DNA from: Chloroflexota bacterium
GTDB taxonomy: Bacteria > Chloroflexota > Dehalococcoidia > Lucifugimonadales > JADFKI01
Direction of reading: 5' to 3'
NCBI GenBank assembly: GCA_009840355.1
Contig: VXNZ01000049.1
Location: 70,768-106,960 of the forward strand
Length of the DNA stretch: 36,193 nucleotides
In this document: one piece after another, positions 1 to 36,193 of the stretch
Layout of the letters: every line of letters begins with the position of its first letter
Numbering within the stretch: position 1 is the first letter of the stretch
The notes under the pieces: model-generated
Told to the model about the DNA's origin: nothing
The model's database searches: none
Seen by the model: only the letters and a program-made list of their open reading frames with translations
Translations under genes and position numbers: made by a program

Positions 1-75
1 TGGAGTTCAGTAACACTTGGCATCTGTTTCATCTTTCTGATAATTGCATTATCAGCGGTCTTGGCGGGGGATTAG
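1..75 (+). CDS. C-terminal end of a membrane protein (partial)
   Basis: Frame 1 is open from the window edge to a TAG at 73-75 and encodes 24 residues. Nearly all are hydrophobic (…ICFIFLIIALSAVLAG…), which reads as a C-terminal transmembrane helix. A hairpin terminator follows 29 bases later, as expected at the end of a plus-strand gene. The rest of the gene is outside the window, so neither family nor function can be given. A chance open frame of this length is possible; the terminator placement is the main support. Confidence 0.4.
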   Translation, partial: WSSVTLGICFIFLIIALSAVLAGD

Positions 76-103
76 TGTTATAGCCTCACTGCCGACCGAT
101 AGA

Positions 104-135
104 AGAAAGTCCTCGCGTGAGTGCGAGGGCTTTCT
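104..135 (+). terminator. Hairpin terminator, possibly bidirectional
   Basis: A 13-bp stem (arms 104-116 and 123-135, one G-T wobble) closes a 6-base loop. The distal arm ends in TTTCT, giving a U-rich 3' side. On the minus strand the arm is also followed by TTCT, so it could also stop transcription arriving from the sulfatase gene. Positions 136-374 hold nothing else I can support. Confidence 0.6.
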
Positions 136-374
136 CGTGCCCACTATTTATTCAGCAAGAGTTATTGATACCTACGTTCTCAACAAGTGAAGCCGCCCCG
201 TCCAGATTATTCAAGACTAATTCAGAGACCAATGATGAGAAATAGGGAAGCGGCTGTGGTGATACCAAGAGGATGTGCTCGGTGTGGCGGGGATGTGCTG
301 ACGGAGGGCAGGCGGGTCGGCGGAATGACGGAGAAAGGGACACTTGGCGCGACAGCATAGCCGTCAAGCAATCG

Positions 375-2015
375 TCAAGCGATGTAGTTGTGCTTGCCCA
401 GCGTAGGATATTTGCCGCTGCGGGAGCGCGGGTCAACCGGCCATGGCATTACTTGGCAGCGCGCCGCCCATTCTTCGTATAGGCGCGTCATTCGGCGCGC
501 ACGGTCGGCGTCACCGGACGACAGGTCGTTGAGTTCGGTGCGGTCTTCGTCCATATTGTACAGCTCCCATGCCAAGCCATACTCCGATACGAGCTTCCAT
601 TCGCCGATTCGGACGGCGCGGTTGCCTTCGTGTTCCCAGAATATCGGCGCTTCTCGCTGCCAATCTCGCCCTTGCAGCATTTGCAGAAAACTTTCGCCTT
701 CGATGGGCGTGATTTGCCTGCCTTGGTATTCGGTGGGATATGTCGCGCCTGCCGCGTCGATGCAGGTCGCGGTGATGTCGGTGATGTACATCGTGCTGTG
801 GTCGATGCTCGGCTGTCCGATGACCCGGGGCCAGTGGACGATGAACGGCGTGGATATTCCGCCCTCCTGCATCCAGCTCTTGAACAGGCGGAACGGCGCG
901 TTGCTCACATTCGCCCAAGGCAGATCGTAGCTCATGAAGGTGTCGTCAGGACCGGGTCGAACGCCGGGGATATTGCCCGATGTAACGGGCCTGCCGTCCA
1001 CCGTCGGCGTGGAATATATGCTCGGCACGGGGATGTCGTTGTCTTCGCGGAACAACTCGGCGCAACCGCCGTTGTCCGACAAGAACATGAAAAGCGTGTC
1101 GTCGTACTCGCCCAGCTCGCGCAGCCTTCCCATGATTCGCCCGATGCCATGGTCCACGCGGTCAACCTGCGCGGCATAAACCGCCATGCGCAAGTCTTCC
1201 CAGTCCTTGTGCCGTACATCATTCCAGTCCGGCGCGTCCTCGTCACGCGGGCTGATTTGCCACTTCTCGTCGAGCAAGCCCATGGATTTCTGTGATTCGT
1301 GGCGTGCGGTGCGTTCGGCGTCCCAGCCCTGACGGAATGCGCCTTCGTACTTGGCGATGTCCTCTTCGAGCGCGTGCAGGGGCCAATGCGGCGCGGTGTA
1401 CGACAGGTACAGGAAGAACGGCGCGTCTGAATCGCTGCCCTCGTCTATCATCTGAATTGCGTGGTTCGTAATCTCTTCCGTAAGGTAGAAGTCCGGAGTC
1501 TCAGCCTTGATAGGCGTATCGTCCAAACCGAGCGAATCCGGGTTGAAGAACGAACTATAGCCGCCCCAGATGCCGAAGAACCGATCGAAGCCGCGCTGGC
1601 GTGGCGTGGGGTAGCCTTCTTCGCCGGTGGGCCAGCCGAACTCGGGCACGGGCGGATGGAAGTTGCCGCCGACGTGCCACTTGCCGCTCATCAGCGTGCG
1701 GTATCCGGCGGTTCTCAGCACTTCCGCGATGGTCACGCACCTGTCGTTCAGATAGCCCTGATAGCTATCAATGCCGTAGTCGGCGGTCATATGCCCGACG
1801 CCGGCTTGATGCGGATGCAAGCCCGTGAGCAGCGCCGCGCGGGACGGGCAGCAGCGCGCGGAGTTGTACATCTGCGTACACCGAATCCCATTCGACGCAA
1901 GCGCATCGATATTGCGAGTCAACAGGCTCGACCCATAGCTCCCCAAGTCCGAAAACCCAAGGTCGTCCACAAGGCAGATGATGATGTTGGGGCGTCTGGT
2001 AGGTTGGTCGGTCAT
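375..2015 (-). CDS. Arylsulfatase-type sulfatase
   Basis: Hydrolyses sulfate esters using a formylglycine made from an active-site Cys. Translated from the ATG at 2013-2015 the protein is 546 residues. That start is preferred because AAAGGA lies about 8 bases upstream and the family's N-terminal strand (PNIIICLVDDLG) begins just after it; the frame stays open to 2120. Visible motifs are the metal-binding Asp pair D17-D18, the Cys-type sulfatase signature C55-C-P-S-R with downstream LLTG, GKWH, a TAPHWPLH segment and the metal-binding SDNGG. Length and motif order fit the type I arylsulfatase (AtsA) family. No signal peptide is apparent, so it may act in the cytoplasm. The maturation enzyme is not in this window. 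Downstream of the GalD-like gene on the same strand with a 254-base gap, so independent transcription is possible. The substrate cannot be told from sequence. Confidence 0.93.
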   Translation of the reverse strand: MTDQPTRRPNIIICLVDDLGFSDLGSYGSSLLTRNIDALASNGIRCTQMYNSARCCPSRAALLTGLHPHQAGVGHMTADYGIDSYQGYLNDRCVTIAEVLRTAGYRTLMSGKWHVGGNFHPPVPEFGWPTGEEGYPTPRQRGFDRFFGIWGGYSSFFNPDSLGLDDTPIKAETPDFYLTEEITNHAIQMIDEGSDSDAPFFLYLSYTAPHWPLHALEEDIAKYEGAFRQGWDAERTARHESQKSMGLLDEKWQISPRDEDAPDWNDVRHKDWEDLRMAVYAAQVDRVDHGIGRIMGRLRELGEYDDTLFMFLSDNGGCAELFREDNDIPVPSIYSTPTVDGRPVTSGNIPGVRPGPDDTFMSYDLPWANVSNAPFRLFKSWMQEGGISTPFIVHWPRVIGQPSIDHSTMYITDITATCIDAAGATYPTEYQGRQITPIEGESFLQMLQGRDWQREAPIFWEHEGNRAVRIGEWKLVSEYGLAWELYNMDEDRTELNDLSSGDADRARRMTRLYEEWAARCQVMPWPVDPRSRSGKYPTLGKHNYIA

Positions 2016-2269
2016 TTGGGCATGTCCTTTGTCATATTCGTACCTACGGTGGAAGTGTACGCCGGCATACACTCGGGCGATGGCGATGTGACGACTTTTG
2101 CCTTGGGCGTGCGCTATCATCCCTGCTCATGGCATTGGGAGGAAGGCGACCTTCTTGATATTGCGGATAGCCGAAAGGCATCTCCTACAACGGAATCGCA
2201 GCCACGAACGACACCGATTGTTTGCCCGCTGTGCCCGATCCTACGCCCGTTCCATAGCGGTTCCCGACT

Positions 2270-3421
2270 CTACGACCAGTTCGTCTGCTGCAGGGAGAGG
2301 ATTGCGCCGTCGGCCGGACGCCAAACCGCTGCATCGTCCCGCCAAGGATTCGCCCTCAGCCAGTCCTCGTTCATACCTACGCCCAGCCCGGTTCCCGTCG
2401 GCAGCGGCAGGAAGCCGTCCTTCTGCACGGGGAAGTCTCCGGTGCATGCGTCCTGGAACCACGGGTGTATGCCGCCTTCCTGAATCATGAAGTTGGGAAC
2501 GCAGGCGTCGAGGTGCAGAGATGCTATCGTGCAAAGGGGACCGTATGGGTTGTGCGGCTGGAAACCTACATAGTGCGCTTCCGCCATAGCCGCAATCTTC
2601 TTCAGCTCTGATATGCCGCCGCCCTGCACGATGTCGGGCTGGATCATCTTCACAATCTGGCGTTGCAGCAGGTCGGTGTAGTCCCACTTGGTGTACAGGC
2701 GCTCGCCGGTTGCAAGCGGTATGTTCACTTGCTCGGCGACGCGCTGCATGGCGTCGAGGTTCTGCGGCGGCACGGGTTCTTCATAGACGAATGGGCGGTA
2801 TGGCTCCATGGCGTTGCCGATGCGGATCGCGTCCGCCGGCGCCAGCCTGCCGTGCACTTCCACCAGCAGCTCCACATCGTCGCCGACCGCCTCGCGCACG
2901 GCTTCCAGCTTCTTGACCGCGATGCGCTCCGCTTCGATGGGGATGAACAGCCCGCGATGGTCGAACGGGTCGCCCTTGAGCGCGGTAAGTCCCATCTCGG
3001 TGTGGCGCAGCGCGTTTTCCACGGCATCCTCGACTGTCAGGCCGTCCCATCTGCCATAGCACCAGAGCTTGTCGCGCATCGCGCCGCCGAGAAGCTGATA
3101 GACGGGAACGCCGAGCGCCTGCCCTTTGATGTCCCATAACGCAATCTCGATGCCGCTTATGGCGGACATCTGCACAACGCCGCCGCGCACATGGAAGTGA
3201 TGGTAGAGCGTCTGCCAGTGCTCCTCGATGCGGTGTGGGTCCTTGCCTATGAGAACCTGCCCGAACTCCTCGACCATAGCGGCGACCGCGAGCGGACCTG
3301 ATGTAGCCTCGCCCCAGCCGGTAATGCCCTCATCGGTCTCAATCTTCACGAACATATAGTTGCGCGCCTGCCCGCGAGGGGCGGCGGAGGCGGGGTGGGC
3401 GGTGATGGATGTGATTTTCAT
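2270..3421 (-). CDS. Enolase-superfamily sugar-acid dehydratase, D-galactonate dehydratase-like
   Basis: 383 residues, the usual length for mandelate racemase/muconate lactonizing enzymes. These abstract an alpha proton from a carboxylate bound to Mg2+. The N-terminal capping domain covers about 1-120 and the barrel follows. Barrel residues match the galactonate-dehydratase subgroup: E188-V-H190 (metal ligand plus catalytic His, followed by GR), the Y-E-E-P segment near 213-216, E240 in ATGER, and H290 in PHNPYGP, the second catalytic His. The first ligand is Glu where classical GalD has Asp. An AAGGAG sits about 11 bases before the ATG. Only 18 bases separate it from the end of the broken DUF262 gene upstream on the same strand. 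It probably dehydrates an acid sugar; the exact substrate is inference, and many paralogs in this superfamily are uncharacterised. Confidence 0.9.
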   Translation of the reverse strand: MKITSITAHPASAAPRGQARNYMFVKIETDEGITGWGEATSGPLAVAAMVEEFGQVLIGKDPHRIEEHWQTLYHHFHVRGGVVQMSAISGIEIALWDIKGQALGVPVYQLLGGAMRDKLWCYGRWDGLTVEDAVENALRHTEMGLTALKGDPFDHRGLFIPIEAERIAVKKLEAVREAVGDDVELLVEVHGRLAPADAIRIGNAMEPYRPFVYEEPVPPQNLDAMQRVAEQVNIPLATGERLYTKWDYTDLLQRQIVKMIQPDIVQGGGISELKKIAAMAEAHYVGFQPHNPYGPLCTIASLHLDACVPNFMIQEGGIHPWFQDACTGDFPVQKDGFLPLPTGTGLGVGMNEDWLRANPWRDDAAVWRPADGAILSLQQTNWS

Positions 3422-3439
3422 TGGTGGGGGTGCTCCTTG

Positions 3440-5256
3440 TTAACTTACATTCTCATCCCAGTCTGTGGGGCCGTCATCGTATTCGTCGATGGTTTCACCA
3501 AGCCAAAACATGCCATCTTCACGAGTTACATTCTTCCCCATGACCGCCTCGATGCTTTTGATGAGTTCCTCGGCGCGTCCTGCGAAAAACCCGTTGAAGT
3601 CGTCCGCGCGCAATGTCGTTGCAGGGATGCGATGGGATGCCAATATCTTGTCCATATCGGCAACTGTTATCTTTGCTTTTCGTTCTATTGTAGGCAGATA
3701 CTCAGAAGGTGCCCTTCCACCAATGCTCCGATTGCAGCTTGCAGAGAGAGCAGTCTTGTTAACGATGCTATTGAATATGTTGCGGTCTATTCCATTCCGG
3801 TTACACCACAATTGCGGAAATATATGGTGTATGTCAATGTTGTCATCGAAGAAGGTCTGAGCCTCAACAGGTTCACCGCTGCAAAAGTCGCGACTGCCAT
3901 CCCGCATGAGCAAAGCGTGGATTCCTTTGTATGCTGCGCTATTGCGAGTCCGTAGAGTAAGTAGGCGGTTCGCTTGGAAGTTCGCGTCTTGAATAGTAGA
4001 GGGCATTTCTGCCCCATCGCCTTTCACCCAACCTGAAACTTCAGGAAGGTCGCGGGCAAACAGTGTTTCACCTGCGCCACCGTAAATCTCCCCCAATACG
4101 CCACACCAATACCAGCGCGCAATCTTTTGGCGAGCGCCTTCCGTATCAGCAACATTTCCCAAATCTGCCAAAATTGTAGCTAGGGGAACAAGTTGGGTCT
4201 GGTATGGCAAATCGCTCGCTTTGAAAATCTTCTGCCCATGCAGAAATCGCGCTGCCTTTTTGAATCCATCTTCTACCTTGTCCGCCCAAGCCTCGTATTC
4301 AGCAGCACTCAGCCGAAGGATGTCTCTTCGCCTGCAACTAACCGCTCCGCCTTTGACTTTGGTCGCAATCAGCGTGAGAGCTTGTAAGAAAAGCGTGCTT
4401 TCCATCCGGCGTAGGACAGGATGAGCGTTTTTCAGGCGACTTTCTCTTTCAGCCCAGTCCTCACGAAGTTGGAAGTTGTCAGCCGCGAAGGATGCGGTCA
4501 GCAGTTCAAATACCGTGAGGGTGACCCCTCCCGTGTTCACCTTCTCAAAGACGATGCAGACAGCTTCCTTCGATGTCTCTTTATCAAGTTCAATTACAGG
4601 GACTTGGTATTGTTTGAAGCCATCGATGACCTGCTCCTCAAATTTGTCCCATAGATCTGATTTACAAGAGTCGTGATTCCAATATTTATTGTAGCCACGC
4701 CTCCACTGCGAAGAGTTAAAGAGGTGTCTGATAGGAAACATGTCATTAGCATATTCCTGTTCAGACGTAGAAAGGTTGGTAATGTCCTCCCCTCGGAATG
4801 TCCTCACTACACGATCTTCGGGAACTGACAGAACGGCGTCCTCTCTATCAGCGTCATCAGAGACGCACTTCTCCATGTCCAAGTAATACCAGCGCCGGAT
4901 TTTGCGCCCTCTGGTATCTTTCGTCTCTACTGGTTTTCCTGCCTTCAAAGATTGGAAGAGTGAAGTCAACCGTTGCTGACCATCTAGCACAAGGACGTCT
5001 GGTTTTACATTCCGAATTGCCTCATCGGCACTTCTATCGGGCGTGGCTTGAAACTGACATCAGGCCCACCAGTTTCCAGCGTCATTACAGCACCGATGGG
5101 AAACGACAGTGAAACGCTGGCTATCAGGTCTCGGATGTGATGGTCATCTCACACCCAGCCACGCTGGAAATCAGGGAGTTGAGTTTTCCCGTTGCTAACG
5201 TTATTCAGCATATCTTCTATGCGAAGTTTGGTACTGTCGAAACTTGCGACATTCAT
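3440..5256 (-). pseudogene. Broken DUF262/DUF1524 (GmrSD-type) restriction-like gene
   Basis: The original gene starts at an ATG at 5254-5256 with GAGG 7 bases upstream and reads MNVASFDSTKL… to LPDFQRGWV. An in-frame TGA at 5149-5151 then stands where the family has Trp (RGWVW). Reading past it gives DDHHIRDLIASVSLSFPIGA, which is clearly still the DUF262 domain. About 40 codons later, near 5029-5032, one base is missing, and the -1 shift moves the reading into the frame carrying LDGQQRLTSL and everything after. From there an uninterrupted 516-codon frame runs to 3440. It includes the C-terminal DUF1524 HNH-like motif (DIHHIFP…NR…N). GmrSD proteins cut glucosylated hydroxymethylcytosine DNA as type IV restriction enzymes; this copy cannot make the full protein unless both changes are sequence errors. 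Re-initiation at a GTG at 4990 would give only a truncated protein. Confidence 0.85.
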
Positions 5257-5437
5257 TAGTCAACCTCATTTCCTACGATTTCAATGCCACAATGATGTTC
5301 AGAAAGTTAACATAATACCGCGCCTCAATCCCTCGACATACGCCTCCTCGCTCTCACCCCAAACGCCGCCCCGCGAGCAAAAGGATAAACAGGCAGACCG
5401 CCACAAGAAATGCGATTATACATCCGCGCCTATACGC

Positions 5438-6925
5438 CTATTTTCGAGCGTACTGCCCCGCATGCTCGCCGGCTATTTTGCCGAAGACGGCGCCTGCCAT
5501 CAGCCCTGAGCCGCCGGGGTAGTTGTTGTAGAACAAGCCGCCCGTCAGCTCTCCGGCTGCGTATAGCCCCGGTATCGGCGCGTCTTCGGTGTCGATTACT
5601 TGCGCTTGGGCGTTTATCTTCAAGCCGCCGAAGGTGAATGTCAGACCGCAGGTTACCGCGTAGCCCATGTATGGCGGCTCGTCGAGCGTCAGCGCCCAGT
5701 TCGACTTCGGCGGGTCGATGCCCTCGGTGCGCTTGCCGTCCAGTGCGGTCGGGTTGTAGTCGCCCGGCTGCACGGCGGCGTTGTACTCTGCGACCGTTTG
5801 CGACAACGATTCCACATCGATGCCAAGCCCGTCCGCCAGTCCTTCTATCGTGTTCGATTCCACAAGCGACGCCTGCGGGATGAAGTACTCGTCGCGCAGC
5901 AGGTGCTTCGTCTTCTGGTCGAACAGCTGAAACGCCACGCGCTGCGGCTGCGCCAGAATCTCCTTGCCGTATTTGGCGTAGGTGTAGTTCCGCAAATCCG
6001 CGCCTTCGTCCACGAAGCGCTTGCCTTCGACATTCACGATAAGGCCAAACGGATACGAGTGCTTTTGGAACAAGTCCGCGATGTTGCGGTCGCCGAATGC
6101 CGGCGCGTTCATATCCCACGCCACCGCATGGCAGCCGCTCCAGTGCCCGTAGGATTGCGCGCCGATGTCCAGCGCCATGCGGATACCGTCGCCCGTGTTG
6201 AACTGCGTGCCGCGAACTTTCGCCAATTCCCAACCGGGTCCCAAATAGCGCGTGCGCATCTCGGTGTTCGACTCGAAGCCGCCGCACGCCAGTACTACCG
6301 CGTTCGTGTCGATGTCGCGGAATCCGTCGGCGTCTCGCACGGTCAGCCCGGTGATGCCGCCGCGATTGTCGGTGTTCAGGCTGTGCGCCTTCGTGCCGTA
6401 CAGCACCGGCACGCCCTTGCGCTCCAGTATCTCGAATTCTTGGTCGGTCAGTCCCTTGCCTGCGCCGACCGCCTCCACGATGAGACCGCCCCAGAAGCGC
6501 AGCTTGCCTTCATGCCGGAACGCCTGCCTGCCGTACGCTAAAATCCAGCGCACGCCTTGCTCTTGCATCCACTTCATCGCCGGGTACGACTGCGATACCA
6601 GCGCCTGCGCCAACTCCGGGTCGGACAGCCCTTCGGTAACGCGCATCAGGTCGTCGTAGAACTGCGCCTGAGTATATCTGCCGACATCGATGGTCTCGCG
6701 CTCGTCCTCACCAATCTCCGGGATGATGCCGAGTATGTCCTCGATGCCGTCGTAGGCGAAGCGGAACAGCCCGCCCGTGAAGAATGAGTTGCCGCCGCGT
6801 AAATACTCCGGCGCGCGCTCCAGCACAAGCACGGAAGCGCCTTCGTCAGCCGCCGCCATCGCCGCACAAAGTGCGGCATTGCCTGCGCCCGCCACTACAA
6901 CATCGTATCGTTCGTTCGCAGCCAT
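5438..6925 (-). CDS. FAD-dependent dehydrogenase, tricarballylate/fumarate-reductase family
   Basis: A soluble flavoprotein of the succinate dehydrogenase/fumarate reductase family, most like FAD-dependent tricarballylate dehydrogenase (TcuA). The chosen ATG (6923-6925) gives 495 residues and has GAGG about 11 bases upstream; the open frame extends to 7018 without family similarity. A dinucleotide-binding GAGNAA motif lies at 13-18, with a Glu-ending second strand (LVLERAPE), a central substrate-domain region, and the C-terminal FAD-binding segment (GLYAAGELTGG…NNYPGGSG). There is no iron-sulfur or membrane-anchor partner nearby, so it likely works alone and oxidises or reduces a small polycarboxylate or a related enone. 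It stands 181 bases from the broken DUF262 gene and is divergent from the LRR gene. Substrate is not deducible. Confidence 0.87.
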   Translation of the reverse strand: MAANERYDVVVAGAGNAALCAAMAAADEGASVLVLERAPEYLRGGNSFFTGGLFRFAYDGIEDILGIIPEIGEDERETIDVGRYTQAQFYDDLMRVTEGLSDPELAQALVSQSYPAMKWMQEQGVRWILAYGRQAFRHEGKLRFWGGLIVEAVGAGKGLTDQEFEILERKGVPVLYGTKAHSLNTDNRGGITGLTVRDADGFRDIDTNAVVLACGGFESNTEMRTRYLGPGWELAKVRGTQFNTGDGIRMALDIGAQSYGHWSGCHAVAWDMNAPAFGDRNIADLFQKHSYPFGLIVNVEGKRFVDEGADLRNYTYAKYGKEILAQPQRVAFQLFDQKTKHLLRDEYFIPQASLVESNTIEGLADGLGIDVESLSQTVAEYNAAVQPGDYNPTALDGKRTEGIDPPKSNWALTLDEPPYMGYAVTCGLTFTFGGLKINAQAQVIDTEDAPIPGLYAAGELTGGLFYNNYPGGSGLMAGAVFGKIAGEHAGQYARK

Positions 6926-7097
6926 AGATATTTGTACCTCGTTGTTAAATTGCCATTCTTGCTTGTGGACATTCCTACCTGTAAGGAAGGGACATATCAT
7001 CGCGGCGCATTGTATCACTCTGCCTAGTGCCGTTGCATGGCTATGATTGAGTACGATGATTGAAGAAGGGGCTGCCGTTCAGCGAACTTGCCATTCC

Positions 7098-7126
7098 TTG
7101 ACACTTATCCCTGCCCTGTGTATAAA
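7098..7126 (+). promoter_or_regulatory. Sigma70-type promoter for the LRR gene
   Basis: TTGACA at 7098-7103, a 17-base spacer and TATAAA at 7121-7126 form a near-consensus promoter. Transcription would begin near 7133, about 40 bases before the ATG at 7172. It lies in the divergent gap between the flavoprotein and LRR genes. Confidence 0.75.
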
Positions 7127-7171
7127 CTTTTTATAAGGATACGACGAATTGCTACTTGAGAAACGATCACA

Positions 7172-10100
7172 ATGAGAGCCATCCCCGCGTCCACAATCGT
7201 TATTGTATTTGCGTCCTTGATACTCGCGTCATTCATGGCATCCGGCGGCGCAGCGGCGCAGACGGGCTGCGGCATTCAGTTGCTCACATCCAACACTGTC
7301 CAGGGAAGCTGGACGTCCGACTGCACCTCACAATATCGCCAAGACTCTTACGCCCGCTCCTACTCCCTCAGACTTACCGAGCCGGCGGAAGTAACGATAA
7401 CCCTCGAATCCGAGGCCGACCCATATCTCTTCCTGCACAGCGAACAAGGCGACTTCATCGATGAAAACGACGACATCGACTTGGACGTCCGAAACTACAA
7501 CTCTCGTATCATCGCAAGTCTTTCCGCAGGCAGCTACACCATCGAAGCCACCACATACCTCGAGCGCGTGACCGGCGATTTCACATTGACCGTAACCGGC
7601 GTGGACTTCAGCGCGTCCGACGACAACGATCGTGCCGCCCTAACCGCCCTCTACCACGCCACCGACGGCGATAACTGGCGGCGCAACGACAATTGGCTCA
7701 CGAATGCGCCGCTGGACGAGTGGTACGGCGTGGAGACTGATGGCAAGAGGTGGATCCACAATCTGAGCCTCAACGACAACCAACTTACAGGGCAACTCCC
7801 ACTTGAATTGGGCGGACTCTATAATCCGAAAGGATTGGACTTCGGAAATAACCAACTAACGGGTCCTATACCCTCCCAATTGGGAAACCTCAATCTGGCA
7901 CTCCTAAACTTGAGTAACAACAAACTGACAGGGACCATCCCATCGGAATTGTCCCGAATGACCAATTTAGTGGAGCTTGACCTCCATTCGAACAGACTTG
8001 AAGGTACGATACCACCAACACTGGGCAATCTGACTAATCTGACTTTCTTGTATCTGCCGGACAATCTTTTAATAGGAACGATACCGCCGGAATTGGGCAG
8101 TCTAACCCATTTAGAGGTACTGAGTCTGGAATACAATAGACTATGGGGCGAACTTCCCCGCAACTTGACTGCTTTGACGCATCTGAGGTCGTTCGAGTAC
8201 TTTGAGAACGCTGGCCTCTGCCTGCCGGACGATGCTGCATTCCAAGAATGGATGCAATCAGTCAGTGATGATGTAGATATTTCGATTTGCATCCCACTCT
8301 CCACGACACCTGACGCGCGGGATGTTGAAGTGCTGACCACGCTTTACAACACCACCAACGGCGATAACTGGAGGGACAATACCAATTGGTTCAGCGAGCA
8401 ACCGTTGCAGTACTGGAAAGGCGTAACCATAAACTCTGACGGGCGTGTCATCATACTAGACCTTGACTCAAATGACCTGTCAGGTCACATACCGGCAGAA
8501 TTAGGTGACTTGGATGCTCTTGAAGAGTTGACGCTTGGCAGTCAATTGAGAGGCGCTATTCCCTCGGAGTTGGGCAATCTCACTCGCTTGGAACTACTCG
8601 ATCTTTCCAACAACGAATTGACAGGTGCTATTCCTCTCAAACTAAGTAACCTCACCAATCTGAAATATCTGGAACTCTTCAACAACCATCTGACAGGACA
8701 TATTCCTCCCGAGCTAGGTGACCTCTCTATGTTGGACTCACTGAGACTCGATGGCAACCAACTGGCAGGAACTATTCCTTCTGAATTGGCAAAACTCATT
8801 AACTTGACAGATCTGAGCTTAAATGAGAACGAACTAACTGGCTCCATTCCTCCTGAGTTAAGCAACCTCGCCGCGCTTATGTATTTGAGCCTGGACGACA
8901 ACCAACTGACGGGCGATATACCGTCTGCGCTAGGTAATCTCGATGGACTGCGTTGGCTGTTGCTCGATCATAACCAACTTACCGGCACAATCCCTCCCGA
9001 GATAGGAAATCTCACCGATCTAAGGTATGTGCGCTTCGCCGGCAACCAACTAACTGGCTGCGTCCCCGCCGCTCTGCGGGAAGTTAATAGCAATGACTTC
9101 GACGAACTCGGCTTGCCCTTCTGCGAAGACGCCCAGCCGCCAACGCCAATGCCTGGTAATCCTATACCCGAAGGCTGCACACTTCAGAGCATCGTCGGCA
9201 GTGACTCTACCATCGATGATGCCTGGACGAGCGACTGTGTGTCACAGAATAGAATGGAGAATGGCGAGCACTATGCGAAGTTCTTTGGCTTCACTGTAGA
9301 TAGAACATCGTCGATAGATATCACGCTTGTATCGCGGACGGACACCTATATGTTCTTGCTCGACGAATATGGCATGGTCGTGGAGGAGAACGACAACTAC
9401 GACCACAACATATTCGACCTGCACCCGAGAAGCTCCGGCATTCGGATAACGCTTGATCCCGGCAATTACATTGTCGAAGCCACGACTTACGCGAACGAGG
9501 CGACGGGCGATTTCACGCTGACTATCGCCAGCCCGGATATTACCGCGCTAAGGGCGCTCTACCACTCCACGAATGGCGCGGACTGGACAAATAACGATAA
9601 TTGGCTGACTGACGCGCCGCTCTCCGAATGGCACGGTGTAACGACTGACGACGAGGGTAGCGTGACGGAGATCTACCTTATCGGCAACAATCTGGTGGGC
9701 ACGATTCCCGCCGAGTTAGGAGGCATGTATAACCTCGAAGGCTTGTATCTCGCACGCAACCAACTCAGCGGCGCGATTCCGCCGGAACTCGGCAACCTGC
9801 ATAATCTCGAAACACTGATGTTGTTCAGAAACGAACTGAGCGGTGCGATCCCGTCGGAACTCGGTAGTCTCGCAAGCCTCAAAGAGTTGCACCTGGGGCG
9901 TAACCAACTGAGCGGCGCAATTCCGGTAACGCTGGGCAATCTGCAAAACTTAACGAGGTTGCACATGACAGTAAACGAACTGAGCGGCGTCATTCCGGCA
10001 TCTCTAGGCAATCTCACGGAGCTTCGCCAGCTCTCCATCGCGTCCAACAACCTTAGCGGTCCGATACCCACGGAGATAGCGGACCTGTCAAATCTCACCC

Positions 10101-10690
10101 ATATATATCTATGGGACAATAACCTCTTGGCAGGCAGGTTCGTCAACAGCTTGGACAGGATGACCGAGCTGCGTTTCCTAGACATAGGCGGCAACAACAT
10201 TGACGGCGAGGATGTGCTTGCCGAGCTATACGCGCTCCACAACCTGACTGGCTTGGGCATCCATAACAGCTATATCACGGACGATCATATGTCAGCGTAC
10301 ATGGACGACCTGCAGGCGCTCGACCTAGAGTTCCTGAATCTCAGCGAAAATAATCTGTCGGACTTGCAGACGCTGGTGGATCTGTCCGAAATCGAGACAA
10401 TCCAGCGGCTCGTAATACACAGCAACGACCTGAGCGGCGAGTTGCCGCGCACTATGACGCGCTTGACGCTGATGCGCCTCTTCTACTTCCACGCTAACGC
10501 GGGGCTGTGCGCGCCAACGGACGACGAGTTCCAAGACTGGTTGCGCGGCATCCGCGATGTTCTGGGCGACATTTGTACCGATGGCAGCCCGACGGATGCG
10601 CCAGCACAGCAATCATCAGGCGGTGAATACGCCGCAATGATGTCCATATCAGGCGAAGCAGAGGACAATCACAGCTTGCTGTCCCGCTAG
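7172..10690 (+). CDS. Large secreted leucine-rich-repeat protein with two PPC-like domains
   Basis: 1172 residues. A Sec signal peptide covers 1-29, with an AAA|Q cleavage site. Order after that: a PPC-like beta domain (about 31-145, with C33/C51 and a closing TGDFTLTV); an N-cap (DGDNWRRNDNWL…WYGV) and LRR block 1 to about 345; a cap ending NAGLCLPDD…FQEWM; a second N-cap at about 383 and LRR block 2 to about 640; a second PPC-like domain (667-786, same W-x-SDC and TGDFTLTI marks); a third N-cap (NGADWTNNDNWL) and LRR block 3 to about 1110; and the same NAGLC…FQDWL cap. About 26 repeats of 24 residues follow the plant-type pattern LxxNxLxGxIPxELGNLxx. The C-terminal 40 residues are polar with no anchor or sorting motif, so it is probably released or loosely surface-bound. 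Likely role: binding or adhesion outside the cell; ligand unknown. A strong promoter precedes it; the ribosome site is weak. Confidence 0.92.
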   Translation: MRAIPASTIVIVFASLILASFMASGGAAAQTGCGIQLLTSNTVQGSWTSDCTSQYRQDSYARSYSLRLTEPAEVTITLESEADPYLFLHSEQGDFIDENDDIDLDVRNYNSRIIASLSAGSYTIEATTYLERVTGDFTLTVTGVDFSASDDNDRAALTALYHATDGDNWRRNDNWLTNAPLDEWYGVETDGKRWIHNLSLNDNQLTGQLPLELGGLYNPKGLDFGNNQLTGPIPSQLGNLNLALLNLSNNKLTGTIPSELSRMTNLVELDLHSNRLEGTIPPTLGNLTNLTFLYLPDNLLIGTIPPELGSLTHLEVLSLEYNRLWGELPRNLTALTHLRSFEYFENAGLCLPDDAAFQEWMQSVSDDVDISICIPLSTTPDARDVEVLTTLYNTTNGDNWRDNTNWFSEQPLQYWKGVTINSDGRVIILDLDSNDLSGHIPAELGDLDALEELTLGSQLRGAIPSELGNLTRLELLDLSNNELTGAIPLKLSNLTNLKYLELFNNHLTGHIPPELGDLSMLDSLRLDGNQLAGTIPSELAKLINLTDLSLNENELTGSIPPELSNLAALMYLSLDDNQLTGDIPSALGNLDGLRWLLLDHNQLTGTIPPEIGNLTDLRYVRFAGNQLTGCVPAALREVNSNDFDELGLPFCEDAQPPTPMPGNPIPEGCTLQSIVGSDSTIDDAWTSDCVSQNRMENGEHYAKFFGFTVDRTSSIDITLVSRTDTYMFLLDEYGMVVEENDNYDHNIFDLHPRSSGIRITLDPGNYIVEATTYANEATGDFTLTIASPDITALRALYHSTNGADWTNNDNWLTDAPLSEWHGVTTDDEGSVTEIYLIGNNLVGTIPAELGGMYNLEGLYLARNQLSGAIPPELGNLHNLETLMLFRNELSGAIPSELGSLASLKELHLGRNQLSGAIPVTLGNLQNLTRLHMTVNELSGVIPASLGNLTELRQLSIASNNLSGPIPTEIADLSNLTHIYLWDNNLLAGRFVNSLDRMTELRFLDIGGNNIDGEDVLAELYALHNLTGLGIHNSYITDDHMSAYMDDLQALDLEFLNLSENNLSDLQTLVDLSEIETIQRLVIHSNDLSGELPRTMTRLTLMRLFYFHANAGLCAPTDDEFQDWLRGIRDVLGDICTDGSPTDAPAQQSSGGEYAAMMSISGEAEDNHSLLSR

Positions 10691-10763
10691 TCAGCGGGCG
10701 GCGACTAAACCACATATTCCCATATCATATCTATGGCAGTCACACCAGCGCAAAGGACAGCGA

Positions 10764-12167
10764 ATGACTACGAATGCCCACCGCTCACACGGACAACCTG
10801 GACTCGCTCGGAATGATACTCACAATCACGACAACGGAGATCAGCACGACAACGACGGGGAACAGGCGGCGCGCAGTGATGGCGGACACAGCCACTGCGG
10901 CGAAGCAAGGTTCAGCGTGGAGGAAGCCCTAGAGCGCATTCTCCGACACTTCCAGCCGTTGGAAGCCGTGCGTGTGCCATTGCTCGAGGCGCTGGGGCAG
11001 GTGCTAGCCGAAGACGCGCTGGCAAGCCACGACATCCCGCCACTTGACAACTCCGCGATGGACGGCTATGCGCTGCAGGCGGCAGATTTGCAGGGCGCAT
11101 CGGCGAACGGCCCGATAACGCTACAAGTGTCGGGCACCATCGCGGCGGGCGAGCTGCCAACCATCGAAGTTACGCAAGGCAACGCCGTGCGCATTATGAC
11201 CGGCGCGCCCGTACCGGACGGCGCCGATGCCGTTGTGCCATTCGAGGTCACGGACGAGATGGAGCGACGCGCGTCCGGCGCAACGCTCTCGGAAATCGGC
11301 GTACGCTATCAGGCGGCGGTCGGTGACCACATTCGTCCGGCTGGGCAGGATGTGCGTAATGGCGAGATAGTGCTGTCAGCGGGAACCATGCTCCGCCCAT
11401 CGGAAATCGGCGTTCTGGCATCGCTCGGATATGATGCGGTGAGCGTGCTGCGCCGTCCCGTCATCGCCATTCTCGCTACCGGCAACGAGCTGCTCGAACC
11501 GGGCGCGCCGTACAGCCGAGGCATGATATACGACAGCAACACATACTCCGTCGCCGCCACCGTGCTCCGCTTTGGAGGCGTCCCCAAGCTCATCGGCATA
11601 GCCCGCGACAACCTTGAATCTATGAACGCCAGCCTGCGTGCCGGGCTAGACTCCGACATGCTGGTAACATCGGCGGGCGTGTCCAATGGCGACTACGACA
11701 TGGTGAAGGATGTGCTGGCGCAGCACGGCGAGATAGACTTTTGGTCGGTGCGGATGCGTCCCGCCAAGCCGCTCGCCTTCGGCGTGTTGAACGCAGACGA
11801 GGGCAGGAAAGTGCCGCTGCTTGGTCTGCCCGGCAATCCGGTCAGCGCGATTGTCGCATTCGAGCAGTTCGGCAGGGCAGCGATACGCCGCATGCTCGGC
11901 AAACCCGACATGCCCAAGCCGACAATCAGCGCTGTCCTAGACGAGCCAATACACAACGGCGACGACCGGCGAGTGTACGCGCGCGCAGTAATTCGCCGCG
12001 AAAACGGCGAATATCGCGCGTCGCTAACCGGCGAGCAAGGCTCCAACCTGCTCACATCGATGGCGCGCGCTAACGGACTTGCTATCTGCCCGGAGAACGT
12101 CCCCGTCAAGCAACCGGGCGAGACCGTCCAAGTCCAAATGCTAGATTGGTCAGAAGATACTTTATAG
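10764..12167 (+). CDS. moeA: Molybdopterin molybdenumtransferase MoeA with His-rich N-terminal extension
   Basis: MoeA inserts molybdate into adenylylated molybdopterin in the last step of Mo-cofactor synthesis. Residues from about 48 to 467 are a full MoeA: PLDNSAMDGYA, an RIMTGAPVPDGADAVVP segment, the MogA-like domain with LATGNEL and YDSNTY, SAGVSNGDYD and LPGNPVSA, then the C-terminal domain. Residues 1-47 are extra: a hydrophilic run rich in His, Asp and Asn (NDTHNHDNGDQHDNDGE, GGHSHCGE) that could bind metal. The ATG has AAAGGA about 7 bases upstream, so the extension appears translated. It lies 73 bases after the LRR gene. No other Mo-cofactor gene is in the window. The cofactor may serve the CoxE-linked or other molybdoenzymes elsewhere; that link is speculative. 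Confidence 0.95.
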   Translation: MTTNAHRSHGQPGLARNDTHNHDNGDQHDNDGEQAARSDGGHSHCGEARFSVEEALERILRHFQPLEAVRVPLLEALGQVLAEDALASHDIPPLDNSAMDGYALQAADLQGASANGPITLQVSGTIAAGELPTIEVTQGNAVRIMTGAPVPDGADAVVPFEVTDEMERRASGATLSEIGVRYQAAVGDHIRPAGQDVRNGEIVLSAGTMLRPSEIGVLASLGYDAVSVLRRPVIAILATGNELLEPGAPYSRGMIYDSNTYSVAATVLRFGGVPKLIGIARDNLESMNASLRAGLDSDMLVTSAGVSNGDYDMVKDVLAQHGEIDFWSVRMRPAKPLAFGVLNADEGRKVPLLGLPGNPVSAIVAFEQFGRAAIRRMLGKPDMPKPTISAVLDEPIHNGDDRRVYARAVIRRENGEYRASLTGEQGSNLLTSMARANGLAICPENVPVKQPGETVQVQMLDWSEDTL

Positions 12168-12195
12168 CAGCCAGACATCGCGCTGCCGCTCGCAA

Positions 12196-12245
12196 ATTGC
12201 CCTCTCTCTCAACAGGAAGATTTATCGCAACGAGGGAGAGGCAAT
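12196..12245 (+). repeat. Imperfect inverted repeat after moeA
   Basis: Arms 12196-12210 (ATTGCCCTCTCTCTC) and 12232-12245 (GAGGGAGAGGCAAT) pair imperfectly around a 21-base loop, 28 bases after the moeA stop. It resembles a decayed hairpin repeat of the kind found scattered in such genomes and may act as a weak terminator. There is no T-run. Confidence 0.4.
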
Positions 12246-12370
12246 AGTGCAGGGCTGGCGATGCGGCGAATGCGTCTATCATCCACCAAATCCATTCGAT
12301 AAGCACCTTCTCGCGACCAATCACGAACACACGGAACAATCTCAAACATCCTGTACTGACCAACCACACC

Positions 12371-12375
12371 GGAGG
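12371..12375 (+). promoter_or_regulatory. Ribosome binding site that fixes a TTG start
   Basis: GGAGG at 12371-12375 lies 9 bases before a TTG at 12385-12387, in frame with the winged-helix protein. No comparable site precedes the earlier GTG at 12247. Confidence 0.55.
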
Positions 12376-12384
12376 GCACCAACC

Positions 12385-12837
12385 TTGACCAGCGAAGAAA
12401 TCACGCAGAGCAGCGATGGCAGTGGAAGTAGCCGCAAGTTCATCATATCTGAAGAGCATGCGGCGGAAATCGGCGCGGCATTGCCGCTGATGATAGCCAA
12501 CCGTCTCGGCTACATGGACAGGCAGGCGCTCGAAGAAGAGCCGACCGTTGAATCCGACATCGCTCCCTATATCGACCTCATCGTCGCCAGCAGCAGCCAC
12601 GACGCGGACTACCTACTGCCCGACACGCCGCTCAAGGAAGCCGTCTTTCGCATCATCTTAGCCAACGGCAACGAGCCAATGAGCGCCCAGCAGATAAGCG
12701 AAATCCTAACCGAGCGCTGGGCAATGTCCGCCTACCCGCGCAACCTATCCGTCGAAGTGATAGCCCGCCTATTGGAAAACAGCGCGAATTACTGCATCGT
12801 CCCGGTTGGGGAGCCGACTGAAAACTCTGCGATGTAA
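12385..12837 (+). CDS. Small winged-helix-like protein, function unknown
   Basis: 150 residues from a TTG start chosen on the GGAGG site; the frame is open back to a GTG at 12247, which would add 46 residues of low-similarity, Cys/His-containing sequence. Residues about 20-65 are acidic and helical. The C-terminal part (PLKEAVFRIILANGNEPMSAQQISEIL…YPRNLSVEVIARLLEN) has the spacing of a winged helix-turn-helix: a helix, NGNEPMSAQQIS leading into a recognition-type helix, and a second helix ending in a short strand (YCIVPV). This is similar in style to HARE-HTH domains. It may bind nucleic acid or be a protein-interaction module. It is in the same direction as moeA and the two small genes that follow. 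I do not recognise a named family. Confidence 0.65.
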   Translation: MTSEEITQSSDGSGSSRKFIISEEHAAEIGAALPLMIANRLGYMDRQALEEEPTVESDIAPYIDLIVASSSHDADYLLPDTPLKEAVFRIILANGNEPMSAQQISEILTERWAMSAYPRNLSVEVIARLLENSANYCIVPVGEPTENSAM

Positions 12838-12870
12838 TGTAGCAAGAGAATAGCTGTTGACATCAGACAA

Positions 12871-13359
12871 ATGGAAATCGCAAGCTTCATAATCGGATTA
12901 GGCGGTCTTATCGTATCGGGCATCAGCTTAACACTGGCGCTGAAAGCTCGCTCCACTGCCATATCCGCAGAGAAAGCCTCTGACGCAGCACGCCAAGCCG
13001 TCTTTCAAACGATAGCTATATCCGAATTGACGCAGGCGATTGCTCTGGTAGAACTCTTGAAGGAACTCCATAAGAATAATGATTTCAACCGGGCGCTTGA
13101 TAGATATACTCAATTGCGCCAACTGATTACCGCTTTGCAGACAAGCCAGACAGAGGAAGATGTAACCCGTTTTGATAATGCTATAATCCAATTGATGGAT
13201 ATTGAGACGACTGTTAGGAAATCTGTCTATACGGGAACGCAGATTGACGCTGCAAAAATTGACTCCGGTCTTTTGAAAATACAGCAACTGCTTGACGAAG
13301 CCCGCGTGAAGCAAGAGCAACGTGTTACTGGCGCGTCGGACATTGGAGGGCGTTCGTGA
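12871..13359 (+). CDS. Membrane-anchored helical protein, function unknown
   Basis: 162 residues. One N-terminal transmembrane helix (about residues 4-24, FIIGLGGLIVSGISLTLAL) leads directly into an Ala-rich amphipathic helix (KARSTAISAEKASDAARQA), then helical sequence to the C-terminus (ALVELLKELHKNN…, LLKIQQLLDEARVKQEQ). The layout suggests a single-pass protein with a cytoplasmic coiled-coil or helical bundle. The ribosome site is weak. It overlaps the next gene by one base (TGATG), so the two are translated together. Base composition here is visibly lower in GC than in moeA or mfd, which may indicate later acquisition. No family recognised. Confidence 0.7.
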   Translation: MEIASFIIGLGGLIVSGISLTLALKARSTAISAEKASDAARQAVFQTIAISELTQAIALVELLKELHKNNDFNRALDRYTQLRQLITALQTSQTEEDVTRFDNAIIQLMDIETTVRKSVYTGTQIDAAKIDSGLLKIQQLLDEARVKQEQRVTGASDIGGRS

Positions 13360-13706
13360 TGACAACGATGCAGGAAAAAACCGCTCAATTGATTACCACC
13401 CTCACAGAAAAAACTTCACAGAATAGAATTGAGTGGGAAAAGACGCCGTCTGAACGCATCTACAAAGTGCAATTCAACGGCGACGCAGTCTTCATAAGAG
13501 AGCATGAACCTTCTCAGTTAGGAAATAAGGCATACTCTCTGAGTATAGTGGACGACAGCGGGCAAGTGGTTGAGATTATTCGCCAACAGCCTGGCGATGA
13601 TAACTACACGCGACTAGCGCAAATGTACATCGTATCCAGAAGGTCAGCAGAATACAACGCCGAGGCGAGCCTTGACCGCTTGCTCCAAGAACTCGAAAGC
13701 AGATAA
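13359..13706 (+). CDS. Small hypothetical protein coupled to the preceding membrane protein
   Basis: 115 residues from the ATG at 13359-13361, which shares its A with the stop of the previous gene; a GTG three bases earlier is an alternative. GGAGGG is 8 bases before the ATG. The N-terminus is a basic/polar helix, the middle reads as a beta-sheet (YKVQFNGDAVFIRE, YSLSIVDDSGQVVEII) and the C-terminus as a helix (AEASLDRLLQELES). It is soluble with no signal peptide. The strands resemble a small domain that could pack on a partner; the likely partner is the membrane protein encoded just upstream. It ends 20 bases from the convergent mfd gene, with no terminator between them. Confidence 0.7.
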   Translation: MTTMQEKTAQLITTLTEKTSQNRIEWEKTPSERIYKVQFNGDAVFIREHEPSQLGNKAYSLSIVDDSGQVVEIIRQQPGDDNYTRLAQMYIVSRRSAEYNAEASLDRLLQELESR

Positions 13707-13725
13707 CGCGCTCATACGCTGGTCG

Positions 13726-16700
13726 TTATCCCACATCCCCCAGCTGCGCCGCCACCGTACGCCGTGTGAAATCCGCCAGTGCCTTGATCGCGGTTTCTAA
13801 GGCGGGCTCCCAGTTAGGGGATAGGGATTCCATTGGGAGGCGCACTTGGGTGTTGCCGATTTCGGCTTGACGGCTTAGCGCTCGCTGCATTGCTCGGCGC
13901 GCACCGCCTATCTCGCCGCCGTAGCGCAGCACTACTCGGTTGCGCTCGCGCGTTACCGACTCTATGCCCGCTTGCTTGGCGTACAAGCGCAACCTCGTTG
14001 CGTACAGCAAGTTGCGCACTTGCCACGGCAAGGGACCGAACCTGTCTCGCAGTTCGTCTTCAATCTCGCCTACGCGCGCCTTCACCGCATCGTCATCGCC
14101 TTTACTGTCTTGCGCAGGTTCTGACGTGTTCAGCGTTACGATGCGCTGGTACATTCGCAGGCGCGATGGCAAGTCTTCGATGTAGTCTTCCGGGATGCTC
14201 GCGGGTACGCCGATGTCCAATGTCGGTTCGGCCGGTTCGCTTTCGGATGGTGTCGCGCTGCCGTCCATCGGCTTGGTCGTGGCGCTGCCGTTCGATGTTG
14301 CGCCGGGCATATCGCCGTTCGCAGCGCCGTTCTGCTGACCACGCGCGCGCAGTTCTTCCACCGCGTTCGATAGCAGCCGCGTGTACAGGTCGAACCCGAC
14401 CGCGTGGATGTTGCCGCTCTGCTCTGCGCCCAGGATGTTGCCCGCGCCGCGTATCTCTAAGTCCTTCATCGCGATGCGGAATCCCGCGCCTAATTCGCTG
14501 GCATCCAGCATGGCTCGCAGTCGCTTTTCGGCAGGTTCAGTTAGGCTGCCCGACGGCGGCACCAGCAAGTAGCAGTATGCCCGCCTCGCGCTGCGTCCGA
14601 CTCGTCCGCGCAGTTGGTACAACTGCGACAGTCCCAGCGTATCCGCGCGGTTGATGATGAGCGTGTTCACATTCGGGATGTCCAGCCCGGATTCGATGAT
14701 GGTTGTGCACACAAGAACATCTAGGTTGTGTTCAGCGAACTCCAGCATCACGTCTTCAAGTTCACCTTCGCCCATTTGTCCATGCGCCACACCGACGCGC
14801 GCTTCGGGCACGAGCTGCCCGATGTACCGCGCCATATAGTCGATGTTGTACACCCGATTGTGCAGGAAATACACCTGTCCTTGTCGGTCTATCTCGCGCA
14901 GTATCGCCTCTCGTGTGAGCGCGTCGCTGATTTCCGAGACATAGGTCTTGATGGGCAGGCGCTCTTCCGGCGGTGTCTCCATCGTGCTCATATCACGCAC
15001 GCCGGCGAGCGCCATGTGCAGGCTACGCGGTATCGGCGTGGCGGTCAGCGTCAGCACATCCACTTCTTCGCGCATCCGCTTCAGACGCTCTTTATGCGCC
15101 ACGCCAAAGCGCTGCTCTTCGTCCACGATGACCAATCCCAATTCTTTGAACCGCACATCGCGTTGTATCAGCCGGTGTGTGCCGATGCAGATGTCCACCT
15201 CGCCCTTTGACAGCCGCTCGACGACATCCCGCTGCTCTTGCGGCGTGCGGAAGCGGCTCAACACTTCGACGCGCGTGGGGAATGCGCTGAGCCGCTGCGA
15301 GAATGTAGCGTAGTGTTGCTGCGCCAAAACGGTTGTGGGCACGAGCACCGCGACCTGCTTACCGTCCATCACAGCCTTGAACGCCGCGCGCAACGCGATC
15401 TCAGTCTTGCCGTAGCCGACATCGCCGCATACCAGCCGGTCCATCGGTTTGAGCGATTCCATGTCCGCCTTCACTTCGTCGATGGTGCGCTGCTGGTCTG
15501 GCGTTTCCTCAAACGGGAACGACTCTTCCAGTTCGGATTGCCACTGCGCGTCCGGCACGAACGAATGCCCCTCGGCGAGTTCGCGGGCGGCGTAAAGCGC
15601 CAGCAGTTCGGACGCCATCTCTCGCGTGGAGCGTTCGGCGCGCTGTTTGGCACGGCGCCATTCCTGCGTGCCGAGCCGCGTCAGGCTGGGCGGACGGTCC
15701 ATCGGCGCGATGTACGGCGCTACGCGGTCTAGGTGCTCCAACGGCACATATAACTTGTCGTCGTTCGCGTATTCGATGGCGAGATATTCGCGGTCGTTGT
15801 CGTCGCTTTCATCGCCCTTGGCGCCGCGCACCGTGCCTGCGAATTTGCCGATGCCGTGTTCTACATGCACCACATAATCCCCCGGCGAAAGCTCGGACAG
15901 GAATGCGTCGCGTGCAGCCGTAACGGACCTGCGCCGCGTGCGCCGCTGCTTCGCCACGCCGAATATCTCAACATCGCTGAACACGACGAGCCGACCGGAT
16001 TGGCTCGCATCGTCATGAAGTGGCAGCGAGAATCCGTCGCTCAGCCCGCCCGCCGCTGACTGCATCAACGTTATGCTGCCTGCGGACGGGGCGTGATCCA
16101 GACTGTCCGCCAGCGTTACATCGACGCCCTCGCCGGCGAATATCTCGGACAAGCGGCGCGAGTGGCTGCTTACTGCTATCACGGTGGCGCTGTATTCCTC
16201 GCTCAGCTCCCACACATCCTCTACAAATCGCTCCAGATTGCCGTAATAGTTCGCTGCCGCAAGGAATGGCAATTTGATGTCGATGGCATTGCCTGAATCA
16301 TCGGCGGCATTACGCGCCGTGCCGTTCAGCTTGCTTGCTCCGTTCGCACCGGCGTTGTTAGAACCCTGTGTGCTGTCTGTGCCGGGTAGGGCAGGCATGG
16401 GTGCATTGTCTTCCCAAGGGGATACGACTTGTGAGCTTACGCACAGGTTGAGCCTCTGCCCGAATTGCGCGAACTGCGCCTCAACATCGTTCCATGAAAG
16501 GTGCGACGACGGGAAGTTGCGCGGCAGTTCGCCTCGCGCTTCTTTCGTCTCGCGCAGCTGATGCCCGCGTTCTTGTATTTCCCAGGCGGCGTCCGCGATT
16601 TCGTCGGGCTTGTATGCGACCAGCAGCGCGTTTGCATTTCCGTCGTCGCTGCGGCAGTCGGCAAAGTAGTCGGCAATACCACTTTGATTGAAGAAGCCTG

Positions 16701-17715
16701 CGTAAAATCCTTGCTCTTCGACATTCTGCCCTTCCATCAGTAGTTCGAGCTCTTCGCGGATACGCGCTTGCACGCTCGGTGTACAGTTGCCCACATCCAC
16801 GAATGCGGCGAGGCGTTCCAGGTCGCCGTATGGCGTCATGGACGGCAGGATTTCGTGCGCGGGCGAGACTTGCACGGTATCCACGACCTCGCCGGAACGC
16901 TGAGTCGCGGGATCGAAGTGCCTTATGCTGTCAATCTCGTTGCCCCAAAGTTCGATGCGCGCGGGCATATCGGCGGCGACGGGGAAAATGTCTATGATGC
17001 CGCCGCGCCTGCTGACCACGCCCGGCGCGTACACGGCGGACTCAAAGCGATAGCCTATCCGCCGCCAAAGGTCTAGCATGTCCGAAAGCTCGACCTGCTC
17101 GCCGCGCCGCAAAGTATGGTTGCCGCCTTCCATGACATCACGCGCGAGCGTCCGCTGCATCAGCGCGCCGACAGACGCGACCACCAGCGGCGGCGAAGTC
17201 TTATCCGATGTGGATACTGTCACGGTGCTACGATGTCCGTTTGCGCCTTGACGGGTAGATTCGCGGGCAGATTCACGGACAAACGCATCGCTGTCCGCGC
17301 GTGCGGCCCTAGCAGCAGCGGCGCCGCCAGGCACGCCGGCGGGCATCGTCGTTTCTTGCCGCGCGACGAAATCGGATACGGCTGATAGCGCGCGCAGCCG
17401 CTGCTGAACCGTCTCAGTGTCGGAGTCTAGCCGCTCGAAGGGCAGGATCTCGGACTCTGTGAAGTGCAGCAAGCCTTCGTCGTCATCGCCGCACCATGCG
17501 AGCAGCTGCTCGTACAGCCGGCGCGCATCTTCGGGACGCGGCGCGACTACGAGCGTTGGCGCATCTACATCCTGCCGCAGCGCGGCGAGCGTGAACGCGG
17601 CAGACTTGGCGGTCGTCTTCATAGTCAGCCGCCGCGCGCCGCCGCGCATGCCATCTCGCAGTCTCCGATATTCCGGCACTCCCCGCATAAACTCTCGCAA
17701 GATGCCAAGTGTCAT
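13726..17715 (-). CDS. mfd: Transcription-repair coupling factor Mfd
   Basis: Removes RNA polymerase stalled at DNA lesions and recruits UvrA. 1329 residues, longer than the usual roughly 1150. Order: UvrB-homology region (about 20-320, nucleotide-binding site degenerate as normal); a middle domain; RNA-polymerase interaction domain starting near 612 (LSPGDYVVHVEHGIGKF); RecG-type translocase with Walker A GDVGYGKTE near 765, DEEQRFG near 866, TATPIPRSLHMA, and QLRGRVGR; and the C-terminal TRCF domain (about 1190-1320, ending in an EP…L helix). The extra length comes from three Ala/Gly/Ser/Asn-rich inserts: near residues 118-175, near 435-485 (around TDSTQGSNNAGANGA), and near 1120-1170 (around NGAANGDMPGATSNG). 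These look like disordered linkers between domains. GGGAC and GAGG precede the ATG. It forms a repair neighbourhood with uvrB on the same strand. Confidence 0.97.
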   Translation of the reverse strand: MTLGILREFMRGVPEYRRLRDGMRGGARRLTMKTTAKSAAFTLAALRQDVDAPTLVVAPRPEDARRLYEQLLAWCGDDDEGLLHFTESEILPFERLDSDTETVQQRLRALSAVSDFVARQETTMPAGVPGGAAAARAARADSDAFVRESARESTRQGANGHRSTVTVSTSDKTSPPLVVASVGALMQRTLARDVMEGGNHTLRRGEQVELSDMLDLWRRIGYRFESAVYAPGVVSRRGGIIDIFPVAADMPARIELWGNEIDSIRHFDPATQRSGEVVDTVQVSPAHEILPSMTPYGDLERLAAFVDVGNCTPSVQARIREELELLMEGQNVEEQGFYAGFFNQSGIADYFADCRSDDGNANALLVAYKPDEIADAAWEIQERGHQLRETKEARGELPRNFPSSHLSWNDVEAQFAQFGQRLNLCVSSQVVSPWEDNAPMPALPGTDSTQGSNNAGANGASKLNGTARNAADDSGNAIDIKLPFLAAANYYGNLERFVEDVWELSEEYSATVIAVSSHSRRLSEIFAGEGVDVTLADSLDHAPSAGSITLMQSAAGGLSDGFSLPLHDDASQSGRLVVFSDVEIFGVAKQRRTRRRSVTAARDAFLSELSPGDYVVHVEHGIGKFAGTVRGAKGDESDDNDREYLAIEYANDDKLYVPLEHLDRVAPYIAPMDRPPSLTRLGTQEWRRAKQRAERSTREMASELLALYAARELAEGHSFVPDAQWQSELEESFPFEETPDQQRTIDEVKADMESLKPMDRLVCGDVGYGKTEIALRAAFKAVMDGKQVAVLVPTTVLAQQHYATFSQRLSAFPTRVEVLSRFRTPQEQRDVVERLSKGEVDICIGTHRLIQRDVRFKELGLVIVDEEQRFGVAHKERLKRMREEVDVLTLTATPIPRSLHMALAGVRDMSTMETPPEERLPIKTYVSEISDALTREAILREIDRQGQVYFLHNRVYNIDYMARYIGQLVPEARVGVAHGQMGEGELEDVMLEFAEHNLDVLVCTTIIESGLDIPNVNTLIINRADTLGLSQLYQLRGRVGRSARRAYCYLLVPPSGSLTEPAEKRLRAMLDASELGAGFRIAMKDLEIRGAGNILGAEQSGNIHAVGFDLYTRLLSNAVEELRARGQQNGAANGDMPGATSNGSATTKPMDGSATPSESEPAEPTLDIGVPASIPEDYIEDLPSRLRMYQRIVTLNTSEPAQDSKGDDDAVKARVGEIEDELRDRFGPLPWQVRNLLYATRLRLYAKQAGIESVTRERNRVVLRYGGEIGGARRAMQRALSRQAEIGNTQVRLPMESLSPNWEPALETAIKALADFTRRTVAAQLGDVG

Positions 17716-17894
17716 ATAGTCCCATCCTCATCACTGATAGTTCATCGCCAGATTGAACGCACAAATAGACCTCCCCGGTACAGCGCGACCGGGCAAGCCT
17801 GCATACATTTTAAGTATAACCTAACGGGACGTACAAGATGGGTAGGATGTGCACTTTTGGAGGGAAGAGGGGAGAAGAGGGCAAGAAGAATTGC

Positions 17895-17923
17895 TTTGAA
17901 CGAATGGTTAAAACTCGTTCAAA
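17895..17923. promoter_or_regulatory. Perfect 9-bp palindrome, candidate operator
   Basis: TTTGAACGA at 17895-17903 and TCGTTCAAA at 17915-17923 are exact inverted repeats with an 11-base spacer, between divergent mfd and the DUF5679 gene. The right arm overlaps the -35 (TTCAAA) of the candidate DUF5679 promoter. This is the arrangement of a repressor site. The spacing does not match the classic LexA boxes. Confidence 0.45.
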
Positions 17924-17946
17924 AAAAACCTAGACGCTGATACAAT
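17918..17946 (+). promoter_or_regulatory. Candidate promoter of the DUF5679 gene
   Basis: TTCAAA at 17918-17923, a 17-base spacer and TACAAT at 17941-17946. The transcript would start near 17953, about 60 bases before the gene. Confidence 0.45.
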
Positions 17947-17969
17947 TTTCTGAATGCACTTACGTCGTC

Positions 17970-17994
17970 AGTCCGCAACTGCGCTCTGCGGACT
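17970..17994 (+). promoter_or_regulatory. Leader hairpin next to the ribosome site of the DUF5679 gene
   Basis: AGTCCGCA (17970-17977) pairs perfectly with TGCGGACT (17987-17994) around a 9-base loop. It ends 7 bases before AGGAGG (18002-18007). It could stabilise the leader or tune translation; no known RNA family is recognised. Confidence 0.4.
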
Positions 17995-18015
17995 AGGAGA
18001 TAGGAGGAAATGACA

Positions 18016-18165
18016 ATGATGGAAGCCTATTGTCTCAAGTGTCGCGCATCCCGAGAAGTGAAGAACGCCGTAGAAGTAACGCTAAAGAACGGCCGCCCCG
18101 CCACACGCGGCAACTGCGCCATATGCGACGCCTCCGTATTCCGCATAGGCAAAACGACGGCGTAG
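18016..18165 (+). CDS. DUF5679 small zinc-ribbon protein
   Basis: 49 residues, too short for most gene finders. AGGAGG at 18002-18007 is 8 bases before the ATG at 18016; in-frame ATGs also occur at 18010 and 18019. Two Cys pairs, C6-LK-C9 and C34-AI-C37, would hold one zinc. The core between them (VEVTLKNGRPATRGNC) and the closing VFRIGKT match the DUF5679 family, which is widespread in Chloroflexota and Actinobacteria. It probably binds nucleic acid or ribosome-related partners, but no function is established. It is divergent from mfd, has its own candidate promoter, and lies in the middle of the mfd/uvrB repair neighbourhood. Confidence 0.88.
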   Translation: MMEAYCLKCRASREVKNAVEVTLKNGRPATRGNCAICDASVFRIGKTTA

Positions 18166-18182
18166 CGCAGTCTCCCCCTGTT

Positions 18183-18281
18183 TGTCATTCCGAACGCGGC
18201 GCAGCGTACTGAGGAATCCGAAATATCCGCCATGCTTACGCCATCACGATTTTAGATTTATCGCGTTGCTTCGGAATGACA
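18183..18281. mobile_element. MITE-like repeat with perfect 12-bp terminal inverted repeats
   Basis: A 99-base element begins TGTCATTCCGAA and ends TTCGGAATGACA, an exact inverted pair. It has no coding capacity. A partial copy sharing the left end and the internal GGAATC…GAAATAT block lies at 25722. The ends and size fit a non-autonomous repeat of the kind scattered in intergenic DNA of Chloroflexota. It sits between the DUF5679 gene and the end of uvrB. Confidence 0.65.
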
Positions 18282-18351
18282 CAGGCGGACGGTGCGTGAT
18301 ATGGCTGCTGAGAATGGGGAAGGGACACTTGAGGCGCCACCGGCAGTTAGC

Positions 18352-20325
18352 CTACCCCGCCAACACCTTCCGCAAGTCAATGATTTGATCGCGCAGCAGG
18401 GCTGCCTTCTCGAACTCCAGCTCGCGGGAGGCGGCTTTCATTTGCGTTTCCAGGTCTTTGATTAGGCGCGTCAGGTCGTCTTTGGGGATGTCGTCGTGGG
18501 TGATGTATGGCGTTGCTGCCTCTGCGACCGCCTTCACGCGCTCGGTGATGTCGCGCACATCCTTGCGAATGCCTTGCGGCGTGATGCCATGTTCGCGGTT
18601 GTACGCTTCCTGCAACGCGCGCCGCCGTTCCGTCTCGTCGATGGCGCGTTTCATAGAGTCCGTCACCACATCGGCGTACATTATCACGCTGCCTTGTTCG
18701 TGCCGCGCTGCCCTGCCGATGGTCTGCACCAGCGCCGTCAGCGAGCGCAGGTAACCTTCCTTGTCCGCATCCAAAATCGCCACCAAACTCACCTCAGGCA
18801 GGTCGATGCCCTCTCGCAGCAGATTGATGCCCACCACCACATCATAGACGCCCAGCCGCAGGTCGCGCAGTATCTCGCTTCGTTCGAGCGTGTCTATCTC
18901 GGAGTGCAGGTAGTGCACCTTCACGCCCATCTCGCGCAGGTAATCTGCGAGTTCTTCGGACATGCGCTTGGTGAGGGTGGTTATCAGACAGCGCTGCCCC
19001 TTCGCCACACGCTCGCGAATCTGGTACAGCAGATCGTCGATTTGCCCGGCGGTGGGCTTGACTTCGACAACCGGGTCGAGCAGACCTGTCGGGCGGATGA
19101 CCTGCTCTATCATCGCCTGGCTGTGTTCGTGTTCGTATGGTCCCGGCGTTGCGGACACATAGACCGCTTGGTTCAAGTGATCCTCGAATTCTTCAAAGTT
19201 CAGCGGGCGGTTGTCCAGCGCGGACGGTAGGCGAAAGCCGAATTCGACCAGCGTTTCCTTACGCGATTGGTCGCCGCGGAACATGCCGCGAATCTGCGGC
19301 AGCGTCATGTGAGACTCGTCCACGAACAGCAGGTAGTCTTCCGGCAGGTAGTCCATCAGCGTGTACGGCGTGCTGCCCGCCTCGCGCCGTGCCAGATGCC
19401 GCGAGTAGTTTTCCACGCCCGCGCAGTAGCCGGTCTCCTGCATCATCTCGATGTCGTATCGCGTGCGAGACTCCAGCCGCTCCGCTTCTAGCAGCTTGCC
19501 TTGCGACTTCAAGTCTTTGACGCACTGTTCTAACTCGGCTTCGATGTCTTCGATGGCAAGCAGCATCTTTTCCTGCGATGTTACGAAGTGTTTGGCGGGG
19601 AATATCTCGATGTCTTCGCGTTCGCCGAGCAGTTCGCCGGTCAGCGGGTCAACCGTGACGATGCGTTCCACTTCGTCGCCCCAGAACTCGATGCGCACGC
19701 CGAGTTCTTCGTATGCGGGCAGAATTTCCATCGTGTCGCCGCGAACGCGGAAGTTGCCGCGCGCGAAGTCCATGTCGTTGCGCTCGTACTGCATATCGAC
19801 GAGCTGGCGGATGAGCAGTCTGCGGTTGCGCATCTCGCCCTTGCGCACATACGCGACGAAACTCTGATATTCCTCTGGCGACCCCAGACCGAATATGCAC
19901 GACACAGACGCGACGATGAGCGTGTCGCGGCGGGTGAGCAGCGCGCGCGTGGCGGCGTGGCGCAGCTTGTCTAATTCTTCGTTGATATCTGAGTCTTTTT
20001 CGATGTAGGTGTCGGTGCGTGGCACATACGCTTCGGGCTGGTAGTAGTCGTAGTAGCTGACGAAGTATTCGACGGCGTTGTTCGGGAAGAAATCTTGGAA
20101 CTCGGTGGCGAGCTGCGCGGCGAGCGTCTTGTTGTGCACGATGACGAGCGTAGGCCGCTGTGTCTTCTCGATGATATTCGCCATCGTAAAGGTCTTGCCG
20201 CTACCCGTAACGCCAAGCAACGTCTGATGCTTCAGCCCTTCATCAATGCCAGCCACCGCCTTAGTAATAGCCTGCGGCTGGTCACCTGTGGGCTTGAAGT
20301 CAGAAGAAATTTGAAATTCGGGCAT
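18352..20325 (-). CDS. uvrB: Excinuclease ABC subunit UvrB
   Basis: Damage-verifying helicase-like subunit of nucleotide excision repair; it receives DNA from UvrA and recruits UvrC. 657 residues, a normal length. Visible: Walker A GVTGSGKT at 38-45; the beta-hairpin that clamps the strands, [20 protein letters not shown] at 91-110; the DESH Walker B box ([10 protein letters not shown]); the helicase C-terminal motifs (QTIGRAAR); and the C-terminal UVR domain that binds UvrC ([14 protein letters not shown]). GGGAGG lies 4-5 bases before the ATG. Separated from mfd by the plus-strand DUF5679 gene and a MITE-like repeat, so the two repair genes are neighbours but not an operon. A TATAAT on the minus strand (20426-20431) may be its -10; no matching -35 or LexA box is clear. 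Confidence 0.98.
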
Positions 20326-20465
20326 GGCTCCCTCCCTCGCCTACGGGATCGATTTCCTTGATGATTGCGCTGCCGTTACCATTGTAAGGCACTGCCCTCC
20401 CATGGTGGTCAAATCTATGCATGACATTATATTCGTAAAATCCAATTTCGTCCTCAATACTTTTC

Positions 20466-20471
20466 TATAAT
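20466..20471 (+). promoter_or_regulatory. Candidate -10 element for the nuclease-like gene
   Basis: TATAAT at 20466-20471 on the plus strand, about 80 bases before the gene; the -35 region is poor. A second TATAAT lies on the opposite strand at 20426-20431, facing uvrB, so this gap probably holds divergent promoters. Confidence 0.3.
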
Positions 20472-20551
20472 ATCGCACAGATAAATCATGATTGTCGTTC
20501 ATTTGAGAGCATTCTACGGCAACGGTAACTACTGAAGATATCCGAAGCGCG

Positions 20552-21286
20552 TTGCTGGCAAATCCTCAAATCATCGTGGATTTGCTGGACAGCGATCCAG
20601 CCATCTTGGAGATGGTGCGCTCTCGCGTACTTACTCCCGAACTGCTGGCACTGCCGGAATTGCACGCGCAGTTAGCGGCTGAAGTGCGCGAATTCGCAGC
20701 TGAGATGCGCGAGTTCGCCGCGAAGACTGACGCTCGCCTGAGTAAAGTGGAGGATGAAATCGTCGTAATGCGCGGTGATATAGACAGGATGAGCGGCAAG
20801 ATAGACAGGACGGAATCGAGCGTTGGACACCTGAAAGGCTTCTTTGTAGAAACCACCGCGCGAAACAAGGAAGATTCCATCGCTCTTCAGGTAGGTGAAC
20901 AGAATGGATTGAGATTTCTGTTTCACACGCTCCAACCCGTTCGCAGAAGTGAACGGCGGACATTCATGCAGGTTATGCGAAATGACGAGCTGCCGCCTCC
21001 CGGATTGAGCGATGGCGAAATCGTAAGCTTCGTACAAGCCGACCACATTATATCCATAGACGACAGCAGCAGCGGCAAAACATACATCGCGATAGAGGCT
21101 TCGTACGTAGGCGACACCCGGGGCGCACAACGCGCCGTACGAAACGCGAATATTATCAATGTGCTGACTGGCGCGAACTCATACGCAGTTGTAGCCGGAT
21201 GCCATTCTACCGACGGGCTTTTTGAAATGGCGGAGCGCGGCGAAGTAATCTGGCATCTAGTACCAGTGGATGAATTGAACGCATAA
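20552..21286 (+). CDS. Coiled-coil protein with PD-(D/E)XK-nuclease-like C-terminus
   Basis: 244 residues from a TTG. The frame is open back to 20507 without an ATG or GTG, and the upstream residues (TTEDIRSAL) look like natural protein, so the true start may be earlier and is uncertain. Residues about 37-100 are a coiled coil (LAAEVREFAAEMREFAAKTDARLSKVEDE…). The C-terminal half contains ADHIISIDD followed by YIAIEAS and a long helix with RAVRNANIINVLTG, then strands (YAVVAGC, EVIWHLVP). The D…x…E-A-S spacing resembles the catalytic core of DUF3782-type PD-(D/E)XK proteins, which are abundant in filamentous bacteria and Chloroflexota. No enzymatic activity can be claimed. It is alone between divergent uvrB and the CoxE fragment. 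Confidence 0.72.
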   Translation: MLANPQIIVDLLDSDPAILEMVRSRVLTPELLALPELHAQLAAEVREFAAEMREFAAKTDARLSKVEDEIVVMRGDIDRMSGKIDRTESSVGHLKGFFVETTARNKEDSIALQVGEQNGLRFLFHTLQPVRRSERRTFMQVMRNDELPPPGLSDGEIVSFVQADHIISIDDSSSGKTYIAIEASYVGDTRGAQRAVRNANIINVLTGANSYAVVAGCHSTDGLFEMAERGEVIWHLVPVDELNA

Positions 21287-21301
21287 ATCTCTGTGCCGTC
21301 C

Positions 21302-21409
21302 TCACCGCAGTAGCGCAGGCAGACGCTTTAGGCTCTCCACATCCCTCGCCGAAGGGTGATAATCGATGTGCGGCGGCGGGGCTTGCAGGCTGCGCGGCTT
21401 TGCATCTGC
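21302..21409 (-). pseudogene. C-terminal fragment of a second CoxE-like VWA gene
   Basis: On the minus strand the last 29 codons before a TGA at 21302-21304 read SLQAPPPHIDYHPSARDVES… to KRLPALLR. The intact CoxE-like protein 1 kb away ends SLQAALPHIDHHASARDVES… with the same last residues. That is 25 of 29 residues identical, and most DNA differences are at third codon positions. Similarity fades upstream at about 21409; the rest of this copy is missing and no start is present. It is the remnant of a paralog, or of a 3' end copied during rearrangement. Confidence 0.8.
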
Positions 21410-21428
21410 GCTGCAAATCTGTGAGCGA

Positions 21429-22127
21429 CTAATTCCACTCCCGCACACGGTCTATCCGCCAATACCTGTGCGAAACCTCATTCGCCGGGTGCTCGTATGC
21501 CAGCACGCCTTCCAGCGGTCGGACACTTGAGACACGGAAATATAGAGTTATCCTATTTAGACTGGCGCCTTCCTCCATTGGCAGAGATGTGGGCCCCACT
21601 AGGGGGAATGCCTCATCCTCCACTAAAATGCTCCAGAACGAGAATTTTGCGCAGTCGCCGCCGTAATATGTCGCCAGAGTGTCTTGAGATTCCCACGGAC
21701 ACATAGAAGTATTGACAGACCCGTGTTTGCGGGTGCCATTGTACAGATTTACGTCGACTGCGACGACGCTTTCACCCGCTCCGGGCCTTGCCCATTCAGG
21801 CAGTTCTTTCACCTCGGAATGCTTCCTGATTACGGCAGCGCTGATGACCGCAATTTCTATGCCATCCGCGAACGGGAGCCGCGCGTTAACCGGCGCTGCT
21901 TGTATCGGTCGAGAGCCTGCGCCTTCAATGGGCTCGAATGTGTCCCGGGGGTCGAAGCGTTCCAAGTATGCCATGCGCGATTCCAAGTCGGATGCGTGCG
22001 TCTCCATCGCGGTTATCTGTGCCTGAAGCTCGGCGACCTGTTCCGTCAATTCCGCAAGCGGATCAGTCGCCGCGATTAGCGCTATCGCCGCCATCAGTAC
22101 AGCTACTATGCCGATTATCTTTTTCAT
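21429..22127 (-). CDS. Membrane-anchored or secreted coiled-coil protein, function unknown
   Basis: 232 residues from the ATG at 22125-22127; the frame extends to 22205 but the hydrophobic N-terminus begins here (MKKIIGIVAVLMAAIALIAA), with AAAGG about 10 bases upstream. Residues 1-22 are a signal peptide or anchor without a lipobox Cys. Residues about 26-60 are a coiled coil (LTEQVAELQAQITAMETHASDLESRM). The rest is a beta-rich domain (IEIAVISAAVIR, ESVVAVDVNLYN, ITLYFRVSS) reminiscent of DUF4352-like extracytoplasmic domains, with two Cys (in SMCPW and GDCAKF) that could form a disulfide. It lies exactly between the CoxE fragment and the intact CoxE gene, so it may have arrived with that rearrangement. 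No family assigned. Confidence 0.75.
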   Translation of the reverse strand: MKKIIGIVAVLMAAIALIAATDPLAELTEQVAELQAQITAMETHASDLESRMAYLERFDPRDTFEPIEGAGSRPIQAAPVNARLPFADGIEIAVISAAVIRKHSEVKELPEWARPGAGESVVAVDVNLYNGTRKHGSVNTSMCPWESQDTLATYYGGDCAKFSFWSILVEDEAFPLVGPTSLPMEEGASLNRITLYFRVSSVRPLEGVLAYEHPANEVSHRYWRIDRVREWN

Positions 22128-22364
22128 ATGTACGAAGCCTTTCGCTATATCTGCTTCCACCAACAGCGTTAAGCCGTCATCTATCCGTAGCCACGTTTTC
22201 AGCAAACTAATTTATCCTGAAACCGTACTGAACATGCTAGGTTAGGCTTAGCAAATCTCGGGCAATACGACGACATCATTTGCGACAGGTTCGTACTTGA
22301 TGGAAATGACACATTTATTCGCCTGTGACAATTAACCCTATGGCAATCAGCATTGAGGCGCGCG

Positions 22365-23507
22365 TCACCGTAGTAAGGCTGGCAGGCGCTTTAGGCTCTC
22401 AACATCGCGGGCTGAGGCGTGGTGATCTATGTGGGGGAGGGCGGCTTGAAGGCTTCGGGTTAGTGGCTGGTAATCTTCGCTGCCTAGCAGCGGGTTGAGC
22501 CAGACTACGCGGTGCACGCGCCGACGCATGCGCTGCACTTCTCGGGACAGACGCTCCGGGTCGCCTGTGTCCCAGCCGTCGCTTAACAGGAAGACCGTCG
22601 TGTAGCGGCTGAGAATCTGCTCGTATCTTGTGTTCACCAGTGCAAGCGCCTCGCCTATGCGCGTGCCACCGGACCAGTGCCTCGCTGCGCGTCCGATGCC
22701 TGCCAGCGCCTCGCTGAACGACGGCGCGTTGAGTTCACGCGTAACCCGCGTCGCCGATGTGCTGAACACGAACGCCTCCACGCGCTTGGTGTGCTGCGAC
22801 ACGGCGAATATGAGCTGCAAGAGCAGTTGCACATGCCGCTCCATCGAGCCGCTGACATCGAGCATTACCAGCAAGCGCGGCGTTCTGGGCACGCGGCGTT
22901 TGCGCGGCAGCACGATGGCGTCGCCGCCGCTGCTCATATTCAGACGCATCGCGGCGCGCAGGTCCGGGCTGCCTTTGCGCCGGTGTCGCTTACGTCTGCG
23001 TCCGGGCCGAGACGCCATCGCGCGTATCATTCGCGCGGCGATGGCTGACAACTCGGAAAGTTCATCAGCACGCAGCACGCTTAGGTCGGGCGGCGATGCG
23101 GTTGCGCGGCGACTCGCGCCTGTGCGCAGCATCTGCACCAGCGTGTTTTGCGACGAATCGTCGGCTTCGGGCATCATCGCGACGCTGGGCGTTCGGCGGA
23201 ACTCGCGCGCGCCGCCAACTAGGTCGTCGTCTGAGTCGATGTGCGGGCGTAGTGGTAATTCCTCGAAGTTCCAGAATAGCTCGAACAGCGAGTCGTAGAT
23301 GGGGATTTCGTCTCGGCGCGAGAGCAGCAGCGCGCGCAACGACCAGTACACCCTGCCACGGTCCATCATGTCCACCGCGCTTAGCGCGCGCATTACATCC
23401 GCCGTCTCCTGCGGGCTAATCAGCAGCCCGTGTGTGCGCAGCACCCGGCAAAAGTGCGTAAGGTGTGTCGTAAAGTCATAGGAAACAGGCTTTGTCATTT
23501 GTTTCAC
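22365..23507 (-). CDS. CoxE-like VWA-domain protein
   Basis: 380 residues from a GTG at 23505-23507, or 377 from an ATG at 23496-23498; neither has a clear ribosome site. The N-terminal half (about 1-160) is the helical region typical of CoxE proteins. A basic patch (PGRRRKRHRRKGS) lies at 168-180. The VWA domain follows, with an intact metal-ion-dependent adhesion site: D217-V-S219-G-S221, the Thr in GGTRIG, and the Asp in LLSDGWDTGD. CoxE works with a MoxR-type AAA ATPase (CoxD) in maturation of Mo-containing CO dehydrogenase and related complexes. Here no MoxR gene or dehydrogenase subunits adjoin it, so it is an orphan copy. A fragment of a paralog lies at 21302-21409. Confidence 0.9.
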   Translation of the reverse strand: MKQMTKPVSYDFTTHLTHFCRVLRTHGLLISPQETADVMRALSAVDMMDRGRVYWSLRALLLSRRDEIPIYDSLFELFWNFEELPLRPHIDSDDDLVGGAREFRRTPSVAMMPEADDSSQNTLVQMLRTGASRRATASPPDLSVLRADELSELSAIAARMIRAMASRPGRRRKRHRRKGSPDLRAAMRLNMSSGGDAIVLPRKRRVPRTPRLLVMLDVSGSMERHVQLLLQLIFAVSQHTKRVEAFVFSTSATRVTRELNAPSFSEALAGIGRAARHWSGGTRIGEALALVNTRYEQILSRYTTVFLLSDGWDTGDPERLSREVQRMRRRVHRVVWLNPLLGSEDYQPLTRSLQAALPHIDHHASARDVESLKRLPALLR

Positions 23508-23650
23508 GATTAGTCAGCTTAGAGAATGTGCGTTCACAAGATAACATCATTGGGGACTGCCGGGGCTGCATGGATTTCGCATTTTCCCGCGCCGCGTATT
23601 ATTTTCTTACGGTAATTTTTTCCATGTATAATTATTTGCTGGAAATTCCA

Positions 23651-23680
23651 TTGGACAATTGTTAAACATGAAACTATAAT
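23651..23680 (+). promoter_or_regulatory. Sigma70-type promoter of the permease gene
   Basis: TTGGAC at 23651-23656, an 18-base spacer and a perfect TATAAT at 23675-23680. Transcription would start near 23687 and leave a leader of about 215 bases before the permease start. Confidence 0.65.
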
Positions 23681-23726
23681 AGCGCTGCGCTGAAATTATG
23701 ACCCTGGCAACGCACGCTTTGAAACT

Positions 23727-23831
23727 CAGACAATCGGTCGAGATTGTAAGTATTTCCCTTGGACTGTCTGAACACATAATATCTGCCTATGGAGTGACAA
23801 CTTACACCTGGGTCAGATAAATGTACATCTG
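23727..23831 (+). promoter_or_regulatory. Structured leader of the permease mRNA
   Basis: Short complementary segments compete in this leader. CAGACA (23727-23732) can pair with TGTCTG (23765-23770), while the overlapping ACAATC (23730-23735) can pair with GATTGT (23742-23747). A further hairpin forms between CAGAT (23814-23818) and ATCTG (23827-23831). Alternative pairing is a mark of attenuators and riboswitches. It does not match the purine riboswitch consensus that I know. All stems are short, so this is a suggestion only. Confidence 0.3.
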
Positions 23832-23902
23832 GATTGGATAATAGTGGGAGTTTGAGTTACTGTTGATACGGAGCCGACTTGTCGCCGACATGAGGAGTAT
23901 CT

Positions 23903-25669
23903 TTGGCATCAGAGAACGCGAATGACACCATACTCTACGAGCCGGAAGAGTCTTGTCCACCTCTAACTGCTGCTATCACAGGATTCCAACTAGCGGTAGT
24001 CATGATAGCGTTAGTCGTAGTCCCAGTAGTAATTATAGTACGCACAGCAGGGCTACCGCACGAATACCTAAGGTGGACTGTATTCGCCTCATTGATCGTC
24101 TGCGGTATTGCTACGATTTTCAATTCCCTTAGACTTGGGCGTTTCGGCACTGGGCATGTTCTGGTAATAGGAACTGCCGAGCCCGCAATCGCCATCTGCA
24201 TAACGGCTCTGATGCAGGGCGGGCCTGTGATGATGGCAACGCTGGTTGTCCTGTCATCCGTGCTGAAATTCTTCGTCGCTGCGCGACTCTCGCTGTTCCG
24301 CCGCATAATCACCCCCGTGGTGTCCGGCACGGTGCTCATGCTGATAGCGGCGACCGTGATTCTGGCGGTATTCGGGATACTGACGGAAGTGCCTCCCGGA
24401 AAGTCCGTATCGCCCATAGCCGCTCCCATTGCTGCTGTCGTTACTCTGGCGGTGATAGCCTTTATGCTTCTGCGAGCTCCCCGCCCGTTACAGATATGGT
24501 CGCCGCTGATAGGCATCGTGATTGGCAGCCTAGTCAGTCTGCCATTCGGTCTGTATGACATTGACCTTGTGCAGAGAGTGAGTTGGTTCGGGGGTGGATT
24601 TTCCCCTGAGGTCCGGAGTGTCTGGCCCGGATTCGACTTTACTCCTGGGCTCAAGTTCTGGGCGCTTCTCCCCGCGTTTCTGCTGATAATGGTCATCACA
24701 TCGTTCAAGGCGGTTGCCGATACAAGCGCAATCCAGCGCGTTTCCAGGCGTCAGCCGCGCGCCACCGACTTCAGAGTCATCCAGGGCGGACTCCATATAA
24801 ACGCTCTGAGCAACCTGGCGTCAGGGCTGGCGGGGACTGTCCCCACGATGACCGCTTCCCCCAGCGTGGCGATGGTCAGTCTCACGAGGATCGCATCACG
24901 TAGCGCGGGAGTATGGGCCGGCGCCATATTCATCGCTATGGCCATGGTGCCGAAGACGACTGCGCTGCTGATAGCCGTACCGTCTCCCGTGGCTGCAGCG
25001 TACATAATGATAATAATGGGGCTGGTGTTCATAGAGGGCGTGCAGACCGTAACCCAGGATGGGATAGACCATAGAAAGGCGATAGTGGTGGCAGTATCTT
25101 TCTGGGTCGGCATGGGCTTCCAGAACCAGGCCATCTTCGCGGACCTGCTTACCGGTACCTTGGACGCTCTGCTGAGCAACAGCGTTACCTCCGGTGGACT
25201 TGCCGCCGCGCTGCTGATTGGATTCATAGAGCTGACATCGGCGAGACGCAAGCGGCTGGAAGTTGACCTTGATCAGTCTTCAATGCCGGAAATCGACCGC
25301 TTTATGCAAGATTTCGCAGCGGACAAGCATTGGGACGAAGCATCTACGGAGAGTCTGCGCGCCATCGGCGAAGAGACGCTCTCGATTATGGTGCACGAGG
25401 AAGAGGCGGACGAAACGGGCAAGCAGCGGCGGCTCATCATCAACGCGCAGGTTGACGACGATGTGGCGGATCTGGAGTTCCTGTCAGCGGCGTACGATGT
25501 GGAAAATCTGGAAGATAGGCTTGCGTACCTGAACGACGAGCCCCAAGTCTTGGACGCGATCGAGGTATCGTACCGCCTGCTGCGTTATTACGCCAAATCT
25601 GTCCGCCACCAAAAGTTCCACGACATTGATGTAATCACCGTGCAAGTGGAAGGCGCAAGGGCGCGGTGA
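23903..25669 (+). CDS. NCS2-family nucleobase permease with C-terminal cytoplasmic domain
   Basis: 588 residues from a TTG with GAGGAG 5 bases upstream. Residues about 20-445 form 12-14 membrane helices of the nucleobase-cation symporter 2 family (uracil/xanthine permeases). Family marks are the long segment NALSNLASGLAGTVPTMTASPSVAMVSLTRIASR and the later QTVTQDGIDHRKAIVVAVSFWVGMG. It probably imports a purine or pyrimidine, or a related oxidised base. Residues about 450-588 are an added soluble domain: a helix (SLRAIGEETLSIMVHEEE), two strands (RRLIINAQV, VADLEFLSAAY), an acidic loop, a helix (EVSYRLLRYYAKSVRH) and a last strand (VITVQVE). The order resembles a GHKL-type ATPase fold (anti-sigma kinase-like), but the N-box Asn and the glycine-rich nucleotide loop are absent. 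Plain NCS2 permeases end near 430-480. A promoter and a long leader precede it. Confidence 0.88.
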   Translation: MASENANDTILYEPEESCPPLTAAITGFQLAVVMIALVVVPVVIIVRTAGLPHEYLRWTVFASLIVCGIATIFNSLRLGRFGTGHVLVIGTAEPAIAICITALMQGGPVMMATLVVLSSVLKFFVAARLSLFRRIITPVVSGTVLMLIAATVILAVFGILTEVPPGKSVSPIAAPIAAVVTLAVIAFMLLRAPRPLQIWSPLIGIVIGSLVSLPFGLYDIDLVQRVSWFGGGFSPEVRSVWPGFDFTPGLKFWALLPAFLLIMVITSFKAVADTSAIQRVSRRQPRATDFRVIQGGLHINALSNLASGLAGTVPTMTASPSVAMVSLTRIASRSAGVWAGAIFIAMAMVPKTTALLIAVPSPVAAAYIMIIMGLVFIEGVQTVTQDGIDHRKAIVVAVSFWVGMGFQNQAIFADLLTGTLDALLSNSVTSGGLAAALLIGFIELTSARRKRLEVDLDQSSMPEIDRFMQDFAADKHWDEASTESLRAIGEETLSIMVHEEEADETGKQRRLIINAQVDDDVADLEFLSAAYDVENLEDRLAYLNDEPQVLDAIEVSYRLLRYYAKSVRHQKFHDIDVITVQVEGARAR

Positions 25670-25692
25670 GCGCCATGCACCATCCATGCGTT

Positions 25693-25890
25693 TGACGGGA
25701 TGGGCAGGACTGGCAGGATATTGTCATTCCGAAACGCCTTAAGGAATCTGAAATATGTGGACGTAAGATTCCGTGTGTCTCCTGCTTCGTCATGGCGTTC
25801 GACATAGCGGCGGCATTTTCAGGCTCTTTATTATTCTTGATGGGGAAGGTACATCTATCCTGCCCACGCTGTACATCCTGTTAAATGCTG
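25693..25890. repeat. Degenerate long inverted repeat with a nested MITE-like fragment
   Basis: The left arm (25693-25720) has two GGCAGGA blocks and the right arm (25857-25886) reads as its approximate complement (ATCCTGCCCA…ACATCCTG). Between them, from 25722 to about 25806, lies a decayed relative of the 18183-18281 element: it starts TGTCATTCCGAA and keeps the GGAATC-GAAATAT block, but its right end is corrupted. This fills most of the 305-base gap between the permease and the ThDP enzyme. No gene is present. Confidence 0.5.
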
Positions 25891-25895
25891 GACAG

Positions 25896-25939
25896 AAAAA
25901 GCGGCCGGTATGACGAGAATGGATGTCATACCGGCCGCT
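25896..25939 (-). terminator. Strong intrinsic terminator of the ThDP-enzyme gene
   Basis: A perfect 15-bp stem (25900-25914 with 25925-25939) and a 10-base loop; read on the minus strand it is followed by a run of five T. It begins 35 bases after the stop of the ThDP gene. It may also end permease transcription from the other side, without the T-run. Confidence 0.9.
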
Positions 25940-25974
25940 GCCTACATTGGATGTGTGCGGATTGGGTTATGTGA

Positions 25975-27615
25975 CTATTCCATGCGGGAGCCGCCCCAGG
26001 CTCGGGAGACACCGGCTGCCGTTGGTTCGACTATTACGTTGACTACGGCGGGCTTGCCGCTGGCGAAGGCTCGTTCGAGCGCAGGGCGAATCTCGTCCGG
26101 GTCGGTTACCTCTTCGCCGTATGCTCCGAGTTCGCGCGCCATGCCGTCGTAGTTCGTAAATCCGAGCTCGCGGCCAGGCTTGCGGCGGTCGGGCGTGCGC
26201 GCCGTCCAACCGGCGTTGTTGCTGATGACCGTAACGACCGGCAGATTGAAGCGTACGCAGGTGTCGATTTCCATCGCGTTCATGCCCATCGAGCCGTCGC
26301 CGTGCAGCACTAGCACCTGCTTGTCCGGCTTGGCAATCTGCGCGCCGATACCATAAGGCAGCCCGACTCCCATCGTGCCCGTTACGCCGGAGTTGAGGCG
26401 ATGACCCGGCACGTATGTCGGCAAAGACTGACGACCGAAGTGCAAAATCTCATTGCCGTCAACGCAAAGGATGGCGTCGCGGTCTAGGAAGTCGCGGATC
26501 TCCTTGCACAGGCGTAGCGGGTGAATTGGCGTCTGGTCGGAGTTCAGCAGGGCCGCTTGCTGACCAGCGCGGCGGTCGTTGTCCTCTTGCAGCCGCGAAA
26601 TCCACGGCGATTCCAGCCTGCCGGCGAAGTCTTCGGGCCTGGCTTCGATTTCCGCGTTCATCTGTCCGAGAATGGACTTCGCATCGCCGACGATTCCGAG
26701 GTCAACATCGCGGTTGTGCGCGATTTCGCTCGCCTCGATGTCTATCTGCACGACTTTGGCGTTACCGAAGCGCTGGCCGTAGTTGATCATCCAGTTCATC
26801 CGTGTGCCGATGACCATCACGAGGTCGGCTTCTCGCAGCGCGGTGCTGCGCGCTCCTTGGAACGATACGGCATGGTCTTCCGGCACAACGCCGCGCGACA
26901 TCGGCGCGGTGTAGAATGGCGTGCTTGTCATGTCAACCAGCCGTTCCATCTCGGGTGCCGCGCCGGAGAAGAACACGCCGCCGCCGGAGAATATGACCGG
27001 ACGCTCGGCATCCGCCAGCATTTGCACAGCTTCGGAGATGGCAGCCGGATCGCCGGACGGCACGGACTTGCGAGCCGCGCGCGTGGGCTTTACCGCCGCG
27101 TCCTCTTCAATCTCTTCGTACAACACATCCGCGCCGCAGTCGATATAGACGGGACCGGGCCTGCCGGACATGGACTGGCGGTACGCGGTGCTGACGATTT
27201 CCGGATAGCGCGCCGCCATTGTCGGGCGGTGCCAATACTTGACGATAGGCTCCATGATGCGCTCTTGGTCCACCTCTTGGAAGGTGTCCCTGCCGATTTC
27301 GTGAACCGCGCTCGCGCCGCCGAGGATGACCATAGGCGAGCAGTCGATGGAAGCGGCATACACGCCGGTGAGTAAGTTAAGCGTGCCGGGACCGGACGCC
27401 GCGGTGCAGACGCCGGGCTTGCCGGTAACGCGGGAGTATGCGTGCGCCGCGAATGCTGCCGCCTGTTCGTGTCGGAAGTCGATGGTTTCGATGCCGAAGT
27501 CCTGACAGCCCATCACGATGTCGAAGTCAGGTCCTCCCATAAGGTAGAAGAGCTTCTCCACGCCCTCTTCTTTGAGCGTCTTTGCTATGAGATAGCTGCC
27601 GGTAACCTTTGCCAT
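25975..27615 (-). CDS. ThDP-dependent lyase or carboligase, acetolactate-synthase-like
   Basis: 546 residues. The three-domain layout of the pyruvate oxidase/acetolactate synthase family is clear. The PYR domain (about 1-170) has catalytic E50 in RHEQAAAFAAHAYSR; the central domain (about 190-330) has ADLVMVIGTRM; the PP domain (about 360-546) has the ThDP/Mg motif GDGS…SNN and the upstream NSGVTGTMGVGLPYGIGA segment. The Gly-rich PP entry and lack of a regulatory-subunit gene nearby argue against biosynthetic acetolactate synthase. Closer relatives by eye are 2-hydroxyacyl-CoA lyase, oxalyl-CoA decarboxylase and benzaldehyde-lyase-type enzymes. AAGGAG lies 7 bases before the ATG. It is a single-gene unit with its own strong terminator. 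The substrate is not deducible. Confidence 0.88.
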   Translation of the reverse strand: MAKVTGSYLIAKTLKEEGVEKLFYLMGGPDFDIVMGCQDFGIETIDFRHEQAAAFAAHAYSRVTGKPGVCTAASGPGTLNLLTGVYAASIDCSPMVILGGASAVHEIGRDTFQEVDQERIMEPIVKYWHRPTMAARYPEIVSTAYRQSMSGRPGPVYIDCGADVLYEEIEEDAAVKPTRAARKSVPSGDPAAISEAVQMLADAERPVIFSGGGVFFSGAAPEMERLVDMTSTPFYTAPMSRGVVPEDHAVSFQGARSTALREADLVMVIGTRMNWMINYGQRFGNAKVVQIDIEASEIAHNRDVDLGIVGDAKSILGQMNAEIEARPEDFAGRLESPWISRLQEDNDRRAGQQAALLNSDQTPIHPLRLCKEIRDFLDRDAILCVDGNEILHFGRQSLPTYVPGHRLNSGVTGTMGVGLPYGIGAQIAKPDKQVLVLHGDGSMGMNAMEIDTCVRFNLPVVTVISNNAGWTARTPDRRKPGRELGFTNYDGMARELGAYGEEVTDPDEIRPALERAFASGKPAVVNVIVEPTAAGVSRAWGGSRME

Positions 27616-27639
27616 ATCTGTACTCCTTGCAGTTATTGG

Positions 27640-27664
27640 TTTTCAGTCGTCAGTTTTCAGTTTG
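27640..27664. repeat. Short direct repeat of TTTTCAGT
   Basis: GTTTTCAGT occurs twice within 25 bases, joined by CGTCA. Such tracts of repeated ACTGAAAAC on the other strand are common intergenic simple repeats in many bacterial genomes. It lies just upstream of the ThDP gene's ribosome site. Confidence 0.4.
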
Positions 27665-27762
27665 GGCAGGCTTGTTGACAGGCGCAAGGTTATCACAATG
27701 CGGCGGAGTGCGCCAAACCGCCTGACATGAGCAGTGAGATGATCTGAAGCCGCATGTTTGTT

Positions 27763-27791
27763 TTGCCCGTGTTTGTTATGTGTTGTATAAT
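27763..27791 (+). promoter_or_regulatory. Sigma70-type promoter of the intact DUF262/DUF1524 gene
   Basis: TTGCCC at 27763-27768, a 17-base spacer and a perfect TATAAT at 27786-27791. The predicted start near 27798 leaves a leader of about 75 bases. Confidence 0.6.
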
Positions 27792-27871
27792 TTCACGAGA
27801 ATTTGAATGTATGATTACATACGTGGGAGTCTTCGTAATACGTAAGGGCGATTGACAAGGATTTATACACA

Positions 27872-29815
27872 ATGAATGTCGACAATATACTATCGTCTAT
27901 TGATCAAGGGTTCATTCTGCTTCCCGTCTTCCAAAGAGGATATGTCTGGAATCGCAATCAAGTTCGCTTCCTGATGGACTCGCTATACCACAAATATCCT
28001 GTAGGCAGTTTGCTCATGTGGCAAGCGCACTCTGAAAGTGTCGATAATCGAGGAGATGTTCCTGCTGCGGCCTCCCCGGTTAAACTGATCTTGGACGGAC
28101 AGCAGCGCATAACTACACTATATGGCATTATCAAGGGTAAGCAGCCGCCTTTTTTTGAAGGCAACTCCAACACATTCACCGGTCTGTATTTTAACCTAGA
28201 AACTGAAGTGTTCGAGTTCTACGCTCCCTCTCGTATGAACAATAACCCGTTCTGGGTGAATGTCACCGAACTGATGCAAAACGGCATTGGTCCTATGGTG
28301 GATAACATCTTTCAGAATGAAAGACTGAAAGAGCAGGCACAAACATACGTGAACAGGTTGAATGCAGTTACCACAATTGGCTCGATAGACCTATACGAAG
28401 ACATAGTGTCAGAATCTGACGTGGATGTAGTAGTGGACATATTCAACCGCATCAACAGCGGCGGCACGAAATTGTCGCAAGCCGACTTAGCATTAGCCAA
28501 GATTTGCACGATTTGGCCTGAAGCTCGTGACGAACTGAAACTACGGTTAGCTAAATGGAAGGAAGCAGGGTTTCATTTCAAACTGGAATGGCTGCTCAGG
28601 TGCTTGAACGCTCTGGTAACTGGAGAAGCCAGATTCTCGGAGATAACCGACAAAAGCGCAGATGAAATTAACGCAGGGTTGTCCAAAACCGAGAAACACA
28701 TTGATTACTTGCTAAATCTCATATCGTCTCGACTTGGACTCGACCACACACGAGTTCTTGCTGGACCGTATGCGTTTCCGGTGATGACAAGATACTTGGA
28801 GCAGCGAGGAGGTCATCTGACGGATTATAAGGAGGCAAATAAACTGCTGTTCTGGTACATCCATACATTCCTGTGGGGACGGTACTCAGGATCCACGGAA
28901 TCTGCCTTAGGTCAAGACCTCAACGCAATAGAAGATACCGATACGGGATTGGATAATCTCATAGAGAATCTGCGTATTATTCGCGGACATTTGCGGATTG
29001 CGCCCGACGACTTCTCAGCATCTACCATAGGCGCACGCTTCTATCCGATGCTATACATGCTTACGCGCGTGAACCATGCAAGAGACTGGGGAACAGGCAA
29101 TGAACTATCCAATGCGATGCTTGGAAAGAGCACTGGCCTTGAAATGCACCACATATTCCCTAAGTCGAGGCTGTATGAACGAGGCTACTCTCGAAATGAG
29201 GTCAACGCGCTCGCCAATTTCACATTTCTAACGAAAGAGACGAACCTTGAGGTGTCTAACAAGTATCCTGAGAAATACATTCCAGAGTATGCCGAAAAGC
29301 ATCCCGGCGCAGTAGAATCGCACTGGATACCTATGGATGGCGAGCTTCATCGGATTGATAGATACCAAGATTTTCTGGAGGCAAGGCGGAGGTTGTTGGC
29401 GGAGGCTACGAATAAATTCTTGGACAATCTCCTAGAAAGCGCTGTCTCACTCCCAACACCCATAGGAGAAATGTTATCAGACATAGGCAGCCTACCGGGC
29501 GGTGTGGTCAGCGACGAGGAACAACGACAACTGGAGAATGTGAATGGGCGAGTGGTTGCGATGGGATTGTCCGAAGGTGAATTCAGTTACGAGTTAATTA
29601 ACGAACGCACTGATCAACCTATGGCAATGATAGATTTGGCATGGCCTGATGGGTTGCAGGCGGGATTGAGCCAACCTGTGGCGCTACTCATTGATGAAGA
29701 CACACCAGTTGAGACAATTGTCAGTCAAGCGGGATTCCGAATCTATACTGACGTTGAATCGCTGATGGACTATGTCTCGCAAGACGTGCTGGTGCTTGAT
29801 GTTGCTGCGGACTAA
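27872..29815 (+). CDS. DUF262/DUF1524 protein, GmrSD-type modification-dependent nuclease
   Basis: 647 residues, intact. The N-terminal DUF262 (GmrS-like) domain has LPVFQRGYVW at 17-26 and the DGQQR motif at 75-79, thought to bind NTP; FNRINSGGTKLS lies further on. The DUF1524 (GmrD-like) HNH-type nuclease motif H426-H427-IFP is followed by the Asn residues of NALANFTFLTKETNLEVSNK. About 90 C-terminal residues are an extra domain (MAMIDLAWPDGLQ…VALLIDED…GFRIYTDVESLMDYV), a beta-alpha module I cannot name. GmrSD cuts DNA with modified cytosines, protecting against phage, and single-chain fusions are the usual form. AAGGA precedes the ATG by 10-11 bases. No methylase or other defence gene adjoins it. 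Base composition is lower in GC than that of the neighbours, suggesting transfer. Confidence 0.9.
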   Translation: MNVDNILSSIDQGFILLPVFQRGYVWNRNQVRFLMDSLYHKYPVGSLLMWQAHSESVDNRGDVPAAASPVKLILDGQQRITTLYGIIKGKQPPFFEGNSNTFTGLYFNLETEVFEFYAPSRMNNNPFWVNVTELMQNGIGPMVDNIFQNERLKEQAQTYVNRLNAVTTIGSIDLYEDIVSESDVDVVVDIFNRINSGGTKLSQADLALAKICTIWPEARDELKLRLAKWKEAGFHFKLEWLLRCLNALVTGEARFSEITDKSADEINAGLSKTEKHIDYLLNLISSRLGLDHTRVLAGPYAFPVMTRYLEQRGGHLTDYKEANKLLFWYIHTFLWGRYSGSTESALGQDLNAIEDTDTGLDNLIENLRIIRGHLRIAPDDFSASTIGARFYPMLYMLTRVNHARDWGTGNELSNAMLGKSTGLEMHHIFPKSRLYERGYSRNEVNALANFTFLTKETNLEVSNKYPEKYIPEYAEKHPGAVESHWIPMDGELHRIDRYQDFLEARRRLLAEATNKFLDNLLESAVSLPTPIGEMLSDIGSLPGGVVSDEEQRQLENVNGRVVAMGLSEGEFSYELINERTDQPMAMIDLAWPDGLQAGLSQPVALLIDEDTPVETIVSQAGFRIYTDVESLMDYVSQDVLVLDVAAD

Positions 29816-29907
29816 TCTGGAGTGCCAAGAACGCCTTCGTAGGAGGACTTGGGCATCCCAACCAGATCCTACAACTGACAGTTGATGTCCGAAAGTAACG
29901 CTGATAT

Positions 29908-29940
29908 GTGCCGTTCCACTTTGTCAACGTAGAACGGCAC
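29908..29940. terminator. Hairpin between convergent genes
   Basis: GTGCCGTTC (29908-29916) and GAACGGCAC (29932-29940) form a perfect 9-bp stem with a 15-base loop. It lies between the ends of the DUF262/DUF1524 gene and the Rieske fusion gene. No T-run follows on either side, so it may be a weak or factor-dependent terminator. Confidence 0.4.
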
Positions 29941-29967
29941 GTATCTATATCCTGTTAGCCCCGGCCG

Positions 29968-31737
29968 TTAACTATACAGCGCCTCCCCGCGGTGCAGCCG
30001 CAGCGCAATGTTGTAGGTTTGGCGCACGGCGCGCGATGTGGGTGCGTGCGCCGCGAGGAAGCGCGATAGGGCTATCAGCACTACGCGCGCTTCGTCTGTG
30101 CCGCGACGCTCTTCGTGCTGCTTTATCGCCGCGTCCACAATTTGGAAGTTATGAAAGCCCGACTCTTCGCGCAGCATCGCGTGTCCAAGCGATGCGATGA
30201 TGCCCTCAGGCTCCGCGCCGCCGCTGATGTAGTCGGACACTATCTGCGCGGACGGTTCTACGCGCTGTTGCACATCCATGCCGGACAGCAGGTCGGAGCG
30301 TAAGGTACCGCCGTCTATCGCAGGGTTCGCTGCGCCGTTTGCCGTGCCGTTCGTGAGCGGGTCCGGCACTCGCTGCGCGGGCATGTTCAGGAAGCGATCC
30401 AAGTACACGCTCATCGCGGTGTCCAGCGCGCCACGCAGGAGTTCAAGGGACGGCGCGCGCTTGAGCGCCTGATGCAGCGCGTTCGCCGCCGTCAGCGTGT
30501 TGTGCAGCGTGTCCCAGTCGTTGAACTCGTTGGATGTGTGGAATCGCGCCATCCGCATGAACGCCGCGAATGCCACCGCCGAGCCAATCTGCGCCTCGCT
30601 CGCGCCATTTCGCACGGCTTCTACTATGGCGTCGAGCGTTGCTGCGGGATCATCTTGCAGTATCATATCGACGAGTGCGCCTTCGTCGTCCCACTCACCG
30701 CGCTTGCCCAAGCCCTCGTCATAAGCCGCCGCAAGGGCCTCGCGCGCCTGCCAAGTCATCGTCGCGATGTCTTCCGGATTGCGCCAAGTGCCCAGTTCCT
30801 CGCTGCGCTGCACGCCCGCCATTCCGTACACCAAGCTGGTAAGAACCTGTGCGGCGTGCTCCCAGCCGAGATGGTCGAGTAGCTCGAACGCCTTGTTGGC
30901 GAAGTCGAGCATATGCCCGCCGTCCACGTAGAGGTGGTCGGTGATGGCTGCGAATATCATGTCCGCGATGGTCTGCTCCGGAATGCCGACCTCAATCGCC
31001 GTGCGCAGGCAGCGCTCCGCACCGTCTGCGTATCGTACATCGATGAAGTTTCTGAACCAAAGCTTGAACACCTCGTGCCGCGTCTCGCCGGTCGGCAGCG
31101 GGTCGAGCATAAAGCGCGGCGGCATGCCCGCGTTGGAGCGCGCAACATGCATCAGCCCTTGATACATCGCCAGCGTGCGGTCTTTGGCGTCGAGATACGG
31201 CAGCATGCTCGCACTGCAAGTCAGTATCGTCATCGCCTGCCCCCAGCCTGCCGCCGAGTATGTCGTGCCGAAATCCGCGCCAATTCCCAGCGGCACACGA
31301 TAGTCTGCCTTCGCCGCGTCCAAACCCAATACAGACTTAGCGATAACGAGGCGGATATTGTCTTCCAGCGCGTCTTGCAGACGCTTGGACCAGCGCGCGG
31401 TCTGGTCTGGTTCCGGCGGCGATGGGTTCACCCATACCTCGCCGTCATCGATCGTTACCGGGAACGAGCGAACATCGTCCGCCCACGGGTCGAATGTGCC
31501 GCCGCTTGATAGGTCGAATCGCGCGTGATGCCAGTGGCAGGTGAGGATGCCGTTCTTCACTGTGCCCCTGTCGAGCGGGAATCCCATATGCGGACAGCGG
31601 TTGTCCACCGCATGGACGGCGTCGCCATGCACGAACACGGCAATTGTATGCCCGCCGCCCGTAACGACCGTGCATCCACGCGCCCGAATCTCGTTCAGCG
31701 TGCCAACCCGGATGAGGTTGTCAGTCATAGTAGCCAT
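29968..31737 (-). CDS. Rieske [2Fe-2S] domain fused to a large His-rich helical domain
   Basis: 589 residues. Residues about 8-108 are a complete Rieske ferredoxin domain: C48-P-H50 and C67-H-W-H70 bind the cluster. Residues about 115-580 are helical and rich in conserved-looking His: DHLYVDGGHMLDFANKAFELLDHLG, HAAQVLTSLVYGMAG, and RFHTSNEFNDWDTLHNTLTAANALHQAL. That style recalls questin-oxidase-like (DUF4243) proteins, but I cannot confirm it. A polar, Asn/Gly-rich linker (NGTANGAANPAIDGG) splits the C-terminal part. The domain lacks the StAR-like fold and the mononuclear-iron triad seen in normal Rieske oxygenases. The Rieske domain probably delivers electrons to a redox site in the helical part; this is inference. 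GGGAGG 4-5 bases before the first ATG fixes the start; a second ATG three codons later is too far from it. Confidence 0.82.
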   Translation of the reverse strand: MATMTDNLIRVGTLNEIRARGCTVVTGGGHTIAVFVHGDAVHAVDNRCPHMGFPLDRGTVKNGILTCHWHHARFDLSSGGTFDPWADDVRSFPVTIDDGEVWVNPSPPEPDQTARWSKRLQDALEDNIRLVIAKSVLGLDAAKADYRVPLGIGADFGTTYSAAGWGQAMTILTCSASMLPYLDAKDRTLAMYQGLMHVARSNAGMPPRFMLDPLPTGETRHEVFKLWFRNFIDVRYADGAERCLRTAIEVGIPEQTIADMIFAAITDHLYVDGGHMLDFANKAFELLDHLGWEHAAQVLTSLVYGMAGVQRSEELGTWRNPEDIATMTWQAREALAAAYDEGLGKRGEWDDEGALVDMILQDDPAATLDAIVEAVRNGASEAQIGSAVAFAAFMRMARFHTSNEFNDWDTLHNTLTAANALHQALKRAPSLELLRGALDTAMSVYLDRFLNMPAQRVPDPLTNGTANGAANPAIDGGTLRSDLLSGMDVQQRVEPSAQIVSDYISGGAEPEGIIASLGHAMLREESGFHNFQIVDAAIKQHEERRGTDEARVVLIALSRFLAAHAPTSRAVRQTYNIALRLHRGEALYS

Positions 31738-32365
31738 AGTGCCCTCCCTTCGCCGCTGGCGTTGTGTTGTAATGTCATTCGCGACTATGCTTATACGACT
31801 AATGTAGCAGAGGATTGGGATGGCTGCATGGGGCGGTCCAATAGGCTCATCAATTACGCCGGATATATGACTCTTGCTTTATTTCGTGTATCATCCGCAG
31901 CAGGAAGCAGGAACGGGCGACTGAATAGAACGCTAGATGTCGCACAAAGCGATTCCCCCCCATCCCGGCTTTCCCCAATCAGGAGGGAAGGGACTAAGTG
32001 GTTCGCGCCCTGCTCTTACGTATTTCAGTCGTGTAAGGGCATTGTATAGTCAATGACGGTAATGCCACTGAAGGGATATTACTTCCCCCCAAAAGGTACT
32101 GCGCATCAAAGTGTGTTTCATATCAGCATCTCGCCGCAATTTGACATGACGATAGAACCCGATGTATGTTCCTGCACTGGTAAATACGCCGACTTCGGCG
32201 ATTCGTTGGGCGAGTAGGCGGGTTGCCGAGTGAGTGCGATAGCCGATATTAAACCCGCGCACAGCACAAGTGGCCCGTATAGTGAATAGTTTGTATGACA
32301 CCCTCAATTCCGAGTATTGCGGTAAAGCTACATAAGACAGAAGGTAGATATTAGGAGGCACATCA
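31738..32365. other. 628-base intergenic region without a supported gene
   Basis: This gap separates the Rieske fusion gene and the divergent amidohydrolase. It holds the Rieske ribosome site at its left edge, a run of seven C followed by a pyrimidine-rich block and AGGAGGGAAGGGA (about 31953-31993) that looks like a decayed hairpin repeat, a small perfect hairpin (CGCCGACTTCGGCG) in the middle, and AGGAGG at its right edge. Short open frames here lack coding character. No promoter is convincing. Confidence 0.5.
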
Positions 32366-33373
32366 ATGGTTATGCTACCGCCACGCAACGACTGGCTAGA
32401 AAATACCATCGAAGAGACTATCGACCCGGATTTGCCTATCTGCGATCCGCACCACCACCTGTGGGAGCGGCCGGGCAATATCTATATGCTCGACGACCTG
32501 CAGCGCGACCTCACATCGGGACACAACATCGTCAGCACAGTGTTCTTGGAGTGCTCGTCGATGTACCGGGAGGACGGACCGGAGCATCTGAAGCCGCTTG
32601 GCGAGACTGAATTCACGGCAGCGGTTGCGGAAGAAGCAGCCTCGCGTTCCGATGTGACGGCGAATGTCAACGCCGCCATACAAAGCCACGCAGATCTGAC
32701 GCTTGGCAACGCTGTCCAAGAAGTGCTCGAAGCGCATATCGAGCTGGGCAAGGGCAGGTTCCGCGGCATACGGCATGGCACTTCGCACGACCCTAGCCCG
32801 GTGATACCCGCATACCGCGACCGCGGCGCAGGCGTGTTGATGACGCCGGAGTTCCGCGAGGGCTTCGCGGTGCTGCAGAGTATGGACCTGGCATTCGACG
32901 CGTGGATGTACCATCCGCAGCTGCCCGAACTTGTGGACCTCGCGCGCTCGTTCCCGGATACGCGCATCATCCTTGACCACATCGGCGCACCGCTCGGCAT
33001 CGGTCCATACGAGGGCAGACGCGCTGAGGTTATGGAAGTTTGGAAGCAAAGCATCGCGGAAGTGGCGCAGAACGATAATGTGTTCGTGAAGGTGGGCGGC
33101 TGCGGCATGCCCAACTACGGCAACGACTGGCACGAGCGCGAGACGCCAATCGGCTCGGTCGAGCTGGCGGAAGCCACGGCGCCGTACTACCTATATGTCA
33201 TCGAGCAGTTCGGCGTGGAACGCTGCATGTTCGAGAGCAACTTCCCGGTGGACAAGGTGTCGTACTCGTACAATGTGATGTGGAACTCGTTCAAGCGCAT
33301 CGTAGCCGACTTCTCCGACAGCGAAAAAGCCGCGCTTTTCCACGACACGGCTGTGAAGGCGTATCGGATTTAA
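32366..33373 (+). CDS. Amidohydrolase-2 family metal-dependent hydrolase
   Basis: 335 residues, a TIM-barrel hydrolase or decarboxylase of the amidohydrolase_2 family (relatives include 2-pyrone-4,6-dicarboxylate lactonase and aminocarboxymuconate decarboxylases). The metal-binding H29-x-H31 is in DPHHHLW after the first strand. Later family positions are the His of MYHPQLPEL, the His of ILDHIGAP and the acidic/proline segment ESNFPVDK near the last strand. AGGAGG lies 7-8 bases before the ATG. It is monocistronic, divergent from the Rieske gene, and followed by a hairpin-forming repeat. It probably opens or decarboxylates a ring-derived acid; the substrate is not deducible. Confidence 0.9.
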   Translation: MVMLPPRNDWLENTIEETIDPDLPICDPHHHLWERPGNIYMLDDLQRDLTSGHNIVSTVFLECSSMYREDGPEHLKPLGETEFTAAVAEEAASRSDVTANVNAAIQSHADLTLGNAVQEVLEAHIELGKGRFRGIRHGTSHDPSPVIPAYRDRGAGVLMTPEFREGFAVLQSMDLAFDAWMYHPQLPELVDLARSFPDTRIILDHIGAPLGIGPYEGRRAEVMEVWKQSIAEVAQNDNVFVKVGGCGMPNYGNDWHERETPIGSVELAEATAPYYLYVIEQFGVERCMFESNFPVDKVSYSYNVMWNSFKRIVADFSDSEKAALFHDTAVKAYRI

Positions 33374-33387
33374 GCCTAATCAACGGG

Positions 33388-33440
33388 ACGGGCAGGATAG
33401 ATGGGATATAGACCTTGTCCTGTGTATCTTGTCCGCCCGT
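33388..33440. repeat. Inverted repeat of the GGGCAGGA family, possible terminator
   Basis: ACGGGC (33388-33393) and GCCCGT (33435-33440) are exact inverted repeats, and the inner arms (AGGATAGATGGGATA against TGTCCTGTGTATCTTGTCC) pair imperfectly to about 25 bp. The same GGGCAGGA core appears in the repeat at 25693. It starts 15 bases after the amidohydrolase stop and may end its transcript. Confidence 0.5.
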
Positions 33441-33469
33441 GTCTGTTATTGTAATTGCATCAGGGCGAT

Positions 33470-33643
33470 ATGGATGTGATCACGGTTGCGCCGATAATGG
33501 AGCTCTTGTTCGTGGTTGTCGCGCTGACGCTTTTCACATTAAGCGTTTTGAGCATACTCGACTGGTATGGCCTGATACGCGTCTCTTGGATCAATGTTGA
33601 TCGCAAATTCCCTCCGCAGGATACATACCATTACAACGGATAG
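33470..33643 (+). CDS. Possible small membrane protein
   Basis: 57 residues from the ATG at 33470-33472, with CAGGG about 5 bases upstream. Residues about 9-30 form one strongly hydrophobic helix (MELLFVVVALTLFTLSVLSIL), then a polar tail ending DTYHYNG. The single helix and charged tail look protein-like, but no family is recognised and the length allows chance. It lies 17 bases before a second small membrane frame. Confidence 0.45.
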   Translation: MDVITVAPIMELLFVVVALTLFTLSVLSILDWYGLIRVSWINVDRKFPPQDTYHYNG

Positions 33644-33660
33644 GCTGATAAGATTCGCCC

Positions 33661-33801
33661 GTGAGCATCAACGGCAACAAAGAAATCCCTGTAAGGATAA
33701 GAGCGGTGCTCGGCATTCTGTTTCCAGTAGCCATTGCAGGCGCGAGTATTCTTATGGCATACGCCTGTTTCTGCGGATTACATGACGACTGCGCAAGATA
33801 G
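33661..33801 (+). CDS. Possible second small membrane protein
   Basis: 46 residues from a GTG at 33661-33663, with no good ribosome site. A basic N-terminus (KEIPVRIR) precedes one hydrophobic helix (AVLGILFPVAIAGASILMAYA), followed by two Cys and a charged end (CFCGLHDDCAR). This fits the positive-inside rule. It may be translated with the 57-residue frame just upstream. Could be chance. Confidence 0.35.
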   Translation: MSINGNKEIPVRIRAVLGILFPVAIAGASILMAYACFCGLHDDCAR

Positions 33802-33935
33802 GCTACTGAACATCGGAAACTGAATTAAGACTGTCACTGGCTAACATCGGCTTTGCCGGCTGGTCGTCTAGCCTCGCCAAACGGCGCGCGCAGCTAATTA
33901 TCCTCTATTCTTCCTATTGTAAGTTCCTTCCTCAC

Positions 33936-33965
33936 TTGACCCTCTGCGCTCAAAAGCCGTATATT
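33936..33965 (+). promoter_or_regulatory. Sigma70-type promoter of the NHL gene
   Basis: TTGACC at 33936-33941, an 18-base spacer and TATATT at 33960-33965. The start near 33972 leaves a leader of about 90 bases. Confidence 0.6.
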
Positions 33966-34060
33966 GACGCAACACTTGTATCGCGTTCAACGCATGGCTG
34001 CGTGCTTGGTAGGCAAGCTCCCGCAGCTGAGCCAATTTACTGATATGGGAGGTCAGGACT

Positions 34061-34948
34061 ATGGCATTTGGAAGCGGCGATTTCATGTACGAGGTTGCAG
34101 AGGGCTGGGGGCAGCTGCCCCAAGGCTTCGAGTTCAAGCAAGTTGCCGATGTCGCGGTGGACGGCAACGACAATGTATATGTCTATAACAGAGGCACACA
34201 CAACCTCGTAATCTTTGACCGAGAAGGCAATTACCTAGACTCGTGGGACCTGCAGCACAAGGAGCCGCACGGCATCTGCGTGGGTGAAAGAGGCAATATC
34301 TACCTAGCGGACAGGGACTCGCACGTCGTCGAGAAGCGCGATCCTGAGGGCAGCCTGCTTCTCACACTTGGCACACGAGATGTGCCATCTGACACCGGCG
34401 AGCAGTCCGAGCGATTCCTCGTCGAAAAGCCCGGTGGCCCCTTCAATATGCCCACCGGCATCGCCATCGGCAGCTACAGCGACATATTTATATCAGACGG
34501 ATACAGCAACTGCCGCGTACACCACTACAACTCCACCGGAACGCACATGAAGTCATGGGGATTGCCCGGCAAGGACAACCCCGGCGACTTCCACCTGCCG
34601 CACGGCATCGGCGTTGACGCCGAAAACAGAGTTGTCGTCGCCGACCGCGAGAACAACCGCATTCAGGTTTTCGATGAGGAGGGCGAGTTCCTGTTCATGT
34701 GGACAGGCTTCCAGCAGCCGACGTCGGTTGCTTTCGGACCGGAAGGCGAGATATATGTGCCCGAGTTGCAGCACCGCGTCAGCATCATAGACGGCGAGGG
34801 TAACCTGCTGGCGCGCTGGGGCGACGAGCACAGCCACGAGCCAGGCTTGTTCTACGCGCCGCACGGCATGGCGGTCGACTCGCATGGTGACATCTATGTG
34901 GGCGAAGTGCTGGAAGGGCAGCGCATCCAAAAGTTCATCCGCCAGTAG
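34061..34948 (+). CDS. NHL-repeat six-bladed beta-propeller protein
   Basis: 295 residues made almost entirely of NHL repeats. The recurring pattern is a (P)HGI or PTGIAIG turn, then a 'D..g.iyvaDr.n.rv..fd.eG' blade: VADVAVDGNDNVYVYNRG, PHGICVGERGNIYLADRD, PTGIAIGSYSDIFISDGY, PHGIGVDAENRVVVADRE, PTSVAFGPEGEIYVPELQ and PHGMAVDSHGDIYVGEV. That is six blades, as in peptidyl-alpha-hydroxyglycine alpha-amidating lyase and related propellers. No signal peptide, so probably cytoplasmic. GGGAGG lies 8 bases before the ATG. NHL propellers serve as scaffolds or lyases/lactonases; which applies here is unknown. A promoter is present upstream. Confidence 0.87.
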   Translation: MAFGSGDFMYEVAEGWGQLPQGFEFKQVADVAVDGNDNVYVYNRGTHNLVIFDREGNYLDSWDLQHKEPHGICVGERGNIYLADRDSHVVEKRDPEGSLLLTLGTRDVPSDTGEQSERFLVEKPGGPFNMPTGIAIGSYSDIFISDGYSNCRVHHYNSTGTHMKSWGLPGKDNPGDFHLPHGIGVDAENRVVVADRENNRIQVFDEEGEFLFMWTGFQQPTSVAFGPEGEIYVPELQHRVSIIDGEGNLLARWGDEHSHEPGLFYAPHGMAVDSHGDIYVGEVLEGQRIQKFIRQ

Positions 34949-35170
34949 GCAATTGGGCAAAACGGGCGGCATTGAACCACAATACATGCAATACGTCGGG
35001 AATTAGGGGGCGGCGCGGGTGGACGAAGTTACTTTGTCCGTTCCGCAGTCCCCTATTTGCCTTCATGGTAGGTGGTGGAATGGACGAACCTGTGTAGGCA
35101 GACGGGGATTAGCGCTAACATGTACTGAAGGAAGTATGACGACCTACCAATCCCAGCCAGAGGCAAGCAC

Positions 35171-36067
35171 ATGACAACTCCGAACATCGAGACAAAGTTG
35201 ACTGCGCAGACGAATGGCGCACAGGGCGATGTCGTGCAGACGCAGCCGCCGGACGCAGGCGAAGTGCCGTGGTACGAACTCATCAATGACGCGCCGGAGC
35301 CACCAGAGGACGCGATGCAGCAAGCAAGTACGATTCTCTATGTTATGTCCATACTCTGGGGGCGATACGAGGATGACCGAGCCGTGCTTGTGTCTGAGCA
35401 GACCAATGTTATCTACGACTCGGCCGTTCCCGGTTCTGTTATTGTTCCAGACGGATATGTGGTTTTCGACGTGCCCGCCAGGATGATTGAGTCGGAGCGT
35501 CGCAGCTACCGCATAGACGAATGGGGCAAGCCGCCGGACTTCGTGCTAGAGGTGGCTTCCGAAAGTACGGCTGCGCGAGACTTAAGTGAAAAGCGCGAGA
35601 TTTACGCGCGGATGGGCGTTCAGGAATACTGGAAACTTGACAAGCACGGCTACTATGGTGAGCCGCTTGTGGGCGAGCGCTTGGTGAACGGCGAATATAA
35701 CCGATTTGAGCTGCACACCGAGTCCAACGGCGAGGTATGGTCGCGCAGTGAAGTCCTAGGCGTGGACTTTTATCATCGATTAGAGGATGGCATAAGCACT
35801 TTCTCGCTGTGGGACAGCGTTACGGGAGAGAGGCTGAAGACTCCGGGCGAGGAGGTTGCGGCGCGGCAAGCGGCAGAGGCATGGGCGCAAGATGAGCGGC
35901 AGATGCGTCAGGAAGCGGAGGCGCGAGCGCAGGACGCCGAATCGCGAGCACAGGACGCCGAATCGCGAGCGCAAGGTGCCGAATCGCGAGCCCAAAGTTC
36001 TGAGGCGGCAAGACTGGCTGCCGAGGCAGAGATAGAACGCTTGCGGCGGCAGCTCCACGGGCGGTGA
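35171..36067 (+). CDS. Uma2-family (DUF820) PD-(D/E)XK endonuclease-like protein with coiled-coil tail
   Basis: 298 residues. Residues about 30-215 carry the Uma2 core: V-P93-D94-G with following strand YVVFDV, the catalytic strand PPDFVLE127VASEST, and K141 in DLSEKREIYARMGVQEYW. The C-terminal 70 residues are a highly charged coiled coil with four near-identical heptads (RAQDAES, RAQDAES, RAQGAES, RAQSSEA). AGAGG lies about 7 bases before the ATG. Members are numerous in cyanobacteria and Chloroflexota, and their cellular targets are mostly unknown. It stands alone, 222 bases after the NHL gene. The catalytic residues look complete. Confidence 0.92.
   Translation: MTTPNIETKLTAQTNGAQGDVVQTQPPDAGEVPWYELINDAPEPPEDAMQQASTILYVMSILWGRYEDDRAVLVSEQTNVIYDSAVPGSVIVPDGYVVFDVPARMIESERRSYRIDEWGKPPDFVLEVASESTAARDLSEKREIYARMGVQEYWKLDKHGYYGEPLVGERLVNGEYNRFELHTESNGEVWSRSEVLGVDFYHRLEDGISTFSLWDSVTGERLKTPGEEVAARQAAEAWAQDERQMRQEAEARAQDAESRAQDAESRAQGAESRAQSSEAARLAAEAEIERLRRQLHGR
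35922..36005 (+). repeat. Four tandem 21-base repeats inside the Uma2-type gene
   Basis: Units at 35922-35942, 35943-35963, 35964-35984 and 35985-36005 share CGCGAGC and, in the first three, GCCGAAT ends. Each encodes one heptad of the coiled coil. Divergence grows toward the 3' end. In-frame gain or loss of units would change coiled-coil length by 7 residues without breaking the gene. Confidence 0.8.
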
Positions 36068-36157
36068 ACGATAAGGCGCGCGCGACTATAAGTTGATATA
36101 CTTACGCACTGAACGGAACGGAAACCTCATCTATCCTTAGGGAATTATACGGAAAGG

Positions 36158-36186
36158 TTGACAAGATAACCAAGTCCTGCTATACT
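36158..36186 (+). promoter_or_regulatory. Near-consensus sigma70 promoter at the right edge
   Basis: TTGACA at 36158-36163, a 17-base spacer and TATACT at 36181-36186. Its gene lies beyond the window. Confidence 0.7.
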
Positions 36187-36193
36187 CAATATC

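Follow-up and report, generated by a model that had tools for sequence, protein, structure and literature searches.

The 3' end of a coxE-like gene occurs twice in the window (the whole 36,193-nt stretch of DNA that was analysed), and a further gene lies between the two copies. This raises the question of how a gene comes to have a second end without a second beginning, i.e. whether the extra tail is what remains of an old paralog, the product of an insertion that rebuilt the gene end, or the stranded end of another allele. The features concerned, together with the counterpart of the extra tail in a congener (G002), are as follows.

18352..20325, minus strand: uvrB, the conserved next gene, which defines the site
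20552..21286, plus strand: cc, a coiled-coil gene, convergent with the remnant and 15 bp from the remnant's stop
21302..21394, minus strand: coxE tail remnant, read here as the probable orphaned 3' end of a coxE allele; 30 codons and the stop, without a start, apparently decaying
21429..22127, minus strand: mem, 232 aa, with a hydrophobic N-terminus, a coiled coil and then a predicted beta-strand part; ortholog only in G002
22365..23507, minus strand: coxE-like VWA gene, intact, 380 aa (PF05762, E = 3.2e-51)
L024:8524-8634 in G002: counterpart of the remnant, longer at its 5' end, with one single-base deletion and one single-base insertion compared with coxE

The repeated coxE end and its neighbours

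The initial annotation held that the last 29 codons of coxE are repeated, with 25 of 29 residues identical and the stop included, and the translations agree. Aligning 21290-21420 with the end of coxE, as it had suggested, yields a gapless direct repeat of 93 nt on the same strand (21302-21394 and 22365-22457, ~1 kb apart) with 76% DNA identity. When the same segment is searched against the window's own genome, the matches are itself and the coxE end (E = 4.2e-13), while a search with the CoxE protein recovers 21305-21403 on the minus strand (82% identity, residues 346-380, E = 8.7e-9). Additionally, a 17-nt motif taken from both copies has 2 occurrences in the window, vs. 0.02 expected. The duplicated coxE 3' end is confirmed as a real observation.

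The gene between the copies, mem, also looks real, as originally proposed: its G002 ortholog is 92% identical and the dN/dS is 0.19, a ratio that points to a gene under selection. The corresponding value for cc against G002 is 0.24. The presence of mem is restricted to the window's genome and G002, both among 60 relatives (2 of 60) and among 250 genomes of the order (2 of 250); it is found in 1 of 393 genomes of the class, the window's own, in a sample that may have been without G002, and it was not found in viral contigs, plasmids, or phages. The cc gene is a member of a loose family that is matched in 9 of the 60 relatives, the next best (33%) being in the congener G003 and away from this site, and at the coxE-uvrB site it is restricted to the window and G002. 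Neither mem nor cc matches a Pfam family at 1e-3 (weak coiled-coil matches appear at looser limits only) or a defence family (PADLOC), and no solved structural relative was found for either; the predicted structure models have a mean pLDDT of 40 (mem) and 44 (cc).

Regarding the start of cc, the ATG that could begin this gene in G002 is ACG in the window (20516-20518), so that TTG 20552 or a different codon would need to serve as the start of the reading frame. Elsewhere in the window, two genes with a GmrSD_N domain (3440-4990 and 27872-29815) have a flatter third-position composition than their neighbours, and 21-nt direct repeats are present at 35909-35992, near the 3' end of a Uma2-family gene.

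The intact CoxE matches VWA_CoxE (PF05762) with 174.3 bits, vs. a curated cut-off of 26.4, and is 84-95% identical to the coxE product of four congeners. Its gene is accompanied by uvrB, a permease-family gene, and a thiamine-diphosphate enzyme gene. The initial annotation had noted that the usual MoxR partner is missing here, which stands: no AAA_3 (MoxR) match is located on the window's contig, and the three present in the genome are on contigs C5, C19, and C33. The same is seen in relatives. Among the stronger AAA_3 matches listed for 24 genomes that carry coxE, many of them on short contigs, none is less than 80 kb from coxE on the same contig, with the nearest being about 88 kb away (G029), and the ORFs flanking coxE that were tested in relatives belong to families other than MoxR. 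A coxE without a MoxR partner is thus usual in these relatives, and its absence is no sign of damage at the window's coxE. The CoxE of the CO dehydrogenase cox cluster, as described in PMC4240915, has the CoxE-type VWA domain (PF05762) in common with the window's protein; unlike in that cluster, the window's coxE has no cox cluster or CoxD/MoxR-type ATPase alongside.

Two further observations concern this gene. Between the window and G002, the dS of coxE is 0.43, compared with 0.18 for uvrB, 0.21 for mem, and 0.23 for the thiamine-diphosphate enzyme gene (25975-27615), a hint that coxE alleles may have been exchanged after the two lineages split. The middle of the coxE-mem spacer (about 22175-22320) looks by eye better conserved than its ends in the same comparison, and is possibly a promoter or an RNA.

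The coxE-uvrB site in related genomes

The order coxE-mem-remnant-cc is the same in G002 as in the window. In that genome, uvrB is on a separate contig that ends after 136 nt matching the window's uvrB-cc spacer with 91% identity. As this layout is found in two separate assemblies whose CoxE are 5% apart, an assembly artefact is unlikely.

Other congeners have a near-empty site. The gap between the coxE stop and the uvrB start is 88 bp in G001 and 317 bp in G003, and neither contains a second tail or an ortholog of mem or cc; the locus without the 21429-22127 gene, which the initial annotation had proposed to look for, is therefore found in both. The interval is filled differently in further genomes: for example, it measures 5.3 kb in G004, with other, mostly small ORFs, and about 2.8 kb in G006 and G007, the latter with a Na+/H+ exchanger-type gene. 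The differing intervals in G003, G004, G006, and G007 indicate that this spot is variable and changes in other ways too.

The initial annotation had also proposed to look in relatives for two tandem full-length coxE genes. A CoxE match is present in 87 of 250 genomes of the order, and among the candidates listed for these (up to seven scored in some genomes), no place has two full-length adjacent copies. Several partial cases were rejected. The extra coxE end in G042 is the same gene on both sides of a scaffold gap of N, the lone tail in G011 (L038:8777-9052) looks by eye like a coxE that has lost its interior, with start and end retained in one ORF, and the partial matches in G163, G053, G190, and G249 do not include a full-length adjacent second copy.

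Origin and decay of the remnant

The remnant differs from the intact tail of the window at 22 of 90 sites, distributed as 5/1/16 over the three codon positions (dN 0.081, dS saturated; the Ka/Ks comparison that had been suggested at the outset). This third-position bias indicates that the copies diverged mainly as working genes, both being constrained for most of the time since their separation. We find that the remnant is closer to the coxE of congeners, i.e. 16, 18, and 18 of 90 sites differ from G001, G003, and G004, respectively. Considering both remnants (window and G002), these distances are 16-19 of 90, vs. 22-26 from the intact copy in the respective genome, and the tails of the three congeners differ from one another at 14, 16, and 20 sites. 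Of 5000 codon bootstraps, 99.5% put the remnants closer to G001/G003/G004 than to the intact coxE with which they share a genome; in 90% they are nearer to these three than the intact window and G002 copies are, and in 38% they are as near to them as the three are to one another. Informative sites are few here (90-111). In the AU test (111 columns), grouping the remnants with G001 (P = 0.42) or with G001 and G004 (P = 0.37) is compatible with the data, as is a clade that contains just the five intact genes (P = 0.28), while a tree uniting the remnants with the intact window and G002 copies is 5.74 log units worse, at a marginal P = 0.047 that is uncorrected for the several groups compared.

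The remnant also decays. Its recognisable 5' homology has been lost in the window, and the G002 copy keeps about 20 nt more, upstream of which the sequence is no more coxE-like than shuffles. Between the two remnants, 11 of 89 sites differ (3/2/6 over codon positions; dN/dS 0.40, from 11 changes), whereas the intact coxE tails of the same pair of genomes show 12 differences over 111 sites, all at third positions (0/0/12). Positions 1 and 2 vs. position 3 are therefore split 5:6 in the remnants and 0:12 in the intact tails (Fisher P = 0.014). Compared with the whole coxE gene (27:92) the P-value is 0.14, and as such the indels are no less important than the counts as evidence for a loss of selection. 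From the two indels in the G002 copy and the 3/2/6 spread, the remnant appears to be dead and now without detectable selection.

How well do the possible origins account for these data? The initial annotation preferred an old paralog, first under protein-level selection and subsequently deprived of its 5' part. In such a scenario, an ancestral tandem duplication would have given a second, working coxE that diverged and then shed its 5' portion, and mem would have originated or inserted between the two. The selection it saw did act during most of the divergence, and the third-position bias agrees with this, as does the compatible clade of five intact genes without the remnants; however, such selection fits an allele of another lineage equally, and is not specific to a paralog. 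The remainder of that proposal fares less well, since the remnant is not under selection now and no second full-length copy is present among the candidates listed from the 250 genomes of the order. A paralog that predates the genus should also be farther away, but the remnants are as near to the three congeners as those are to one another, and a duplication in the stem of the window and G002 is disfavoured by the AU test. Finally, a paralog leaves no trace in the 88 bp of G001 and the 317 bp of G003, and clean losses in other species would be needed. We consider the old paralog unlikely, and less likely than a congener allele.

A recent duplication of coxE's own 3' end on the spot, by replication slippage or strand-switch copying, followed by decay, would agree with the arrangement of the copies as direct repeats about 1 kb apart. 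Such a decaying copy should be nearest to its parent, but the remnant is nearer to G001 (16 of 90) than to the window's intact tail (22 of 90), which argues against a recent local copy, and the differences are concentrated at third positions. This origin is quite improbable. Even less credible is site-specific integration at the coxE 3' end that rebuilds the gene end, as islands do at tRNA genes and some protein genes. The initial annotation had noted a resemblance to an insertion that restores a gene end and held that an empty site with one copy would favour insertion, which the near-empty sites in G001 and G003 do, and the restored gene end, the 3' fragment at the far side, and the extra genes between are all expected of site-specific integration. 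By contrast, the repeats are 76% alike over 93 nt with no identical core, the insert between them is <1 kb and holds one gene with no integrase match, and cc, itself outside the repeats, shares the restriction to the window and G002 at this site. With copies that differ to this extent, and with no integrase or recombinase match in either mem or cc (Pfam; PADLOC), the locus does not look like site-specific integration.

The remnant resembles one more species of the genus, and the simplest explanation is that it is an allele of another lineage. Specifically, we propose that one-sided illegitimate recombination probably (about 0.62) left behind the orphaned 3' end of a second coxE allele that stems from the same genus, and that it moved mem, cc, or both as well.

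A probable one-sided exchange and its meaning

According to this proposal, DNA of a congener would have joined the uvrB-coxE region in the ancestor shared by the window species and G002, with homology at one side and an illegitimate joint at the other. The incoming piece may have been coxE-mem, in which case the resident tail would have been pushed aside, or tail-cc, joined beyond mem. In either case, one full coxE would survive and a second tail would be stranded between the new genes mem and cc, where it would have decayed since, without function. With a lineage-specific gene on either side of the remnant, more than one event is possible. A donor with coxE-mem or coxE-cc was not found among the relatives, the genomes of the order and class, viral contigs, plasmids, or phages.

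As to which tail is foreign and which is native, gene trees, codon make-up, and sliding comparisons point to neither. The coxE, uvrB, J, and mfd trees are near-star and place the window lineage inconsistently, a codon likelihood test favours neither side for the window remnant and finds the G002 remnant only slightly G001-like, and sliding third-position ratios along coxE present no step at the 3' end. The proposed exchange resembles xenologous gene displacement in situ, in that coxE was possibly replaced in place by the allele of a relative; it differs in that part of one allele persists as a fragment, and the intact coxE is only a candidate for being foreign.

Homology-facilitated illegitimate recombination has been put forward as the source of orphaned immunity genes and displaced 3' ends at type VI effector and Rhs loci (PMC5361080), and in E. 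coli such recombination is described as rare but documented (PMC3240628). Like the loci presented in PMC5361080, the coxE site has an intact gene, then new genes, then a displaced 3' end that is probably that of another allele, and its copies appear not to cluster with the intact allele of their own genome. Unlike them, CoxE is no polymorphic toxin and has a conserved C-terminus, and its site has one orphan end and no immunity-like gene; neither gene trees nor codon make-up indicate a homologous anchor there. A more speculative extension, which we regard as doubtful, is that the coxE-uvrB junction stacks congener segments, with orphaned 3' ends of a non-toxin gene recording successive imports in the manner of type VI immunity-gene arrays.

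Overall, the second coxE tail is a real but ordinary recombination scar in a sponge-type SAR202 lineage, i.e. a new instance of a known process, and it alters nothing about CoxE function. Third-position bias in a gene fragment does not by itself point to an old paralog or to a conserved gene, as the fragment can also be a stranded allele. For these uncultured SAR202-type bacteria, the remnant represents a small, datable scar of DNA exchange among them.

Follow-up and report, generated by a model that had tools for sequence, protein, structure and literature searches.

An NCS2-fold carrier joined to an RsbW-fold domain with a degenerate ATP site in uncultured Chloroflexota

The membrane protein described here is closest to the carriers of the NCS2/NAT/SLC23 family, which include UapA, UraA, XanQ and SVCT1. 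For UapA, a published analysis terms Q85, E356, D388 and N409 absolutely conserved and irreplaceable, and it gives Q408 as a substrate contact and E356, in TM8, as the substrate-binding Glu (PMC3405029). Carriers of the SLC26/SulP family have the same 7+7 membrane fold and bear a regulatory STAS domain at the C-terminus (PMC6497670). STAS domains belong to the RsbV side of the partner-switch repertoire; the kinase side is represented by RsbW, SpoIIAB and UsfX (HATPase_c_2, PF13581).

In a stretch of 36,193 nucleotides from a Chloroflexota bacterium (the window; contig VXNZ01000049.1, positions 70,768 to 106,960), one gene brings these two worlds together. Its product has in common with NCS2 proteins the membrane fold, the Pfam family, the Q85-type residue and the Thr that ends the NAT motif, but the positions of E356, D388, Q408 and N409 are changed, and a further folded tail of 140 residues is unmatched in the solved NCS2 proteins that we found. 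With RsbW, SpoIIAB and UsfX, this tail has in common a predicted whole-domain fold, a weak but significant profile similarity and the N-box Glu; unlike them, it lacks the N-box Asn, the DxG Asp, the glycine loop and a Pfam match, and it is membrane-anchored. The arrangement recalls SLC26/SulP, in which the same membrane fold also carries a cytosolic C-terminal domain of the partner-switch repertoire, except that the domain here appears to come from the kinase side: the tail folds as RsbW and has no STAS match in Pfam. We found no published description of such a permease-RsbW fusion in the open-access literature.

The fusion gene and its membrane half

The gene begins with a TTG codon and is laid out as follows (window coordinates, all on the + strand):

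23892..23897, +, GAGGAG, likely ribosome-binding site, 5 nt upstream of the TTG start (direct reading)
23903-25669, +, permease-tail fusion ORF, 588 aa, intact, without internal stop
23903..25240, +, permease part, residues 1-446, 14-helix NCS2/UraA-fold (SLC23-type) carrier (Pfam PF00860, model, UapA 5i6c)
25241..25669, +, C-terminal RsbW/SpoIIAB-fold domain, residues 447-588 plus stop, with degenerate ATP site (model m433057367fa3, RsbW 6m37, hhalign)

The original prediction, made from the sequence alone, had read this gene as an NCS2 permease fused to a degenerate GHKL-like domain. The fusion is real, as 80 distinct full-length relatives carry the tail, and a frameshift or joined-genes artefact can be ruled out because dozens of genomes have the identical fusion in an open frame. 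The domain boundary had also been placed correctly at residue 450, with the first tail strand lying at 450-455 in the full-length model (pLDDT 86.8, pTM 0.83). The Pfam model Xan_ur_permease (PF00860) matches residues 24-406 (E 4.6e-35, 121.5 bits against a cut-off of 27), and the permease part of the model superposes on UapA (5i6c) with Z 43.1 and 2.7 Å over 424 residues and on UraA with Z 39.9. In other words, the membrane half has the UraA-type 14-helix fold of the NCS2/NAT family. The curated NCBIfam models (pbuX, ncs2, uracil permease) give at best 169.6 bits, far under their cut-off of 414, and the final 141 residues match zero Pfam families even at E 5, PF13581 and STAS included.

Does the membrane half also retain the residues by which NCS2 carriers recognize nucleobases? 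The following codons are those at issue:

24707..24709, +, codon of K269, at the UapA E356 position (K in 42, E in 19 and Q in 16 of 80)
24800..24802, +, codon of N300, at the UapA D388 position (N in 25 and D in 20 of 80)
24860..24865, +, codons of P320-S321, at the UapA Q408-N409 positions (NAT signature)

We compared the 80 distinct full-length tail-bearing members with 30 tail-less Chloroflexota NCS2 proteins. Among the latter, E/D/E/N at the positions of E356, D388, Q408 and N409 is kept in 29. The tail clade keeps Q at the Q85 position of TM1 in 75/80, but E at the E356 position in 19/80, D at the D388 position in 20/80 and N at the N409 position in 1/80, the last being replaced mostly by S (42) or T (26). 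The NAT signature of TM10, [Q/E/P]-N-x-G-x4-T-[R/K/G], is likewise not conserved in these 80 sequences: the Q408 position holds S in 38, G in 15, T in 12 and P in 4 (P also here), with neither Q nor E among the residues listed, and G is found at the G411 position in 6/80, although the T that ends the motif is present in 80/80. The designation as an NCS2 permease thus stands for fold and Pfam family and falls for the substrate signature. Because three of the four UapA-essential residues are not conserved across the 80 relatives, the nucleobase uptake that had been proposed is not supported and appears doubtful. We infer from these substitutions either a substrate other than a nucleobase or a receptor role, and the losses may even mean that transport has been abandoned altogether.

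An RsbW-type tail without the classical ATP site

The tail had been proposed to follow the order of elements of an anti-sigma or histidine-kinase type ATPase, and structure prediction, fold comparison and profile-profile matching all bear this reading out. An AlphaFold2 model of the tail (m433057367fa3, built with 47 aligned tails; pLDDT 84.3, pTM 0.80) runs strand, helix, helix, two strands, lid helix, helix, two strands, which is the order of RsbW and SpoIIAB, and the EETLSIM helix singled out earlier corresponds to the N-box helix. Foldseek returned B. subtilis RsbW (6m37) at the top (E 3.4e-7), followed by SpoIIAB and UsfX. In VIA-align, the tail scored Z 16.6 against RsbW (1.7 Å, 114 residues aligned), Z 15.4 against SpoIIAB and about Z 8 and below against histidine kinases. 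A STAS domain or a plain helical tail, either of which would have spoken against the proposal, is rejected by the predicted fold, as is PAS; RsbW is the best match. At the sequence level, hhalign of the tails against 30 RsbW-type proteins gave 94% probability and E 1.1e-7 (an E value for one comparison), and the tail profile matched a genuine SpoIIE-RsbW protein (the RsbW domain L217 of genome G225) with E 7.5e-4. A search of PDB sequences with the tail profile found nothing, so the link to RsbW rests on fold and profile-profile evidence. This weak but significant similarity supports homology of the tail to RsbW/SpoIIAB (HATPase_c_2).

What, then, has become of the ATP site? Its former motifs map as follows:

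25370..25387, +, N-box: E490, E491 and I495, the last standing where the Mg-binding Asn would be (E491 in 80/80; N at the Asn place in 1/80)
25475..25516, +, site of the lost DxG box with the beginning of the ATP lid (invariant E525 and N535, D538 in 78/80, S528 in place of Asp)
25568..25570, +, S556, invariant, at the place of the RsbW glycine loop (GGLG), from the alignment to RsbW
25607..25639, +, last beta hairpin (H569 and D576 invariant, T579 in 72/80)

Among the GHKL motifs, the N-box Glu is present, and the N-box Asn, the DxGxG Asp and the GxGxG loop are absent. Two of these absences, those of the N-box Asn and the glycine loop, had been noticed from the sequence and are confirmed: I495 occupies the first place, and EVSYRLL stands where RsbW-type proteins have GGLGIHLV. 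Across the tail clade, position 528 is A, T, G, V or S, and the glycine loop (the GxGxG lid loop) is replaced by E-[ILV]-S-[FL]-R-L-L. With the Asn, the Asp and the loop lost, classical ATP binding by the tail is unlikely. The sole member with an N-box Asn (EETLTN) is L048 (G259:C5), a site that is possibly ancestral or reverted.

The tail is nonetheless no decaying relic. E491, E525, N535, S556, H569 and D576 are invariant across the 80 distinct full-length members, and six invariant polar residues argue against mere decay, as do dN/dS values of 0.10-0.27 for the tail in three pairs (0.09-0.13 for the membrane part), which indicate purifying selection. The mean majority-residue fraction among 55 relatives is 0.61 for the tail versus 0.62 for the permease part. 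From these sequence comparisons, the domain appears to be maintained, though not as a classical ATPase.

Spread, copy number and neighbouring genes

A search for the same fusion in other genomes found the tail in 29 of the 301 Chloroflexota genomes sampled, in six families and at least two classes (families f1 and f19 of the same class as the window's genome; f31, f42, f45 and f80 outside it). Within the family to which the window's genome belongs, it is present in 5/5 genomes of the same genus and in 0/3 from other genera. Positive genomes mostly hold 3-9 copies of tail-bearing permeases. The window's genome has eight loci, two of them decayed, and no NCS2 permease was found in it without the tail; the decayed copies (L096 on G000:C3 and L101 on G000:C25) have several stop codons, yet their tail reading frames are open. 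Four tail-bearing permeases stand in tandem at L103:6408-13940 (G004:C2), suggesting recent local duplication. Orthologues at 77-87% identity are found in an SAR202 cluster bacterium (Chloroflexota) and a Chloroflexi MAG. Outside the phylum, matches occur only in single Planctomycetes and gammaproteobacterial MAGs (G309, G310, G311), which may be transfers or binning errors; scans of the respective phyla gave 1/199 genomes for the Planctomycetes MAG (L013) and 1/299 for the gammaproteobacterial MAG (L014), the single match each time being the centre genome itself. No free-standing tail was found in nine carrier genomes, in which the matches are permease genes or decayed remnants, with one weak exception that is a real RsbW domain. 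In the tree, a single branch separates the 80 tail-bearing permeases from the 30 tail-less Chloroflexota NCS2 proteins (SH-aLRT 99); the position of the tail clade relative to UapA is unsure because of long branches.

Neighbouring genes yielded no common theme or substrate clue across the copies, and synteny holds at the orthologue level only. For example, the window's copy lies in the order uvrB, coxE-like VWA gene, permease, TPP enzyme, which is kept in close relatives. At L095:7670-13132 (G000:C4), another tail-bearing permease follows znuB by 16 bp as the last gene of a zinc/manganese ABC operon of znuA-znuC-znuB type. This copy adjoins the ABC-permease gene in G001 (L106) and G002 (L020) as well, and the 16-bp spacing to a znuACB-type operon recurs in three genomes of the genus. 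The window additionally encodes two GmrSD_N-domain proteins of restriction type (3440-4990, -, and 27872-29815, +) and, between uvrB and a lipoprotein-like gene, a 244-aa protein (20552-21286, +) that matches no Pfam family and whose N-terminal part is coiled-coil-like.

What the tail might do for the carrier

The explanation that we favour, and hold with moderate confidence, is that of a re-specialised NCS2/SLC23-fold carrier whose RsbW-fold module serves regulation or dimerisation independently of nucleotides. The elements from which it is assembled (the fusion, the two folds, the conservation, the copy number and the loss of ATP motifs and nucleobase signature) are established computationally, by sequence comparison and modelling. 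The carrier would have taken its C-terminal cytosolic domain from an anti-sigma kinase of the RsbW/SpoIIAB type and would move or bind a substrate other than a nucleobase; about half of the copies have Lys at the E356 position, which would suit an acidic substrate, and separate copies would handle separate substrates. By analogy with UapA and UraA, the carrier would work as a homodimer. The tail would need no ATP, and as a module for dimerisation and regulation it would stabilise or gate the carrier. The six invariant residues would then form a re-used pocket or interface for control. In SLC26, which shares the membrane fold, a regulatory STAS domain at the same place plays such a part (PMC6497670).

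Could the protein instead be a receptor that signals through partner switching? The protein would then be a membrane receptor, or carrier and receptor at once, whose pseudo-RsbW tail relays the ligand state to an RsbV-type STAS protein, the titration of RsbV in the cell's partner-switch module altering gene expression; we think this unlikely, though it has several attractions. RsbW binds RsbV, the tail keeps the fold while the kinase residues are lost, and a lost transport signature would fit a receptor. Additionally, 31/37 tail-positive genomes and 0/79 tail-negative ones have, near a STAS gene, an RsbW of the window genome's own type (matching that genome's RsbW at E at most 1e-30). In relatives, two loci read from end to end have the order RsbV, response regulator-PP2C, RsbW, periplasmic binding protein. 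The Fisher p of 1.6e-22 for this co-occurrence ignores kinship, however, which the association follows, and common ancestry or lifestyle could explain it. The linked STAS or PP2C genes that a signalling role led one to look for did not materialise, in that no STAS, PP2C or RsbW gene adjoins any permease locus examined. The genome's own RsbV-RsbW pair (G000:C39; RsbV L102:5350-5688, RsbW L102:6108-6539) is unlinked to the permeases, and the response regulator-PP2C gene between them (within L102:5350-6539), intact in the relatives L199 and L202, has shrunk to a short remnant. Moreover, G001 and G002, of the same genus, have 9 and 6 permease copies and no own-type RsbW in their incomplete assemblies. 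In its most developed form, which we likewise regard as improbable, the idea is one of transporter-derived receptors: a pseudo-permease would sense an external solute and its pseudo-RsbW tail would sequester or release an RsbV-type STAS protein, giving a kinase-dead, membrane-anchored partner-switch arm, and each cell would have several such sensors that differ in specificity. As a separate matter, derivation of the tail from the co-occurring RsbW type was considered and rejected, as tail-profile scores do not set that type apart.

A further possibility, to which we give only a small share of our confidence, is that the tail binds a small ligand, either a nucleotide in a non-classical manner or another metabolite, and so gates transport allosterically. 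The invariance of the six residues in all 80 sequences would fit such a site, as would T579, which is kept in 72/80 and lies in the last strand at the place of the Thr that contacts adenine in GHKL proteins; without the Mg-binding Asn of the N-box, the Asp of DxG and the glycine loop, however, the classical mode is unlikely, and the remaining conserved residues could equally serve an interface. That the tail is a folding or assembly handle only, with no regulatory role, seems very unlikely, for although the need to dimerise could by itself keep an RsbW-type surface conserved, a scaffold would not call for six invariant polar residues in the former active-site motifs.

The fusion represents a second, independent route by which a UraA-fold carrier gained a cytosolic partner-switch domain: SLC26 carries the STAS domain, the substrate in partner switching, and this clade the kinase RsbW with a dismantled active site. 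Since the substrate residues taken as diagnostic of NCS2 are changed, the automatic annotation of these proteins as xanthine or uracil permeases is probably wrong, an error that seems to touch scores of genes in uncultured Chloroflexota. Should the tail signal, these organisms would possess a receptor derived from a transporter and coupled to partner switching.
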